From the NCBI RefSeq assembly GCF_020667895.1, contig NZ_JAFMPS010000002.1, positions 15,131-79,130 of the forward strand: DNA of 64,000 nt, in the 5' to 3' direction. A program made the translations under genes and the position numbers. The notes under the pieces were generated by a model. That model ran no database searches. It was given only the letters and a program-made list of their open reading frames with translations, and had not been told where the DNA came from. This document shows positions 1 through 64,000 of this stretch, one piece after another (the stretch's first letter is position 1; every line of letters begins with the position of its first letter). Source of the DNA: Alcanivorax sp. 1008. GTDB lineage: Bacteria > Pseudomonadota > Gammaproteobacteria > Pseudomonadales > Alcanivoracaceae.

Positions 1-1220
1 CGGCTAGTCAGCAAAGAACCCTCCGCCTTGATCAGCTTCTCCAGATCTGCAGCGCGGGCATAGTTCACACGGACATACTCGGTACGCAGCGGCGCCAGCG
101 CCTCAATTTTCTTCTGACTTTCCAGCTCTAGCTGCTCACGAGCGGCGATTTCATCCGCAGGAGCCACCAGAAGAACATTACCGATCTGACGCTTATCCAA
201 ACCTTTGGTCTTCAGAATCAGATCCAGAGCCTGATCCCAAGGCACGTTCTGCAGGCGCAAGGTAATACGACCAGTAACAGTATCCGAAGCAACCAGGTTG
301 AGACTGGTGAAATCGGCAACCAGCTGCAGAACCGAACGAACCTCAATATCCTGGAAGCTGAGCGACAGTTTTTCACCGGAATACTGGAATGCATCTTTCT
401 TACGCTTGGAGGCTTCAACCTGAGTCACCGGTTTAACATTGATGGTGAACATGTTGTCGGCCTGATAGGCAAGGTATTCCCAGCTGCCATCAGCCTCCAC
501 AATCATTACCGTACTTTGACCGTCGTAACGGGAGTCAATGAATTTAACCGGAGTAGCAAAGTCAGTCACATCGAGACGACGATGCAGATCCGTAGGCAGC
601 TTGGCACCAACGAATCGGGCAATAATCCGACCGCCCTCTTCGCGCACATCTACCGGAATAGAGGAAGATGAAAGACTGATATTGATCTGGCCTTCGCCCT
701 GACTGCCACGGCGGAAGTCCACAGTGCGCACATCCAGCGAGCCCGCATCTGGCACAGCCACTGCGCCATCGCTGGGGGCAGCCGCGGTCTGCGCTGCGGC
801 ATTGCCGTCGACGCCGAGCACGAGCACAAGATCATTACCCTGCACTTCCGTCTCGTAGCCCTGCAACTGGATCATGTTAACGATCAGTCGAGTACGATCC
901 TTGGCCTCTACGACCGTGATGCTGCGCGCATTGCCAGTACCCAAGTTGTGATACTTGGTCGTCAGACCACTGGTCGCATCTAACAAATCGAGGGCAATAC
1001 GGGCCGGCTTTTCGATGCTGTAACCCTTTACCTCCGGCGGAGCGCCATCAAACGCCAAGCGCACTTCCAGGCGATTGCCGGGTAGAGACGCGTAGCTAAT
1101 GTCTTTCAGAGTGGCTGCAGAGGCAACCGTCGTAATCACCGACACCAGCGCCGCGCCGAGGATCAGCGAAATTCTGCGAGCAGCTGAGTGCTTTTTTGTT
1201 CTAGCCATTTTGATTGTCAT
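1..1220 (-). CDS. pilQ: Type IV pilus secretin PilQ, N-terminal part (cut by window edge)
   Basis: N-terminal 406 residues of the outer-membrane secretin through which the type IV pilus leaves the cell; the C-terminal secretin channel lies beyond base 1. The ATG at 1220 is followed by a basic stretch and a hydrophobic signal segment (about residues 17-36, cleavage near A-S-A-A). Two AMIN domains, which bind peptidoglycan, are visible at about 37-135 and 162-265. An STN/secretin N-terminal segment follows at about 285-350, and the first residues of the next N domain at about 380. It is the last gene of the minus-strand pilMNOPQ operon, 20 nt after pilP. An alternative in-frame ATG lies four codons in. 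Family assignment is firm from domain order plus context. Confidence 0.95.
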   Translation of the reverse strand, partial: MTIKMARTKKHSAARRISLILGAALVSVITTVASAATLKDISYASLPGNRLEVRLAFDGAPPEVKGYSIEKPARIALDLLDATSGLTTKYHNLGTGNARSITVVEAKDRTRLIVNMIQLQGYETEVQGNDLVLVLGVDGNAAAQTAAAPSDGAVAVPDAGSLDVRTVDFRRGSQGEGQINISLSSSSIPVDVREEGGRIIARFVGAKLPTDLHRRLDVTDFATPVKFIDSRYDGQSTVMIVEADGSWEYLAYQADNMFTINVKPVTQVEASKRKKDAFQYSGEKLSLSFQDIEVRSVLQLVADFTSLNLVASDTVTGRITLRLQNVPWDQALDLILKTKGLDKRQIGNVLLVAPADEIAAREQLELESQKKIEALAPLRTEYVRVNYARAADLEKLIKAEGSLLTS

Positions 1221-1240
1221 GGTGTTATCCCCAGCTCCGT

Positions 1241-1786
1241 TTATTCAGCTAGCTTGATGGTACGGGCACGTTCGACCCATCCATCTTGCCCGTCGGGTAC
1301 GATTTCAAGTACGCCAACCGATGTTTCTGAAACGTCAATAATACGACCGAAATTTTTGCCCATGTGATTGCCGACCCGGGCCCGATTCACAGTGCCAGTC
1401 GGGTCCTTCACCAGCACCTCGAGGGGCTGTCCTGGGCGAGAAATCGAACCCACCATTTTCAGGGAGTCCAGAGTAAAGCGTTCCAGATATTCCCGCGGGC
1501 GAGTGAAGTCAGGCTCGACCTGCCGCCCCTGAGGAATCTCCACTCCAGAATCATCAATAGGCGGAGTAAAGGGCCCGCGCAGCTGATGCACTGAGTAAGA
1601 CACACTGGCAATCGGCGCAAATTCCGGCGGCGGCTCAATGCGACCTCTGGGCCGCGCCTTGATCTCTGCCATTTTTGCCTGCAGATCGGAGAAATCGCCC
1701 GAACCACCGCAGGCGGACAGGGAGGCCAGAGCCACTACTGCCAGCAGACTACGAAATGCAATTTTGACTTGGCGCGCGATCATCAT
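1241..1786 (-). CDS. pilP: Type IV pilus alignment lipoprotein PilP
   Basis: Inner-membrane lipoprotein of 181 residues that links the PilMNO alignment complex to the PilQ secretin. The N-terminus is a lipoprotein signal with lipobox LSAC, placing the lipidated cysteine at residue 26. A low-complexity Pro-rich linker (about 45-85) precedes the small beta-rich HR domain (about 90-175) that contacts PilQ in known pilus systems. Its ATG overlaps the pilO stop by 4 nt, implying translational coupling, and pilQ follows. Length is normal for the family. Confidence 0.95.
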   Translation of the reverse strand: MMIARQVKIAFRSLLAVVALASLSACGGSGDFSDLQAKMAEIKARPRGRIEPPPEFAPIASVSYSVHQLRGPFTPPIDDSGVEIPQGRQVEPDFTRPREYLERFTLDSLKMVGSISRPGQPLEVLVKDPTGTVNRARVGNHMGKNFGRIIDVSETSVGVLEIVPDGQDGWVERARTIKLAE

Positions 1787-2426
1787 TTACGCCTCCCCGC
1801 CGGAGCTGCCGCCCCAGACGCATAGCGATACGTTTTGGCGCTGATGGACATCTCAAGAAAGCGGTTTGCCGACTGACTAACCGGCTTGATGGAAAAGTCA
1901 TCCAACGTCACGATCCGCGGCAACGCAGCTACACCGCTAACAAATGAGCCGAAACCATGAAAGTCTCCGCGCACCGTCATCTTGATAGGAAGCTCGGCAT
2001 AAAACTCTCGCTCTACAACCGAACCTAACTCAATACGGTCAATCTCAAGGCCGCTGCCCAGACCAGTATGGGTAATGTCTTCAAGCAGACCAGGCACTTC
2101 GGTGTCCTTGGGCAGCTGGCTTAGTAGCGAGCCAAACATCTCCTCCATATCCACCATCTGCCTTTTATACTGCTCAAGATTCTGCGCTGTGAAGGCCTTC
2201 TTCTCATACTGCTGCATGAGGTTGGTCTCTTCATTCAGGTAGCGCTCTAGCTGACTGTTCTGCTCGACAATACTCAGGAAGTAGCCAGCTGCGAGCACCG
2301 CAACAAACACCAGCACCGCCGCACCAAACTTAACCGGCAATGGCCAGCCACCCACATTCTCAAAATCGAGATTCTGCAGGACATCCATCAACTCCTGCGG
2401 ATCAAAGGCCTTCTTATCGGCTTTGC

Positions 2427-2430
<4 letters not shown>
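1783..2430 (-). CDS. pilO: Type IV pilus inner-membrane protein PilO
   Basis: PilO (215 aa) pairs with PilN in the inner membrane and anchors PilP, aligning the pilus motor with the secretin. Visible features are a short cytoplasmic N-terminus, a single transmembrane helix at about 30-52, a periplasmic coiled coil (about 55-100) and a C-terminal alpha/beta ferredoxin-like domain. It overlaps pilN and pilP by 4 nt at either end, so the operon is tightly coupled. Confidence 0.95.
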
Positions 2431-4072
<1,642 letters not shown>

Positions 4073-4107
4073 CTATCTGGTTGTTATCGGACTATTTTTA
4101 TCGAAGA

Positions 4108-4136
4108 AATATACACTTACAGGATATTCATGTCTA
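4108..4136 (-). promoter_or_regulatory. Sigma-70 promoter for pilMNOPQ
   Basis: On the minus strand a -35 hexamer TAGACA (4131-4136) and a -10 hexamer TATATT (4108-4113) are separated by exactly 17 nt, in an A/T-rich island between the divergent pilM and ponA genes. Predicted transcription start is near 4101, giving a leader of about 38 nt to the pilM ATG. Five of six positions match consensus at each hexamer. No experiment supports it. Confidence 0.6.
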
Positions 4137-4195
4137 ATCACTTTAGGAATAATTAATAACAGAAAGGATGTTAGATCACAACTTGCTTTGCCCCA

Positions 4196-4201
4196 TATAA
4201 T
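4196..4201 (+). promoter_or_regulatory. Candidate -10 element for ponA
   Basis: A perfect TATAAT lies 64 nt before the chosen ponA ATG. No convincing -35 is found 16-19 nt upstream, so this is only a candidate; the promoter may depend on an activator. Confidence 0.35.
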
Positions 4202-4265
4202 GACGGGCTTCACGGGTGGCTTCCGGCCTACCCCCCAAAATGACAGTTTTTCAGGTTTGAAAATC

Positions 4266-6794
4266 ATGCAGTTACGAAGACCTTGGTGGCGCTGGCTACT
4301 GTTGGCAGCAACCCTTTCCGTCGCCGGCACCATCATGGTGCTTAATGCCGCCTACTTATATCTGGCCCCGCAACTGCCCCCAGCCAGCCAGTTGAGCGAT
4401 GTGTCTTTCCAAATCCCCCTGCGGGTTTACTCGGCTGACGGACTGCTAATTGGCGAGTTCGGCGACAAGCGCAGGACGCCCCTTAAATACGAGCAACTGC
4501 CACCAATGTTTGTTAAGGCCGTACTGGCAGCGGAGGATGACCGCTTCTTCGAGCATGGCGGCGTGGACGTGCGCGGCCTGCTCCGAGCCTTTGCTGAACT
4601 GCTGCGCTACCGCGAGATCCGCTCCGGCGGATCAACCATTACCATGCAGGTAGCGCGCAACTTCTTTCTTGATCGCGAGCAGAAATTCCTTCGTAAATTC
4701 AATGAGATAGTGCTTTCCCTGGAAATTGAGTCGGTGCTCAGCAAGGAGCAGATATTCGAGCTCTATATGAACAAGATTTTCCTTGGCCACCGCGCCTATG
4801 GCGCGGAAGCCGCCGCCCAGGTCTATTACGGCAAATCAATCAGCGAGCTTGATCTGCCCCAGTGGGCAATGATCGCTGGCCTACCCAAGGCGCCGTCCGC
4901 TTACAACCCGATTACCAATCCAGACCGTGCCTTGAGCCGGCGCAACTGGATTCTACGGCGCATGCACAAAGTTGGCTTTATCGATAAAGAGCAACTGGAT
5001 ATTGCTCGCGCCGCACCTGTGGACGTCCGCTATCACGGCCCGGCGCCAGAGCTGGACGCATCCTATCTGGCGGAAATGGTGCGCCGCGAAGTGGTTGCCC
5101 GATTCGGTGCAGAGAACGCCTATACCAGCGGCCTTCGGGTTTACACCACACTGGAAGGGCCGCGTCAGGCAGCAGCGGTGCACGCGCTGCGTTCTGGCTT
5201 GCACGAATACGATGAACGCCATGGCTGGCGCGGCGCAGAAGCCTCCCTTGATATAGGAGAGCTAGACCCGCTGCCGGAGCCAGAGCTGGTTACCGATAAC
5301 GACGAGTCCATCGCATTGCTGCACCAGTGGACCGCACTGCTGCGCCCATTTAACCCCATTGCTGACCTGCAGCCAGCACTGATCATTAGCACCGGAGAGC
5401 AAGATGCCAAAGCGCTTCTTGCCAACGGCCAACAGGTCACACTGAGCTGGGAAAACATTCAGTGGGCACGGCGCTATATTGACGTCGACACCGTCGGCGC
5501 CGAGCTTACGCGGACAACCGATGCCATCAAAGCTGGCGACGTAGTGCGGCTGCGAGAAATCATTATTGAAGGCAATAGTCAGTGGCGTCTGGCACAGATT
5601 CCGGCGGCACAAAGCGCGCTGGTAGCGCTGGACCCAAAAACTGGTGCTGTGCGCTCGCTGGCTGGTGGCTTCAGCTTCAACCAGTCAAATTTCAACCGCG
5701 CCCTTCAAGGACAGCGTCAAGCAGGCTCCGCGCTCAAGCCGTTTATCTATACAGCCGGACTGAGCAAAGGCCTGACCCCTGCCTCGCTAATCAATGACGC
5801 GCCAATCGTTTTTGAAGACTCGGCGCTAGAGACAGCATGGCGCCCCACCGGCGCAAGCAGCCGCTTCTATGGTCCGACCCGTCTTCGTGAGGCGCTGTAC
5901 CGCTCTCTCAATCTGGTATCGATTCGCCTGCTGCAACAAACCGGCATCAGTAACACGGTGGCTACGCTGAAGGAGTTTGGCCTGCCCACCGAGCGATTCC
6001 AGCGCGATCTCTCTCTGGCACTTGGCAGTGCCGCATTGACGCCCATGGAAATGGCAACCGGGTACAGCGTGTTCGCCAATGGCGGCTTCCGCGTTGAGCC
6101 CTGGTTCATGCAGCGCATCGACGATAACCAGAACAACACCCTGTGGCTCGCCCCCGAGATAGTGCTGTGCGACCCGGAGTGCCCAACAGAATCAGCGGAG
6201 CAGACAGAGGTAGCAGATACAGTAGAGCCAGAGCTGCCCATCGCGAATCCCAAAGAAGTGGTCAGCGAGCAAAGTGTATTGCCGACTCCCGAACCCATCG
6301 AAGTTCAGCGCGCGGTGGACGCACGCTATGTATGGCTGATGGACTCCATGCTTAAAGACGTGGTGCGCCGTGGCACCGCCTACCGGGTAAGTCAGCTGGG
6401 CCGGCGCGATCTTGCCGGCAAAACCGGCACCACCAACGATCAGGTTGATGCCTGGTTCGTCGGCTACTCTCCTGCACTGGTGGCCGCCGTCTGGGTAGGC
6501 TTTGATGAACCAACATCCCTTGGCCGCGGCGAGTATGGTGGCAGAGCCGCACTGCCAATCTGGATGGAGTACATGACCAATGCACTGCAGGGCGTAGAGG
6601 AGCAACAATTACCTCAGCCCGCTGGCATTGTCACCGCTCGAATCAATACATCGAGCGGAAAACTGGCTCGCCCCGGCGACGCAGACGCCATCTTTGAATA
6701 CTTTATTGAAGGCACAGTGCCCGAGCAGGATAGCAACAGCCCATCTGAGTCCATCCACGACGATGTACAAGATGAACCTGAGCATCTGTTCTGA
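4266..6794 (+). CDS. mrcA: Penicillin-binding protein 1A (bifunctional transglycosylase/transpeptidase)
   Basis: Class A PBP (842 aa), also called ponA, that polymerises and crosslinks peptidoglycan at the periplasmic face. One N-terminal transmembrane helix (about 12-34) precedes the GT51 glycosyltransferase domain, with the EDDRFFEH motif (catalytic Glu90) and GGSTITMQ. An OB-like insert follows. The transpeptidase domain has SxxK (Ser488, SALK), an SLN triad and KTGT (Lys719). A Pro/Glu-rich acidic insertion lies just before the KTG region. I chose ATG 4266 because the open frame upstream to 3978 runs antisense into pilM and lacks a plausible N-terminus. It is divergent from pilM, as in pseudomonads. 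Confidence 0.95.
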   Translation: MQLRRPWWRWLLLAATLSVAGTIMVLNAAYLYLAPQLPPASQLSDVSFQIPLRVYSADGLLIGEFGDKRRTPLKYEQLPPMFVKAVLAAEDDRFFEHGGVDVRGLLRAFAELLRYREIRSGGSTITMQVARNFFLDREQKFLRKFNEIVLSLEIESVLSKEQIFELYMNKIFLGHRAYGAEAAAQVYYGKSISELDLPQWAMIAGLPKAPSAYNPITNPDRALSRRNWILRRMHKVGFIDKEQLDIARAAPVDVRYHGPAPELDASYLAEMVRREVVARFGAENAYTSGLRVYTTLEGPRQAAAVHALRSGLHEYDERHGWRGAEASLDIGELDPLPEPELVTDNDESIALLHQWTALLRPFNPIADLQPALIISTGEQDAKALLANGQQVTLSWENIQWARRYIDVDTVGAELTRTTDAIKAGDVVRLREIIIEGNSQWRLAQIPAAQSALVALDPKTGAVRSLAGGFSFNQSNFNRALQGQRQAGSALKPFIYTAGLSKGLTPASLINDAPIVFEDSALETAWRPTGASSRFYGPTRLREALYRSLNLVSIRLLQQTGISNTVATLKEFGLPTERFQRDLSLALGSAALTPMEMATGYSVFANGGFRVEPWFMQRIDDNQNNTLWLAPEIVLCDPECPTESAEQTEVADTVEPELPIANPKEVVSEQSVLPTPEPIEVQRAVDARYVWLMDSMLKDVVRRGTAYRVSQLGRRDLAGKTGTTNDQVDAWFVGYSPALVAAVWVGFDEPTSLGRGEYGGRAALPIWMEYMTNALQGVEEQQLPQPAGIVTARINTSSGKLARPGDADAIFEYFIEGTVPEQDSNSPSESIHDDVQDEPEHLF

Positions 6795-6807
6795 GACGAT
6801 TGCCAGA

Positions 6808-6855
6808 CGAGAGAAATAAAAAAGGCCGGATAACCGGCCTTTTTTATTTCTCTCG
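6808..6855. terminator. Bidirectional terminator between ponA and maeB
   Basis: A perfect 22-bp inverted repeat (6808-6829 and 6834-6855) with a 4-nt loop ATAA. The G/C core GGCCGG/CCGGCC is flanked by A6 on one side and T6 on the other, so it gives a U-tract in both directions. It sits between two convergent genes and serves both. Confidence 0.93.
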
Positions 6856-6859
6856 AATA

Positions 6860-8131
6860 TTACTGAGGAAAGACATCATCTACTGTGCTTAACGGGTAGT
6901 GGGCTGGATAACCTTTACCGGCCACACCTGAGTCAACCGCCGCTCTCGCAACAGCTGCAGATACAATACCAAGCAGACGCGGATCGGTAGGCTTGGGAAT
7001 AATGTACTCCGGGCCAAACGACAAGCCTTCACCACCATATGCATCCAGCACCACCTGCGGAACCGGTTCGTGAACCAGCGCAGCAATGGCATGCACTGCA
7101 GCAATTTTCATCTCTTCATTGATAGCCCGGGCTCGTACATCCAGCGCGCCGCGGAAGATATAGGGGAAGCCCAGTACATTGTTAACCTGATTAGGATAGT
7201 CGGAGCGACCGGTAGCAATAATCGCATCCGGGCGAACGGCGCGGGCCAACTCGGGGCGAATTTCCGGGTCCGGATTAGCCAGCGCAAAAATGATCGGCTT
7301 CGGCGCCATTTTCAGCACCATATCCTGCGTCAGCATATCGGCGCCAGACACACCAATAAACACATCCGCGCCATCAATTGCATCATCCAGGGTGCGCTTG
7401 TCAGTGTCATTGGCAAACGCGGCCTTGAACTGGGTAAGATCGTTGCGGCGAGAATGAATTACACCCTTGCGATCCAGTACCAGAATATTTTCCTTACGCG
7501 CGCCCATCTCTATGAGCAGCTTGATCGACGCCACGCCGGCGGCACCAGCCCCGACACAAACCACGCGAATATCTTCAATCTTTTTCTGCTGAATGCGCAA
7601 AGCATTGACGAGGCCTGCTGCAACCACAATTGCAGTGCCGTGCTGATCGTCATGGAATACCGGGATGCTGCACCGCTCTTTCAGAGTACGCTCGATTTCG
7701 AAACACTCCGGCGCCTTGATATCTTCAAGGTTAATGCCGCCAAAGGTTTTGTGAATGCGCACCACCGTATCAATAAAGGCCTGCGTAGACTCGGCCTCCA
7801 TTTCAATATCGAATACGTCGATTCCGGCAAACAGCTTGAACAGAATGCCTTTACCTTCCATCACCGGTTTGGAGGCCAGGGCACCAAGATCGCCCAAACC
7901 AAGAATAGCGGTGCCATCACTTATCACTGCCACCAGATTACCTTTCGAGGTGTAGCGATAAGCCAGCTCCGGCTCGCGAGCAATTTCCCGTACCGGCTCG
8001 GCAACACCTGGGCTATAGGCAAGAGACAGGTCACGCATGGTGGCGGCCGGCTTGGTCACTTCCACGCTGATTTTCCCCGGACGGGGTTTAGCGTGATATT
8101 CCAGTGCCGCCTGTTTCAATTCATCAGACAT
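6860..8131 (-). CDS. maeB: Malic enzyme, short form without phosphotransacetylase domain
   Basis: Oxidative decarboxylation of malate to pyruvate with NAD(P)+ reduction (423 aa). The N-terminal malic domain shows [11 protein letters not shown] and [18 protein letters not shown] Rossmann domain begins with [16 protein letters not shown] near residue 190, followed by the DRKG segment. Many proteobacterial MaeB proteins carry a C-terminal phosphotransacetylase-like half (about 750 aa in total); this one stops after the malic-enzyme part. Cofactor preference cannot be read from sequence alone. It shares the strong terminator with ponA and lies downstream of rpmE on the same strand, separated by a terminator. 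Confidence 0.93.
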
Positions 8132-8266
8132 GACTTGCCTCTCTTAGACCTGCTTGATCCGCCCAAACCTTGGCCGGAGCCTTGGCTGCCCGGCTGTCTG
8201 CCGGAAAACACCGGCACCAATGCCGGCCATGCTATACAGACTGTTTCTGGGGCCCGATTAAACGCA

Positions 8267-8289
8267 AAAAGCACCCTGCGGGTGCTTTT
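8267..8289 (-). terminator. Rho-independent terminator of rpmE
   Basis: Ten-base arms AAAAGCACCC (8267-8276) and GGGTGCTTTT (8280-8289) with a 3-nt loop; read on the minus strand the stem ends in a U-run. It lies 27 nt after the rpmE stop and separates rpmE from maeB. Confidence 0.88.
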
Positions 8290-8315
8290 CGCTTGAGTCA
8301 CCAGACCTAACCAGA

Positions 8316-8537
8316 TCAGGACTTCTTGCGTGACCCGATAGCGCCGAAACGCTGCTTGAACTTGTCGATCTGGCCACCGGTATCGGAAACCTTCTGGCTG
8401 CCGGTATAGAACGGGTGGCAAGCTGAACAAACGTCAACCAGAAAATCATCACCGCGGGTCGAGCGGGTCTTGATGACATTGCCGCAAGAGCAGGTAATGG
8501 TGACGTCTTTGTATTCGGGATGGATATCTGCTTTCAT
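8316..8537 (-). CDS. rpmE: 50S ribosomal protein L31, zinc-binding type
   Basis: Ribosomal protein L31 (73 aa). Four cysteines arranged as C16-x-C18 and C37-xx-C40 mark the zinc-containing C+ form, as opposed to the zinc-free YkgM-type paralogue used during zinc starvation. A good ribosome site (GGAG) precedes the ATG at 8537. It is divergent from priA and has its own terminator, so it is probably monocistronic. Confidence 0.97.
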
Positions 8538-8561
8538 GACTCGACTCCTGGCGTGTCGCTA

Positions 8562-8579
8562 CCCGAAACCGTTTTCGGG
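8562..8579 (-). promoter_or_regulatory. Stem-loop in the rpmE leader
   Basis: A 7-bp stem CCCGAAA/TTTCGGG (8562-8568 with 8573-8579) closes a 4-nt loop, 25 nt before the rpmE start. It may be a leader control element or an operator; its function is unknown. Confidence 0.35.
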
Positions 8580-8694
8580 CACCACACTATCGGCTTGCGC
8601 CGGGCAAATTTGAGCGCGAATCATACCAGCTTGTCTTGGCGACGCAAGCAGGGCAGGCGACAATCCTGCCTTTATCTGTTGCCGAGAGCCATTG

Positions 8695-10896
8695 ATGCCC
8701 CCTTCCCCATCCACTCTGGTGCTAAAGGTTGCCGTACCGGCGCCGTTGCGGCAGCTGTTTGACTATCTGCCCGGCAGAAGTGGGGAGCTGCCGGCACCCG
8801 GCTGCCGCTGCGAGGTGCCCTTCGGCAATCGGATGCTGATTGGCGTGGTCTGGGGTCATCAGCAAAGCGAAGTAGAGAGCAGCAAACTTAAGCCCATCCG
8901 CCGGGTCATCGACCAGCAACCGCTGCTTGATGAGGACCTGATGGCGCTGTGTGACCATGCCGCCAGCTACTACCACCACCCCATAGGCGATGTTGTCGCC
9001 ACCATGCTGCCTGTGCTGCTACGTCAGGGTAACGAAGCTCTATTACCCGGCCGATTGGAGTGGCAGCTTACCGCCCAGGGTCGCTTTGCCGAGCCTTCGG
9101 CGCTAAACCGGGCACCGCGACAGCAGCAGGCACTGGAGCTACTGCAGCAACACCCCGCCGGGCTGCCCGCTGACATGCTTGCCGGTCTGGACATCCAGCG
9201 TACCGCTCTGACGTCTCTGGAAAAAAAGGGCTGGGTGGTACTCCGCGAAGTCGAATCCAAGGCACCGGCCCCACGCAGCCTGATGGCCGAAGTACCGCCC
9301 ACGCCAGGCACCGAACAGCTGGCTGCCATCAAGGCGATTCAGGGATCCAAGGGCTTTACCCCGTTTTTGCTGGATGGCATCACCGGCAGCGGTAAAACCG
9401 AAGTCTATCTACAGGCCATGGCGCCGCTACTGGCGGAAAAAAAGCAGATTCTGGTGCTGGTGCCGGAGATCGGCCTGACTCCACAGACCGTGCGGCGCTT
9501 TGAAAAGCGCTTCAACGTACCTGTAATCAGCCTGCACTCTGGCCTGACCGACCGCGAGCGTTTGCATGGCTGGCTGCGCGCCCGCCGGGGTGAAGCGGGC
9601 ATTATTCTGGGCACCCGCTCGGCCATTTTTACCCCGCTACTGCAGCCTGGCATGATCATCGTCGACGAGGCCCACGATGGCTCACTGAAACAACAGGACG
9701 GCCTGCGCTACTCGGCCCGCGACCTTGCTGTGTGGCGCGCCCGACTGCTGGACATCCCGGTGGTTCTGGGTAGTGCCACACCGGCACTGGAAACCCTGCA
9801 GCTTGCCAGAGCAGGTCGCTACCGCCATCTGAAGCTCAGCGAGCGAGCGGGCAACGCCGTGCCACCAACGCTGCTACTGGAGGACTGTCGCAGCCTGCCA
9901 GGACGGCAGCCCATTAGCCCTAACAGCCTGAAGGCCATTGAAGAAACCCTGAACAAAAAACAGCAGGCGCTGGTATTCCTGAACCGCCGCGGCTACTCAC
10001 CATTGATCCATTGCCACGACTGCGGCTGGGAGGCCGAGTGTCGCCACTGCAGCGTGCACATGACCTGGCACAAGAGCGACAACCGGCTGATCTGTCACCA
10101 CTGTGGCGCCCAGCAACGCATCCCCCGGCACTGCCCGGGTTGTGGCTCAAGCAATCTGGGCGATGCCGGCACCGGCACAGAAAAGCTGGAAGAACTGCTC
10201 AAGGCCCGACTACCAGATTGCAACATCATCCGCGTCGATCGCGACAGCACCCGGCGCAAGGGCAGTCTGGATGCGGCCCTGAAAAAGGCCCATAGCGGCG
10301 CCCCCGCCATTTTGGTGGGCACCCAGATGTTGGCCAAAGGCCACCACTTTCCCAACCTTACGCTGGCGGTGATCCTCGACGCCGACGGTGGCTTTTTAAG
10401 CTCTGACTTTCGTGGCCCTGAACACGCCGGGCAGCTCATCCTTCAGGTTGCCGGCCGCACTGGTCGGGAGCAGGTCGCTGGGCGGGTCCTGATTCAAAGT
10501 CGCCACCCGGAACACCCGTTACTGCACATACTACTGGCTGGCGATTACAACAAGCTGGCTGATGCCCTGTTGGGTGAGCGCCGCGATATAGGCCTGCCCC
10601 CGTTCGGTCATTTGGCATTAATCCGTGTGGAGGCCGCAAAAATCGATCAGGGCATGTCTCTGCTTGGTGACATTGCTCAGCTGGAAGGGCTTCCCGAGGG
10701 GGTTCAACTGCTCGGCCCCATTCCGGCGCCCATCGAGCGCCGTCAAGGTCGCTTTCGCAGCCAGCTGCTACTGCTTGGCCCGGACCGGCCACCACTGCAC
10801 CGCGCCATTGATGTGATGCTGGCCCGCCTGGACAGCCACCCGCTGGCGCGTAAATGTCGCTGGCATCTGGATGTGGACCCGGTGGACCTTCTTTAA
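8695..10896 (+). CDS. priA: Primosomal replication restart helicase PriA
   Basis: 3'-5' DNA helicase (733 aa) that reloads the replisome at collapsed forks. The N-terminal DNA-binding region covers about 1-200. Walker A GITGSGKT lies near residue 228 and DEAH, in IIVDEAHD, near 325. A Cys-rich zinc region with several CxxC pairs ([13 protein letters not shown] ... CHHCG ... CPGCG) follows at about 440-490, then helicase motifs V and VI ([25 protein letters not shown]). ATG 8695 is preferred over TTG 8692, directly before it. It is divergent from rpmE and precedes argS, as in pseudomonads. Confidence 0.96.
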
Positions 10897-10907
10897 GCTT
10901 CTCAAGT

Positions 10908-10932
10908 GCCGGCAGGAAAACCTGCCGGCTTT
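10908..10932 (+). terminator. Terminator after priA
   Basis: Nine-base arms GCCGGCAGG and CCTGCCGGC with an AAAA loop, then TTTGCCTT. It lies between priA and argS and suggests that argS has its own promoter. Confidence 0.75.
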
Positions 10933-10976
10933 GCCTTACAATCGCCGGCCATTATCCGCCGTGTTTCGGACAACCA

Positions 10977-12716
10977 ATGAAAGACCGCATTATCCAGTCG
11001 CTTGATCAAGCCATAGCCGCACTGAAAGCCAATGGCACCCTGCCAGCGGATGTCACCGTAACGCCGCAGGTTGATCGCACCAAAGACCGCAGCCACGGCG
11101 ATTACGCCACCAACCTGGCCCTGATGCTGGCCAAGCCGGCGCAGAAGAAACCCCGTGAACTGGCAGAGCTATTGATCAACAACCTGCCAGCGGATGGCAG
11201 CATCAGCCGCACGGAAATTGCTGGCCCCGGCTTTATCAATTTCTTTCAGGCGGATGATCTGCTCGGCCGCCAACTTAGCAATGCTCTGGCAGATAGCCGC
11301 CTTGGCGTTGCCCCAGCCCACCCAGTACAAACCGTGGTGGTCGATTACTCTGGCCCGAATCTGGCCAAGGAAATGCATGTTGGCCATTTGCGCTCCACCA
11401 TCATTGGTGATGCGGTAGCGCGCACGCTTGAATTTCTCGGCCATCGTGTGGTTCGGCAAAACCATGTCGGCGACTGGGGCACCCAGTTCGGCATGTTACT
11501 GGCATTATTTGAAGAGTTGCCCGGCGATGCCGGCCAGCAACTATCAGACCTGGAAGCTTTTTATCGAGATGCAAAAAAGCGCTTTGATGCATCGGAAGAC
11601 TTCGCCAATCGTGCCCGCGCTCTAGTGGTCAAATTGCAATCCGGCGATGCAGACTGTCTGGCCCTATGGAAGCGCTTCAACGAAATTTCTCTAAACCATT
11701 GCTTTGAAGTTTATGAGCGTCTTGACGTCAGCCTGAGCCGTGACGATGTGCGCGGTGAAAGCACCTACAACCCCCTGCTGACAGAAGTTGTTGCCCAGCT
11801 CAAGCAGAAAGGCTTACTCAGTGAAAGCGATGGCGCCTCCTGCGTATTTCTTGATCAGTTCCGCAACAAGGATGGCGAGCCACTACCGGTAATTGTGCAG
11901 AAGAAGGATGGCGGGTTCCTGTATGCCACCAGTGATCTTGCTGCACTACGCTATCGACAAAAGGAATTCGACGCCAATCGTATGTTGTATTTTGTTGATC
12001 AGCGCCAAGCACTCCATTTCCAGCAGGTCTTTGAAGTGGCACGGCGAGCGGACTTTGTCAAAATGGATACCGATCTGGTGCATATGGGATTTGGCACCAT
12101 GAACGGCCCGGACGGAAAACCTTTCAAAACACGTGATGGCGGCACGGTAAAACTTATTGATCTGCTCAACGAAGCGGAGCAGCGCGCTCTTGTCCTGGTG
12201 AAGGAAAAAAATCCACAGATGGATCAATCCACACTGGAAGACATCGCCCGCCAGGTCGGCATTGGCGCAGTAAAGTATGCAGATCTTTCGAAAAGCCGAC
12301 AGAGCGATTACATCTTCAACTTTGACCAGATGCTTAGCTTCGACGGCAACACCGCTCCCTATCTGATGTATGCCTGGACACGTATCGCCAGCATCTTCCG
12401 CAAGGCGGGCTTGGACAGCGGTAAACTGCAGGGCACCATTGATCCACAAGCTGAGCAGGAAATTGCGCTTGGCAATCATCTGGTGCAGTTTGCGGAAGTA
12501 TTGAATCAGGTAGTCGACAAGGGGTTGCCGCACATGCTGTGCAGCTACCTTTATGAGCTTGCCGGGCTGTTCTCTTCTTTCTATGAAAACTGCCCGGTAT
12601 TAAATGCCGATGATGCCTCCGTTAAACAAAGTCGGCTGTGTCTTGCCGCGTTGACCGGTCGCACATTGGAGCAAGGTCTAGACCTTTTGGGCATCAACAC
12701 TCTGGAGCGTATGTAA
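10977..12716 (+). CDS. argS: Arginyl-tRNA synthetase
   Basis: Class I aminoacyl-tRNA synthetase (579 aa) that charges tRNA-Arg. The N-terminal Add-1 domain covers about 1-110. The HIGH-type signature appears as HVGH, in [10 protein letters not shown], near residue 128. The C-terminal anticodon-binding DALR domain covers about 455-579 and ends in a typical [13 protein letters not shown] 10977 matches the family N-terminus ([13 protein letters not shown]); the open frame upstream overlaps the priA terminator. Its stop overlaps the next ATG (TAATG), so the SPOR gene is translationally coupled. Confidence 0.97.
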
Positions 12717-13327
12717 TGGCACGCAAACCTGCATCCCGAGGAGCCAGCCCCAGCCGTAGCCGCAACAGAAAGCCAGAGCGCCAGGTGCCCGGCTGGGTGT
12801 GGGCGTTTAGCGGTCTTGTCTGTGGCGCCTTTGTCATGTTCCTTTATCACCTCGCTACCATGCGAGCCGATGCGCCAGACATGACCGGCCAAACAAAAGA
12901 AGTAGCGACAACGGAACAGCCAGAGGCGAAGCAAACCGGTCCCCGCTTTGACTTCTATGCGGTGCTGCCCAAGATGGAGGTAATCATTCCCAAGGGCGAA
13001 GATGATCCAGCGCCTGCCAGACGCAACCAGGAAGCAGAATCCGGCGCTGGCACCGACGAAAACACCCAGGCAGCGGCCTCCCGTCAGGAGCAATACCTGC
13101 TGCAGGCTGGCAGCTTCCGCCGCAACAACGATGCCGACCGCCGCCGTGGCGAGCTGATCCTGCATGGCCTGAGTGCCCGAGTACAGCCCGTGTCGATGGA
13201 TAATGGTGATACCTGGTATCGAGTAATGGTCGGGCCTTTCGATAACGCCAACGCGGCCCACCGGGCGCAGGACAAGCTGGCTTCTGCGGGAATTGAGACG
13301 CTGGCGATTCGCGCCAAGACTGACTGA
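12716..13327 (+). CDS. FtsN-like SPOR-domain cell-division protein
   Basis: A bitopic inner-membrane protein of 203 aa. It has a strongly basic cytoplasmic N-terminus (about 1-23), one transmembrane helix (about 25-47), a polar periplasmic linker, and a C-terminal SPOR domain (about 122-200, YLLQAGSF ... YRVMVGPF). SPOR domains bind denuded glycan at the septum. The position between argS and hslV is that of the FtsN-like gene of pseudomonads. Whether it is the essential FtsN cannot be decided here. The start overlaps the argS stop by 1 nt. Confidence 0.88.
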   Translation: MARKPASRGASPSRSRNRKPERQVPGWVWAFSGLVCGAFVMFLYHLATMRADAPDMTGQTKEVATTEQPEAKQTGPRFDFYAVLPKMEVIIPKGEDDPAPARRNQEAESGAGTDENTQAAASRQEQYLLQAGSFRRNNDADRRRGELILHGLSARVQPVSMDNGDTWYRVMVGPFDNANAAHRAQDKLASAGIETLAIRAKTD

Positions 13328-13389
13328 TCGGCTGATACAGGAGCGGCCCGACCCGCCGGGACGCCCACAGCCACAATGTAACCGCAAGC

Positions 13390-13417
13390 CTTGAAACTCC
13401 TGCCCACGTCCCCATGT
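13390..13417 (+). promoter_or_regulatory. Sigma-32 heat-shock promoter of hslVU
   Basis: CTTGAAA (13390-13396) and CCCCATGT (13410-13417), spaced by 13 nt, match the sigma-32 (RpoH) consensus CTTGAAA-N(11-16)-CCCCATNT at every fixed position. The predicted start is near 13424, leaving a leader of about 40 nt to the hslV GTG. hslVU is a known heat-shock operon. Confidence 0.9.
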
Positions 13418-13463
13418 CCCATGTGACGCGTCCATTTACCTCTTCACCGCAAGGAGTCCGCCT

Positions 13464-13988
13464 GTGACTACCATCGTCTCCGTCCGCCGTGGCAACAGTG
13501 TTGTTATTGGTGGTGACGGCCAGGTTTCCCTGGGCAATACCGTAATGAAGGGCAATGCCCGCAAGGTGCGCCGACTGTTTCACAACAAGGTCATTGCCGG
13601 CTTTGCAGGCGGCACGGCAGATGCTTTTACCCTGTTCGAACGATTTGAGTCCCAGCTGGAGAAACATCAGGGACAGCTGGTCCGTGCTGCGGTGGAGATG
13701 GCAAAAGACTGGCGCACCGATCGCGCCCTGCGCCGCCTCGAAGCCCTGCTTGCAGTGGCGGACAAAGAACATTCACTGATCATTACCGGCAATGGTGATG
13801 TGATTGAGCCAGAAATGGATTTGATTGCCATAGGCTCTGGCGGCCCCTACGCCCAATCTGCTGCCCGTGCATTACTGGAAAACACCGACCTCAGCGCCCG
13901 GGAAATTGTCGAGAAAAGCCTCAGCATTGCCGGCGACATCTGCGTCTATACCAACCAGAGCCACACTATTGATGAACTGTCCTGGTAA
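13464..13988 (+). CDS. hslV: ATP-dependent protease subunit HslV (ClpQ)
   Basis: Proteolytic subunit (174 aa) of the HslUV proteasome-like machine, a threonine protease whose Thr after the initiator Met is the nucleophile (M-T-T-IVSVRR). The GTG start at 13464 sits 7 nt after a perfect AAGGAG. Conserved blocks [31 protein letters not shown] and [17 protein letters not shown] are all present. A sigma-32 promoter lies upstream and hslU begins 24 nt downstream. Confidence 0.97.
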
Positions 13989-14012
13989 ACACACATATAA
14001 CCGAGACCACTC

Positions 14013-15338
14013 ATGCCTGAACTGACCCCCCGCGATACGGTCCGCGAGCTAAACCGTCATATTGTCGGCCAACTAGCGGCAAAGAAAGCCGTTGCCATTG
14101 CCCTGCGTAATCGCTGGCGGCGCATGCAATTACCTGAGGCACTACGCGCCGAGGTAATGCCAAAGAATATTCTGATGATTGGCCCCACCGGTGTTGGCAA
14201 AACTGAAATCGCCCGACGACTGGCCAAGCTCGCCAATGCACCCTTTATCAAAATCGAGGCAACCAAGTTTACCGAAGTAGGCTATGTAGGTCGGGATGTG
14301 GAATCGATTATCCGCGACCTTATGGAAATGGCCATAAAAATGCTGCGCGAGGAAGCCATGCAGCGTCACCAGCGGGCTGCGGAAGATGCGGCAGAGGATC
14401 GCATTCTTGATGCCCTGCTGCCTCCGGCGCGAGGGGGAGAGCCGACAGACTCCTCCACCCGGCAACTGTTTCGCAAGAAGCTGCGCGAAGGCGAGCTGGA
14501 TGAGCGCGAAATCGAAATTGATCTGGCAGAACAGAAGATTGGCGTGGAAATCATGTCCCCCCCAGGCATGGAAGAGATGACCAGCCAGCTACAGCAGATG
14601 TTCTCGAAGATGGGTGGCGGCCAGCGCAAGATGCGTAAAATCAAAGTGCGTGAAGCGTTCCGTCTGGCGCGGGATGAAGAAGCGGCGCGACGGGTTAATG
14701 AAGATGAGCTAAAAGCCCGTGCCGTTGATGTGGTCGAGCAGCATGGCATCGTGTTTATCGATGAGATCGATAAGGTTGCCCGTCGCGGCGAAACCATGGG
14801 CGCTGATGTTAGCCGCGAAGGTGTTCAGCGTGACTTGCTGCCGCTAATTGAAGGCAGCACCGTAACCACTAAATATGGCATGGTAAAAACTGATCACATC
14901 CTGTTTATTGCTTCTGGTGCCTTTCAGATGTCCAAGCCTTCCGATCTGATTCCGGAACTGCAAGGCCGTCTGCCCATCAGGGTCGAGCTGGAAGCTCTGA
15001 CCCCGGACGACTTCGAACGCATTCTTACGGAACCGGATGCTTCGTTAACGGAGCAGTACCGAGCGCTACTGGCCACCGAAGGCCTGAAAATAGAGTTCAC
15101 CCCGGACTGTATCCGTCGGCTAGCGGAAATTGCCTGGCAGGTGAACGAGAAGGTCGAGAATATTGGTGCACGGCGTTTACACACGGTGCTGGAAAAGCTG
15201 CTCGAAGAGATTAGTTACGATGCCGATGACCTGGCTGTGCAGTACCACGATAAGGCCCTGGTGCTGGACGCTGCGGCGGTGGATCGACATCTGGCTGAGC
15301 TGGCCCAGGATGAGGACCTGAGCAAATATATTCTGTAA
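14013..15338 (+). CDS. hslU: ATP-dependent protease ATPase subunit HslU (ClpY)
   Basis: AAA+ unfoldase (441 aa) that feeds substrates to HslV. Walker A GPTGVGKT lies at about 57-64 and Walker [10 protein letters not shown] near 248-256. The I-domain insertion (about 110-240) has charged coiled segments. The C-terminus ends in a short hydrophobic tail (LSKYIL), as needed to activate HslV. It is co-transcribed with hslV. Confidence 0.97.
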
Positions 15339-15377
15339 TCAAAGCGAGCCCTCAGTCGTTGGCAACATGACGGGCAT

Positions 15378-15421
15378 TCCCTGCTGTTCGGCGCTAAAGT
15401 AAAAGGTGTCGTTAGCAGGGA
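15378..15421 (+). promoter_or_regulatory. Inverted repeat covering the nifJ ribosome-binding site
   Basis: Eight-base arms TCCCTGCT (15378-15385) and AGCAGGGA (15414-15421). The right arm contains almost all of the Shine-Dalgarno sequence of nifJ (AGGGAG, 15417-15422). If it folds in the mRNA it would mask the ribosome site. The 28-nt loop makes this tentative. Confidence 0.3.
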
Positions 15422-15432
15422 GTCTGTCCAGT

Positions 15433-18400
15433 ATGTCTAGCCAGCCCATCGCACCTGGCCAAAGCATGGCCCCGATTCATTACAAAACCCTTGATGCCAA
15501 CGAGGCGGTGGCCCGGGTTGCCTATCAGCTCAGTCAGGTGGTGGCTATTTATCCGATTACCCCTGCTTCGGTGATGGGCGAATATGCGGATGATTGGGCC
15601 TCCGGCGGCCGCACCAACTTATGGGGCAGCGTCCCGGATGTTATTGAGATGCAGTCCGAGGGCGGTGCCGCCGGCGCGGTTCATGGCGCTCTTACCAGTG
15701 GCGCCCTGACCACCACATTCACCGCCTCTCAAGGACTGCTGCTCATGCTGCCAGATCTTTTCAAGGTGGCCGGTGAACTGACATCATTCTGCATGCATGT
15801 TGCCGCGCGCACAGTGGCTACCCATGCCCTGTCAATCTTCGGCGATCACTCCGATGTAATGGCCGCACGGGGCACAGGCATGGCCCTACTGGCCTCAGGC
15901 TCAGCGCAGGAGGCTCAGGATATGGCCGCCATCGGTCATGCCGCCACGCTGCTGTCACGGATTCCTTTTCTGCATTTTTTTGACGGCTTTCGTACATCCC
16001 ATGAAATCAGCAAGGTTGCCCTGCTAGACGAGGATACCCTGCGGGCACTGATCGATAACGATGCCGTACAAGCGCACCACCAGCGCGCACTGGACCCGGA
16101 CCGCCCAATAATTCGTGGAACGTCGCAAAATCCGGATGCCTATTTTCAGTCGCGAGAAGCAGTAGAACCGTTCTACAACGCCTGCCCGGGCATTGTCAGC
16201 GACGTTATGCAACGCTTCGCGGCGCTCACTGGCCGTCACTATCAGTTATTTGACTACATCGGCCACGCGCAGGCGGAACGGGTCATGATCCTGATGGGAT
16301 CCGGCGCCGAGTGCGCCCATGAGACCGTTGAGTATCTGAGCGCCAAGGGAGAAAAAGTCGGCATCCTCAAGGTGAGACTGTTCCGCCCCTTCTCGATCAA
16401 CCACCTGCTGAAAGCACTACCCGATACGGTTCAAGCGGTGGCGGTGATGGACCGTACCAAGGAACCCGGATCGGTTGGCGAGCCGCTGCTGCTTGAAGTG
16501 ACCTCGGCACTGGTCGATGCCGTGGCCACCGGTGAGCGCGCTATCCTGCCGCGCATCATCGGCGGCCGCTATGGCCTGTCCTCTAAAGAGTTCAATCCGG
16601 CAATGGTCAAAGCGGTATTCGATGAGCTGAAAAAGGACAAACCGAAAACCCGCTTTACCGTCGGCATTCGTGATGACGTATCCCATTCCTCGCTGATGAT
16701 TGATAGCGATTTCGATATCGAGCCGGATAACGTCACCAGAGCGCTTTTTTTTGGCCTCGGCGCCGATGGCACGGTGTCCGCCAACAAAGCCTCAATAAAG
16801 ATTATCGGCGAACAAACCGATGGCTATGCCCAGGGCCATTTTGAATACGACTCGCGCAAATCCGGCGCCACAACGATTTCCCATCTGCGCTTCGGGCCAC
16901 AGCCAATTCGTTCCACCTATCGTATCCGTCACGCTCAGTTTATTGGCATTCATGATCCGCAATTTATTGACAGGCGTGATGTGCTGGCCAGCGCGGCAAG
17001 CGGCGCCACCGTGTTGGTCAATAGCGCCGTGCCGGCGGATCAGTTCTGGGATAGCCTGCCGCAGGAGTTTCAGAGCCAACTGATTGAACGACGCTGTAAG
17101 CTATATCTGGTGGATGGTTATAGCGTTGCTGAGCAGGCCGGATTGGGAAGACGCATAAATATTGTCATGCAGGCATGCTTTTTTTCATTAAGCAAGGTGC
17201 TACCCGAAGAGCAAGCCATGGCACAAATTCGGCAAAGCATCGAACAGAGCTTTGGTCGTCGCGGTGAAGAAGTGGTACGCCGCAATGTTGCCGCCCTGCA
17301 GGCATCGCTGGCCGCACTTGGCGAAATCAAGCTGCCAGGCAAAGCCAGCAACCGGCGCAGCCGACCTCCAGTAGTACCTGAGGACGCCCCGGATTTTGTT
17401 CAGCGCGTAACACGCCTGTTGATCGAAGGTCAGGGGGATGCGCTACCGGTAAGCGCATTCCCGCCGGATGGTAGCTGGCCATCGGGAACCAGCCGCTATG
17501 AAAAGCGCGCCATTGCCCAGGAGATTCCTGTCTGGCAGTCGGATATCTGTGTGCAGTGCAACTTTTGCTCCATGATTTGTCCCCACTCCGCTATCCAGAC
17601 CAAGGTGTATGATCCGGCGGAGCTAGCCAATGCACCGCCGGGCTTTCGCTCCGTGGAAGAAACTTTCCACCCGGAGCTCAAAGGATTGCAATACACCGTT
17701 CAAGTCGCTGCCGAGGATTGCACCGGCTGCGGGCTATGCATCGAAGTGTGCCCATCGCGCGACCGCACCCAGCCATCTCGAAAGGCGCTGATGGCCGCAC
17801 CACTAACCGAGCATCGTGAACAGGAAAAGGCGTCCTTTGCTTTCTTCGAAACCATTCCCTCGGCACCACTGAATGATTTCCCCATAGATAAACACAGCGC
17901 TGCCTTGCGAATTCCGTTATTCGAATTTTCCGGGGCCTGTGCTGGCTGTGGCGAAACGCCTTATCTGCGCCTTCTGACGCAGCTCTATGGCGACCGATTA
18001 ATGATTGCCAATGCCACCGGCTGCTCGTCCATTTACGGCGGCAACCTGCCCACCACGCCATACACCACCAATGCTGATGGCCGTGGCCCGGCATGGTCTA
18101 ACTCCCTGTTTGAAGATAATGCGGAATTCGGTCTGGGCATGCGTCTGGCCGTCGACAGCCAAACCCACGAGGCAAAGCGGCTGCTGCAGAACTTGCACAG
18201 CCAGTTGCCGGAAAAACTGCTGCAGGACTTATTATCAACGGCTGGTGACGATAACTGGGTTGCTGCCCAGCGCCTGCGCATTACTGAACTGAATAAACTA
18301 CTGGCAAAAATTAACACTGCAGAAGCAGCACGTCTGGCTGATCTATCGCGCTATCTGGTCCCGCGCAGTGTGTGGATTGTCGGTGGCGATGGCTGGGCAT

Positions 18401-19032
18401 ACGACATTGGCTATGGTGGCCTGGATCATGTTTTGGCATCAAACCGCAAGGTTAACGTTCTGGTGCTGGATACAGAGGTCTATTCCAATACCGGGGGCCA
18501 ACAGTCCAAGGCCACACCGCTGGGTGCCGCAGCAAAATTTGCCAGCGCCGGTAAATCTATTGCCAAAAAAGATCTGGGTCTGCTGGCCATGAGTTACGGC
18601 CATGTTTATGTGGCGCAGGTGGCCATGCAAGCTCGCAGCGCGCAAACCGTTAAAGCTTTTCAGGAAGCCGAGCAGTACCCCGGCCCATCATTGATCATCG
18701 CCCATAGCCCGTGTATCGCCCATGGCTACGACTTGATCAACTCACCAACCCAACAGCATCGCGCCATCAATAGCGGTGCCTGGCCTCTGTATCGCTTCGA
18801 CCCGCGCCGCATTGAGCAAGACGAGGCTCCGTTAATGCTCGACTCCGGCGATCCCAAACTGGACATCAGTCACTACATGGAAAACGAAGCGCGCTTCCGC
18901 ATGGTCGAACTGCGCTCCCCGCAACGATATGAGGAACTGCTCGCCGCCGCCCGTCATGGCGTACAACAAAAACGTGCGCTGTACCGTCAGCTATCCAATA
19001 TCCACCTGCCTGCGGAGTCCACTGATGACTGA
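15433..19032 (+). CDS. nifJ: Pyruvate:ferredoxin (flavodoxin) oxidoreductase, single-chain
   Basis: Converts pyruvate and CoA to acetyl-CoA, CO2 and reduced ferredoxin or flavodoxin (1199 aa, normal for the fused homodimeric form). The N-terminal pyruvate-binding domain has AIYPITPASVMGE. A dicluster ferredoxin segment carries two CxxCxxCxxxCP motifs starting at Cys706 and Cys763. The C-terminal thiamine-diphosphate domain starts at CAGCGETPY (Cys836) and includes GDGWAYDIGYGGLDHV. ATG 15433 has AGGGAG upstream; GTG 15406 is a longer alternative. It lies 94 nt after hslU, and the next gene overlaps its end. Substrate preference among 2-oxoacids is inferred from family length and order only. 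Confidence 0.93.
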   Translation: MSSQPIAPGQSMAPIHYKTLDANEAVARVAYQLSQVVAIYPITPASVMGEYADDWASGGRTNLWGSVPDVIEMQSEGGAAGAVHGALTSGALTTTFTASQGLLLMLPDLFKVAGELTSFCMHVAARTVATHALSIFGDHSDVMAARGTGMALLASGSAQEAQDMAAIGHAATLLSRIPFLHFFDGFRTSHEISKVALLDEDTLRALIDNDAVQAHHQRALDPDRPIIRGTSQNPDAYFQSREAVEPFYNACPGIVSDVMQRFAALTGRHYQLFDYIGHAQAERVMILMGSGAECAHETVEYLSAKGEKVGILKVRLFRPFSINHLLKALPDTVQAVAVMDRTKEPGSVGEPLLLEVTSALVDAVATGERAILPRIIGGRYGLSSKEFNPAMVKAVFDELKKDKPKTRFTVGIRDDVSHSSLMIDSDFDIEPDNVTRALFFGLGADGTVSANKASIKIIGEQTDGYAQGHFEYDSRKSGATTISHLRFGPQPIRSTYRIRHAQFIGIHDPQFIDRRDVLASAASGATVLVNSAVPADQFWDSLPQEFQSQLIERRCKLYLVDGYSVAEQAGLGRRINIVMQACFFSLSKVLPEEQAMAQIRQSIEQSFGRRGEEVVRRNVAALQASLAALGEIKLPGKASNRRSRPPVVPEDAPDFVQRVTRLLIEGQGDALPVSAFPPDGSWPSGTSRYEKRAIAQEIPVWQSDICVQCNFCSMICPHSAIQTKVYDPAELANAPPGFRSVEETFHPELKGLQYTVQVAAEDCTGCGLCIEVCPSRDRTQPSRKALMAAPLTEHREQEKASFAFFETIPSAPLNDFPIDKHSAALRIPLFEFSGACAGCGETPYLRLLTQLYGDRLMIANATGCSSIYGGNLPTTPYTTNADGRGPAWSNSLFEDNAEFGLGMRLAVDSQTHEAKRLLQNLHSQLPEKLLQDLLSTAGDDNWVAAQRLRITELNKLLAKINTAEAARLADLSRYLVPRSVWIVGGDGWAYDIGYGGLDHVLASNRKVNVLVLDTEVYSNTGGQQSKATPLGAAAKFASAGKSIAKKDLGLLAMSYGHVYVAQVAMQARSAQTVKAFQEAEQYPGPSLIIAHSPCIAHGYDLINSPTQQHRAINSGAWPLYRFDPRRIEQDEAPLMLDSGDPKLDISHYMENEARFRMVELRSPQRYEELLAAARHGVQQKRALYRQLSNIHLPAESTDD

Positions 19033-20032
19033 CCTGACCACCTCCTGGCTTGGCCTGACACTACGCAGCCCGCTGGTTATCGCGGCGAGCCCCATCAGCC
19101 ACGACCTTGTAGCTGCAAAGCAGGCTGTTGCTGCGGGCGCCGGGGCCATCGTTATGTATTCGCTGTTTGAAGAACAAGTGGTAGCTGAGCAGATGGCCGC
19201 CCATCATTTTCTCGACAGCCGCATCGACAACGACGCCGAAGCACGCAGCTTTTTACCCGATTCAGATGTGTTTGCTCTGGGCACAGAGCCATACCTGCGC
19301 CAACTTGAACAGCTGTGTCAGCACCTTGACGTCCCCGTAATTGCCTCGCTAAACGGCAACACACCCGGCGGCTGGACAGACTACGCCAAGCAGCTGGAAG
19401 CGCGGGGCGCAGCCGCCATTGAGCTAAACCTATACGATGTGGTTACCAGTGCCACCCGAACCGCTGCCGAAATCGAAAGCGACCAGCTAGGTATCGTCGA
19501 AAGCGTGGTGAATCAGGTTAGTGTGCCGGTGACCGTCAAACTCAGCCCGTTCTACAGCGCACTGCCCGCATTCGCCAAGCAACTGAAGAATGCCGGCGCC
19601 CGCGGCGTGACACTGTTCAATCGCTTTTATCAGCCCGATATCGATCTTGAACAACTGGACGTTGATCTCAAGTTAGCCTACTCAACCTCTGCAGAGCTAC
19701 CGTTAAGACTGCATGCATTAGCGATCCTGCATCCGTCCAGCGCACTGGAGCTGGCTTGCAGCGGCGGCGTGCACAGTGGACTGGATGCCGCCAAGGCCAT
19801 TCTTGCTGGCGCCTCGGTGGTACAGATTGCTTCTGCCCTGCTTGAGCATGGCCCTGAACAGCTGGCAACCATTCACAACGAGCTACACCAGTGGCTGGAC
19901 GACAAACAGTATCGCTCGGTCAGCGAAGCCTGTGGGGTCATGTCACTGGCCTCCGCACCTGCCCCACAGCAGTGGGAGCGACTCAATTACATGAAGATTC
20001 TGCAGGGCTGGCAGCCGAGGAAGAGGAAATGA
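19025..20032 (+). CDS. Dihydroorotate dehydrogenase-like flavoprotein
   Basis: A 335-residue FMN-dependent TIM-barrel protein of the dihydroorotate dehydrogenase superfamily. Recognisable parts are SPLVIAASPIS near the N-terminus, VIASLNGNTPGGW, AIELNLY, VTVKLSPF, and a C-terminal phosphate loop region (CSGGVHSGLDAAKAILAGASVVQIASAL). The gene overlaps nifJ by 8 nt, so the two are made together. Similar proteins sit next to nifJ in other bacteria, which suggests a role linked to this oxidoreductase rather than pyrimidine synthesis; that is inference. The catalytic Cys/Ser of true PyrD could not be placed with confidence. Confidence 0.8.
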   Translation: MTDLTTSWLGLTLRSPLVIAASPISHDLVAAKQAVAAGAGAIVMYSLFEEQVVAEQMAAHHFLDSRIDNDAEARSFLPDSDVFALGTEPYLRQLEQLCQHLDVPVIASLNGNTPGGWTDYAKQLEARGAAAIELNLYDVVTSATRTAAEIESDQLGIVESVVNQVSVPVTVKLSPFYSALPAFAKQLKNAGARGVTLFNRFYQPDIDLEQLDVDLKLAYSTSAELPLRLHALAILHPSSALELACSGGVHSGLDAAKAILAGASVVQIASALLEHGPEQLATIHNELHQWLDDKQYRSVSEACGVMSLASAPAPQQWERLNYMKILQGWQPRKRK

Positions 20033-20127
20033 CAGAAGCACGGGGCTTGCACAGCTAGCGCGACCTGACAGTTTCCGCTCACCCCTTATCGGCACGGTGC
20101 TGACGGTGGGGGTTTAAGGTCATGGGG

Positions 20128-20136
20128 TGCTATCAT
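20128..20136 (+). promoter_or_regulatory. Candidate extended -10 promoter for the FFLEELY-ubiE-ubiJ-ubiB genes
   Basis: TGC followed by TATCAT (20131-20136) forms an extended -10. A start near 20143 would place the first ATG (20122) upstream of the transcript and favours ATG 20164 for the next gene. No good -35 is visible. Confidence 0.4.
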
Positions 20137-20163
20137 CCGCGCCACGCCAAAACCGGACTCCCC

Positions 20164-20865
20164 ATGCGCGCCGACGAAAAACTCCAGCAGGACCTCGAAC
20201 GCTTCTTTGCCCTGCGCCAGCACGGCGACGACCAGCGCTTTCGCGGCCGCCTCCACGCCCTGCAGCGCTTTCAGGGTGAGCGCCTGACCCGCAGCCACGC
20301 TGACCTGCTGGCGGTACCGGCCAACCAGGCAGCGATCGGCTTTCTGCTCGACGAGGTCTACGGCGGCAAAGACCTGCTGCCGGTGGCTCAAGACATCCGT
20401 CGAGCCGTCAATAAGGCCGCCAGCCTGCTGCCCGACCGGGTGATGGCCACCTCCGCCTCGGTACTGGAAGCAGCTATTCTGACTCAGGAGCTGGATGAGG
20501 CGCTGGCCGATACCCTGCACGACAGTCTTGACGGCCCAGTTACCGACGCCCTGTATATCGAAGGCTTCCGCGCTCTGGGGCGGCAGCAAGAGCGGCAACG
20601 CCAGCTCGACCTGATTAGCGAGGTTGGCCACCATGTGGACCGTTATGTGCGCGGCCGTATGCTGCAAGCCACTTTCCGCATGGTGCGACGTCCGGTCCAT
20701 GCGGCCGGATTCGGCAACCTGTATGATTTCCTCGAGCGTGGTTTCGGCTCCATGCGCGATCTGGATAGCGCTGGCAAACTGCTGACCCAGCTGACCCGGA
20801 CCGAAGCCCAGATTCTGGCCCGGCTATACGCCGGCCACCCGGCGCCTTTTGGAGAATTGAAATGA
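20164..20865 (+). CDS. FFLEELY-motif protein, function unknown
   Basis: A 233-residue, soluble-looking, mostly helical protein, rich in Arg, Leu and Gln. It carries the motif region [13 protein letters not shown] near residue 60, which I recognise as the FFLEELY family signature. No signal peptide or membrane segment is seen. Its stop overlaps the ubiE ATG by 4 nt, so it is coupled to ubiquinone biosynthesis genes; a role there is only suggested by position. ATG 20164 is preferred to the upstream ATG 20122 because the likely promoter lies between them. Confidence 0.75.
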
Positions 20866-21611
20866 GCCAGGACAACACCACCCACTTCGGCTACCAGCAG
20901 GTACCGCTGCAGGAAAAAGCCAAGCGGGTTGCCGGCGTATTCCGCTCCGTGGCGCCCAAGTACGACCTGATGAACGACCTTATGTCGATGGGCATTCACA
21001 GGGTGTGGAAGCGTTTCACCCTGGAACTGGCCGGAGTGCGGCGCGGCCAGCGGGTACTGGATCTGGCCGGCGGCACCGGCGATCTGGCAATGAAGTTTTC
21101 CCGACTGGTGGGCGACCAGGGTGAAGTGATCCTTGCCGACATCAACGAAGCCATGCTCGGTGTTGGTCGCGACCGCCTGCTCGACAATGGCTGCGGCCAC
21201 AACACCCGGGTGGTGCAGGTTAACGCTGAAGCCCTGCCGTTTGCTGATAACACCTTTAACTGCATCACCATTGCCTTCGGTCTGCGCAATGTTACCGACA
21301 AAGACAGGGCACTGCGTTCCATGTTGCGGGTACTGAAGCCCGGCGGCCGCTTGCTTGTATTGGAGTTCTCCAAACCAATCCATGATCCGCTATCAAAGCT
21401 TTACGATCTGTACTCGTTCAGCATCTTGCCGAAGCTCGGCCAGGCAGTGGCCGGTGATGCAGAGTCCTATCGCTATTTGGCTGAGTCGATTCGCATGCAC
21501 CCGGATCAGGACACTCTGAAAGGCATGATGGAAACAGCCGGCTTTGCCCGCTGCGAATATTTCAACATGACCGGCGGCATTGTTGCCCTGCACCGCGGCT
21601 TCAAGTTGTGA
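20862..21611 (+). CDS. ubiE: Ubiquinone/menaquinone C-methyltransferase UbiE
   Basis: SAM-dependent C-methylation of the quinone ring (249 aa). The SAM-binding motif [14 protein letters not shown] lies near residue 63-76, with the family blocks [26 protein letters not shown] near the N-terminus and [24 protein letters not shown]. The C-terminus RGFKL is typical. It lies in the order FFLEELY gene-ubiE-ubiJ-ubiB. Confidence 0.96.
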
Positions 21612-21624
21612 GGGAACCACGCTA

Positions 21625-22263
21625 ATGGATACGCGCCCACCAAACCTGTTTGAAGCCACTGCTCTGGCGACCATGGAGCGCGCAATCAATACTGCACTGC
21701 AGGCGGATGCCCTGACCCTTGAACAACTGCGCGAACATAGTGGCCGGCTGATTGCGGTGCATCTTAGTTTCCCTCCGCTATCGATTTACGCCCTGATTGT
21801 TGACGATGGCATTGAGCTATATCACGGCAGTGAGGCAGAAGCCGATGTGACCGTTCGAGGCGGGCCGATTGATCTTGCTGGGCAACTTTTTCAGTGGAAA
21901 ACTGCTGACAGCGCCATCGCCGGGCCGGTACAGATCAGTGGCGACAGGGAACTACTGCAGAGCATTATTGGCATTCTCAAACAGCTTGATCTGAACTGGG
22001 CCGCGCTGATGCAGCCACTACTGGGCAGCGAACTTGCTCAGCAAGTGGAATACGGAGCCCGACGAGCATTTTCCATGGCACGTCAGGCTTTTGATCTTTT
22101 CCTCAATCGCGCCGGTGACTTCCTGCGCGAAGAATCATCGCTAATGGCCTTGCGTCGTGATGTAGTAGAGTTCAATCAGGATGTGGATGAGCTACGCTCT
22201 GATGCGGACCGCCTTGCTGCGCGCATTTCTCGCCTAAAGCAGCAGAGCGAGGCTGGGCAATAA
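21625..22263 (+). CDS. ubiJ: Ubiquinone biosynthesis accessory factor UbiJ (SCP2 domain)
   Basis: A 212-residue protein with an N-terminal sterol-carrier (SCP2) domain (about 15-115), which in UbiJ binds the hydrophobic quinone precursors, and a C-terminal helical/coiled segment ending in a charged tail. ATG 21625 is chosen because AGGGAA lies 8 nt upstream; the open frame continues back into ubiE. Its TAA overlaps the ubiB ATG by 1 nt. In E. coli UbiJ scaffolds the cytoplasmic Ubi metabolon together with UbiK. Confidence 0.9.
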   Translation: MDTRPPNLFEATALATMERAINTALQADALTLEQLREHSGRLIAVHLSFPPLSIYALIVDDGIELYHGSEAEADVTVRGGPIDLAGQLFQWKTADSAIAGPVQISGDRELLQSIIGILKQLDLNWAALMQPLLGSELAQQVEYGARRAFSMARQAFDLFLNRAGDFLREESSLMALRRDVVEFNQDVDELRSDADRLAARISRLKQQSEAGQ

Positions 22264-23867
22264 TGTTTCCGATTTTCCGCGTACTGTTTGTACTTCATAT
22301 TATCTGCCGCTATCGGCTGATTTCACTGCTGCCGCCTCACCCGCTACTCAGGCCACTGATCCTTATCGAGTATCTGATTCCGTCCAGCTGGTTCGGCCCA
22401 CGCCACCTGTCTGATGGCGAACGGCTGCAACATGCCCTGCAAGAGCTTGGGCCAATCTTTATCAAGTTCGGTCAACTCCTTGCTACTCGCCGCGATCTGC
22501 TACCCGGCGAATGGACGGATGCTCTGGCAAAGCTGCAGGACCAGGTGGCGCCCTTTGATGCTGCTGCCTCTCAGCGCATTATCGAGCGCGAGCTGGGCAA
22601 ACCGGTGACTGAACTGTTTGCCCGATTCGAACAAACCCCGATGGCAGCGGCTTCCGTGGCCCAGGTGCATGCGGCGGAGTTAGCCGGCGGACAGGAGGTC
22701 GTGGTCAAGGTTATCCGCCCGGGTATCGAGCGCATCGTTGCCCGTGACCTGAAGGTGATGAAATCTGGCGCAGCATGGCTGGAGCGTTTATGGAAAGACG
22801 CCAGATACTTTCGTCCTTCCAGGGTGGTTGCAGACTATGAGGATGTGATTCTCGGCGAGCTGGACCTGCGTCAGGAAGCACGCAATGCAGAAGCTATGCG
22901 CCGCCACTTTTTGTTCAGCCCACTTTTGCATATCCCCGCCACCCATGCCGAACTGTGCACTGATAAAGTGATGGTGTCAGATCGGATCTATGGCATCCCG
23001 GTCAATGATGTGGAACGCATTCGTGCCGCCGGCATTGAGCCACGCCTGCTGGCAGAGCGAGGCTTTGAGATTTTCTTTGCTCAGGTTTTTCGCCATAACC
23101 TGTTTCACGCTGACATGCACCCCGGCAATATTTTTGTGAACCCGGCCCATCCGGAGTCACCTCAGTATATTGCGGTCGACTGCGCTATCGCCGGACGGCT
23201 ATCCAAGGAAGACTTGCATGTACTGGGCCGTCTGGCCCTGCTAGTAATGCGCCGCGACTATGGCGGCATGGTGGATGTGGTGATCCGCGCGGGCTGGACT
23301 ACCGTGCCGGTGGACCGCTCTCGGTTCCAGCGGGCGGTGGAAGAAATCGTCGACCCCATCATGTCCATGCCCCTCGACCAGCTGGAGTTCGCACCGCTGG
23401 TAATGAAGCTTTTCGACACCGCCCGCGGCTTCCATATTGAAGCCCCGATCCAGTACATACTGCTGTTAAAAACGCTGGTGCATATCGAAGGTCTGGGTCG
23501 CAGCATCTACCCGCAGCTGGACATCTGGACCCTGGGCCGGCCCATGCTGGAAAGCTGGATGCTGGAGCAATACGGTCCCTCCGCAACTCTGAAAAAATTT
23601 CAGGACAGGCTGCCGGAGTGGGCGGCCCAGCTCCCGGAAATGCCAGAGCTGTTCCGTGATGCTCTGGAAACCCTGCGCCACCTGCCCCACCAGCAACGCC
23701 AACTGGAGGAGCACCTGCGGCGCGATCAGACGCGCCATCGGCGCAAGCTAATTGGCGGGCTCGCTGGACTGGGGCTGATTGGCGGTGCGGCGCTGGCCCC
23801 CGCATTCTGGGCGGGCGCCGCGCTGGTTGGCGGATTAGCCCTGACCGGCTGGGCGATTCGGGCGTAG
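22263..23867 (+). CDS. ubiB: Atypical kinase UbiB (ubiquinone biosynthesis)
   Basis: ADCK/UbiB-family protein (534 aa) needed for ubiquinone synthesis; an ATPase that probably helps extract lipid precursors from the membrane. Seen are the KxGQ-type motif FIKFGQLLATR, the Ala-rich nucleotide loop AAASVAQVH (about 138-146), ELDLRQEARNAE, and the catalytic HADMHPGNIFV. Two hydrophobic C-terminal helices (about 495-532) form the membrane anchor. The start overlaps the ubiJ stop. Confidence 0.95.
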   Translation: MFPIFRVLFVLHIICRYRLISLLPPHPLLRPLILIEYLIPSSWFGPRHLSDGERLQHALQELGPIFIKFGQLLATRRDLLPGEWTDALAKLQDQVAPFDAAASQRIIERELGKPVTELFARFEQTPMAAASVAQVHAAELAGGQEVVVKVIRPGIERIVARDLKVMKSGAAWLERLWKDARYFRPSRVVADYEDVILGELDLRQEARNAEAMRRHFLFSPLLHIPATHAELCTDKVMVSDRIYGIPVNDVERIRAAGIEPRLLAERGFEIFFAQVFRHNLFHADMHPGNIFVNPAHPESPQYIAVDCAIAGRLSKEDLHVLGRLALLVMRRDYGGMVDVVIRAGWTTVPVDRSRFQRAVEEIVDPIMSMPLDQLEFAPLVMKLFDTARGFHIEAPIQYILLLKTLVHIEGLGRSIYPQLDIWTLGRPMLESWMLEQYGPSATLKKFQDRLPEWAAQLPEMPELFRDALETLRHLPHQQRQLEEHLRRDQTRHRRKLIGGLAGLGLIGGAALAPAFWAGAALVGGLALTGWAIRA

Positions 23868-23884
23868 CGGTCGCTCCTACAAAG
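23867..23884. repeat. REP-like palindromic fragment at the ubiB stop
   Basis: The bases just after the ubiB stop read, on the minus strand, TGTAGGAGCGACCGC, close to the head of the REP palindromes common in pseudomonad intergenic DNA. Only one degenerate half-unit is present. Confidence 0.35.
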
Positions 23885-23895
23885 CGTGCCGATTC

Positions 23896-23904
23896 TGCTA
23901 TGCT
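23896..23904 (+). promoter_or_regulatory. Candidate extended -10 promoter for hisE-tatABC
   Basis: TGC plus TATGCT (23899-23904) lies 26 nt before the hisE ATG, in the 62-nt gap after ubiB. No strong -35 is visible. Confidence 0.35.
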
Positions 23905-23929
23905 CGCAGCAGTCATATTGGAGTAACGA

Positions 23930-24268
23930 ATGAGTGACATCCTCGCCCGGCTCCACTCAGTGCTGGAGGAACGCAAACAGGCGGAGCCATCCAGCTCCTA
24001 TGTGGCGAGCCTCTATCACAAGGGCCTGAACAAAATTCTGGAGAAAGTTGGCGAGGAAGCAGTGGAAAGCATTCTCGCCGCGCGCGACGCCGAGGTCAGC
24101 GGCAACAATGACAAGCTGATCGGCGAAACAGCGGATCTATGGTTTCACTCCATGGTGATGCTGAGCAAACTGGGAGCCAACCCGGACCAGGTGCTTGCCG
24201 AACTGGACAAGCGCTTTGGCCTGTCAGGCATCGACGAAAAAAATTCACGTTCCCAACAGGGAGAATAA
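23930..24268 (+). CDS. hisE: Phosphoribosyl-ATP pyrophosphatase HisE
   Basis: Second step of histidine synthesis, hydrolysing phosphoribosyl-ATP to phosphoribosyl-AMP (112 aa). The all-helical MazG-like fold is recognised by [14 protein letters not shown] and the metal-binding acidic residues of [15 protein letters not shown] ribosome site GGAGTAA precedes the ATG. In pseudomonads hisI stands between ubiB and hisE; here there are only 62 nt between them and no hisI. It is followed by tatA at 2 nt. Confidence 0.95.
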
Positions 24269-24270
24269 CC

Positions 24271-24492
24271 ATGTTGTCCGGCATCAGTATCTGGCAGCTC
24301 CTCATCGTACTGGTAATCATCATGCTGATCTTTGGCACCAAGAAGCTGCGCAATATCGGCGGCGATCTGGGTGGTGCCGTAAAAGGCTTTAAAGAAGCCG
24401 TAAAAGACGGTGAGAAATCCGCTGACAAACAGCTCAGCGAAAGTAAATCCGAGACTCAGAACGATAAAGTCAGCGACAAGGATCAGGTCTGA
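24271..24492 (+). CDS. tatA: Sec-independent translocase subunit TatA
   Basis: Small pore-forming Tat component (73 aa). It has a short N-terminal transmembrane helix (about 5-20), then [23 protein letters not shown], the hinge and amphipathic helix diagnostic of TatA, and a polar, disordered tail. ATG 24271 follows GGGAGAA and begins the conserved [13 protein letters not shown]. It is the first of tatABC and translates two bases after hisE. Confidence 0.95.
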
Positions 24493-24513
24493 TCCTGATG
24501 GAGTTCTGCGTCG

Positions 24514-24822
24514 ATGTTTGATATCGGCTTCTTCGAGCTACTGGTTGTTTTTGTTATTGGCCTGCTGGTGCTCGGCCCCGAGCGCCTGCCCAAGGTGGTA
24601 CGCGCCATTGGCCACTGGACTGGTCGCGCCAAGGCCACCCTAAACAACCTCAAGTACGAGATGGAGCGCGAAGCCTACAACGAGGAAATGAAAGAGCGAT
24701 TCAAGAAGCAGCTTGAGGAACTCGGCATCGACGAAAATGCGCTGGCCTCCGGTCAGCACGAAGAGCAGCAAGCACTTAACGCTGCGCCAGAGTCCTCACA
24801 GAAAGAAAAAGATGACCGATAA
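24514..24822 (+). CDS. tatB: Sec-independent translocase subunit TatB
   Basis: Tat receptor component (102 aa) that pairs with TatC to bind twin-arginine signal peptides. The N-terminus MFDIGFFELLVVFVIGLLVLGPERLP is diagnostic, including the Glu in the membrane helix. A charged amphipathic helix and an acidic tail follow. The 3' end overlaps tatC by 11 nt. It is short for the family, but short tails are common. Confidence 0.95.
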   Translation: MFDIGFFELLVVFVIGLLVLGPERLPKVVRAIGHWTGRAKATLNNLKYEMEREAYNEEMKERFKKQLEELGIDENALASGQHEEQQALNAAPESSQKEKDDR

Positions 24823-25561
24823 ACTGACGCCACTGGATGAACCGCAACCGCTTATCAAGCATCTTATAGAGCTGCGCGACCGGCTACTTAGAACCATGCT
24901 GGCAATTGCCTGTGTGTTTTTCCCCCTCTTCTATTTCTCCCAGGAACTTTATACCCTGGTTGCCCAGCCGCTGATGCAATCACTGCCTGCCGGCACATCA
25001 ATGATTGCCACTGACGTCACCTCCCCTTTTCTGGTGCCGTTCAAGCTGACTCTGTATGTCAGCATACTGCTGGCCATGCCATTGATTCTGCATCAGGCGT
25101 GGGGCTTCATCTCTCCCGGCCTTTATAAACATGAAAAGAAGTTTGCCTTGCCGTTGCTGGCCAGCAGCATTGCTCTGTTTTACGGTGGCGTGGCATTTGC
25201 CTATTTTGTTGTTTTCCCGGTTTTGTTCGGCTTCTTTACCGCCATTGCCCCGGAAGGCGTAGCGGTGATGACAGACATCAGCCGTTATCTGGACTTTGTT
25301 ATAACCCTGTTTATCGCTTTTGGTGTTGCTTTTGAATTGCCGATTGCCATTTTGCTGATGGTATGGAGCGGCATCACCACGGTCGAATCACTTCGAGAAA
25401 AGCGACCTTATGTGGTGGTCGGCTGTTTTGTTATAGGCATGCTGCTAACACCGCCAGATATTATCTCGCAGACATTGTTAGCCGTGCCTATGTGGCTTCT
25501 TTTTGAAGCAGGTGTTTTTATTGCCAGCTCAATCAAGGCAAGAGAAAAGGAGCAGGAATAG
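24812..25561 (+). CDS. tatC: Sec-independent translocase subunit TatC
   Basis: Polytopic core of the Tat translocon (249 aa) with six predicted transmembrane helices. Conserved elements are PLIKHLIELRDRLLR in the N-terminal region, FWGFISPGLY-type (here AWGFISPGLYKHEKK) in the first cytoplasmic loop, FGVAFELPI and LTPPDIISQ. ATG 24812 lies inside the end of tatB and gives the usual short N-terminus. It ends the operon; the next gene is convergent. Confidence 0.96.
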   Translation: MTDKLTPLDEPQPLIKHLIELRDRLLRTMLAIACVFFPLFYFSQELYTLVAQPLMQSLPAGTSMIATDVTSPFLVPFKLTLYVSILLAMPLILHQAWGFISPGLYKHEKKFALPLLASSIALFYGGVAFAYFVVFPVLFGFFTAIAPEGVAVMTDISRYLDFVITLFIAFGVAFELPIAILLMVWSGITTVESLREKRPYVVVGCFVIGMLLTPPDIISQTLLAVPMWLLFEAGVFIASSIKAREKEQE

Positions 25562-25598
25562 CCCGGAACCGCCGCATGGCAGCCCGGGCAGTGAGCTT

Positions 25599-26048
25599 TT
25601 AGAGCGCCAAACTGCCTACTGCAACGCGCTCACCGTTCTGAATGCGCATAACCTGACTGCCATCGCGGGCCAGCACAAAACTTTCAGTCTGCGCACCGCG
25701 TAGCACCTCAACCTGCACCGAGCCATCCGCCTGATAGGTCAACAAAGCCTCATTACCAAGACCATCCTTGACTCGCTCAGTGGTGCCTGCCACTTTGGCC
25801 CCCTTGTTATTCACCGGATTGGTGCCGGTCCAGAACTCCACCGAGTTGAGAATCACAATATCTGCCAGCAAAGTCAGCCCATAAACTGGCAAAATCCAAA
25901 AGGCGAATGAGATACCCTGATTAACGAACTTTTCGTCCGTCGCACTGGCATTCCAATCCTGCACCGTATTGAACAAGGCATTTTGCCCCAGACAACCGGA
26001 CAACATTACCGAACCTGAAATTAGCATTGGTAGCATGAGCTTCTTCAT
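25599..26048 (-). CDS. DUF3332-type lipoprotein
   Basis: A 149-residue predicted lipoprotein with lipobox LSGC (Cys19). A hydrophobic segment (about 48-68) interrupts an otherwise polar sequence, preceded by N-A-L-F-N-T-V-Q-D-W-N, then a C-terminal region with short beta strands. I recognise it as DUF3332; no function is known. It is convergent with tatC (37 nt gap) and follows a minus-strand cluster of envelope genes. Confidence 0.8.
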   Translation of the reverse strand: MKKLMLPMLISGSVMLSGCLGQNALFNTVQDWNASATDEKFVNQGISFAFWILPVYGLTLLADIVILNSVEFWTGTNPVNNKGAKVAGTTERVKDGLGNEALLTYQADGSVQVEVLRGAQTESFVLARDGSQVMRIQNGERVAVGSLAL

Positions 26049-26078
26049 GATTTATGTCCTGTGAACGATTATTGACAA

Positions 26079-27011
26079 TCAGAAGGTAAGCCCATTCCCG
26101 GGCGGGCGCAATAAATCTGCTGCTGGAGGCTCGGGAGAGCGCTTGCTGGAGTCAGGCGTTGCTTGGCGCAGTGGTTGCCTGCGCACACCGCAATACTCCT
26201 CAGTAAAGCGAATCAGGCGATTGCGAACATCCGGATCTCGAAGGCTGGCAATATGCCGCCCGCGCAGCCTCTGGAACTCCTTGGTTGTCGTTGCTTGAGC
26301 ATATAGTGCCTCACCATGGGAAAACGGAATTACTTCGTCTTCTTCACTGTGTAATACCAACAATGGAGCACGCAAATAGCCAATAGCATCAATCGCATCA
26401 TATTTTTGTGGTTGAAATGGAATTACCACGGGCTTCAAAACTCGCAACAACCAATTTCGCGCCAGAATATCGCCGACAATATCGCCATAGCCGGTAAAGG
26501 CGGCCTCAATCATAAGACAGTCATAGCGACCATAGTTGCCCTCCTTTGCCAGCACCGGAATGGTCAGGCTGGCCCCCAAGCTCTGTGCAAAGACAATCAA
26601 GGGCTTGTCACCGAGGCGGCCAGACGAGCGTAACCAGTCAAGACCAAGCTGGATATCCTGCATCGCATATTTGATCTTTGGCTCGCCATCACTTAGTCCA
26701 TAGCCACGATAGTCCGGCAGAAAGACATTAAAGCCTTGCTCCGGAAGCCAGATGACATTCATGACATGCGTGCTTACGTTCTGTGCATTGCCGTGAAGAA
26801 AGTACACTGTGCCTCTGGCTGCACCCTTAGCCGGCAGCCACCAGCCATGTACGCGCTCGCCGCGGGGATGAATAAGCACCACATCCTCATAGAGCAGCCC
26901 CTGATTGGCAGGGTTCTGTACCCACGGCTTCATCGGCAAAAAATAAACGCTATTACAGCCAACAAGCAGAGCCGGCCATAACAAAATGATCAGTCGAAGT
27001 AATAACGCCAT
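26079..27011 (-). CDS. Alpha/beta hydrolase lipoprotein
   Basis: A 310-residue alpha/beta hydrolase with a lipoprotein signal (lipobox LVGC, Cys19), so it acts at the membrane surface of the periplasm. Catalytic elements are the oxyanion HG in VYFLHGNAQN, the nucleophile elbow AQSLGAS, the acid in HSEEDEVIPF, and the His in RGRHIASL. It resembles serine aminopeptidase/monoacylglycerol-lipase-like members; the substrate is unknown. ATG 27011 is chosen because it starts the signal peptide directly. It overlaps the end of the upstream DUF4105 gene by 22 nt, indicating joint expression. Confidence 0.8.
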   Translation of the reverse strand: MALLLRLIILLWPALLVGCNSVYFLPMKPWVQNPANQGLLYEDVVLIHPRGERVHGWWLPAKGAARGTVYFLHGNAQNVSTHVMNVIWLPEQGFNVFLPDYRGYGLSDGEPKIKYAMQDIQLGLDWLRSSGRLGDKPLIVFAQSLGASLTIPVLAKEGNYGRYDCLMIEAAFTGYGDIVGDILARNWLLRVLKPVVIPFQPQKYDAIDAIGYLRAPLLVLHSEEDEVIPFSHGEALYAQATTTKEFQRLRGRHIASLRDPDVRNRLIRFTEEYCGVRRQPLRQATPDSSKRSPEPPAADLLRPPGNGLTF

Positions 27012-28825
27012 GTCATCATCCAGGAATTCTCTCGGCCACCGCGCCACTCATCATGGAGGGCAGCCAGGCGGATGCCATTTTGCTGATTGATGGGTAGCTG
27101 CAGGCCGATCTGTCCGCGATGGCGATACTGGTCGTCGGCGAAATAGAGCGACTCGGCACTTAGATGAAAGCTGTAACGATTACCATGTCGCAGCACGCCC
27201 AGTTCAGCACCGCCACCACTATTAATAAAAGGATCGACATTGTCATTATTTTCAATTCTTGCCTGCAGATAGCCGTAGGGCAGCCAACCACCGACACGCC
27301 ACGCCATCCCCGGACCACCACGAACAAAGCGGGTGGCATCTCTCTGCCCCGCGACTTCCGGGCGATCTATGCCCGCATGAACAAACCAGGAAGTGGGTCG
27401 TACAAAAGCCGTTCTCGGCGCCAGCGAGCGGATATTAACCAGATCCAGCTGCCACAAACGCCAGCGGTCCGATTCCTCCCGGCGAACACGTAAGTTCAGC
27501 GCTTCGATCCAGGCGCCATCAAGAAAGCCACGGTGATTATCCAACCAGTCGTGATAGGTCAGTCGATACTGGATTTCACCAAATCCATTGTTATCACGCT
27601 GCCCTCCTGACATGGCAATCATCTGTGTAGCATGACCATGCTCCGGTGGCTCCGGTGGCCGAATAGGGGGAAGTTCTGGCGCAGTATTAGCATGCATAAG
27701 CCGCAGCAATGCGTAACTGTTGGCTGCTGCTTCAGGGTTATTTTCTTTGCTGCGATCGCGAAATCTGGCCGCCTGATAGGCCGCTCGCGCCACCAGATGA
27801 CGCCGCTCCTGGGACAACGCCTGATATTCAGGCTGCTCAGCCAGCGACACGCTTTTCATTAGCCTGACAGCCATACTGCGCTCGTCCGCAGACAGAGCCT
27901 CACCAGCTTGCTCCAGCTCCACTGCCTTGGATGGCCGATACAAGCGACTGGCAATCAAACCGGCGCCCTCAATGGCCCGAACCGTATTCACTGGCACTTC
28001 TGCAAAACGAAAATCACTCAGCAGGTCCACTTCAGGGCGCGCCACCTCAAGAAGTTCCAGTAAGCGGAACGAGCAATTCTCATCAAGAAAGTAGTAGTCA
28101 AAATCAACTTCCTTGAGCTCCCAGAGATGATCAATCATCCAACCAATCTCATTAGCATCAAGATCGAGCCGATACTCCCACATATCCCGATTTTCCAGAT
28201 GGGCGTATTCCTGAATCTTGGTTACGTAGGAAACTGTGGAGAATCGCCCCGGATAGCCCCCGGCGAGGCCCCGATATATATAAAAAATCGAGTTATCTTC
28301 CGCTGTTACCAGAGCGCCAAAGTTCACCGCCCAAGCGTACCAGTCAGACTGCTGATCCACTGCGTCAAAGCGCAGCAGAGTATGACCAAACATGGACGAA
28401 GGGCTGTTCAGATAGGCCGCTGGAAATACCAGCACCACGGATGCATCAGGGATACCGGACCGCCACTGCTGATACTCATCACAATGGGAAAAAGGCTCTG
28501 GCTCATCCCAGCCAAGTGTAGCGGCCAAATAGCGGTAGCGCGCGGGAAAACGGCAACGCTCCTCTGCGTCAGGCTGGCCCAGCACCTCAATAGAGCGACG
28601 TAGCTCTGCCAACGAATTGCTACGCCCTTCTTCAGAAAGAAAGAAGCGTGCGTCGTCCACATAACTCTGACCACGGCTACGCAGTGTGGCGCCACGATTA
28701 ATATGCAGCAGAGCCTGCCAGCGTGGTGCAGCCGCCAACTCTTCGAGAGGACTCGCCAGCACGGCACTCGGTGAGGCAAGAATCAATACAAAAAAAGTAA
28801 TAAACAGGAGGATGCCCGATGGCAT
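26990..28825 (-). CDS. DUF4105 (Lnb N-terminal-like) envelope protein
   Basis: A 611-residue exported protein with a signal peptide (cleavage near ALA-S, residue 24-25). The middle region (about 125-330) carries SSMFGHTLLRFD (His148) and FLDENCSFRLLELL (Cys251), the two conserved blocks of the DUF4105 family and consistent with a papain-like Cys/His centre. The C-terminal third (about 400-611) alternates short beta strands and ends YYFD, suggesting a barrel or beta-sandwich. I recall the family being tied to lipoprotein N-acylation (Lnb) in Bacteroides; whether that holds here is open. It is followed by the overlapping hydrolase lipoprotein gene. Confidence 0.8.
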   Translation of the reverse strand: MPSGILLFITFFVLILASPSAVLASPLEELAAAPRWQALLHINRGATLRSRGQSYVDDARFFLSEEGRSNSLAELRRSIEVLGQPDAEERCRFPARYRYLAATLGWDEPEPFSHCDEYQQWRSGIPDASVVLVFPAAYLNSPSSMFGHTLLRFDAVDQQSDWYAWAVNFGALVTAEDNSIFYIYRGLAGGYPGRFSTVSYVTKIQEYAHLENRDMWEYRLDLDANEIGWMIDHLWELKEVDFDYYFLDENCSFRLLELLEVARPEVDLLSDFRFAEVPVNTVRAIEGAGLIASRLYRPSKAVELEQAGEALSADERSMAVRLMKSVSLAEQPEYQALSQERRHLVARAAYQAARFRDRSKENNPEAAANSYALLRLMHANTAPELPPIRPPEPPEHGHATQMIAMSGGQRDNNGFGEIQYRLTYHDWLDNHRGFLDGAWIEALNLRVRREESDRWRLWQLDLVNIRSLAPRTAFVRPTSWFVHAGIDRPEVAGQRDATRFVRGGPGMAWRVGGWLPYGYLQARIENNDNVDPFINSGGGAELGVLRHGNRYSFHLSAESLYFADDQYRHRGQIGLQLPINQQNGIRLAALHDEWRGGRENSWMMTWRYYFD

Positions 28826-28860
28826 TAATACATAGCCTCAGCAGGCAGATGAAAAGATAT

Positions 28861-28890
28861 TACGCCCTGCCGCGAGTGCGGCAGAGCGTA
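28861..28890 (-). terminator. Terminator of the DUF3015 gene
   Basis: Thirteen-base arms (28861-28873 and 28878-28890) with one C-A mismatch and a GAGT loop. The core is CTGCCGC/GCGGCAG. Read on the minus strand it is followed by AATATCTTTT. It lies 12 nt after the DUF3015 stop and separates that gene from the DUF4105 gene. Confidence 0.75.
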
Positions 28891-28902
28891 GTTTGGGCTA
28901 GA

Positions 28903-29382
28903 TCAGATATGCTTGGCGAGAACCGCGTCAGCTTTCATCACAGCCGAGATCTGATCTGCCACTTCACCGGCGGTCACATCATCACGGGAGAAAATAGCGG
29001 AAAAGTTCTGGTGCATAACCTGATTAAAATGTGCACGCTCTTCAGCTGGCACGCCCATTGATACGGACAGTGCAGTCAGCGCTTCACCCTCACCGGTAGC
29101 CATATCCATAGCCACTTCTTCGAGAACGCCATTCATAGCCAGCAGGCTCTTACCGCTGTAGGTCAACGCGCCGCTGGTGTCACAACCATTGGTACCAGTG
29201 GTCATACCGAAAGTGGCGTTACCGGAGGTACCGTTTACCAGCGTAGCCAGCAGGTGCATCGGCATGCCGCTCTGACCTTCAAACAGCATGTTACCCCAAC
29301 CACAACCAGGGCCACCCGCAGCATCAGCATGCGCACCAGCAGCAGAACCCAGCAATAAGGCAGCAATGATGGTTTTCTTCAT
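28903..29382 (-). CDS. DUF3015 periplasmic protein
   Basis: A 159-residue exported protein with a Sec signal peptide (MKKTIIAALLLGSAAGAHA, cleavage after residue 19). The mature part starts with PGCGWGNMLFEG and has a second Cys in TNGCDTSG, a possible disulfide pair. I recognise the DUF3015 family; its role is unknown. ATG 29382 follows TGGAG and opens the signal peptide; the longer frame lacks one. The protein lacks membrane segments after the signal. Confidence 0.82.
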   Translation of the reverse strand: MKKTIIAALLLGSAAGAHADAAGGPGCGWGNMLFEGQSGMPMHLLATLVNGTSGNATFGMTTGTNGCDTSGALTYSGKSLLAMNGVLEEVAMDMATGEGEALTALSVSMGVPAEERAHFNQVMHQNFSAIFSRDDVTAGEVADQISAVMKADAVLAKHI

Positions 29383-29490
29383 TGTGTTTCTCCAGATTAG
29401 AATGATTTTTGCTTCCATGTGGCGCACCCAATCGCGTGGCCAGCCAAGTCCATCATAGACCAATCTACCTGCTAGCATGCAAGCAGGTTT

Positions 29491-29931
29491 TCACCCCTCT
29501 AACAAAAAAGTAACCGGCCCATCGTTCACCAGCATCACCTGCATATCGGCACCAAATATGCCACTGGCCAGCTCAACTCCGGCTTCCCGCCGCAGCAACT
29601 CAAGCATGGTCAGGTACAAGTCGTTTGCCCTCTGAGGATCGGCTGCCAGACTAAAGCCCGGACGTAAGCCCCGGCGGGTGTCTGCCGCCAATGTAAACTG
29701 GGATACCAGCAACACGCCCCCGGCAACATCCCGGACACTAAGATTTGTCTTGCCTGCCTCATCAGCGAACAGGCGGTAGTTCAGCATCCGCTCAGTCAGG
29801 CGTGTGACCTGCTCCTCTCCGTCCGCTCTTTCGAACCCCACTAACGCCAGGATGCCACGGCCAATGGCGCCGACCTGCTCATCAGCAACGCTAACACTGG
29901 CCCTGCTGACCCGTTGTAGCAACAGCTTCAC
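29491..29931 (-). CDS. dtd: D-aminoacyl-tRNA deacylase
   Basis: Removes D-amino acids from mischarged tRNA (146 aa, the usual size). Family marks are MKLLLQRVSRASVSV at the start, LLVSQFTLAADTRRGLRPGF, containing the SQFTL motif near residue 78, and the C-terminal NDGPVTF block that contributes the Gly-cisPro-type pocket region. Its start overlaps the pip stop by 4 nt, so pip-dtd is one transcript, the pairing seen in pseudomonads. Confidence 0.95.
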   Translation of the reverse strand: MKLLLQRVSRASVSVADEQVGAIGRGILALVGFERADGEEQVTRLTERMLNYRLFADEAGKTNLSVRDVAGGVLLVSQFTLAADTRRGLRPGFSLAADPQRANDLYLTMLELLRREAGVELASGIFGADMQVMLVNDGPVTFLLEG

Positions 29932-30884
29932 CGGCCCTCTCCCTGCCTGTCTCCCAAGCGACCCATCTCTGCCACAGCTTCCAGCAAGGCAGCCTGAATA
30001 CCTGCTTCGGCCACCGAATGGCCGGCCCCCTCCACCACATTCAGACGACTATCCGGCCAGGCCTGATGCAGCGCCAGAGCCTGATCCGCAGGACAGACCA
30101 GATCCAGCCGGCCATGGACGATGACTCCGGGAATGCCCGTCAACTGCGACGGAGGCATAGGCCATTGCTGCAAAAAGCCCTGATTAACGAAGTAATGGCT
30201 TTCTATCAAGGCCATGGCGAGGGACTGACGGGAGAAGCCTTCGGCCACCGCCTCGGATGGCAGCACAGTTGAGCAGGCAGCTTCCCAGGCCGCCCAGATA
30301 CTGGCCAAAACCTGCTGTTGCAGGCCATCAGCCTGACTCAAAAGACGATACCAAGCATGCAGAGGATCATCGCGCTCGCTTTCCGGGATTGGTGCAATAA
30401 ACTTCGCCCAGGCTTCCGGCCGGACCCGGCTGGCGCCTCCTGCCCGGTACAGCCAATCCATATCCTGCTGTCGACAAAGAAATATCCCACGCAGCACCAT
30501 GGCAGAGACCTTTTCGGGATACTGACTGGCGTAACGCAGCGCCAGGGTCGCCCCCCAGGATCCGCCAAACAGCATCCAACGATTGATACCCAGATGCTGG
30601 CGCAGCTTTTCCATATCAGCGATCAGGTCATCAGTGCTGTTAGCGGTCAGGCAAGCTGAAGGTCTGGAGCGCCCGGCACCGCGCTGATCAAACAGTATGA
30701 TGCGCCAGTGCTGCGGATCAAAGAAGCGCCTCAGATGGGGCGAGCAGCTGCCGCCAGGCCCGCCATGCAGAACGATGACCGGACGCCCTGCCGGATTACC
30801 AGACTCCTCAACATACAGGGAGTGCAGCGCATCTACTGGCAAATGAAACTGTTGACGGGGCGACAGCGGAGGATAAAGTGGCAT
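29928..30884 (-). CDS. pip: Proline iminopeptidase
   Basis: Peptidase family S33 enzyme (318 aa) that releases N-terminal proline. The sequence shows the oxyanion motif HGGPGGSC near residue 40-47, FDQRGAGRS, the nucleophile GGSWG (Ser109), the acid in VHGRLDLVCP, and the His in EGAGHSVAE. The N-terminus is typical of the family (LYPPLSPRQQFHLPVD), so the start at 30884 looks right even though it overlaps the start of the divergent gene. Confidence 0.93.
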   Translation of the reverse strand: MPLYPPLSPRQQFHLPVDALHSLYVEESGNPAGRPVIVLHGGPGGSCSPHLRRFFDPQHWRIILFDQRGAGRSRPSACLTANSTDDLIADMEKLRQHLGINRWMLFGGSWGATLALRYASQYPEKVSAMVLRGIFLCRQQDMDWLYRAGGASRVRPEAWAKFIAPIPESERDDPLHAWYRLLSQADGLQQQVLASIWAAWEAACSTVLPSEAVAEGFSRQSLAMALIESHYFVNQGFLQQWPMPPSQLTGIPGVIVHGRLDLVCPADQALALHQAWPDSRLNVVEGAGHSVAEAGIQAALLEAVAEMGRLGDRQGEGR

Positions 30885-31360
30885 ACATGATTCGATCAGA
30901 TTGGCTTCGCGCTACAGCATATACTGTGATTGCCCTTCAGGCACTGTGGCTGGCCGCCTGTGGCACACCGCCAGCAGCCGAGCAGGCCATCAGCAACGCC
31001 ATCAAAGAGATAGCAGAAGGCATTGAGCAACGCGACAGCTCTGCGGTAGTTGACCACTTGCACCCCGATCTGCAGATCAACGAGCGCAACCACGGCAGCC
31101 TTGACCTTGATCAGGCACGCCGGATCATGACAGCCACCTTCTTCCGGCACCGCGATATCAGCGTGGTACTTACCAATATCCAGGTCATCCCGGACAACAT
31201 CCGCGAGGACCTTGCCACCGCACATTTCAACGCCTTGGTTACTGGCGGTAGCGGTGGCATCCTGCCAAATCAAGCCCAGCTATATCGGGTCGAAAGCCAG
31301 TGGCTGAACGATGGCGACTGGAAGTTAATCAGCCTGCAAGCCAAACGGGCGCTGGAATAA
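30878..31360 (+). CDS. Small lipoprotein, NTF2/SnoaL-like
   Basis: A 160-residue predicted lipoprotein (lipobox LAAC, Cys28 from the GTG start). The mature part reads as an NTF2-like fold: IKEIAEGIEQRDSSAVVDHLHPDL, then beta strands ending WLNDGDWKLISLQ. The GTG at 30878 has GGAGG 5 nt upstream; ATG 30887 is the alternative but is 14 nt from that site. The GTG start overlaps the divergent pip start by 7 nt. It ends exactly where convergent ntrC ends, with no spacer. Function unknown. Confidence 0.65.
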   Translation: MAYMIRSDWLRATAYTVIALQALWLAACGTPPAAEQAISNAIKEIAEGIEQRDSSAVVDHLHPDLQINERNHGSLDLDQARRIMTATFFRHRDISVVLTNIQVIPDNIREDLATAHFNALVTGGSGGILPNQAQLYRVESQWLNDGDWKLISLQAKRALE

Positions 31361-32788
31361 TCAGCCGTCTTCCTCGGCGCCCAGCGATTCTTCCATATCC
31401 AGTTCCTTGATCTTGCGCGTCAGGGTATTTCTACCCCAGCCCAGCAGGCTGGCCGCATCCCGGCGACGGCCGCCAGTATGCTTAAGCGCCACGTCGATCA
31501 TCGCTCTCTCGAATGCCGGCACAGCGTCATCAAGAATATTTTTACCGCCTGCTGCCAGTGCTCGATCAGCCCACAGGCGCAATGATTTTTCCCAGTCTCC
31601 CACCACTTCGCTGCGGCTTTCCTGCTCACGCAGCTCTGGCGGCAGATCATCGATCAGCACCTCACGACCGGACGCCATCACCGTCAACCAACGACAAACA
31701 TTTTCCATCTGCCGGACATTGCCTGGCCAAGCCAACGATGAGAAGTAACGCTCTGAGTCCTTATGCAGTGTCTTTGCTTCGACGCCCAACTCACGCGCGG
31801 CGCGCTGCAGAAAGTGCCGGGCCAAACGGGGAATATCCTCACGCCGCTCCGCCAACTTGGGAATATGAATACGAATGACGTTCACCCGGTGGAACAGATC
31901 CTCACGAAAATCGCCATCGGCGACCAACTTCTCCAGATTCTGGTGAGTGGCCGCAATAATACGTACGTCAACCTTGATCGGTGTGGTGCCACCAACCCGA
32001 TAGAACTCTCCTTCCTGCAGCACCCGCAACAACCTGGTCTGCGCCTCCAACGGCATATCACCAATTTCATCAAGAAACAGAGTGCCACCATTGGCCTGCT
32101 CAAAACGCCCGATACGCTGGGCATTGGCTCCGGTGAAGCTGCCTTTTTCATGGCCAAACAATTCAGACTCAATCAGATCTTTCGGAATGGCCGCCATGTT
32201 CAGCGCCACAAACGGCTTATCCTTGCGCACCGAATGACGATGCAGTGCCCGCGCAACCAGCTCTTTACCGGTACCGGACTGACCATTGATCAACACTGTC
32301 ACATTAGAGTGCGAAAGCCGGCCAATGGCGCGAAATACCTCCTGCATCGCTGGAGCTTCACCAATAATTTCAGTGGGTAGATCAACCGGCTGCTCTGCTG
32401 GCTCCCCCTCAATTTCCGCACGATGACGAATGGCGCGTTTGACCAGCGCCACCGCTTCATCCACATCAAACGGCTTGGGTAAATACTCGAACGCACCGCC
32501 CTGATAGGAAGCCACCGCAGAATCCAGGTCGGAATGCGCGGTCATGATAATCACCGGCAACTCGGGAAACTTGCGCTGCAGAATGCGCAACATACGCAAG
32601 CCATCCGTACCAGGCATACGCACATCAGACACCAGCACATCCGGTATGCCCTCACCACTCTCCAATGCATTCAGAGCTTCATCGCCATCTTCAAAACTAC
32701 GCGTGGCAAAGCCATCCTGTCCTAGCGCTTTTTCCAGCACCCAGCGAATTGAGCGATCATCATCAACAATCCAGACGGTAGCATTCAT
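31361..32788 (-). CDS. glnG: Nitrogen regulator NtrC (sigma-54 activator)
   Basis: Response regulator (475 aa) that activates sigma-54 promoters under nitrogen limitation; also called ntrC. It has a receiver domain with phospho-acceptor Asp55 in VSDVRMPGTDG, an AAA+ domain with Walker A GQSGTGKELVARALH and the sigma-54 contact loop GSFTGA (the first Ala of the usual GAFTGA is Ser), and a C-terminal Fis-type helix-turn-helix (RRRDAASLLGWGRNTLTRKIKEL). It overlaps ntrB by 4 nt. NtrC sites are present before ntrB and glnA. Confidence 0.96.
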   Translation of the reverse strand: MNATVWIVDDDRSIRWVLEKALGQDGFATRSFEDGDEALNALESGEGIPDVLVSDVRMPGTDGLRMLRILQRKFPELPVIIMTAHSDLDSAVASYQGGAFEYLPKPFDVDEAVALVKRAIRHRAEIEGEPAEQPVDLPTEIIGEAPAMQEVFRAIGRLSHSNVTVLINGQSGTGKELVARALHRHSVRKDKPFVALNMAAIPKDLIESELFGHEKGSFTGANAQRIGRFEQANGGTLFLDEIGDMPLEAQTRLLRVLQEGEFYRVGGTTPIKVDVRIIAATHQNLEKLVADGDFREDLFHRVNVIRIHIPKLAERREDIPRLARHFLQRAARELGVEAKTLHKDSERYFSSLAWPGNVRQMENVCRWLTVMASGREVLIDDLPPELREQESRSEVVGDWEKSLRLWADRALAAGGKNILDDAVPAFERAMIDVALKHTGGRRRDAASLLGWGRNTLTRKIKELDMEESLGAEEDG

Positions 32789-33882
32789 GACTGTGCACTC
32801 TCTCCTTCTGCGGGCGCAGCCTCCATAGGCAGCAACACGCTGAACACGGTTCTGCCAGGTTGGCTGTCACACTCAATCAGCCCACGGTGCTGACTGATGA
32901 TTGACTGGGAAATAGACAGGCCAAGGCCGGTGCCATTGGCACGGCCGCTGACCATTGGGTAAAACAGCATTTCCTGCATCAACTCGGGCACGCCCGGGCC
33001 GTTATCCTCAATTTCAATCCGCGCCACCAAGCGATGACGCTGAGCACCAATGGTGAACTGTCGCAACGCCCGGGTGCGTAAGGTAATGACACCATCCTCG
33101 GTGCCAGCTTCAGTGACCGCCTGAATCGCATTGCGAGTCAGGTTCAGCAGCACCTGAATCAGTTGGTCGCGATCCGCCGGCACTTCCGGTAGCGATGGAT
33201 CGTAATCACGCTCAATACGAATGCCGTCCGGGTGCTCCGCCAGAGTTAACTGACGCACATGCTCCAGGCACTCATGCAGATTGACCTCAGTAAAATGGGG
33301 CAAGCGCCGTGGTCCAAGCATACGGTCGGCGATACTGCGAAGCCGGTCAGCCTCATCTATGATCACCTTGGTGTATTCCGCCAGTTCCGCATTCGGCAAT
33401 GCCCGCTCCAGCAGCTGAGCCGCCCCGCGGATACCTCCGAGCGGGTTTTTCAGCTCGTGGGCCACTCCCCGCACCAAAGCTCGAGTGGCCTGGTGCGAGT
33501 GAATCAGGGCGTCCTCACGGGTAATCCGCAGTAGTCGATCAAGCTGCTGTATTTCTATCAGCAAAGTGGGCGCCTGACCTGGCTCACTGATATGGCTAAC
33601 ACTGTAGTCCACCGTGATCTCATGGCCGGGGCCAGCAAATAAACGCGCCTCGCGACGAGTAAATGGGTGACCATCCCGAACGCACCTTTCCAGTGCTGCC
33701 CTGGACTCATCATCGGACATGAAATAGTCCGGCAGGCGCATGCCATTGAGTCTGGCCGCACTAATCGACAGCAGCATTTCTGCGGCTGGATTCAGGTAGC
33801 GCACCAGCAAGTCGCCGTCGAGCAGCAGCACGGCGGTACGCAGGTGGTCCAGCAGCCGTTTGTGGAACAGGGAGTCAGTCAT
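32785..33882 (-). CDS. glnL: Nitrogen sensor kinase NtrB
   Basis: Cytoplasmic histidine kinase/phosphatase (365 aa) partnered with NtrC and controlled by PII. A PAS domain covers about 8-115. The phospho-acceptor is His142 in VAHELKNPLGGIRGAAQLL, the N-box is NLTRNAIQAV, and the G-boxes are DNGPGVP and GTGLGLSIS. The N-terminus (LLDHLRTAVLLLD ... YLNPAAEMLL) matches the family. It has no membrane segment. A strong NtrC box lies about 100 bp upstream. Confidence 0.96.
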   Translation of the reverse strand: MTDSLFHKRLLDHLRTAVLLLDGDLLVRYLNPAAEMLLSISAARLNGMRLPDYFMSDDESRAALERCVRDGHPFTRREARLFAGPGHEITVDYSVSHISEPGQAPTLLIEIQQLDRLLRITREDALIHSHQATRALVRGVAHELKNPLGGIRGAAQLLERALPNAELAEYTKVIIDEADRLRSIADRMLGPRRLPHFTEVNLHECLEHVRQLTLAEHPDGIRIERDYDPSLPEVPADRDQLIQVLLNLTRNAIQAVTEAGTEDGVITLRTRALRQFTIGAQRHRLVARIEIEDNGPGVPELMQEMLFYPMVSGRANGTGLGLSISQSIISQHRGLIECDSQPGRTVFSVLLPMEAAPAEGESAQS

Positions 33883-33984
33883 AATGGGCTACAGAAGCAA
33901 TTTTCAGGCCACAATCCGATGCAACAACGCACCGTGCAGGAGCAAGGCCCCCGGCATAGCCGTGGACCCCATGGGGAAAGAGGA

Positions 33985-34001
33985 TGCACTATTTTGGTGC
34001 G
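33985..34001 (-). promoter_or_regulatory. NtrC-binding site upstream of ntrB
   Basis: Read on the minus strand: CGCACC-AAAAT-AGTGCA, fitting the NtrC dyad TGCACC-N5-GGTGCA with one mismatch in each half-site. Both half-sites are identical to those of a site before glnA (36310-36326). An overlapping dyad GGTGC-GAAAC-GCACC spans 33996-34010. This suggests autoregulation of ntrBC. Confidence 0.75.
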
Positions 34002-34041
34002 AAACGCACCGGGACTAGCCGTGAGGAAACCAAGACTCAGA

Positions 34042-34605
34042 CTACTTGTTCAGAATACTGACACGCTGCACATAAACCACCACTTCAGCAGACTCCGCCA
34101 GCACCTCACCTTCCTGACCAAGGACCTGAGCGACCAGACGGTGCTCGCCTCTCTCTGGCCACTCAATCACCATGGCGACTTCCTCACCATTGTTGAGAAG
34201 ACGCAGAACATGCCCCTTAGAAGGCTCAGGAGTCACTGACACCGCCACCGTCATGGACTCGGGGTTATGCAGTGTTTCCTCGCTCTTAGGCGAAGTGATC
34301 GCCAACTCATAGCGAACCGGAGCCTTAGTCTTTTCCTCGGCAGGAGCAGCAGCCCTTGGCACTACCATGGGAATAGTGTTCTGCTCACGAATCTGCACCT
34401 CTTGAGCCGGCCTACCGGAACCAGGCGCATCGGTGAATACCGGCCGGCCCTGATCATCGACGGTACGATAGATGCGCTGTGTCTGCTCACCAACAGCCTC
34501 ATCAACACCAGACTCATCCGCAGTAGATGACAGCTCCTCGGCCCCCGCCTGTACGGCAACGCCGAACAACGCCAACAGCAAAACAGAAAATCTGAGCATC
34601 AACAT
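34042..34605 (-). CDS. DUF4124 periplasmic protein
   Basis: A 187-residue exported protein between ntrB and glnA. A signal peptide (about 1-20, cleavage near QAGA-E) precedes an acidic stretch and then the DUF4124 block IYRTVDDQGRPVFTDAPGSG (about 43-62), a small domain common in proteobacterial secreted proteins. A beta-rich domain follows (about 95-185, with HVLRLLNNGEEVAMVIEWPERGEHRLVAQVL), resembling a carbohydrate-binding or immunoglobulin-like fold. The ATG at 34605 is favoured by GGAGAGG immediately upstream; an ATG two codons later is equally possible. It sits here in many pseudomonads, but its role in nitrogen control, if any, is unknown. Confidence 0.75.
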   Translation of the reverse strand: MLMLRFSVLLLALFGVAVQAGAEELSSTADESGVDEAVGEQTQRIYRTVDDQGRPVFTDAPGSGRPAQEVQIREQNTIPMVVPRAAAPAEEKTKAPVRYELAITSPKSEETLHNPESMTVAVSVTPEPSKGHVLRLLNNGEEVAMVIEWPERGEHRLVAQVLGQEGEVLAESAEVVVYVQRVSILNK

Positions 34606-34682
34606 ATCCTCTCCGGTCACCAGTCTCATTCTGAGCCGCGCCCCGCATAAAGGAAACCCCACTGCTAACCGGCCGCAAAAAC

Positions 34683-34708
34683 AAAAAAGGGGCCGAAGCC
34701 CCTTTTTT
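34683..34708 (-). terminator. Rho-independent terminator of glnA
   Basis: A5-6/GGGGC (from 34683) and GCCCC/T6 (to 34708) around a CGAA loop, giving a compact hairpin with U-tracts in either direction. It lies 18 nt after the glnA stop. Confidence 0.92.
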
Positions 34709-34726
34709 GCCAGCTGATCCCGAAGA

Positions 34727-36133
34727 TCAGACCGAGTAGTACATATCGAACTCCACCGGGTGCGGGGTCATGTTCAGACGATCCACATCGGCGCGCTTCA
34801 GGCCAATATACGCCTCCAGCATTTCCTTGGAGAATACACCGCCCTTGAGCAGGAACTCGTGATCTGCTTCCAGCGCATCCAGCGCCATGGTCAGAGTGTG
34901 CGACACGGTCGGGATAGCTTGTGCTTCTTCGGCCGGCAGGTCGTACAGATCCTTGTCCATAGCATCGCCAGGATGGATCTTGTTCTGAATGCCGTCCAGA
35001 CCTGCCATCAGCAGACCAGCAAAACACAGGTACGGGTTGGCACCCGGATCAGGGAAGCGAGTCTCGATACGACGCCCCTTCGGGTTTTTCACATACGGAA
35101 TACGGATCGACGCTGAGCGGTTACGCGCAGAGTAGGCCAGCATTACCGGTGCTTCGAAGCCCGGAACCAGACGCTTGTAAGAGTTGGTCAGCGGGTTGGT
35201 CAGCGCGTTCAGGGCACGAGCATGCTTGATGATACCGCCGATGTAGAACAGAGCAGTTTCAGACAGGCCACCGTAAACATCGCCGGCAAACAGGTTCTTG
35301 CCATCCTTGCTCAGCGACTGGTGCACGTGCATACCTGAACCATTGTCACCAACCAGCGGCTTCGGCATAAAGGTAGCGGTTTTGCCATACGCGTGGGCAA
35401 CGTTGTGTACGCAGTACTTGAGGATCTGTACTTCGTCAGCTTTCTTGACAAGGGTGTTGGCGCCAACACCGATTTCACACTGACCAGCAGTAGCAACTTC
35501 GTGGTGATGCACTTCAACACGCAGGCCCATCTGGGTCATGGCTGCACACATGGCGCCACGCAGGTCATGCAAGCTGTCTACCGGTGGAACCGGGAAGTAA
35601 CCGCCCTTGACGCGCGGACGGTGGCCGCTATTGGCACGCTCAAAGTCATCACCGGAAACCCAGGCGGCTTCTTCAGAGTGAATCTGGTACATCTGGCCGC
35701 TCATGCCAGAGCTCCACTTAACACCGTCAAACACAAAGAATTCTGGCTCTGGGCCAAACAGAGCGGTATCTGCAATGCCAGTGGACTTCAGATATTCTTC
35801 TGCGCGCGCAGCAATGGAGCGCGGATCGCGGTCGTAGCCCTGCATGGTGGCCGGCTCGACGATGTTGCAGCGCACGATCACAGTGCTTACATCGGAGAAC
35901 GGATCCATGATGGAAGACTCATCGTCCGGCATCAGGATCATGTCGGATTCGTTGATATGCTTCCAGCCGGCGATGGACGAGCCATCAAACATCTTACCGT
36001 CTTCGAAGAAGTCCTCAGTAACGTCTTCCGCCGGGTAGGTTACGTGCTGCTCTTTACCGTGGCTGTCAGTGAACCGCAGGTCCACCCACTTGACGTCGTG
36101 CTCTTTGATCAAACCGATAGTTCTGCCAGTCAT
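34727..36133 (-). CDS. glnA: Glutamine synthetase type I
   Basis: ATP-dependent amidation of glutamate (468 aa), the main ammonia-assimilating enzyme. The beta-grasp domain lies at about 15-100. Catalytic-domain signatures are [36 protein letters not shown] (ATP/glutamate site) and [18 protein letters not shown]. The conserved adenylylation tyrosine lies in KDLYDLP near residue 400, so GlnE control is expected. A GGGAGGA ribosome site precedes the ATG. Upstream lie a sigma-54 promoter and two NtrC sites. Confidence 0.98.
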
Positions 36134-36213
36134 GATTGCGCGTCCTCCCGGAACAGCGTGAGTTTACCCATCCCGGAGAACTGGCCGGGCTGAGAGTTGA
36201 ATGCAATTGAGTC

Positions 36214-36229
36214 AGCAAGATGCGTGCCA
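36214..36229 (-). promoter_or_regulatory. Sigma-54 promoter of glnA
   Basis: On the minus strand TGGCACG-CATC-TTGCT matches the sigma-54 consensus TGGCACG-N4-TTGCW without a mismatch. The expected start is near 36204, leaving a leader of about 70 nt. Paired NtrC sites lie 50-115 bp further upstream. Confidence 0.93.
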
Positions 36230-36236
36230 GCAGAAA

Positions 36237-36253
36237 GGACGAATTTATCGTCC
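36237..36253. promoter_or_regulatory. Palindrome between the glnA promoter and its enhancers
   Basis: A perfect dyad GGACGA-ATTTA-TCGTCC lies just upstream of the -24 element, at about -34 to -50. It is not an NtrC or IHF consensus. It could be an operator for another regulator; none is known to me. Confidence 0.4.
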
Positions 36254-36279
36254 CACCAAGTCTACACATGACCCCATAT

Positions 36280-36296
36280 TGCACTACTTTGGTACA
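36280..36296 (-). promoter_or_regulatory. NtrC enhancer site 1 of glnA
   Basis: TGCACT-ACTTT-GGTACA fits TGCACC-N5-GGTGCA with one mismatch per half. Its centre is about 84 bp upstream of the predicted start and exactly 30 bp from site 2, the helical phasing seen for cooperative NtrC pairs. Confidence 0.85.
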
Positions 36297-36309
36297 AAAC
36301 AAGTGAATG

Positions 36310-36326
36310 CGCACCAATTTAGTGCA
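36310..36326 (-). promoter_or_regulatory. NtrC enhancer site 2 of glnA
   Basis: CGCACC-AATTT-AGTGCA fits the NtrC dyad with one mismatch per half. Centre-to-centre distance to site 1 is 30 bp. Its half-sites are identical to those of the box before ntrB. Confidence 0.87.
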
Positions 36327-36381
36327 TTTTGCGATGAAGCTGCAGCATCATAGCGCTGTAACTGACCAAGGTCTGCATTTT

Positions 36382-37359
36382 TCAGCATGTGCCAAGAGAA
36401 GAGAAGTGCTGCTGGCAAAAACGAATGCGCTCCTCAGCCGTCGCCACGTGGTCGTCTCGCCGGCAGCGGCCCATTTCGCTCTCGGCCTCCCGGCATCGAG
36501 CCATCAAACCGGCATCATTGGCGATCTGGATATTCAGGCCAGGACGTGCATTGAGCTCAAGGATCATTGGCCCGGCATCCCGATCGAGCACCAGATCAAC
36601 CCCCAGGTAACCCAGCCCGGTAAGCTCATAACTCTGGCTCGCCAACTGCAAAAATTCATCCCAGAACGGTAACTGCACACCGGACACCGGATTCGCGGTA
36701 TCCGGATGCCTCTCAATTCTCAGGTTGTGCCAGGTGCCACCCAAGGTTACGCCGCTAGCCAGATCAACTCCCACACCAATGGCACCCTGATGCAGGTTCG
36801 CCTTGCCCTGACTCTGCCTGGTGGGCAAACGCAACATGGCCATTACCGGATAGCCTCGTAGCACAATAATGCGGATATCCGGGACGCCTTCAAAACTGAT
36901 TGCGGAAAAAACACTGTCCGGCTGCACCCTGTACTCAATAAGTGCGCTGTCTCGATGACCACCAAGAGAGTAAATCCCGGACAGAATGCCTGAAATATGG
37001 AACTCCAGATCATCCAGTGTCAGCAGCTTGCCGGAGGCGGTGCGCCAATAATCACCAAATCGATCAGCCACCACGATAATGCCATCACCGCCGGCGCCCT
37101 GAGCTGGCTTGATAACAAAATCCCGGTGCCCGGAGAGCAAGCCCCCCAGCCCGGCAATATCACGCTCGGTTTCAATCACGCCATACAGCGTCGGCACACG
37201 CATTCCGGCTGTAATGGCTCGCTGCTTGGTCAGCAACTTGTTGTCCACCAGCGGATACAGGTGACGCTGGTTATATTGCAGAATCAGATCGCAGTTCCGC
37301 TGATTGATACCAAGTACACCGCGCTGCCGCAGGGCTCGCCAGGTCTTGTGCCAGAACAT
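36382..37359 (-). CDS. RimK-related ATP-grasp protein (alpha-L-glutamate ligase-like)
   Basis: A 325-residue ATP-grasp enzyme of the family annotated as alpha-L-glutamate ligase-like. ATP-grasp marks are DFVIKPAQGAGGDGIIVV (about 80-97), EYRVQPDSVF, and the metal-binding C-terminal ELNARPGLNIQIAN (about 268-281). It probably forms a peptide-like bond using ATP, but the substrate is unknown. It begins directly after the transglutaminase-7TM stop and completes a three-gene operon on the minus strand. Its 3' end faces the glnA enhancers. Confidence 0.85.
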   Translation of the reverse strand: MFWHKTWRALRQRGVLGINQRNCDLILQYNQRHLYPLVDNKLLTKQRAITAGMRVPTLYGVIETERDIAGLGGLLSGHRDFVIKPAQGAGGDGIIVVADRFGDYWRTASGKLLTLDDLEFHISGILSGIYSLGGHRDSALIEYRVQPDSVFSAISFEGVPDIRIIVLRGYPVMAMLRLPTRQSQGKANLHQGAIGVGVDLASGVTLGGTWHNLRIERHPDTANPVSGVQLPFWDEFLQLASQSYELTGLGYLGVDLVLDRDAGPMILELNARPGLNIQIANDAGLMARCREAESEMGRCRRDDHVATAEERIRFCQQHFSSLGTC

Positions 37360-38898
37360 TCAGGCGCCCCCCTCATCCTTCACCAGCGCGCGGAATCGAC
37401 GCAACTCGGTGAGACGATAACCACGGTAGTGCCCCATCAGCAGCATCATGCTGACAGGCACCAGCAGTGCCCCGGGGAAAGTGAAGAAGAAATAGACCAG
37501 CTCCGGGCGAATCATCAACAGGTACGCCAGCGTTGCAGCCACCATGGTGCCAAATGCCACTTTCAGGGAGTGCATGCCGCCACGCTCTTCCCAGACAATC
37601 GACAGGCGCTCAATCACCATGGTCAAAATCACCATGGGGAACAGAGCCACAGACAGACCATGTTCAAAGCCCATACGGTGTCCGAACACACTGATCAGAG
37701 TGATGGATACCACTACAAAGGTGAGCACGATAGAAAGGCGCGGCAGCAGCTGCAGGCGCAAGTGTTCGAGGTAAGAGCGTAGTGACAGACCCAGCGCCGT
37801 CACCACCGTAAACAGAAAAATACCCCAGAACAGATCAGTCTCCCGAAATGCCAGGGCCACCAGCACGGGAGTGAATGTGCCCAGCGTCTCGATACCAACC
37901 AGGTTGCGCAAAAACAGGATCAGCAAAACAGCCACCGGGATCAAAATAATCACCCGGAATGTCTGCTGCGACTCCAGCGGCAGATCGTACAACGATAATC
38001 CCCACAGGGTACGCCCCTGAACCGGTTGCACCGTGCGAGCCAACTGGATAGTGCTCATTTCGGTGCGACTGACACTGATACTGGTTTGCAGTCGCTTGGC
38101 GCCTTCAACCTGTACCATGGGGTCACTACCAATCCACCAAATGACCCGATCCTCCGGCAACCCCTGCTCGGCGGTAGTGGGATTAAAGTACAACCATCGT
38201 TGGCCATTGAAGCCTCGCAGCCATAGCTCCGGCCGTTGCTCCACGCCATGGGCCAGACGCGCAGTATGTACTTGCTCCGCCGGGATATGGGCAGCGGCTA
38301 ACAGCATGTCTACCACTTCCGCGCGGCGAGTTTCAGAGTTATCCCCGGCGAGCAGCAGACGCACGCTGTGGTTACTGTCGTCATTGACTGTATGGATGGT
38401 TTCAGAAATAAAAGTCGGGATATCCGCCGAACGTTCACGGATTGGCTCAAGCAGGCTCTCCGCTGCAACCAGCTCCGCGCCCGTCAAAGGCTCGCGGCGG
38501 CGAAAATGGGCATTGGTAGCATCCACCTCGCCAACCAGAAAACGACGGGCCAATACCAGTCGATAATAGAGCACCTGATGGCCCTGGGCACGACGGGTGG
38601 ACCAGGTAGCCAGGCGGTTACCTTCCACCCACGACACACCGACGCCGAAATTATTGCCGACAAAGCTCTCACTAAGGGTGACAAAATCATCCCGGCCGGG
38701 CGGTACAAACATCTGCACTTTGATGGGCAGCTTATCGCGCGGCTCAAACTCAACGCGCGCATCCAGCACCCAGACCGGCTCCACATCAGACTCTGCTAAC
38801 GGGATCTCCTGAACCCATACCTGCCAGGCAACGCTGCCGACACCAAGCAGAAAAAGAACCAAGGCCAGCAACCTGGCATGCAGGCGCACTCCACGCAT
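37360..38898 (-). CDS. Inactive transglutaminase fused to seven transmembrane helices
   Basis: A 512-residue membrane protein: one N-terminal transmembrane helix (about 8-28), a periplasmic transglutaminase-like domain (about 35-290) and a C-terminal block of about seven transmembrane helices (about 308-495). The Cys of active transglutaminases is not evident where expected (region around SVRLLLAGDNSETRRAEVVDMLLAAAHIPAEQV), consistent with the family description as inactive. It shares one base with the upstream retropepsin-like gene (TAATG) and abuts the ATP-grasp gene. A binding or sensing role is likely but unproven. Confidence 0.85.
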   Translation of the reverse strand: MRGVRLHARLLALVLFLLGVGSVAWQVWVQEIPLAESDVEPVWVLDARVEFEPRDKLPIKVQMFVPPGRDDFVTLSESFVGNNFGVGVSWVEGNRLATWSTRRAQGHQVLYYRLVLARRFLVGEVDATNAHFRRREPLTGAELVAAESLLEPIRERSADIPTFISETIHTVNDDSNHSVRLLLAGDNSETRRAEVVDMLLAAAHIPAEQVHTARLAHGVEQRPELWLRGFNGQRWLYFNPTTAEQGLPEDRVIWWIGSDPMVQVEGAKRLQTSISVSRTEMSTIQLARTVQPVQGRTLWGLSLYDLPLESQQTFRVIILIPVAVLLILFLRNLVGIETLGTFTPVLVALAFRETDLFWGIFLFTVVTALGLSLRSYLEHLRLQLLPRLSIVLTFVVVSITLISVFGHRMGFEHGLSVALFPMVILTMVIERLSIVWEERGGMHSLKVAFGTMVAATLAYLLMIRPELVYFFFTFPGALLVPVSMMLLMGHYRGYRLTELRRFRALVKDEGGA

Positions 38899-39491
38899 TA
38901 ACGTTCTTCCTTATCATCACCCAGGGGAGGATAGCGACGCGCATCCTCAACCCCCTCGCACAGCGGCACTCCGGCGGAATACTCAAACTCGGAATCAACC
39001 AGCGCCCGCATTTCCCTGAGTGCACTGGCGCCAAGCAACAGTGGCTGTCGAAAGCCACGGCGATCAGCCAGATTAACGTTCACGGCGGCCGCTCGATTGC
39101 CGATGCAAAGCATTAACTCAACCACCGGCCGGCGAGCATAGTATTTTTCTTCCTCAGGGTCGTAGTCCGAGGCGCGCCGGCGAATGCGCACATTGTGGGA
39201 TAACGGCAGCTCAACATCATTCAGCTCCATTCCCTCTACGGCGAGATCAAACCTGACCCAGCGCTCCCCCCCTCTAGTGAATGGGCGGATATTGATAGCA
39301 CTGAGTGATGAGCTATCGGCACCAGTATCCACCTTGGCGGGCAGCACAACCCCCAACCCGGTAATGAACACCTGCTCATGCAGCCCATAGATGACACGGG
39401 CGGTGGGCTTGGCAGGGGCAGCAGGTGCAGCAGCCAGGGATGACGTAATCACCAGCAAAACTGGCAACATGGACAACCACCGCGGATACAT
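38898..39491 (-). CDS. Retropepsin-like aspartic protease-fold protein (RimK/LysX-associated)
   Basis: A 197-residue exported protein with a signal peptide (about 1-24) and a single-domain aspartic-protease fold. The motif KVDTGADSSSL (Asp55-Thr-Gly-Ala) is the D-T/S-G active loop of retropepsins, and LLGASALREM near residue 160 corresponds to the second conserved block. Older names call the family ATP-dependent zinc protease, which the motif does not support. ATG 39491 has AGGAG upstream. It is the first gene of the triad and is divergent from typA. Confidence 0.85.
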   Translation of the reverse strand: MYPRWLSMLPVLLVITSSLAAAPAAPAKPTARVIYGLHEQVFITGLGVVLPAKVDTGADSSSLSAINIRPFTRGGERWVRFDLAVEGMELNDVELPLSHNVRIRRRASDYDPEEEKYYARRPVVELMLCIGNRAAAVNVNLADRRGFRQPLLLGASALREMRALVDSEFEYSAGVPLCEGVEDARRYPPLGDDKEER

Positions 39492-39642
39492 AGAGCCTCT
39501 CCTGACAAAAAACTGACCAGCAGGCCAGAGCAAATATACAGACCCGGTCCGACCATTGGCGGGCTAAGCGGTTCCTGCGATCTACCGCCCATCGGCGCAA
39601 TCATGACAGTTTTACGATTCCGGGCACAGCGGGGCCATACAC

Positions 39643-39651
39643 TGCTATACT
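39643..39651 (+). promoter_or_regulatory. Extended -10 promoter of typA
   Basis: TGC plus TATACT (39646-39651) lies 36 nt before the typA GTG, in the divergent region with the retropepsin gene. The predicted start is near 39657. No good -35 is present. Confidence 0.5.
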
Positions 39652-39686
39652 GCGCGCCCTTAAATTCCGCCTGCGGTAGAAAACCT

Positions 39687-41501
39687 GTGATCGAACGCCT
39701 TCGTAACATCGCCATCATCGCCCACGTTGACCATGGTAAAACCACTCTGGTAGACCGTCTTCTCCAACAATCCGGCACCCTCGGCGATCGCGCCGGCAAC
39801 GTAGAACGGGTAATGGATTCGAACGATCAGGAGAAGGAACGCGGCATTACCATTCTTGCGAAAAACACCGCGCTTAAGTGGAACGACTACAACATCAACA
39901 TCGTTGACACCCCCGGGCACGCCGACTTCGGCGGCGAGGTAGAGCGCGTTCTTTCCATGGTTGACTCGGTCCTTCTGCTGGTAGATGCGCAGGACGGCCC
40001 CATGCCGCAGACTCGCTTTGTCACACAGAAAGCTTTCGAGCAGGGTCTGAACCCGATTGTAGTGATCAACAAGATCGACCGCCCGGGCGCCCGCCCGGAC
40101 TGGGTTATGGATCAGATCTTCGACCTGTTCGACCGCCTCGGCGCAACCGACGAGCAGCTCGACTTCCCGGTGGTCTATGCCTCAGCCCTGAACGGCATTG
40201 CCGGACTGGACGTGGACAATATGGCCGACGACATGACGCCGCTGTTCCAGGCGATCGTCGACAAGGTCCCGGTACCACAGGTCGATCAGGAAGGTCCGTT
40301 CCAGATGCAGATCTCCTCGCTCGACTACAACTCCTATGTTGGCATGATCGGCATCGGCCGGATCAAGCGCGGCAAGCTGAGAAGCAACATGCCGGTTAAA
40401 GTTGTTGATCGTCACGGCAAGGTGCGCAGTGGCCGAGTGCTAACTGTCATGGGGCATCATGGCCTTGAGCGCGTAGAAGTGCCCGAAGCGTCTGCCGGCG
40501 ATATTGTCTGCATCACTGGCCTCGATCCGCTGGATATCTCCGACACCTTGTGCGATCCGGCCAATGTTGAAGCATTGACCCCGCTGAAAGTCGACGAGCC
40601 AACCGTAAGTATGTTCTTCCATGTAAACACCTCTCCGTTCGCCGGACAGGATGGCAAGTATGTAACCAGCCGTAATATCCGCGATCGCCTGCATGAAGAA
40701 CTTAAGCACAACGTGGCCCTGCGGGTTGAAGACACCGATAGCCCGGATCGCTTCCGCGTATCCGGCCGTGGTGAGCTGCACCTGTCAGTGCTGATCGAAA
40801 CCATGCGCCGTGAAGGTTACGAGCTGGCAGTTGGTCGTCCGGAAGTAATCCTCAAGGAAATTGATGGTGAAAAGCAGGAGCCCTACGAACAGCTGGTGTT
40901 GGACGTTGAAGAGCAACATCAGGGCCCGATCATGGAGCAGATGGGCATGCGTCGCGGCGTCATGAGCAATATGACCCCGGACGGCAAAGGCCGGGTGCGT
41001 CTTGAATACATTGCCCCATCCCGTGGCCTGATCGGTTTCCGTTCACTGTTTATGACCCTGACTTCCGGCAGTGGTATTTTTAATGCCACCTTCGCTCACT
41101 ATGGTGAGTTCCGTCCTGGCACAGTTGGTGAGCGCAACAACGGTGTGCTTATCTCCAACGTGGCTGGCAAGGTTCTGGCCTACGCCCTGTTCAATCTGCA
41201 GGAGCGCGGCCGCATGTTTATTGAGCCAAACGTGGACGTATATGAAGGCCAGTTGATCGGCATTCACAGTCGCGACAACGATCTGGTGGTTAACCCAACC
41301 AAGGCCAAGCAGCTAACCAACATACGTGCGGCGGGTAGCGACGAAAACATCGTCTTGACCCCGCCAATCCGCATGTCGCTGGAACAGGCACTGGACTTTA
41401 TTGACGACGACGAACTTGTGGAGGTGACTCCGCACTATATTCGCCTGCGCAAGAAGCAACTGACCGAGTCGGATCGCAAACGAACAGGCCGTAGTGCCTG
41501 A
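39687..41501 (+). CDS. typA: Translational GTPase TypA/BipA
   Basis: Ribosome-associated GTPase of the EF-G family (604 aa), linked to 50S assembly and stress adaptation. G1 is [10 protein letters not shown] (about 12-21), G3 [15 protein letters not shown] and G4 [10 protein letters not shown]. Domains II, III and V and the BipA-specific C-terminal domain follow. I place the start at GTG 39687, which gives the family N-terminus [16 protein letters not shown]; the longer frame back to 39603 has no homologous look. Confidence 0.95.
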
Positions 41502-41511
41502 AAAACCATAG

Positions 41512-41562
41512 ATTCTTTCGCCGCGGATCTGGCTCGATGCCAGAGGCGCGCGGCGAAAGAAT
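41512..41562. terminator. Hairpin between typA and trmL
   Basis: A perfect 14-bp inverted repeat (41512-41525 and 41549-41562), with an inner CTGG/CCAG stem. It is a good candidate terminator for typA, though the U-tract after the stem is weak. Confidence 0.6.
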
Positions 41563-41586
41563 TTATCATCAGCGATGAGTAGCGCC

Positions 41587-42051
41587 ATGTTCCACATCGC
41601 ACTTTACGAACCAGAAATCCCTCCCAACACTGGCAACATTATCCGCCTGTGCGCCAACACCGGTAGCACCCTGCATCTTATTGAGCCCCTGGGCTTTTCG
41701 CTGGACGAAAAGAAGTTACGGCGTGCCGGGCTGGACTATCGGGAGTTTGCTGACATTCGCTGCCATGCCAACCTGGATGCCATGCTGGAAACCTTGCCTG
41801 ATAAGCGCTTGGTGGCGCTATCCAGTAAAGTCAGCAGGCATCACGGAGACTTTGTTTTTCAGGACGAAGACATTCTGCTGTTCGGCCCGGAAAGTCGCGG
41901 CCTGCCGGCAGCCCTGCTAGCGACACTGTCAGATAAACACAAGCTGCGCATTCCGATGATGCCGGGAAGTCGCAGCCTGAATCTAAGCAACGCAGTCTCC
42001 GTAGTGCTATACGAAGCCCTGCGCCAGCAAGGTTTTCCGGGAATGCTGTAG
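41587..42051 (+). CDS. trmL: tRNA (cytidine/uridine-2'-O)-methyltransferase TrmL
   Basis: SPOUT methyltransferase (154 aa) that 2'-O-methylates the wobble base of tRNA-Leu. The family N-terminus FHIALYEPEIPPNTGNIIRLCANTG is intact. The SAM-binding trefoil knot includes FGPESRGLP and IPMMPGSRSLNLSNAVSVVLYE. An ATG four codons earlier (41575) is possible; 41587 matches relatives better. It is convergent with secB, which also neighbours it in other gammaproteobacteria. Confidence 0.93.
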   Translation: MFHIALYEPEIPPNTGNIIRLCANTGSTLHLIEPLGFSLDEKKLRRAGLDYREFADIRCHANLDAMLETLPDKRLVALSSKVSRHHGDFVFQDEDILLFGPESRGLPAALLATLSDKHKLRIPMMPGSRSLNLSNAVSVVLYEALRQQGFPGML

Positions 42052-42067
42052 GGCGGCGAACGCCGCC
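42051..42067. terminator. Short G/C hairpin between trmL and secB
   Basis: GGCGGC and GCCGCC (42052-42057 and 42062-42067) with a 4-nt loop lie in the 22-nt gap of the convergent pair. There is no clear T-run, so termination is only suggested. Confidence 0.45.
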
Positions 42068-42073
42068 ACTACT

Positions 42074-42535
42074 TTAGTGGGATAGCTGCTTCTGCTGTTC
42101 TTCTGCGCGCTTGGCCTTGGCCTGCTGAAACAGTCCGTCAAAGTTGATCGGCTGCAACTGGAAAGCCGGGAAGGAGCCATGATTGATGGTAGATGCAACC
42201 ACCTCACGCAGGTAGGGAAACAGCACGTTGGGACAATAGGCTCCCAGTAGCTGCTCCAGTTCTTCACCTTCGATTCCGGAAATTGTAAAGATGCCGGCTT
42301 GCTTCACTTCCACAAGATAGACCGTCTTACCATCCTGCTCCGCCGTAAGAGTAACGCCTACCTCGACCTCATACTCATTACCTTCACCGACCTTACGAGC
42401 CTGATTATTCAGCTGCATATTGGCGGTGGGGTTCCACTGACCGGCAAACACGTCCGGGCTATTCGGCGACTCAAAAGACAGATCTTTTACATAAATACGC
42501 TGAATCTGAAAAACCCGCTTCTCTTGCTCTGACAT
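42074..42535 (-). CDS. secB: Protein-export chaperone SecB
   Basis: Tetrameric cytoplasmic chaperone (153 aa) that keeps preproteins unfolded and hands them to SecA. Family blocks are FQIQRIYVKDLSFESP, YLVEVKQAGIF, LGAYCPNVLFPYLREVVAS and FPAFQLQPINFDGLF. ATG 42535 follows a GGAG site; the ATG four codons upstream does not. It is the third gene of rhodanese-grxC-secB. Confidence 0.97.
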   Translation of the reverse strand: MSEQEKRVFQIQRIYVKDLSFESPNSPDVFAGQWNPTANMQLNNQARKVGEGNEYEVEVGVTLTAEQDGKTVYLVEVKQAGIFTISGIEGEELEQLLGAYCPNVLFPYLREVVASTINHGSFPAFQLQPINFDGLFQQAKAKRAEEQQKQLSH

Positions 42536-42575
42536 TACTTTCTCCATCTACTCAGGCGACCAAAGCGCCCTTCTG

Positions 42576-42830
42576 TTATTGCGCCAGCAGGCTGTCCAGC
42601 TGGCCTTGACGTTCCAGTGCGTAAAGCTCGTCACAGCCACCAACGTGGCGCTCACCAATCCATATCTGCGGAACGGTTCTCTGACCACTGCGCTGAATCA
42701 TCTCCTGACGCAGCTCGCCGCTGCCACTAATGTCGATATCAGTGACTGTCACTCCCTTATCTTTCAGTAACCGCTTGGCACGCACACAAAATGGACACCA
42801 GGGCGTGCTGTACATAACAATATCTACCAT
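42576..42830 (-). CDS. grxC: Glutaredoxin 3
   Basis: Dithiol glutaredoxin (84 aa) with active site C12-P-F-C15 (the usual Tyr is Phe), the TVPQIWIGERHVGG cis-Pro loop, and GGCDELYALE. It reduces disulfides and glutathionylated proteins in the cytoplasm. It starts one base after the rhodanese stop and precedes secB. Confidence 0.96.
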   Translation of the reverse strand: MVDIVMYSTPWCPFCVRAKRLLKDKGVTVTDIDISGSGELRQEMIQRSGQRTVPQIWIGERHVGGCDELYALERQGQLDSLLAQ

Positions 42831-42831
42831 A

Positions 42832-43248
42832 TCAGGCCTTCACTACCGGCAGGTTGTCAGCGCGCCATCCTTGAATACCGCCCTGCATACGAACCACGTT
42901 GCCGAAGCCACGGGCGCTCAGCTGTCTACCAGCCAATGAAGCACTGGTACCCATCTTGCAAACCAGAATCACCGGCTTGTCCTTGAACTTGTCCAGCTCG
43001 GCAATGCGCTCTGCGAACTGACTCATCGGAATATTGATGCTACCGGCCACGTGGCCCTGACGGAATTCATCGGCATCACGCAGATCCACCACTCGCGCAT
43101 CTTCGCGGTTTACCAGATTGGTGGCCTGCTGCGGGCTCACGGTCTTGCCACCGCGCTTGGACTCCAATGAGAAAAATACCGCCCACAAAATAAAGAACGC
43201 GGACACCAGAATGTAGTGATTGATAACGAATTCGAGCAGACGGTCCAT
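42832..43248 (-). CDS. Membrane-anchored rhodanese (YibN-like)
   Basis: A 138-residue rhodanese-domain protein with an N-terminal transmembrane helix (about 10-28). The catalytic loop CKMGTSASLAG puts the sulfur-carrying Cys at residue 97. Other marks are VVDLRDADEFRQGHVAGSINIP. ATG 43248 has GGAAG upstream; a TTG five codons earlier is less likely. The order rhodanese-grxC-secB is widely conserved and corresponds to yibN in E. coli. Confidence 0.92.
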   Translation of the reverse strand: MDRLLEFVINHYILVSAFFILWAVFFSLESKRGGKTVSPQQATNLVNREDARVVDLRDADEFRQGHVAGSINIPMSQFAERIAELDKFKDKPVILVCKMGTSASLAGRQLSARGFGNVVRMQGGIQGWRADNLPVVKA

Positions 43249-43340
43249 TGGCACTTCCGGCAACTGAGGGAAACGGGGCGCAAGTATAACAGATGACTAC
43301 AACGCTTCCCTCCCCGACGGACATAAGGTAAAACGCCGGC

Positions 43341-44492
43341 ATGAGACTGACTATTTTACTGTGCCTGCTAATACCAGCCAGCCTGTGGGCTAACACCCCG
43401 TCGGCAGAAGACCTGCAGACCCTGAGGCTGCGTATCGGCGAGCTGGAGAAGGCGCTACACGCCGACATCAGCGATCGCGACCGTGAACAGGCCGCTTTGC
43501 GCGATGTCGAGCTGCGTCTGGCAAGGCTCAACCGCCAGAACCGTAAACTTGAACAAGAACGGCGTGAAGCCGCTGCCGAGCTACAGCGCCTCGAAACCCG
43601 GCAGGCCCGACTGGCCCGCGAGCGGGGCGTCCAGCTGGACTGGGTTGGGCGCACGGCGCGGGCCGGATATATGAACGGCCGGCAGGAACTGGCTCGCCTG
43701 CTGCTTAATCAGGAGCAGCCTGATGCGGTGGCGCGCTTACTGCGCTATCAGGAGTATTTTCAGCGAGCCCGGCAGCAACGGGTGAGCCTGATTAACAGTG
43801 ATATAGAAGCATTGCTGGAGGCCGTAGCGGCCACCGAAGCGGCCCGCCAAAAGCTGGATGAGCGCCAGGCAGCTCTCGGCCAGCAGCGCATTGAGCTGGA
43901 CAAGGCTGTGAAAGAACGCAGTGTTGCACTATCCGCTGTAAATCAGCGTATCGGCTCCGCCAAACAACGCCTCGAGGGCCTGCGCAGCGACGAGCAGCGC
44001 CTAAACAAACTCCTGCAGGATGTTGGCCGCAGCCTTGCGGACATTCCCTCAACGCCGTCAGGTGAACCATTTGGCAAGCTCGCCAACAAGCTTCCATGGC
44101 CGGTCAGCCGACGTATCAGCGCCCGCTTTGGCAGCGCCCGGGAGGGCTCGGTGCGCTGGAGCGGAGTACTGCTGGATGTGCCGGCTGGCACGCCTGTGCG
44201 GGCCATTCATCCAGGCCGCGTGGTATTCGCCGATTGGTTACGCGGCTTCGGTCTGCTGATAATTGTCGATCATGGCGACACTTATATGACCCTGTATGGT
44301 CAGAATGAAACGCTGGCCCGCGAAGTTGGAGAGTGGGTCTCTACTGGTGATGTTATTGCCCGGGTGGGCGACTCCGGCGGCAGCAGCAGCGCCGGCCTGT
44401 ACTTTGAAATACGCCGCGCCGGCGTACCCGTGAACCCGGATAAATGGTGCAACAGCCGTGTTACACTGCCTCCCATCGCCAGCCGTCAATAA
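43341..44492 (+). CDS. envC: Murein hydrolase activator EnvC
   Basis: Periplasmic activator of septal amidases (383 aa). A signal peptide (about 1-17) is followed by a long coiled coil (about 25-240) and a degenerate M23/LytM domain (about 255-375). The zinc ligands of active LytM enzymes are missing: RWSGVLLD lacks the first His and GLYFEIRR replaces the usual HLHFE motif, as expected of an activator rather than an enzyme. It heads envC-ctpA-yibQ; gpmI, which precedes envC in pseudomonads, is absent. Confidence 0.94.
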   Translation: MRLTILLCLLIPASLWANTPSAEDLQTLRLRIGELEKALHADISDRDREQAALRDVELRLARLNRQNRKLEQERREAAAELQRLETRQARLARERGVQLDWVGRTARAGYMNGRQELARLLLNQEQPDAVARLLRYQEYFQRARQQRVSLINSDIEALLEAVAATEAARQKLDERQAALGQQRIELDKAVKERSVALSAVNQRIGSAKQRLEGLRSDEQRLNKLLQDVGRSLADIPSTPSGEPFGKLANKLPWPVSRRISARFGSAREGSVRWSGVLLDVPAGTPVRAIHPGRVVFADWLRGFGLLIIVDHGDTYMTLYGQNETLAREVGEWVSTGDVIARVGDSGGSSSAGLYFEIRRAGVPVNPDKWCNSRVTLPPIASRQ

Positions 44493-44510
44493 TAACCGGA
44501 CAACACACTG

Positions 44511-45794
44511 ATGATCCGATTCCGCGCCGTTCTCTTTATCAGTCTCGCCACTCTTCTCAGCAGCATAGTGCACGCCGATCCCGCTCTGGATGCGCAGGCG
44601 GAAAGTCAGGGCGTACCGATCACCGAACTGCGGGTATTTGCCGAAGTCATGGAGCGTATTCGCGCCACCTATATTGAAGACATCGATGACCGCACTCTGC
44701 TTGAATCCGCCATCCGCGGCATGCTCTACGAACTGGATCCACACTCCAGCTACCTGACTCCGTCCGAATTTGATGATCTACAGATCTCCACCAGCGGCGA
44801 GTTTGGCGGCCTTGGCATTGAGGTCACCATGGAGAACGGCTTTGTCAAAGTGGTCACCCCACTGGATGACACACCAGCCAGCCGTGCAGGACTGCGTTCC
44901 GGTGATCTGATTCTGAAAATCGACGATACCTTCGTGAAAGGCATGGCACTTGAGGAAGCAATCAACCTGCTGCGCGGTGAAATTGGCTCAAGCGTAGATC
45001 TATCCATCCTTTCAGAAGGAACCGAAAAGCCCCGTAGCGTTTCCCTGACTCGCGATCGTATTCGCATACAGAGTGTCCGCGCACAAGAGGTAGAACCAGG
45101 CTTCGGCTATCTGCGTATCACCCAATTCCAGAGCCACTCTGGCCGTGACGCGGAAAAGGCCCTTCGCAAACTGATGCAGGACAGCACCCTTAAAGGTGTG
45201 GTGCTGGACTTGCGCAACAATCCAGGCGGTGTGCTCAATGCAGCGGTGCAGATCTCGGACCTGTTTCTCGACGAAGGGCTTATTGTTTACACGCAGGGCC
45301 GAGATGAATCGAGCCGCATCAACTATGCGGCCACCAAAGGTGACCTGATCAATGGCTTACCGCTGGTTGTGCTGGTAAATGGGGGCTCCGCTTCCGCTTC
45401 GGAAATTGTCGCCGGAGCACTGCAGGATCACAGCCGAGCCATTGTCATGGGCCAGCGCAGCTTTGGTAAAGGCTCCGTACAGACCATTCTGCCACTGCAT
45501 GGCGATCGCGCTCTAAAATTGACTACCGCCCGTTATTACACTCCCAATGGCCGTTCAATTCAGGCAGAGGGAATCGTCCCGGATATTCTCAGCGAAGTTT
45601 CCAAGGTTGAGCTAATCACTGGTCGACAGGGGGTACGCGAGGCAGACCTGCGCGGCCACCTGGAGAATGGCAAGAGCAATGGCGAAGAAGCTGAACAAAG
45701 CAGTCAACCTTTAGCGGCTACTGACTTCACTCTTTACGAAGCGCTATCCGTGCTCAAAGGGATTGCGTTGGCCATGCCGCATCAGGGCGAGTAA
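44511..45794 (+). CDS. ctpA: Carboxy-terminal processing protease (S41 family)
   Basis: Periplasmic PDZ-containing serine protease (427 aa). A signal peptide covers about 1-22. The PDZ domain lies at about 90-170 (GGLGIEVTMENGFVKVV ... GLRSGDLILKIDD). The catalytic Ser is in NGGSASASEIVAGAL and the Lys in FGKGSVQT. It starts 18 nt after envC and overlaps yibQ by 1 nt. In pseudomonads CtpA controls peptidoglycan hydrolases, which fits the neighbours. Confidence 0.93.
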   Translation: MIRFRAVLFISLATLLSSIVHADPALDAQAESQGVPITELRVFAEVMERIRATYIEDIDDRTLLESAIRGMLYELDPHSSYLTPSEFDDLQISTSGEFGGLGIEVTMENGFVKVVTPLDDTPASRAGLRSGDLILKIDDTFVKGMALEEAINLLRGEIGSSVDLSILSEGTEKPRSVSLTRDRIRIQSVRAQEVEPGFGYLRITQFQSHSGRDAEKALRKLMQDSTLKGVVLDLRNNPGGVLNAAVQISDLFLDEGLIVYTQGRDESSRINYAATKGDLINGLPLVVLVNGGSASASEIVAGALQDHSRAIVMGQRSFGKGSVQTILPLHGDRALKLTTARYYTPNGRSIQAEGIVPDILSEVSKVELITGRQGVREADLRGHLENGKSNGEEAEQSSQPLAATDFTLYEALSVLKGIALAMPHQGE

Positions 45795-46558
45795 TGCTTA
45801 AGGCCCTTCTATTCAGCCTGCTACTGCTGCCGACACTGGCAACAGCTCAGGCCCGGATAGCCATCATTATCGATGATCTCGGCTATCACCGACTGCGTGG
45901 CGAGGCCATCGCCAGGCTACCTGGGGCAATTACCTACGCGGTGATCCCACAGGCCCCTCACGGCCCGAAACTTGCCCGCCTCGCCCATGACAATGGCAAG
46001 GAAGTTATTTTGCATATGCCCATGGCAGCAAAGAGCTTTGTGACTCTGGATGCCGGCGGCCTGCGTCAGGACATGCCTGAAGAGGAATTTTCCAGCACCA
46101 TTGATGAAGCGGTTCAGCGCATCCCTCAAGCAACCGGCATGAATAACCATATGGGCGGAGTTCTTACCGCCGACGAGACCGCCATGAACCATCTGATGGC
46201 ACGTCTTGGCCAACACGGCCTGTTCTTTGTTGATAGTCGCACCACTCCTTTATCGGTGGCGGAGAAACTTGCCCGACAACACGGTCTTGCTCACGCTGGG
46301 CGGGATGTCTTCCTGGATAATCAGCGCGACCTGGCTGCCATCAACGCGCAGTTCAATCGGGCCATGCGCATTGCCAAGCGGCGCGGGTATGCCATCGTTA
46401 TTGGCCACCCCTACCCGGAAACCATCGAGTATCTGGAGAACATTTTGCCATTGCTTGACCTGGCAGAGATCCAGCTTGTGCCGGTATCCCAGCTGCTGGA
46501 ACGGCCGCAGATTGCAACTGTAAAAGAAAAGCCGGATCAGACCGACCCGGCTTTGTAA
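45794..46558 (+). CDS. yibQ: Divergent polysaccharide deacetylase (YibQ-like)
   Basis: Periplasmic protein of 254 aa: a signal peptide (about 1-18) followed by a NodB-like deacetylase fold of the divergent type (ARIAIIIDDLGYHRLRGEAI ... LPGAITYAVIPQAPHGPKLARLAHDNGKEVILHMPMAA). It retains the DD of the NodB motif 1 and the HMPM block; activity is unproven in the family. It closes the envC-ctpA-yibQ operon and overlaps ctpA by 1 nt. A terminator hairpin for hisF is embedded in its last codons. Confidence 0.9.
   Translation: MLKALLFSLLLLPTLATAQARIAIIIDDLGYHRLRGEAIARLPGAITYAVIPQAPHGPKLARLAHDNGKEVILHMPMAAKSFVTLDAGGLRQDMPEEEFSSTIDEAVQRIPQATGMNNHMGGVLTADETAMNHLMARLGQHGLFFVDSRTTPLSVAEKLARQHGLAHAGRDVFLDNQRDLAAINAQFNRAMRIAKRRGYAIVIGHPYPETIEYLENILPLLDLAEIQLVPVSQLLERPQIATVKEKPDQTDPAL
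46528..46554 (-). terminator. Terminator of the his operon embedded in the yibQ 3' end
   Basis: Eight-base arms AAAGCCGG (46528-46535) and CCGGCTTT (46547-46554) with an 11-nt loop. On the minus strand the stem is followed by TCTTTTA, serving hisF. It encodes the last residues of yibQ at the same time. Confidence 0.7.
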
Positions 46559-46579
46559 CATCTGCCACCTACTGTCGCA

Positions 46580-47353
46580 TCAAAGACGCATTTCGATTCC
46601 AGCAGCCACCATATATTCCTTCGCTTCACGAATGGTGTATTCGGCAAAATGGAAAATGGATGCCGCCAGCACCGCATCGGCACCTCCCTGCAAAACACCA
46701 TTGACCATATGCTGCAAGGTGCCCACTCCGCCGGAAGCAATAACCGGCACCGTTACAGCATCCGAGATGGCTCGGGTTACGGCGATATCAAAACCATCTT
46801 TGGTGCCGTCCTTATCCATGCTAGTCAGCAGGATCTCACCAGCACCATATTCTGTCATCTGCCTGGCCCAGGCAATAGCATCAATGCCAGTGGGCTTGCG
46901 GCCACCATGGGTGAAAATTTCCCAGCGGTTTGACTCACTTTCGGCGCTGACTTTTTTGGCATCAATTGCCACCACGATGCACTGAGAGCCAAACCGGTCT
47001 GCCGCTTCACGAACAAATTCCGGGTTGTGTACTGCTGCGGAATTAATGCTGACCTTGTCCGCTCCGGCGTTAAGCAGATTGCGAATATCCTGCAAGGTGC
47101 GCACTCCGCCGCCAACTGTCAGCGGAATAAAAACCTGTGAGGCCATTCTTTCCACAGTGTGCAGGGTTGTGTCGCGCCCTTCGTGACTGGCAGTGATATC
47201 AAGAAAAGTGATTTCGTCGGCGCCTTCGTCGTTATAACGCTTGGCGACTTCTACCGGATCACCGGCATCACGGATGCTCTCGAACTTGACGCCCTTGACC
47301 ACCCTGCCTTTATCGACATCAAGGCAGGGGATAATGCGTTTGGCCAGACCCAT
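46580..47353 (-). CDS. hisF: Imidazole glycerol phosphate synthase, cyclase subunit HisF
   Basis: TIM-barrel cyclase/lyase (257 aa) that joins ammonia from HisH to PRFAR, giving IGP and AICAR. The general acid/base residues are Asp11 in [14 protein letters not shown] and the Asp of VVAIDAKKV near residue 130. The phosphate-binding GGVRT and SGGVGTLQH loops are present. It is the last gene of hisBHAF, 35 nt after hisA. Confidence 0.97.
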
Positions 47354-47388
47354 ATTCAGACTCCGCGTAATGCAGCACAGTTTTCGGC

Positions 47389-48126
47389 TTACGCCGTCAA
47401 TTCATCCGCCAGCTGCTGGCCGGCTTCAAAGTTCAAAGTGCCTTCATAGATAGCACGGCCGGTAATCGCGCCCTCAATGCCACTTGAAGACCTTGCACAA
47501 AGGTCACGCACGTCGTCCAGATTGGTAATGCCGCCAGAAGCAATTACCGGTATCGACATGGACTCGGCAAGACGCACCGTTGCCTCCACGTTGACGCCCT
47601 GCAGCATGCCGTCACGGCTGATATCGGTATACACAATGGACGACACCCCATCGTTTTCAAAACGTCGTGCCAGATCAATGACATTGACGTCGGTAACATT
47701 GGCCCAGCCATCGGTGGCGACCATGCCGTCTTTGGCATCAAGGCCAACAATAATATGACCCGGGAAACGCTTGCACATTTCACCAACAAACTCCGGCTCA
47801 CGTACCGCTTTGGTTCCAATGATCAGCCACTGCACACCAGCTCCCAGATAGGCCTCAATGATCTCCGGCGAACGGATACCACCACCAATCTGGATGGGCA
47901 GATCGGGAAATTCCTTGGCAATTTCCTTGACGATGCCACCATTAACCGGCTCGCCCGCAAAGGCGCCATTCAGATCAACCAGATGCAAGCGGCGTGCACC
48001 GCGCTCAACCCAATGCCGCGCCATGGCAACCGGGTCATCGGAAAACACCGTGTCATCTTCCATGCGGCCCTGACGCAAACGCACGCATTTGCCGTCTTTC
48101 AGATCGATGGCGGGAATCAGCAGCAT
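47389..48126 (-). CDS. hisA: ProFAR isomerase HisA
   Basis: TIM-barrel isomerase (245 aa) of histidine synthesis. Asp8 in [17 protein letters not shown] and the Asp of IVGLDAKDG near residue 130 are the catalytic pair. The phosphate loops IGGGIRS and [10 protein letters not shown] are intact. It lies between hisH and hisF. Confidence 0.97.
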
Positions 48127-48155
48127 GGAAAAACCTCAACTAAAGAATTCAAAAA

Positions 48156-48797
48156 TTATGGCGCCCAGCGGAGAAAGTTCTCCAGCAATGTGAGGCCATG
48201 GGGAGCACTTTTTTCCGGATGAAATTGCACGGCAAAAACATTGCCACGACACACCGCAGCCGGAAACTCCAGACCGTACTCACAAGTACCTGCCTGCTGA
48301 TTTTCCGGCACACCGGAAACATGGTAACTGTGCACAAAATAGAATCGGGAGAAATCCGGAATACCTGCCCACATCGGATGCGGTTGACACTGGCGAACCT
48401 GATTCCACCCCATATGCGGCACCTTCAGGCGATCACCGAACTCAGAATGACGCTCACCGAAGTGCACCACATTGCCAGGGAACACTCCCAGGCATTCAAT
48501 GCCACCGTTCTCTTCGCTGTGACTCATCAGTGCTTGCATACCAACACAGATACCCAGCAATGGCGTGCCACGACTGGCGGCTTCTCGCACCGCCTGATCA
48601 AAACCGCGACTGGCTAGCTCACGCATGCAGTCACGAATAGCACCCACGCCGGGAAAGACCACCCGATCGGCAGTGGCAACAACCTGAGGATCGGATGTCA
48701 CCACGATCTTCTGGCCGTCGGCCACTTTCTCGAGCGCCTTGGCAGCCGAGTGCAAATTTCCCATGCCGTAATCAAGAACGGCGACGATCTCAGTCAT
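48156..48797 (-). CDS. hisH: Imidazole glycerol phosphate synthase, glutaminase subunit HisH
   Basis: Class I glutamine amidotransferase (213 aa) that supplies ammonia to HisF. The triad is visible: Cys in [11 protein letters not shown], and His and Glu in [11 protein letters not shown]. The opening [19 protein letters not shown] motif is typical. It begins three bases after hisB ends. Confidence 0.97.
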
Positions 48798-48800
48798 TGA

Positions 48801-49406
48801 TCAGCCTTTCTCGGTGAGCGTGCCTTTAGTGGACGGAGTAATATTTTCCATACGCGGATCAAACTCCACCGCCATACGCAGCGCTCGACCAAATGCCTTA
48901 AACACCGTTTCTGCCTGATGGTGCGCATTGCGGCCACGCAGGTTATCAATGTGCACCGTCATCATGCCGTGGTTTACCAGTCCCTGAAAAAACTCATAGA
49001 ACAGGTCCACATCAAAATCCCCGATCAGGGCGCGGGAGAAATCAACATGCATTTCCAGGCCAGGCCGACCGGACAGATCAATCACCACCCGCGACAGAGC
49101 CTCGTCCAGCGGCACGTAGGCGTTGCCATAACGGCGCACGCCCTTTTTGTCGCCCCATGCCTTGGCCAGCGCTTGCCCCAGGGTAATGCCGATATCCTCC
49201 ACGGTGTGGTGGGCATCGATGTGCAGGTCACCCTTGGCAGCGATATTGATGTCGATCAGGCCATGGCGAGCGACCTGATCAATCATGTGATCAAGGAACG
49301 GCAGGCCGGTCTCGAGCTGGCTCTTACCAGTACCATCGAGATTGACCGATACGGCAATCTGGGTTTCCAGAGTGTTACGCGACACACTGGCTGTACGCTG
49401 CGACAT
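48801..49406 (-). CDS. hisB: Imidazoleglycerol-phosphate dehydratase HisB (monofunctional)
   Basis: Manganese-dependent dehydratase (201 aa) in the one-domain form; no histidinol-phosphatase domain is fused, unlike enterobacteria. Metal-binding His motifs are [26 protein letters not shown] and the later [15 protein letters not shown]. It is first in hisBHAF and divergent from the PanZ-like gene by 70 nt. Confidence 0.97.
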
Positions 49407-49476
49407 GAATGACCTCCGTTAGGCAGGGCGGCTATTATAGGCCCCGCCCGCCCTGCGGACCAATGAGGAATCCTGA

Positions 49477-49803
49477 ATGCCACTGATAGTTAGTGAAATT
49501 GCCATCACCGAGGCCAGCTCCGCCGACTTCGCCAACGTGCTAAAAGCTGATAGCGAGCTTGCCAAAGCGCTGGCCAGCGCCGCTGAACAGGGCGAGGGAC
49601 GCCTTTTTCAGGGTATTTTCAATGCCCGTCCGGTGTCCTTGGCCCGAGTGATAGCCGCCGGGGACGGTTGGAAACTAAGCCAAATAGTCGTGCATCCGGC
49701 CACCCGGGGCCGCGGAGTCGGCAAGGAAATGCTGCGCCAGACCGGCAATCTGCTGGCCCCGTCACCCCTCGACAGCGGTCCCACATGGCGGAAACCTAGC
49801 TAG
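49477..49803 (+). CDS. PanZ/PanM-like GNAT protein, apparently short at the C-terminus
   Basis: A 108-residue protein with the core of a GNAT fold: FNARPVSLARVIAAGDGWKLSQIVVHPATRGRGVGKEML, including the acetyl-CoA P-loop RGRGVG. It resembles PanZ/PanM, the acetyl-CoA sensor that matures aspartate decarboxylase. E. coli PanZ is about 127 aa and ends with a Trp/Phe-rich strand and ALGF motif; here the tail after residue 90 is unrelated (SPLDSGPTWRKPS). The stop lies inside the 3' end of the convergent histidine kinase gene (8-nt overlap). It may be truncated or simply divergent. Confidence 0.5.
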   Translation: MPLIVSEIAITEASSADFANVLKADSELAKALASAAEQGEGRLFQGIFNARPVSLARVIAAGDGWKLSQIVVHPATRGRGVGKEMLRQTGNLLAPSPLDSGPTWRKPS

Positions 49804-51709
49804 TCTCTATGGGAAGACGAATGCACAGACATGCCCCCTTACCCAGACCGGCACTCTCCGCCCAGACATCCCCCGACATCTGTCGGATCATTACCCGGGC
49901 CATGGGCAAGGACAGACCGAAGCCGTCTGCATGATGCCCCGAGCCCACCATAAAGAACGGCTGGAAAATTCCGTCCAGATTGTCACGCACGATCCCGCGG
50001 CCCTGATCGCACACCCGGATCACCGCCTCGCGCTCGGAAACATCGGCAGAAAATACCACCTCTCCACCTTCCGGGCTGACCCGCAGGGCGTTATCCAGCA
50101 GCATCATCAGCACTTCCCGCAGCTCTCGCTCGCAGGCCAGTACGGTCAGGTCCGCAGGTACACGGTTTAGCAGCTTGAGCTGCTTGTCCTTCACCACCGC
50201 AGCGCAGTCAGTAATCAGGCGATCAAGAATCCACATGGGCTGGCAATAGCTCTGCGCTGGAAGCTGCTGGCGCCCCGCCATGTCGAAGTAACGCAGTGAA
50301 GTCGCCACCAGCTGCTGCAGCCGGTCCTGACCACGCTGCACCATAAGCACCGCATCACGCAGCTCCTTGGGCACAGATTCCGCCTCCAGCAAGCGAGCAC
50401 TGCCCAACCAGTTAAGCGGCGTATTTAGTTCATGGCTGAGGTACTCAAGGAACACAAGCTTGTCCCGATCCAGACGCTGCACCTCGGCAACATGGCGGCG
50501 CATGGCCTCTTCCGACTCCAGAGACAGACTATCGCGCTGCTCTTCCAGCAAGTTGATCCGGTCTCCCAATGCCAGCGACAGCAACACAGCCACCCAACCG
50601 CCGCCAATATGGGGCGCATAGTTGCCCAGCGTGGAGTGCGGAATAACACCAAGGTTGTCCAGCGCAAAGACCACGCAACCGAGCAGGAAAACCGACCAGG
50701 CGGCCACATAAAGTCGGGCCGCTGTATAGCCTTTCAACCAGGCCACGGTGCCAATCACAAACAGCGACAGCACAACTGTCAGCACCAGCAGGGTATTCAG
50801 GTGGTAGGACCAGGGCGGTGGCACAACCAATGTGAGCGGCACCATCAGCACCGATATGCGAAACAACCACTGCAGCCAGCGCCCGGCCTGCGGCTGACGA
50901 CCCAACAGATCAAGAAAGTTAAGCGAATAGCGAATTAATGCGGCCATGCCGATATAGGCAAAGAATGGATAATGCTCATTAATTCGCGGCCATTCTGACC
51001 ACAGATATTGCAGTCCGAAGCCATTCAGATTGAGCAGGCTTAGCTCCAGAGCGCCGAGGAAGATGACGTAATAAAGGTAAGCGACATCGCGTACCGAAAA
51101 GTACAACAGCAGGTTATACACCAGCATGACAAACAGGCCACCGAAGAACAGGCCGAAAATCAGTTGCTCTTTGTAGGTCCGCTCAATCACACCCTGAGCA
51201 CTGGACAGCTTCAGCTCAAGATTGAGGGCTCCCTTTCCTGACACCTTGAGATAGTAGGTCTGCACCATGTTGACGCTGCTATCCAGCGGGAAAATAAATT
51301 CACGATGTGCAATGTCTCGCTGGGAAAACGGCAGGCCATCACCCATTTCCGTCTCCGAATAACCTCCGCTTGAATTAGGCGAGTAGAGCACCACGCTATC
51401 AACAATGGGATGACGCTGAACCAGATACCAGGTGCGATTCTGAACTCGTGAAAAGTCCACCGAGAAACGCAACCAGATGGTTGAGCGAGTAAAGCCAAAA
51501 CCGGGATAGAGGCGATCTGAGGGGCTAAAACGATCTGCAAACGGGCCACTGACATCGGCAAGGGACCAATGCCCCTCCGGGTCCTCCAGAACTTCAAGGT
51601 CGCGACCAATAACCAGCTCCTGATCCTGTGGCCCCGGATTGATGGTGGCAAACGCAGGCCAGGCACCAAGAATGAGACTGACCAGCAGCCAACGGAACTT
51701 TTTCAACAC
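49796..51709 (-). CDS. Orphan 7TM-DISM sensor histidine kinase
   Basis: A 637-residue membrane kinase. A signal peptide (about 1-21) precedes a periplasmic 7TMR-DISMED2 beta domain (about 30-165). Seven transmembrane helices (about 183-380), a coiled linker and the kinase core follow, with phospho-acceptor His426 in LSHELNTPLNWL, N-box LLDNALRVSP and G-boxes DQGRGIV and DGFGLSL. GTG 51709, with GGGGGAG upstream, begins the signal peptide; the longer frame does not. No response regulator is adjacent. Ligand unknown; such domains often bind carbohydrates or other small molecules. Confidence 0.85.
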   Translation of the reverse strand: MLKKFRWLLVSLILGAWPAFATINPGPQDQELVIGRDLEVLEDPEGHWSLADVSGPFADRFSPSDRLYPGFGFTRSTIWLRFSVDFSRVQNRTWYLVQRHPIVDSVVLYSPNSSGGYSETEMGDGLPFSQRDIAHREFIFPLDSSVNMVQTYYLKVSGKGALNLELKLSSAQGVIERTYKEQLIFGLFFGGLFVMLVYNLLLYFSVRDVAYLYYVIFLGALELSLLNLNGFGLQYLWSEWPRINEHYPFFAYIGMAALIRYSLNFLDLLGRQPQAGRWLQWLFRISVLMVPLTLVVPPPWSYHLNTLLVLTVVLSLFVIGTVAWLKGYTAARLYVAAWSVFLLGCVVFALDNLGVIPHSTLGNYAPHIGGGWVAVLLSLALGDRINLLEEQRDSLSLESEEAMRRHVAEVQRLDRDKLVFLEYLSHELNTPLNWLGSARLLEAESVPKELRDAVLMVQRGQDRLQQLVATSLRYFDMAGRQQLPAQSYCQPMWILDRLITDCAAVVKDKQLKLLNRVPADLTVLACERELREVLMMLLDNALRVSPEGGEVVFSADVSEREAVIRVCDQGRGIVRDNLDGIFQPFFMVGSGHHADGFGLSLPMARVMIRQMSGDVWAESAGLGKGACLCIRLPIETS

Positions 51710-51837
51710 TATCTCCCCCAATCTGCTATCACTGTGATGCCACCGAAGCGCCATGGGTTATGGTTGTTATCCATGGCCATGCCAGTCACAGGCTCTCTAT
51801 AATCGACCGCACGCACCCGGCACGCAAGGAGACCGCC

Positions 51838-54033
51838 ATGCTTCGCGCACTGAAAATCCTGAGCATCATTGTTTTGGCCATCATTATACTTCTGGCCGGT
51901 GCAGTTTTTGCCGTCACCCGTCTGATCGATCCCAATGACTTCAAGCCGCAAATCAGTACCGCTGCCCGCGAACAGGCGAATCTGGATCTGCAGATACCAG
52001 GCAACCTGTCCTGGACCTTCTGGCCCTACCTGGGCATTGAGGTGGGACGTACAGAAGTCCGCATTGCTGGCGAAGAGCCCCTGTTCGCCGCCTTTGACCA
52101 GGTGCGCACCAGCATCGCGGTAATGCCGCTGCTACGCGGCGCCGTGGAGCTGTCAGGGCTATATCTGGACGGCGTCGAGCTAAACCTGGAAGAAACCGCA
52201 GAAGGGGCCAACTGGGATCGCATAGCGCCAGCCAGCGAGACGGCTACCACCCCGGAAGAGCCAGCAGCCGAGTCGGCGCCGCTGGACCTGCCTGTGTCCA
52301 TACCGCAAATCACCATCAGCAATGGCCGGGTGCGCTATCTGAACAGCACCGACGGTACTGACATCCGCGTTGAGCAGCTCAACATTGATGCTCAGGACGT
52401 CAGTCTGGATAAGCCGTTCCCGCTGGAAGCCTCGCTGCGCTATCAGGATCAGGCGGATATGCGCGTGGATCTGGCGCTGGCCACCACACTGGCCATGAAC
52501 CTGGACAGCAACACCTTCGAATTAAATGCTCTGGTGGTCGACACCACCCTCGCGGGCCTGACCACACTGCCAGTGCAGGTTCATGCCCGGCTGAATATGG
52601 AAGCAGCACTGAATGATGACCGCATCAGCATTAGCGACCTGCTGGTGGAAGCCGCCAGCACCCGCACCAGCGGTAATATCGAGCTAACTCAAATCTCTAC
52701 CAAGCCGATTTTCCGCGGCGCCCTCAGTGTGGCGCCGTTTGATGCCAATGCGGCACTAATGGCAATCGGCGAAGCAGCCATCGAAACCAGCGACCCAGCG
52801 GCATTAAAGAAGGTCGCCATGGAAATGACATTTAGTGGCCCGGAAAACAGCATCCTGCTGGAACCACTAAAGATCACATTGGACAACAGCACGATAAGTG
52901 GTGTGGCCGGCATGACTGATATTGATAGCGGCCACATACGCTTTGACCTGACGCTGGACCAGCTGGCCGCTGATGGATACCTGCCGCCAACCGTGGAAGG
53001 GGAGTCCGCTGAGGAGGAAGTACTGGCCACCACGGAAACACTGCTCCCTCCCCTTTCCAGCGAGCCGCTATTGCCGCTGGAGGATTTGCGCGCGCTGAAG
53101 CTGGATGGCGTGTTCTCGGCGGGAACCATACAAGTGGAAGGAATTGAGATGCGCGACCTGCGCGTTCTGGTACGCGCCGACAATGGCCTGCTGGAAATGA
53201 TTGAGGCTAACACTCAGCTGATGGCCGGCAGCTTGAAAGCCGAGGCAGCGCTGGATGCGCGCAGCGATAACCCGCTGATCACTTTTGCCGCCGACACCAA
53301 TAGCGTACAGATTCAACCGATCATGCAGATGGCACTGGAAGACGACCTGTTCACAGGCATTCTCGACATGAACATGACCTTTAGTGCCAAAGGCAACACC
53401 GAGCAAGCACTGGCAGATAGCAGCAATGGCGCCCTGAACCTGACCCTGTCCCAGGGCACCATTCGCGGCATGAACCTGAATAACGCATTAGGCGCCGGCA
53501 TTAATGACATGCTCGGCCAATATCAGGTCATCACCCAGTTCCTGCCCGATGTGGATCAGGGGCGACTTCCGCCGGCGCTGAAAGAAGACACAGAAGTGGT
53601 GCAGCTGAAAGCCAAAGTACGCATTGAGGATTTGATTGCTCAGATTGACGACCTGCAAGCAGAGCTGGATCGAGGCACGCTATCCGGCAAGGGCTTTCTG
53701 AATTTACGCAGCCAGGCGTTTGATATGCGCATGGCGATGAAAGTGCCAGAGCTAAGCACCAATAAATATATTGCGGACCGTAGCTGGCCCATGCGTTGCA
53801 AAGGCAATCTGGCTGGAGATGTCAGCAAGTGGTGTGGCGCCGACAGTAAGGCATTTCGGGAAATCGGCAAGGACATCACGACACAGCTGGCCAAGGATAA
53901 GTTAATGGATCGCTTTGGCATCGAAGGCGAGGGAGATAGCGCCGAAGCCGTGATCAAAGATGCCGCCAAACAGAAAGCAAAGGACGAGCTGAAGAAAAAG
54001 GCAGAGGAAGGCCTGAAGAAACTGTTCCAATGA
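51838..54033 (+). CDS. asmA: AsmA family protein
   Basis: A 731-residue inner-membrane-anchored periplasmic protein. One N-terminal transmembrane helix (about 7-27) precedes the AsmA N-terminal block ([38 protein letters not shown]), then a long beta-rich groove and a C-terminal AsmA_2-like region ending in a Lys/Glu-rich helix. AsmA-like proteins are thought to bridge the envelope and move phospholipids. ATG 51838 follows AAGGAGA; the upstream frame is antisense to the kinase leader. It overlaps mutY by 4 nt, the same neighbour as in pseudomonads. Confidence 0.9.
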
Positions 54034-55070
54034 CGCCGGCCTCGTTCCACAACACCGTGCTGGACTGGTACGACCAGCACGGTCGCAAGGATCTGCCCTG
54101 GCAGCAGAACATCAACCCATATCGGGTATGGGTGTCAGAGATCATGCTGCAGCAGACTCAGGTCAGCACAGTCATTCCCTATTTCGAACGTTTTATGAAG
54201 CGCTTTCCCACGGTGCAGAAACTGGCCCGTGCACCGCAGGATGAAGTGCTGCATTTGTGGACTGGCCTGGGCTATTACGCTCGCGCCCGAAACCTGCATC
54301 GTGCGGCACAGATTGTGGTGGCTGAGCACGGCGCAGTCTTCCCCGCTGACGTCAGCGCGCTGTCCTCGCTACCGGGCATCGGCCGCTCAACCGCCGGCGC
54401 CATTGCCAGTATCAGCATGGACATACGCGCGCCCATTCTGGATGGCAATGTAAAACGGGTATTGGCACGTTTTCATGCCATTGCTGGTTGGCCCGGTGAA
54501 AAGCCGGTAGAGAGTCAGCTCTGGAAGATCGCCGAAAAATATACTCCCACGCGTCGGCTGCGCGATTACTCTCAGGTGATGATGGATCTGGGTGCCACTC
54601 TATGCACCCGCAGCAAGCCTCGCTGCCACGAATGCCCGCTGGCAAAACACTGCAGCGCATTCAAGGCCGGCACAGTTTCCCAATACCCGGGCAAAAAGCC
54701 GAGCAAGGCCACCCCGGTAAGACAGACTCTGATGCTGCTGTTAGAAAACGAACATGGCGAGGTTCTACTCGAACAGCGCCCGCCCAGCGGCCTGTGGGGC
54801 GGCCTGTGGTGCCTGCCGGAAATTGGTGATCCGGCACTCCTTAAAGGAGCCCTCAACGAGCGCGGACTGAATGGCGGCCGAATCAAGGCACTGCCAGATT
54901 TTCGCCACACCTTCAGCCATTTTCATCTGGACATCAGCCCACTACGCATCAAAGTAAAGCCCGCCGGTAAAGTTGTTCGCGAAACCACACGACAGCGTTG
55001 GGTAAAACACAATAGCCCCGGCGAGCTTGGTCTGGCCGCACCAATCAAAAAATTACTCGAATCACTATAA
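54030..55070 (+). CDS. mutY: Adenine DNA glycosylase MutY
   Basis: Base-excision enzyme (346 aa) that removes adenine mispaired with 8-oxoguanine. The catalytic Glu lies in [17 protein letters not shown], the helix-hairpin-helix [18 protein letters not shown] ends near the catalytic Asp, and four Cys of the 4Fe-4S cluster appear as C-x6-C-xx-C-x5-C ([17 protein letters not shown]). The C-terminal NUDIX-like 8-oxoG recognition domain covers about 225-340. It is coupled to asmA. In relatives yggX follows directly; here about 7 kb intervene. Confidence 0.97.
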
Positions 55071-55093
55071 AAATTTACACTCTGGAGAGCGCC

Positions 55094-56587
55094 ATGAGTT
55101 TTGCCAGTGATCAGTATCGAAAAATGGATGCCACCGCATTGGCAGAGTCGATCCGCAACGGTGAGGTATCTGCCCAGCAAGCACTTGAACAGGCGTGGCA
55201 GCAAATCGACTTCTGGCAACCAAAGCTTAACGCCTTGGTATGGCAAGATCGCGAGCGAGCAGCTGCACAGCTAAAGACCCTGGACGCCACTGCACCATTT
55301 GCCGGCGTGCCACTGCTACTCAAGGACACGGCGCCTAACCATCTTGCGGGCGCGCCAACCACTGATGGCTGTGCAGCTCATCGCAACCGCATCCCGGAGC
55401 GCAACAGCTACATGGTTGAACGGCTAATTCGCGCCGGCTTTATCATTGTCGGCAAAACCAATGTGCCGGAGTTTTGCCTTAAGGGCACCACCGAGCCACA
55501 GGCCTTCGGCGCAACACGGAATCCCTGGTCAACGGATCACATCACCGGTGGCAGCAGTGGCGGCTCCGCTGCCGCGGTGGCGGCCGGCATGGTACCGGTG
55601 GCAACCGCCAGTGATGGCGGCGGCTCGATTCGTATTCCCGCAGCCTATTGCGGCCTGATTGGTCTTAAGCCAACCCGCGGACGGGTCAGTGAAGGTCCGC
55701 AACTGGGGCAGCTCTGGGATGGCATGAGCACCGATCACGTTCTGGTGCGCTCGGTACGCGACAGCGCTGCGCTGCTGGATGTGCTGGCCGGTGCCGAGCC
55801 TGGTGATCCGCACCACGCTGAACCGCCCACGGATTCATTTCTCAACTTGATGCAGCGCGACCCGGGCAAGCTGCGTATTGCCCTGGACACCCGCTCTCCG
55901 CTGGGCAACGAAGTTGATCCAGATATTCGCCGCATCACCGAGCAGACTGCGGAGAAACTGGCAGCGCTTGGTCACACTGTTGAGGAAGCCCGCCCTGAAG
56001 TCGATGGCAAGCTAGTGGCGCGCTGCTACCTGATGCTGTATGCCGGACAAGTTGCTTGCGAACTGGAAGATATCCGCGCCCAACACGGCGCTGCTGGCCT
56101 GCGTCAAACCGAGCTGGATTCGCGGGTACTGGCCCTGCTTGGCAACAGCTTCAGCGCCGGCGACTATGCTCGCCACCTGCGCCACTGGAACACCCTGTCA
56201 CGCCAGTTCGCAGCCCTGTTCAACAACTATGACCTGTACCTGACACCGACCACCGCACAGCCTCCGGCGCGTATCGGCGAACAGGACCTGCCCGCCGGCG
56301 AAGCCCTGGGCGCCAGACTCGTCACTACACTTGGAGCAGGCAAACTGCTGCGCGCCACGGGACTGGTGGACAAGATGGCTGAACAAGCTCTGCAGCGCGT
56401 GCCCTTTACCCAACTGGGTAATTTTTGTGGCACCCCGGGCATCTCCCTGCCAATGGGATTCTGTGGCAACGATAAACTACCAGTGGGCGTGCAACTGACC
56501 GCACAACAAGGACAGGAAGGGTTGCTGCTGCAGGTTGCTCGGCAGCTGGAGGAGTCCAGCCAGTGGCGTACGCTGGCAAGCGCCTAG
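55094..56587 (+). CDS. Amidase signature family hydrolase
   Basis: A 497-residue amidase. The Ser-cisSer-Lys triad is visible: Lys in [21 protein letters not shown], the cis-Ser in [17 protein letters not shown] and the nucleophile Ser in [28 protein letters not shown]. It is too short of features to be GatA: it lacks a gatB/gatC partner here, and the neighbours are unrelated. No signal peptide is seen, so it is cytoplasmic. Substrate unknown. It starts 23 nt after mutY and converges on the MMPL transporter gene. Confidence 0.85.
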
Positions 56588-56603
56588 CCATTCACGGAAG
56601 CGA

Positions 56604-58943
56604 CTAACGATCGCGGTACAACCACTGCATGATGGCTGGCATCAGCACAAAATCGCCAAGCACGCCGAGCGCCAGAATACTGCTGCTGATCACGGCAAAC
56701 AGGGAAATAATCCCGATTTGAGAAAAGCCCAGCATGGCAAATGCCCCGATCAGCACCAGTGAGGTAGCCAGCATGGCATGACCACTTGTCTGCAGTGCGT
56801 GCTGACTGCTCTGTGCCGCCGTTTGACCGGATGCTCGCGCCGTCTGGAAATTATTCAGAAAGTGAATGGTGTCATCAACGATCACGCCAATAATCAGCGA
56901 GCCGATCATGATAGTAATCATATCGAGCTGTGCACCGGCCGCCGATATCGCTGCCAGCACCAGCAGAATCGGCACCACGTTCGGCAGCATTGCCAACGTC
57001 GCTGTTGGTAAAGAGCGGAAGAACAGCGCCATCATTGTTAGCACCATCAACATGGAGGCAACAAAGCTCATGGCAGCGCCAGAGATAATTACATCCAGCG
57101 TATGGCGCAGGATTGGCAAGAACCCGGTTGCTTCCGCGACAACGCCGTCATGTCTTCGCAGCACGTCGTCAACCAGCCTTTTCGGAGTATCGTATTCCAT
57201 TGCCCAAGCGCGAGAGGTGGCCAGCGTCATACGAGCATAGCGGTAATCACCACTGACCAGCGCATGGAACGCATCTGGCATGCCAATCTGAAAGAAACGC
57301 AGATCACGCCATACCAGATCATCCGCATTGCTGAACTCGGCATAGTCAAGCGAGCGCCCATCCATGGCACGAGAGATATCTTCAAGATATGTCTGCACCG
57401 AAGATACCGATGAGAATACGGTGGCCGCCTCACCGGCGGAGAAATCCTCTGCAATATCCCGCAACAAGGTAATAAATTCGGACTTGCGAACACCGCCCGG
57501 CGCGCCACTATCAATAACAAGCTCAAAAGGAGAGGCTGCAGCAAAGTTCTGATCAAGGAGTTTGAAGCCGCGAATTTCAGTCCACTCGTCAGGCACCCAA
57601 GCCAGTGTATCGTGGTTAAGGCGAAGCGAGGACAACGAGTAGATCGCCATGCCTCCAGCCAGCATTGTCGCCAGAATAATCTTTCCCGCATGGCGACCCG
57701 CTAGAGCCACGCAAAACACTGCTGTCCGATCGATTAATTCTCGCCTACCGAATAACACTGTCGATGCAGCAACCGGCATGGGCGACCATGACAGCGCGAG
57801 CGCCGCTATCGCAAAAGTAAACAGGCAAGCCAACAGCGTGGCGATGCCGGCAAACAGGCCAAAGCTGGACAACGCCTGAATGCCCACCAGCATGAAGGAA
57901 AAAAGTCCCGCAGCTGTGGTCAGCGAAGTCATCAACACCGGCCGTGCGGTTTCGGTCAGGGCCGCAGAGAAGGCCTGCCGCGGGGTGTTCTTCAGTTCGA
58001 TATGTCGGCTATAGGCATTCAGAACATGGACCGCATCAGCAACCCCCAGACCGACGATCAGGGGTGGCATGATAATAAGTGTCAGCTGCAGCGGCTGCCC
58101 GACCAGGGCCATAATCGCGAAGGTGACAACGGCCGTGGTAATAATAATTGCCAGCGGCAGGACCACAGCCATGGGACTACGGAACAACAGCCAGATGAGC
58201 AGCATACCCACTACCAAACTGGCCACACCCAGCACCAGCAACTCACGCACAAAGGCTCGCTGGATGGCTGCATCTGCCGCCGCCTCTCCAGTCAGCTCCA
58301 AAGAAAAATCCTCCGCCTGATGCTGCGCCAGCAATGGCCGAATGGCATCCACCAACTCAGCGTAGCCCACCGCTCCCATCGGAACAGTCTTGTCACCCTG
58401 ACGCAGGGTGCTGTTCAACTGCAGCACGATCAAAGTGAAATTCCGCGCTGAATTAATCAGCACATTGCGGTAGCGCTCGCTGGACAATACCTCCTGCTGC
58501 CAGGCCAGCCATTGCTCATCCGTTTCCGGCCAGGGGTTAAGCAAACCACTAATAACAGTGCGCTGATCGCGCCGATACAAACGTGGTGCATTAAGAAGAG
58601 AAGTCACCCGACGAACATGAGGAGCCTCTTTCTCAAGCTCCTTATGCAGGTCGCGCAACCGCTGCAGGGTTTGCGGAGCCAACACATCCGCGGCGGATAC
58701 GGTGATCACCGCGTAGGCATCGTTGCCAAAGCGCTCTGTGAAAGACTGATAGGAAACGAATTCAGGCGAATCAAGACCCAACAGGCTACCAACACTGGTG
58801 TCCAGCTCTAGCCTGGGCAGCTGGCTAACAGCGGCGAGCAGCAACAGCGCCAGCAGCGTGGCAGACGTTCTCGGTCGGTCGTACAACCACAGGGCGAATG
58901 TCGCCAGGCGACGGCCAATCAAGTCAGTCAGTCGCACCCGCAC
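56604..58943 (-). CDS. MMPL/RND-superfamily transporter
   Basis: A 779-residue inner-membrane exporter with the RND layout: one transmembrane helix (about 25-45), a periplasmic domain, helices 2-6 (about 230-390), a helix near 425, a second periplasmic domain, then five C-terminal helices (about 620-775). Acidic transmembrane residues occur in LIVGLGVADAVHVLNAYSRH and GVIVDDTIHFLNNFQTA, typical of MMPL-type lipid or hydrophobe exporters. The upstream lipoprotein gene is separated from it by a terminator. Substrate unknown. Confidence 0.87.
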   Translation of the reverse strand: MRVRLTDLIGRRLATFALWLYDRPRTSATLLALLLLAAVSQLPRLELDTSVGSLLGLDSPEFVSYQSFTERFGNDAYAVITVSAADVLAPQTLQRLRDLHKELEKEAPHVRRVTSLLNAPRLYRRDQRTVISGLLNPWPETDEQWLAWQQEVLSSERYRNVLINSARNFTLIVLQLNSTLRQGDKTVPMGAVGYAELVDAIRPLLAQHQAEDFSLELTGEAAADAAIQRAFVRELLVLGVASLVVGMLLIWLLFRSPMAVVLPLAIIITTAVVTFAIMALVGQPLQLTLIIMPPLIVGLGVADAVHVLNAYSRHIELKNTPRQAFSAALTETARPVLMTSLTTAAGLFSFMLVGIQALSSFGLFAGIATLLACLFTFAIAALALSWSPMPVAASTVLFGRRELIDRTAVFCVALAGRHAGKIILATMLAGGMAIYSLSSLRLNHDTLAWVPDEWTEIRGFKLLDQNFAAASPFELVIDSGAPGGVRKSEFITLLRDIAEDFSAGEAATVFSSVSSVQTYLEDISRAMDGRSLDYAEFSNADDLVWRDLRFFQIGMPDAFHALVSGDYRYARMTLATSRAWAMEYDTPKRLVDDVLRRHDGVVAEATGFLPILRHTLDVIISGAAMSFVASMLMVLTMMALFFRSLPTATLAMLPNVVPILLVLAAISAAGAQLDMITIMIGSLIIGVIVDDTIHFLNNFQTARASGQTAAQSSQHALQTSGHAMLATSLVLIGAFAMLGFSQIGIISLFAVISSSILALGVLGDFVLMPAIMQWLYRDR

Positions 58944-58980
58944 TGCTCCGTATCAGATTAAATCAGGGAGTAAAAAGGTT

Positions 58981-59004
58981 GGCGGACGGCCCGGCCGGAC
59001 CGCC
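58981..59004 (-). terminator. Terminator after the 59-kb lipoprotein gene
   Basis: A G/C-rich hairpin with outer arms GGCGG (58981-58985) and CCGCC (59000-59004). On the minus strand it is followed by AACCTTTTTAC. It separates the lipoprotein gene from the MMPL gene. Confidence 0.65.
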
Positions 59005-59019
59005 GCCAAGGTGAAGTAA

Positions 59020-59961
59020 TCAGCGGCCGGAGCCGAGACCATCCACCACGCCGCAGCCAAGGCGCTCACCGGCTGCATTAGCCGGCACCACCGCAGTGTA
59101 TTCACCGGGGTTGCCCGTGGGGCGTACTTGCACGTCAGGATAGTCGTCGGAGCTCAGTACCAGCACACCGGCCAGCCACTCACCACTTTCCGGGTCCACC
59201 TGAAGCGGCTCGGCTGGGGTACTCAAAGCAAAAACATCGCCGCTGCTGTTCTGCACATAGCGACCATCTTCAACCCGAGTAATAACCAGCCCGTCCTGCT
59301 CCCAGCGCTCGGCCTGCAGCGCTTGCACCGTATCAGTGATGCCAGCAGTCTGATGATTGACCACCAGCTCATCGATGCTCACTTGGTCCGGCGCGTCAGC
59401 GTTCGGCGCCAACGGGCGACCCGTATCCGGACGACCATAGACGGCTCGCCCACCGGTCATGCTGACAACGAAAGAATCTTCAGCAGAATTTGCCTGCAGT
59501 CCGGAAAACTCAGTGAGAAGCTCACTTGGCATACCCATGCTGGTCAGTTCACTGGCGCGTATCTGACCACTGAAACGAATATCACCTTCCGGCGATGACA
59601 TGCAGTACTCCTGCATATCCAAATCGTAATCCGTGCGTTCCGCATCGCTCCCTTCAAGCGGAGTGAAGTACACCCAGCCACCACACTGACCAGCAATATC
59701 AAACCGATACAGATCACCGGACTCCGTGGAGTCGCCGCCCTCAGGTGAAATGGAAGCCAAATTAATCAGCTCATTCAAACGGGTCAAAGCGAGCTGAGTA
59801 TTAGTCAATCCATCGTCCACCAGCAGGGTCTTGGCGCAGCGCGGCGCCGAGCCGTAGGCAAAATCTCCCGGGCCCACATCGCCGCCACCGCAACCAGCCA
59901 AGGCCGCAGCGACAGCCATAGCAAGCGCCTTGCCTGGAATGGTCATAATTGTCTTGTACAT
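59020..59961 (-). CDS. Predicted lipoprotein of unknown function
   Basis: A 313-residue predicted lipoprotein (lipobox LAGC, Cys24, followed by GGGD). The mature sequence is acidic and beta-rich, with Cys residues near 42, 93, 119 and 302 that could form disulfides. I recognise no family. A ribosome site AGGG precedes ATG 59961. It follows the small outer-membrane barrel gene by 26 nt and is probably co-transcribed with it. What it does is unknown. Confidence 0.65.
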   Translation of the reverse strand: MYKTIMTIPGKALAMAVAAALAGCGGGDVGPGDFAYGSAPRCAKTLLVDDGLTNTQLALTRLNELINLASISPEGGDSTESGDLYRFDIAGQCGGWVYFTPLEGSDAERTDYDLDMQEYCMSSPEGDIRFSGQIRASELTSMGMPSELLTEFSGLQANSAEDSFVVSMTGGRAVYGRPDTGRPLAPNADAPDQVSIDELVVNHQTAGITDTVQALQAERWEQDGLVITRVEDGRYVQNSSGDVFALSTPAEPLQVDPESGEWLAGVLVLSSDDYPDVQVRPTGNPGEYTAVVPANAAGERLGCGVVDGLGSGR

Positions 59962-59987
59962 CGTTTTGCCCTCTTTTCAGGCTGGCA

Positions 59988-60533
59988 TCAGAAGTAGAAG
60001 TTAAACATCACTTCAGCAACACCCAGATCCAGAGTAGTGAAATCCAGATCTCCACCGAAATCACTAAAGGCGCCGCCTACTTTGGCCGCCACCGAGGCAT
60101 TTTTGGTGAACAGGTACTCGGCACCGAAGTAACCACCCAGGCTAACAATGTCGCCATCGATAGTGCCGCCGGCATTGTCGTCAACGCCATCCAGCTTGAT
60201 ATAGCTCAGCGAGCCATCAAGAAAAGTACGCAGCGGACCGGGGCGAGACTGATACAGGCGCACACCACCACCCAGAGCAGCGTTGGTGCCTTCTTCGTGA
60301 TTGATCAGTCGCACGCTGCCATAAGCCATGAGGTCCTTGCTCAGAAACAGGCCCAGGTTGTAAGTCGGGCCGGCGGGCAAACCGAGGGCCTGAAACGCCA
60401 CATTACTTTCGTTGAATACATTGGACAGGAACAACGCCTTGCTGCCCTCACCCGGCTGGACGGGCGGCGCAGCATGGCTGACACCAGAAATCAGAGATAC
60501 GGCAAGCACGGCAGCAGAAGCATATCGAAGCAT
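59988..60533 (-). CDS. Small outer-membrane beta-barrel protein (YfaZ-like)
   Basis: A 181-residue exported protein: signal peptide about 1-21 (cleavage at SHA-A), then alternating amphipathic strands (about eight), Gly-rich turns and a C-terminal Phe (FNFYF), the signal for the Bam complex. It resembles YfaZ-type barrels (FLSNVFNESNVAFQALGLPAGPTYNLGLFLSKDLMAYGSVR). Function is unknown. It heads the barrel-lipoprotein pair and is divergent from the MpaB-type oxygenase gene. Confidence 0.7.
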   Translation of the reverse strand: MLRYASAAVLAVSLISGVSHAAPPVQPGEGSKALFLSNVFNESNVAFQALGLPAGPTYNLGLFLSKDLMAYGSVRLINHEEGTNAALGGGVRLYQSRPGPLRTFLDGSLSYIKLDGVDDNAGGTIDGDIVSLGGYFGAEYLFTKNASVAAKVGGAFSDFGGDLDFTTLDLGVAEVMFNFYF

Positions 60534-60635
60534 GATTTTTTCCTTATTTTGGGCTGTTTAGTGGGTGCGCTGCTATAGGGGGTTTAAAGACCTCCCAAAT
60601 ACTGGGCGTAGTATCAATCCGGGCAGCATGGGCAG

Positions 60636-60653
60636 TATTGATATTCATCAATA
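60636..60653. promoter_or_regulatory. Palindrome in the barrel/oxygenase divergent region
   Basis: TATTGAT-ATTC-ATCAATA is a perfect 7-bp dyad between two divergent genes; an ATCAAT half-site recurs 20 bp to the left. It looks like an operator for a dimeric repressor, but the regulator is not in the window. Confidence 0.4.
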
Positions 60654-60739
60654 TCCCGGTCATTGCCGGCCTCATAAGAGCGCTGTTATGCTGCAACAGA
60701 ACCCGTGAGTTCTGATGTAGGTCCAGACAGGAGCCAGCC

Positions 60740-61981
60740 ATGACCAGCGCAACCCATCCCTCCCTGAATGTGCTTAACCGTGTTGGCGATCCGAATCGCC
60801 CCGGTCTGCGCTGGGGAAGACGTATCTTCCGCTGGATATATGGCTCAGACCCTCACCCAACCGCCGGGCAGATGAACGAAATCCGCCGCAGCATGCTGAG
60901 CGGCGACCCGCGCGCCGACGCTGTAGTTGCCATGTACAAAAGACTTCCCGCCGGACAAGGCCGCAAGCTGCTGGATCAGGCGCTGGAAAGCGGTCTGCAT
61001 ACACTGACTGACCCGCCCGCCGAGCTGGTCGCCCTGTTCGAGCAAGTGGACCACGAACCTATCTGGCTGGATCGCGACAAGCTCAACCTTGCCTGCGATG
61101 TTTCGCGCCGGGTTGGCCTGTCCGGCGAGCTGGTACTGCGCAACCTGTCATTGATGGGCGGCTATCTGGGGGCCGCTGCAGCCAAACCCCTGGTATTCAC
61201 CGGCCAGCTTGACCGCAGAACTCCGGGTCGACTGGTGGAAACCAGCAAATTCTGGCTGGACGTCACTACTCGTGGCGGACTTGAGCGCGACGCCGAAGGC
61301 TTTAAAAGCGCCGTGCGGGTGCGCGTCATGCACGCTCAGGTGCGAGCCATGCTGCTTGAATCTGAAAAGTGGGACATGGCCTGGGGCTACCCGTTGAATC
61401 AATGGGACTCCATGGCCACCATTCTCGAGTTCTCGGTGATCCTGCTCAGCGGACTACGCTCAATCGGCTTTATCTTCAGCAAACGCGAGCGTGAGGCGGT
61501 GGTCCATCAATGGCGCTATATCGGCTATCTGATGGGTGTCGAGGAACGCATTCTGCCCACCTGTGAGGACGACGCCATGCGCGCCCTCTATCAAATTGTC
61601 GCCACCATCTGCGACAGCGATGAAGACAGCAAGCTGCTCGGCCAGTCACTTGCCAATGCCACCCTGCAGTTCGCCGATGACCGCTGGATCAGTCAACAGC
61701 TGGCCAAAGTAGAAAGCACCCTGCGTACTGGCTACACCCGTTACGTTCTTGGCGATGAGGCGGGCGATACTCTGGGCTTGCCGCGCACCGCAGCAAAATA
61801 CTTCTGGCCAGCACAGATTCCGCTGCGGGTCAGTGCCGAGCTGGTTCGCATGGCACTGCCGCCGGTGAACAAGGCTTTGGTAAAACGAGGCGAGAGAGCG
61901 GTACGCAATCAGTTCCCGAAGCAAGTTAGCCGGACCAAGGCAGACACCAGCTTTACCCCGGTTTCGGGGTTGGCGCGCTAA
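60740..61981 (+). CDS. MpaB-type oxygenase (DUF2236)
   Basis: A 413-residue protein of the MpaB/DUF2236 family, mostly helical. The conserved block is GFKSAVRVRVMHAQVRAMLL (about 190-209), containing the Arg and His believed to serve heme in MpaB and latex-clearing proteins. A further conserved region is MGVEERILPTCEDDAMRALYQ. No signal peptide is present. An AGGAG site precedes the ATG. It probably oxidises a hydrophobic substrate; this is family-level inference. Confidence 0.8.
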   Translation: MTSATHPSLNVLNRVGDPNRPGLRWGRRIFRWIYGSDPHPTAGQMNEIRRSMLSGDPRADAVVAMYKRLPAGQGRKLLDQALESGLHTLTDPPAELVALFEQVDHEPIWLDRDKLNLACDVSRRVGLSGELVLRNLSLMGGYLGAAAAKPLVFTGQLDRRTPGRLVETSKFWLDVTTRGGLERDAEGFKSAVRVRVMHAQVRAMLLESEKWDMAWGYPLNQWDSMATILEFSVILLSGLRSIGFIFSKREREAVVHQWRYIGYLMGVEERILPTCEDDAMRALYQIVATICDSDEDSKLLGQSLANATLQFADDRWISQQLAKVESTLRTGYTRYVLGDEAGDTLGLPRTAAKYFWPAQIPLRVSAELVRMALPPVNKALVKRGERAVRNQFPKQVSRTKADTSFTPVSGLAR

Positions 61982-62002
61982 CCGGCACCGGTTGCCCCGG
62001 AA

Positions 62003-62035
62003 AACAAAAAGCCCCGCTTGGCGGGGCTTTTTGTT
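62003..62035. terminator. Bidirectional terminator between the oxygenase gene and tRNA-Phe
   Basis: Fifteen-base perfect arms (62003-62017 and 62021-62035), core GCCCCGC/GCGGGGC with a TTG loop and A/T tracts on both sides. It serves the MpaB gene from the left and tRNA-Phe from the right. Confidence 0.93.
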
Positions 62036-62045
62036 GTTACTAATT

Positions 62046-62121
62046 TGGTGCCCGGAGGCGGAATCGAACCACCGACACGAGGATTTTCAATCCTCTGCTC
62101 TACCAACTGAGCTATCCGGGC
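62046..62121 (-). tRNA. tRNA-Phe (GAA)
   Basis: A 76-nt tRNA with encoded CCA. The acceptor stem GCCCGGA pairs with TCCGGGC. The D-loop is AGCTCAGTTGGTAGAGC, the anticodon loop TTGAAAA gives anticodon GAA for phenylalanine, and the T-arm contains GGTTCGATTCC. It has its own promoter on the minus strand and ends in the shared terminator. Confidence 0.98.
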
Positions 62122-62136
62122 TTTGGAGAGGGCGCT

Positions 62137-62165
62137 ATTAAAGCGATTCGGCCCTGCCGGGTCAA
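62137..62165 (-). promoter_or_regulatory. Sigma-70 promoter of tRNA-Phe
   Basis: TTGACC (-35, 62160-62165) and TTTAAT (-10, 62137-62142) with a 17-nt spacer on the minus strand. The bases after the -10 are G/C-rich (AGCGCCC), as expected of a stringently controlled stable-RNA promoter. The predicted start is about 9 nt before the tRNA. Confidence 0.75.
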
Positions 62166-62177
62166 CCGAGCGGGCGG

Positions 62178-62450
62178 CTATTTTTCCGGTGGGACGTAGC
62201 CTTCGGCCTGGTCGAATGGCTGATTGGCCAAAAAACGCTCACGCTGGCCATCCAGATAAACCTTGGTGGCCGGGTCCATGACGCTGAGCCGCTTTTCGTT
62301 GATCAGCATGGTCTGCTGGGACAGCCACTCCTGCCAGGCCTGCTTCGACACGTTATCGAAGATCTCCTGCCCTTTGGGGCCGGGGAACGGCGGGCGCTCC
62401 AGTCCTTCAAGCTGCTGCTGGAGTTTGCGGCAGAAAACCATTCTGGTCAT
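62178..62450 (-). CDS. yggX: Fe(2+)-trafficking protein YggX
   Basis: A 90-residue protein that protects iron-sulfur enzymes and traffics iron. The N-terminus [10 protein letters not shown] carries the conserved Cys; [24 protein letters not shown] is diagnostic. Starting at ATG 62450 matches relatives; the ATG eight codons upstream is less likely. In many gammaproteobacteria it follows mutY directly; here it is separated by an amidase, transporter, envelope and oxygenase genes plus tRNA-Phe. Confidence 0.93.
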
Positions 62451-62551
62451 CGGGGTGAGCCTCGTGCTTTGCATTGGGCGGGAAGTGTCGCACTGGTTGT
62501 GCCGACACGCAAAGCAGTCATCAGATGATTAATAGCGGCAGTGAACTCGAC

Positions 62552-62664
62552 GGTTGTTCAGGTGGTTAGCCCTGCCCGGGACACGCGGCAAGTACATCCC
62601 TGTAGCTCCTCTCAGCCATCCCTGGCTTCGAGGGTCCCGGACAGGGCTAACCACCTGAACAACC
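62552..62664. repeat. Nested palindromic element 1 upstream of htpG
   Basis: Outer arms of 31 nt (62552-62582 and 62634-62664) pair with one mismatch around a 51-nt core. The core holds two small hairpins, TAC-ATCCCT-GTA (62593-62604) and AGCC-ATCCCT-GGCT (62614-62627). Both loops are ATCCCT (AGGGAT on the other strand). Together with element 2 it fills the only gene-free stretch longer than 300 nt (62451-62918). It has no coding content that I can see. Confidence 0.85.
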
Positions 62665-62709
62665 TGCATCCTGCTTCTTTAAAAGTTGGCAAGAATGCCA
62701 ATGCGAGGT

Positions 62710-62817
62710 TCTTTGGGGTGTCAGGGGTTGCCGGGACTGTGTGAGGCAGGGATGCCGAACTCAAGCCCCCATGGATGGGTTCACGGCGTGTCCCGGCAAC
62801 CCCTGACACCCCAAAGA
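62710..62817. repeat. Nested palindromic element 2 upstream of htpG
   Basis: Perfect 28-nt outer arms (62710-62737 and 62790-62817) enclose a 52-nt core. Inside are GGC-AGGGAT-GCC (62745-62756) and CCC-ATGGAT-GGG (62768-62779). The core layout matches element 1 in reverse orientation, but apart from the innermost CCGGGAC/GTCCCGG the outer stems have a different sequence. Confidence 0.88.
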
Positions 62818-62852
62818 GCCGGACAATCCCACTGCCTACCCCACCAACAAAG

Positions 62853-62880
62853 CTTGAAAAACAAAACCCAGCCCCCATCT
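62853..62880 (+). promoter_or_regulatory. Sigma-32 heat-shock promoter of htpG
   Basis: CTTGAAA (62853-62859) and CCCCATCT (62873-62880), spaced by 13 nt, match the RpoH consensus fully, with the same spacer length as the hslVU promoter. The predicted start is near 62887, about 32 nt before the htpG ATG. Confidence 0.9.
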
Positions 62881-62918
62881 GCCCTTGGTCAACCGAACAA
62901 CCACGAGGACTCACCCCC

Positions 62919-64000
62919 ATGTCTGCGACTGCCCAGACCGAAAAGCGCGAATTCCAGACCGAGGTCAAACAGCTACTCCATCTGATGGTGCATTCGCTGT
63001 ACTCGAACAAGGAAATCTTCCTGCGCGAACTGATCTCCAACGCCTCTGATGCCGCCGACAAACTCAAATTTCTCGCCCTGCAGGACGACAGCCTGTATCA
63101 GGGTGACAGCGACCTAAGCATCCACATCGAAACAGACAAGGAAGCCGGCACCCTGACCATCCGCGACAACGGCATCGGCATGAACCGGGAAGAAGTCGTC
63201 GCCAACCTCGGCACCATCGCCAAATCCGGTACCGCTGACTTCCTCAAGAACCTGTCCGGCGACCAGAAAAAAGACTCCCGCCTGATCGGCCAGTTTGGCG
63301 TCGGCTTTTACAGCGCCTTTATCGTCGCCGAAAAAGTGGAAGTATTTACCCACAAGGCGGGCACCGAGGCAAAAGACGGTGTTTACTGGAGCAGCGAAGG
63401 CAGTGGCGAGTTCGATCTTGGCAGCGCCGAGATGACTGAGCGCGGCACCCGCATCGTGCTGCACCTGCGCGCGGATGAAAAAGAGTTTCTCGAACCCTGG
63501 CGTCTGAAAAGTCTGGTACGCAAATACAGCGACCATATCGCCGTTCCGGTATTAGTCCGCGATGAGAAGCCTGCTGAAGAAGAAGGTAAAGAACCGGAAA
63601 TCAGCTGGGACCAGGCTAATACCGCCACTGCCCTGTGGACTCGCAACAAGAGCGACATCAAGGACGACGAGTATCAGGAATTCTATCGCCATGTTTCCCA
63701 CGATTTCGCCCCAGCATTGGCGTGGAGTCATAACCGTGTGGAAGGCAAACTGGATTACACCTCGCTGATCTATGTGCCAGAAAAAGCCCCCTTCGATATG
63801 TACCAGCGGGATAAACCCCACGGCCTGAAACTGTATGTGCAACGCGTCTTTATCATGGACGACGCAGAACAGTTTCTGCCGCTCTACCTGCGCTTTATCA
63901 AAGGCATCGTGGATAGCAACGACCTGTCCCTGAACGTGTCCCGGGAAATCTTGCAGCAGGACAAAACAGTCAACTCGCTAAAAAGCGCACTAAGCAAACG
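62919..64000 (+). CDS. htpG: Molecular chaperone HtpG (Hsp90), N-terminal part, cut by window edge
   Basis: The first 360 residues of bacterial Hsp90, a homodimeric ATP-dependent chaperone. The GHKL ATPase domain shows [35 protein letters not shown] (Asn for Mg), DNGIGMN and the lid region [14 protein letters not shown]. The middle domain follows with [16 protein letters not shown] and [27 protein letters not shown]. The gene continues beyond base 64000. It has its own sigma-32 promoter. Confidence 0.97.

Follow-up and report, generated by a model that had tools for sequence, protein, structure and literature searches.

The DNA upstream of htpG in Alcanivorax sp. 1008 raises the question of what two adjacent palindromes are, which of their strands is constrained and by what they might be read. 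The window (the whole stretch of DNA analysed, 64,000 nucleotides) was examined for inverted repeats and for folds against shuffled sequence. Two side-by-side palindromes of opposite orientation had been described there from the letters alone, and both analyses bore this out: copy 1 has 36-nt arms at 62552-62587 and 62629-62664 (92% complementary), copy 2 has 31-nt arms at 62707-62737 and 62790-62820 (97% complementary, 52 nt between them), and none of 200 shuffles equalled the minus-strand fold of copy 1 (z -11.27) or the plus-strand fold of copy 2 (z -9.05). Both copies are one structured element with a 31-bp outer stem, a three-way junction and two ANGGAY-loop hairpins. They form an outward pair (minus, then plus), and a search of the window with covariance model R2 (described below) returned these two copies only, at 89.7 and 66.3 bits. 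The features are given one per line, with the evidence in brackets.

62178-62474, minus strand: neighbouring gene for an oxidative damage protection protein (NF003817), presumably of the YggX type
62552-62664, GGA-bearing strand minus: copy 1, core 62583-62633 (inverted repeat, fold, R2)
62552-62582: copy 1 outer arm, pairs with 62634-62664 (inverted repeat)
62593-62604, minus strand: copy 1 hairpin 2, TAC-AGGGAT-GTA (sequence)
62614-62627, minus strand: copy 1 hairpin 1, AGCC-AGGGAT-GGCT (sequence, R2)
62634-62664: copy 1 outer arm, partner (inverted repeat)
62665-62706: spacer between the outward copies (sequence)
62707-62820, GGA-bearing strand plus: copy 2, core 62738-62789, at the RF01731 gathering score (inverted repeat, fold, R2)
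62707-62737: copy 2 outer arm, pairs with 62790-62820 (inverted repeat)
62745-62756, plus strand: copy 2 hairpin 1, GGC-AGGGAT-GCC (sequence, R2)
62768-62779, plus strand: copy 2 hairpin 2, CCC-ATGGAT-GGG (sequence, R2)
62790-62820: copy 2 outer arm, partner (inverted repeat)
62853-62880, plus strand: apparent sigma-32-like (heat-shock) promoter of htpG, outside the element and downstream of copy 2, CTTGAAA-13 nt-CCCCATCT (read by eye)
62919-63998, plus strand: htpG (NF003555), neighbour, runs off the window

The loops of the small hairpins had been read as AGGGAT or ATGGAT on stems that differ and stay paired; this description stands for the window, and the loop is refined here to ANGGAY with a variable N. 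CAGGGATG/CATGGATG sites lie on the minus strand at 62595-62602 and 62617-62624 (copy 1) and on the plus strand at 62747-62754 and 62770-62777 (copy 2). The octamer CANGGATG is not enriched in the window (12 found, 13.9 expected), and the notable point is the four stem-closed octamers rather than octamer frequency. No sigma-70-like promoter was found by consensus scan in 62400-62960. On the far side of the YggX-type gene a tRNA gene (minus strand, 62049-62121) lies beside it, and a perfect 15-nt inverted repeat at 62003-62035 stands just past the open frame 60740-61981.

Seven copies from the Alcanivorax sp. 1008 genome aligned without indels in the 31-bp outer stem, the two inner hairpins standing at the three-way junction, with both-sided changes among them at 25 of the 31 outer pairs, and covariance model R1 was built from these seven. 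The covariance search that the sequence-only reading had called for found further copies, and these carry compensatory changes. A core search pattern was also used, in which GGA, C-G closure and bulge of hairpin 2 were fixed and hairpin 1 was left free; it gave 130 matches, 126 with room for hairpin 1, of which 119 had a hairpin of at least 4 bp and 7 did not. The hairpin 1 loop of these pattern-found copies carried GGA in 119/119 called hairpins, on varied stem sequences, and loops of 5 nt or with a G-C closing pair also occurred. From the 118 pattern loci, 80 were taken into one set, and 88 were taken together with 8 whole-genome loci into another.

Alignment A5 holds 104 of 222 parsed copies, selected as having a core of length 50-54 and GGA twice, by their stem score and so as to limit redundancy; row L232 was retained despite its loop 2, ATCGAC. 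Because the search pattern fixed much of hairpin 2, a fair view of this hairpin comes from the 28 rows outside the pattern (76/104 fit it), which were found with R1. Among these 28, GGA was present in 27 and C-G closure in all, and the other two pairs of hairpin 2 were Watson-Crick in 28/28 and 26/28, with three types each. A 5-nt bulge on the 3' side of hairpin 2 reads TTYAC in copy 2 and in 20 of the 28 rows, and is absent as TTYAC in copy 1. Over the 104 copies 87.9% of cells pair. The covariation score was 0.721 (0.195 for shuffled alignments, at most 0.18 for slid controls) and the corresponding count of cells was 953 (305 shuffled), and neither value was reached in 500 shuffles; the count of pairs with both-sided change, 27/30, is weak alone, with a shuffle mean of 25.1 and 15 of 500 shuffles reaching 27. 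RNAalifold predicted 25 pairs on A5, 24 of them with compensatory change. Model R2 was built from A5; alignment A4 includes four mirror-strand matches and was used in no model. Such conservation suggests that a protein recognises a hairpin loop, in agreement with an earlier suggestion of a hairpin-recognising protein.

The genome of Alcanivorax sp. 1008 holds at least 13 covariance-model matches (best 20 candidates per genome scored); R1 gave 24 there, a number that includes weaker opposite-strand mirror matches of the same palindromes. Matches to R1 were found in 8 of 18 relatives, with best E-values from 2.6e-34 to 5.8e-5, the weakest positive relative (G014) having a single match at E 5.8e-5. 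The element was present in 50 of 229 genomes of the class, and in a draw from the phylum 34 of 398 genomes matched, all of the same class or nearer; the surveys of 19, 229 and 398 genomes each include Alcanivorax sp. 1008 itself, and copy numbers are lower bounds from the best 20 (class) or 11 (phylum) candidates scored per genome. The core pattern occurred in 118 stretches of named genomes, and among the 80 of these that were listed the carriers include Xanthomonas, Stenotrophomonas, Marinobacter, Microbulbifer, Rheinheimera, Shewanella, Alteromonas, Methylomicrobium and Ectothiorhodospira. Three large genomes of the same order (G297, G301 and G382) gave at least 5-9 weak matches (best 11 candidates scored; best E 1e-6 to 6e-6) and may hold a divergent version of the element. 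No blastn match of copy 2 was found in plasmids. Two stretches of viral contigs (L278 and L279) carry the core pattern; L278 (an IMG/VR contig) has two matches at 7470-7863, a partial one on the minus and a full one on the plus strand, flanked by DNA methylase-like and pseudouridine-synthase-like frames (named by eye), and is probably a prophage edge, since tail-protein-like frames are followed by the pseudouridine-synthase-like frame beside the element. Six tandem copies stand at L194 (G004:C1:94406-95646), the first five spaced by about 227 bp, and their units contain GCGGCTGAAGCCGCTCCTAC, which we take to be a Pseudomonas-type REP. Most pairs in G012 (L178-L193) combine two distinct subfamilies with different conserved stems, and in 5 of the 16 stretches a match runs into a contig end, as if breaking the assembly.

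Gene context was taken from a home-made codon-score gene caller, and related loci are not independent. With this caller 5 of 169 clusters overlapped a gene and 164 were intergenic; two-copy clusters were outward (minus, plus) in 43 of 47 cases, inward in 2 and tandem in 2. The median distance was 48.5 nt to stop codons and 111 nt to starts. Single copies between co-directional genes were sense in 28 and antisense in 25 cases (132/169 clusters usable), which argues against a cis role, because a cis-acting mRNA element should be sense. A cis-acting htpG leader was rejected on the position of the sigma-32-like promoter downstream of copy 2 and on this absence of a general sense bias. Consensus scans of 189 non-redundant copies revealed neither a promoter nor a terminator at a fixed place along the edges: AT content upstream rose slightly (0.43 to 0.51), upstream TATAAT-like matches numbered 134, against 129 in the same place on the wrong strand and 103 downstream, and TTTT within 14 nt downstream was present in just 2/189 copies, with no T-run signal of an intrinsic terminator. 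A self-contained sRNA gene was rejected on these edges, which have no clear promoter or terminator.

For the strand under constraint, isolated mismatches were counted in 106 outer stems found without the covariance model (of the 122 matches with room, 16 lacking a good outer stem were excluded) and read on the GGA strand. G.T exceeded A.C (110 vs 15, binomial p 5e-19), A.G exceeded C.T (32 vs 5, p 7e-6), G.G exceeded C.C (22 vs 2, p 4e-5) and A.A stood at 11 vs 3 for T.T, the p values ignoring relatedness among copies. A strand-neutral palindrome would give equal numbers for each couple, and the asymmetry therefore marks the GGA strand as the one whose fold is constrained, be it RNA or single-stranded DNA. 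With a G.T excess no larger than that of A.G or G.G, the counts do not distinguish between the two molecules.

Orthologous sites were compared with a congener, G001. Three loci are collinear (L011/L198, the locus in this window, L013/L200 and L017/L199). The segment bearing the element is inverted at L010/L201 (a pair) and at L032/L203 (a single, truncated copy next to another repeat), and two loci are rearranged (L021/L204 and L022/L212); L012 has one copy and its ortholog L202 two. In the five collinear orthologous copies of the three loci the core differs at 6/260 sites, the outer arms at 17/310 and the flanks at 77/447 (5' 42/219, 3' 35/228). Ten core differences were counted in eight ortholog pairs, five at loop N and three where the family allows Y; the low core divergence could partly reflect conversion between copies. 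Nine G001 sites were tested for orthologs and seven gave one (L206 gave none, L213 a weak match only); at these seven the element is missing or reduced in Alcanivorax sp. 1008. Six occupied/empty alignments showed no clean ends or target duplications by eye, and the edges were untidy. Damaged copies are L022 (1501-1573, without the core), L032 (1501-1589, without part of the core) and L271, where in comparison with L208 the right arm alone remains, truncated at the border of the core. Single elements in this genus are adjoined by another palindromic repeat (GCCGCCATAATCC ... GGATTATGGTGGCG); it lies up to about 160 bp upstream of the element at L199, L203, L205, L207, L208 and L017, occurs also at L212, L032 and L273, and differs in orientation between the congeners at L032/L203 and L207/L270.

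Stem changes between the congeners were both-sided in 17 cases (9 of them transversions) and one-sided within the stem in 7; an earlier tally of 13 one-sided changes included positions outside the stem. At L012/L202 one base is inserted in both arms at matching places. Both-sided changes together with this matching two-arm insertion fit template switching, which according to passages of the respective papers can create and maintain hairpin stems, including RNA hairpins (PMC8794818), and acts to homogenise arms and invert spacers (PMC8604942). From the way the arms changed we infer that the outer arms stay paired largely through this process. G374 and G410, a second genus pair with 84-86% identity in the surroundings of the sites, have three ortholog pairs whose arms likewise differ yet pair, by eye. 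The sequence-only reading had taken outer stems that differ and stay paired as a sign of selection on structure; the pairing stands, but it is not clean evidence of selection, because arm-to-arm template switching would give the same pattern. Better signs of selection are the core, with its loops, short hairpin 2 stem and low divergence, and the mismatches, which are asymmetric between strands.

Among known families the nearest is TwoAYGGAY (RF01731, clan CL00106), in which an outer stem likewise encloses two hairpins with AYGGAY/ANGGAY loops. Copy 2 scored 43.7 bits against its gathering score of 43 with lax filters and is missed with default Rfam filters, and copy 1 gave no match; in the alignment of the element to the model two AYGGAY-like loops lie within an outer stem. 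A genome search with RF01731 gave matches over the cut-off in 2 of 19 genomes (G015 and G017) and none in Alcanivorax sp. 1008. The second loop base of the element takes all four letters, not just the Y implied by the name. In the part of PMC2864571 that tabulates it, TwoAYGGAY is a probable RNA, not cis-regulatory, from human gut, gamma-Proteobacteria and Clostridiales, and binding of CsrA was proposed for it in 2014 in a passage of PMC4333381. Passages on CsrA in PMC7652899 give the site RUACARGGAUGU, with GGA mostly in six-base loops and an ANGGAN hexaloop, and SELEX ligands with mostly four or fewer contiguous pairs. GGA loop, ANGGAN hexaloop and short stem were all found in the element. 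Against this consensus, hairpin 2 fits closely (in copy 1 TACAGGGATGT equals positions 2-12, preceded by C where the consensus has R) and hairpin 1 more loosely, its stems of 7 pairs exceeding those of most SELEX ligands (PMC7652899).

CsrA/RsmA is the likeliest reader, because hairpin 2 fits the published site, copy 2 stands at the TwoAYGGAY score and binding has been proposed in print, and RNA appears to be the likelier molecule. We give about an even chance to the reading that the element is a TwoAYGGAY-type, REP-like repeat whose RNA binds a CsrA/RsmA dimer, its copies acting jointly as distributed CsrA-binding RNA. A passing polymerase would transcribe the GGA strand of the intergenic palindromic repeat, and the RNA would fold into a long stem with a three-way junction at its tip, where the two ANGGAY-loop hairpins would be displayed and would occupy the two faces of one dimer. 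The copies of a genome would then titrate CsrA as a decoy or exert local control as CsrA anchors in untranslated regions, and the outer arms would stay paired largely since template switching at replication copies one arm from the other.

The gene csrA is present in Alcanivorax sp. 1008. Its co-occurrence with the element was dropped as support, being not significant (46/50 element-bearing vs 148/179 other genomes, p 0.12; in good assemblies 38/39 vs 138/159, p 0.08), and G214, a genome listed as 98% complete, has at least 9 element matches (best 20 candidates scored) and no csrA match. The sponge RNAs CsrB, CsrC and RsmX/Y/Z likewise have GGA-loop hairpins that fit the CsrA site consensus. 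These are single genes with their own expression signals, whereas the element is scattered in many copies whose edges show no fixed promoter or terminator. No match to RF00166 (PrrB_RsmZ) passed the cut-off in Alcanivorax sp. 1008 or 18 relatives. RsmU of Xanthomonas campestris is, in the passages of PMC7694677 that describe it, an RNA of a 3' untranslated region with GGA motifs that binds RsmA by EMSA and co-IP; its GGA-to-AAU mutant still bound RsmA, which calls for caution in the analogy. RsmU is probably not a known member: in four other Xanthomonas genomes no R2 match was found beside the ComEA-type gene (picked by family and length), the sole match being about 1.3 kb away (L307).

Of the rival explanations, a mobile single-stranded DNA element survives best, as a rather unlikely reading that keeps its share of probability because of the strand neutrality, the missing expression signals and the non-significant csrA association. 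The GGA strand would fold at replication, and a structure-specific, trans-acting recombinase or transposase would read the ANGGAY hairpins and spread or invert copies. Such mobility would suit a multicopy, patchy repeat (8/18 relatives, 50/229 of the class) that is intergenic (5/169 clusters overlapping a gene) and strand-neutral to genes, with inverted segments at two congener loci, two more loci rearranged, presence/absence differences at orthologous sites and near-identical stems among many G012 copies. The enzyme is a difficulty. A RAYT-type TnpA had been named as something to look for, and Alcanivorax sp. 1008 has 0 matches to Y1_Tnp (PF01797) beside at least 13 element matches; 12 of 50 bearing genomes have none, and the domain is found in 38/50 element-bearing and 118/179 other genomes (p 0.23). 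The idea of a mobile REP-like element thus holds for repetitiveness and REP-like placement, and a RAYT is not needed at present, so that a RAYT/Y1 transposase as required partner was rejected for Alcanivorax sp. 1008. Clean target duplications and fixed ends were likewise missing from the six occupied/empty alignments, a structure needed for transposition alone would be expected to leave more divergence in the core than is seen (6/260, flanks 77/447), and the loop fits the published consensus of an RNA-binding protein.

Less probable still is a REP/BIME-like palindrome with general roles in DNA or at mRNA ends (protection of transcript ends, supercoiling, docking of gyrase or IHF), whose GGA loops would reflect common descent. 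RAYT-linked REPs of the GTAG and CGTC families are, in the passages of PMC3733652 and PMC12306157 on REP features, likewise intergenic, multicopy, palindromic and often paired, and the element resembles them in lying nearer to stops (48.5 nt) than to starts (111 nt) and in its pairs and clusters. It differs in its much longer stem (28-31 bp, compared with 5-13 bp for GTAG/CGTC REP stems in the same passages), in its two conserved inner hairpins and in having no Y1 transposase match in Alcanivorax sp. 1008, and descent alone explains neither that unrelated hairpin 1 stems all keep GGA, nor that differences concentrate at N/Y positions, nor the strand asymmetry of mismatches. A functionless mutational artefact, in which template switching would keep long inverted repeats perfect, is very unlikely: the mechanism described in PMC8794818 and PMC8604942 suits the excess of both-sided (17, 9 transversions) over one-sided (7) stem changes and the matching base gain in two arms at one locus, but it concerns the outer arms only, even these differ less (17/310) than the flanks, and it predicts neither the conserved core nor the paired 3-bp stems of hairpin 2 nor the asymmetry of mismatches.

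For the CsrA/RsmA reading, the RNA family and the idea of CsrA binding are already in print. New here is that the element occurs as an intergenic repeat in many copies, whose pairs mostly point outward and which show neither gene-strand bias nor a fixed promoter or terminator. The passages on the family in the TwoAYGGAY publications mention no dispersal as a repeat, outward pairing or inversion, and no report of TwoAYGGAY as a dispersed, outward-paired, locally inverting gamma-proteobacterial repeat was found in a literature search of incomplete coverage, most items being judged by title or abstract. A wider form of the CsrA/RsmA reading, in which tens of dispersed palindromic copies in either orientation, often in outward pairs of which transcription from one side or the other would expose a functional copy, would buffer CsrA/RsmA as a genome-wide sponge in many Gammaproteobacteria, with stems kept by template switching and not by selection, is offered tentatively, as possible but clearly less than probable. 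For annotation, an RF01731 model rebuilt from diverse copies would help, and a warning for similar repeats is that covariation of the outer stems makes selection on RNA look better supported than it is. If the preferred reading is true, a candidate RNA of 2010 would gain a function, the fields of REP elements and Csr regulation would be joined, and the upkeep of paired RNA stems by template switching could be studied in a natural setting. Should the loops bind CsrA, they would make up a large overlooked set of sites, laid down by a repeat, for a global regulator that is among the most closely studied in gamma-proteobacteria, in bacteria that include Xanthomonas and Stenotrophomonas.
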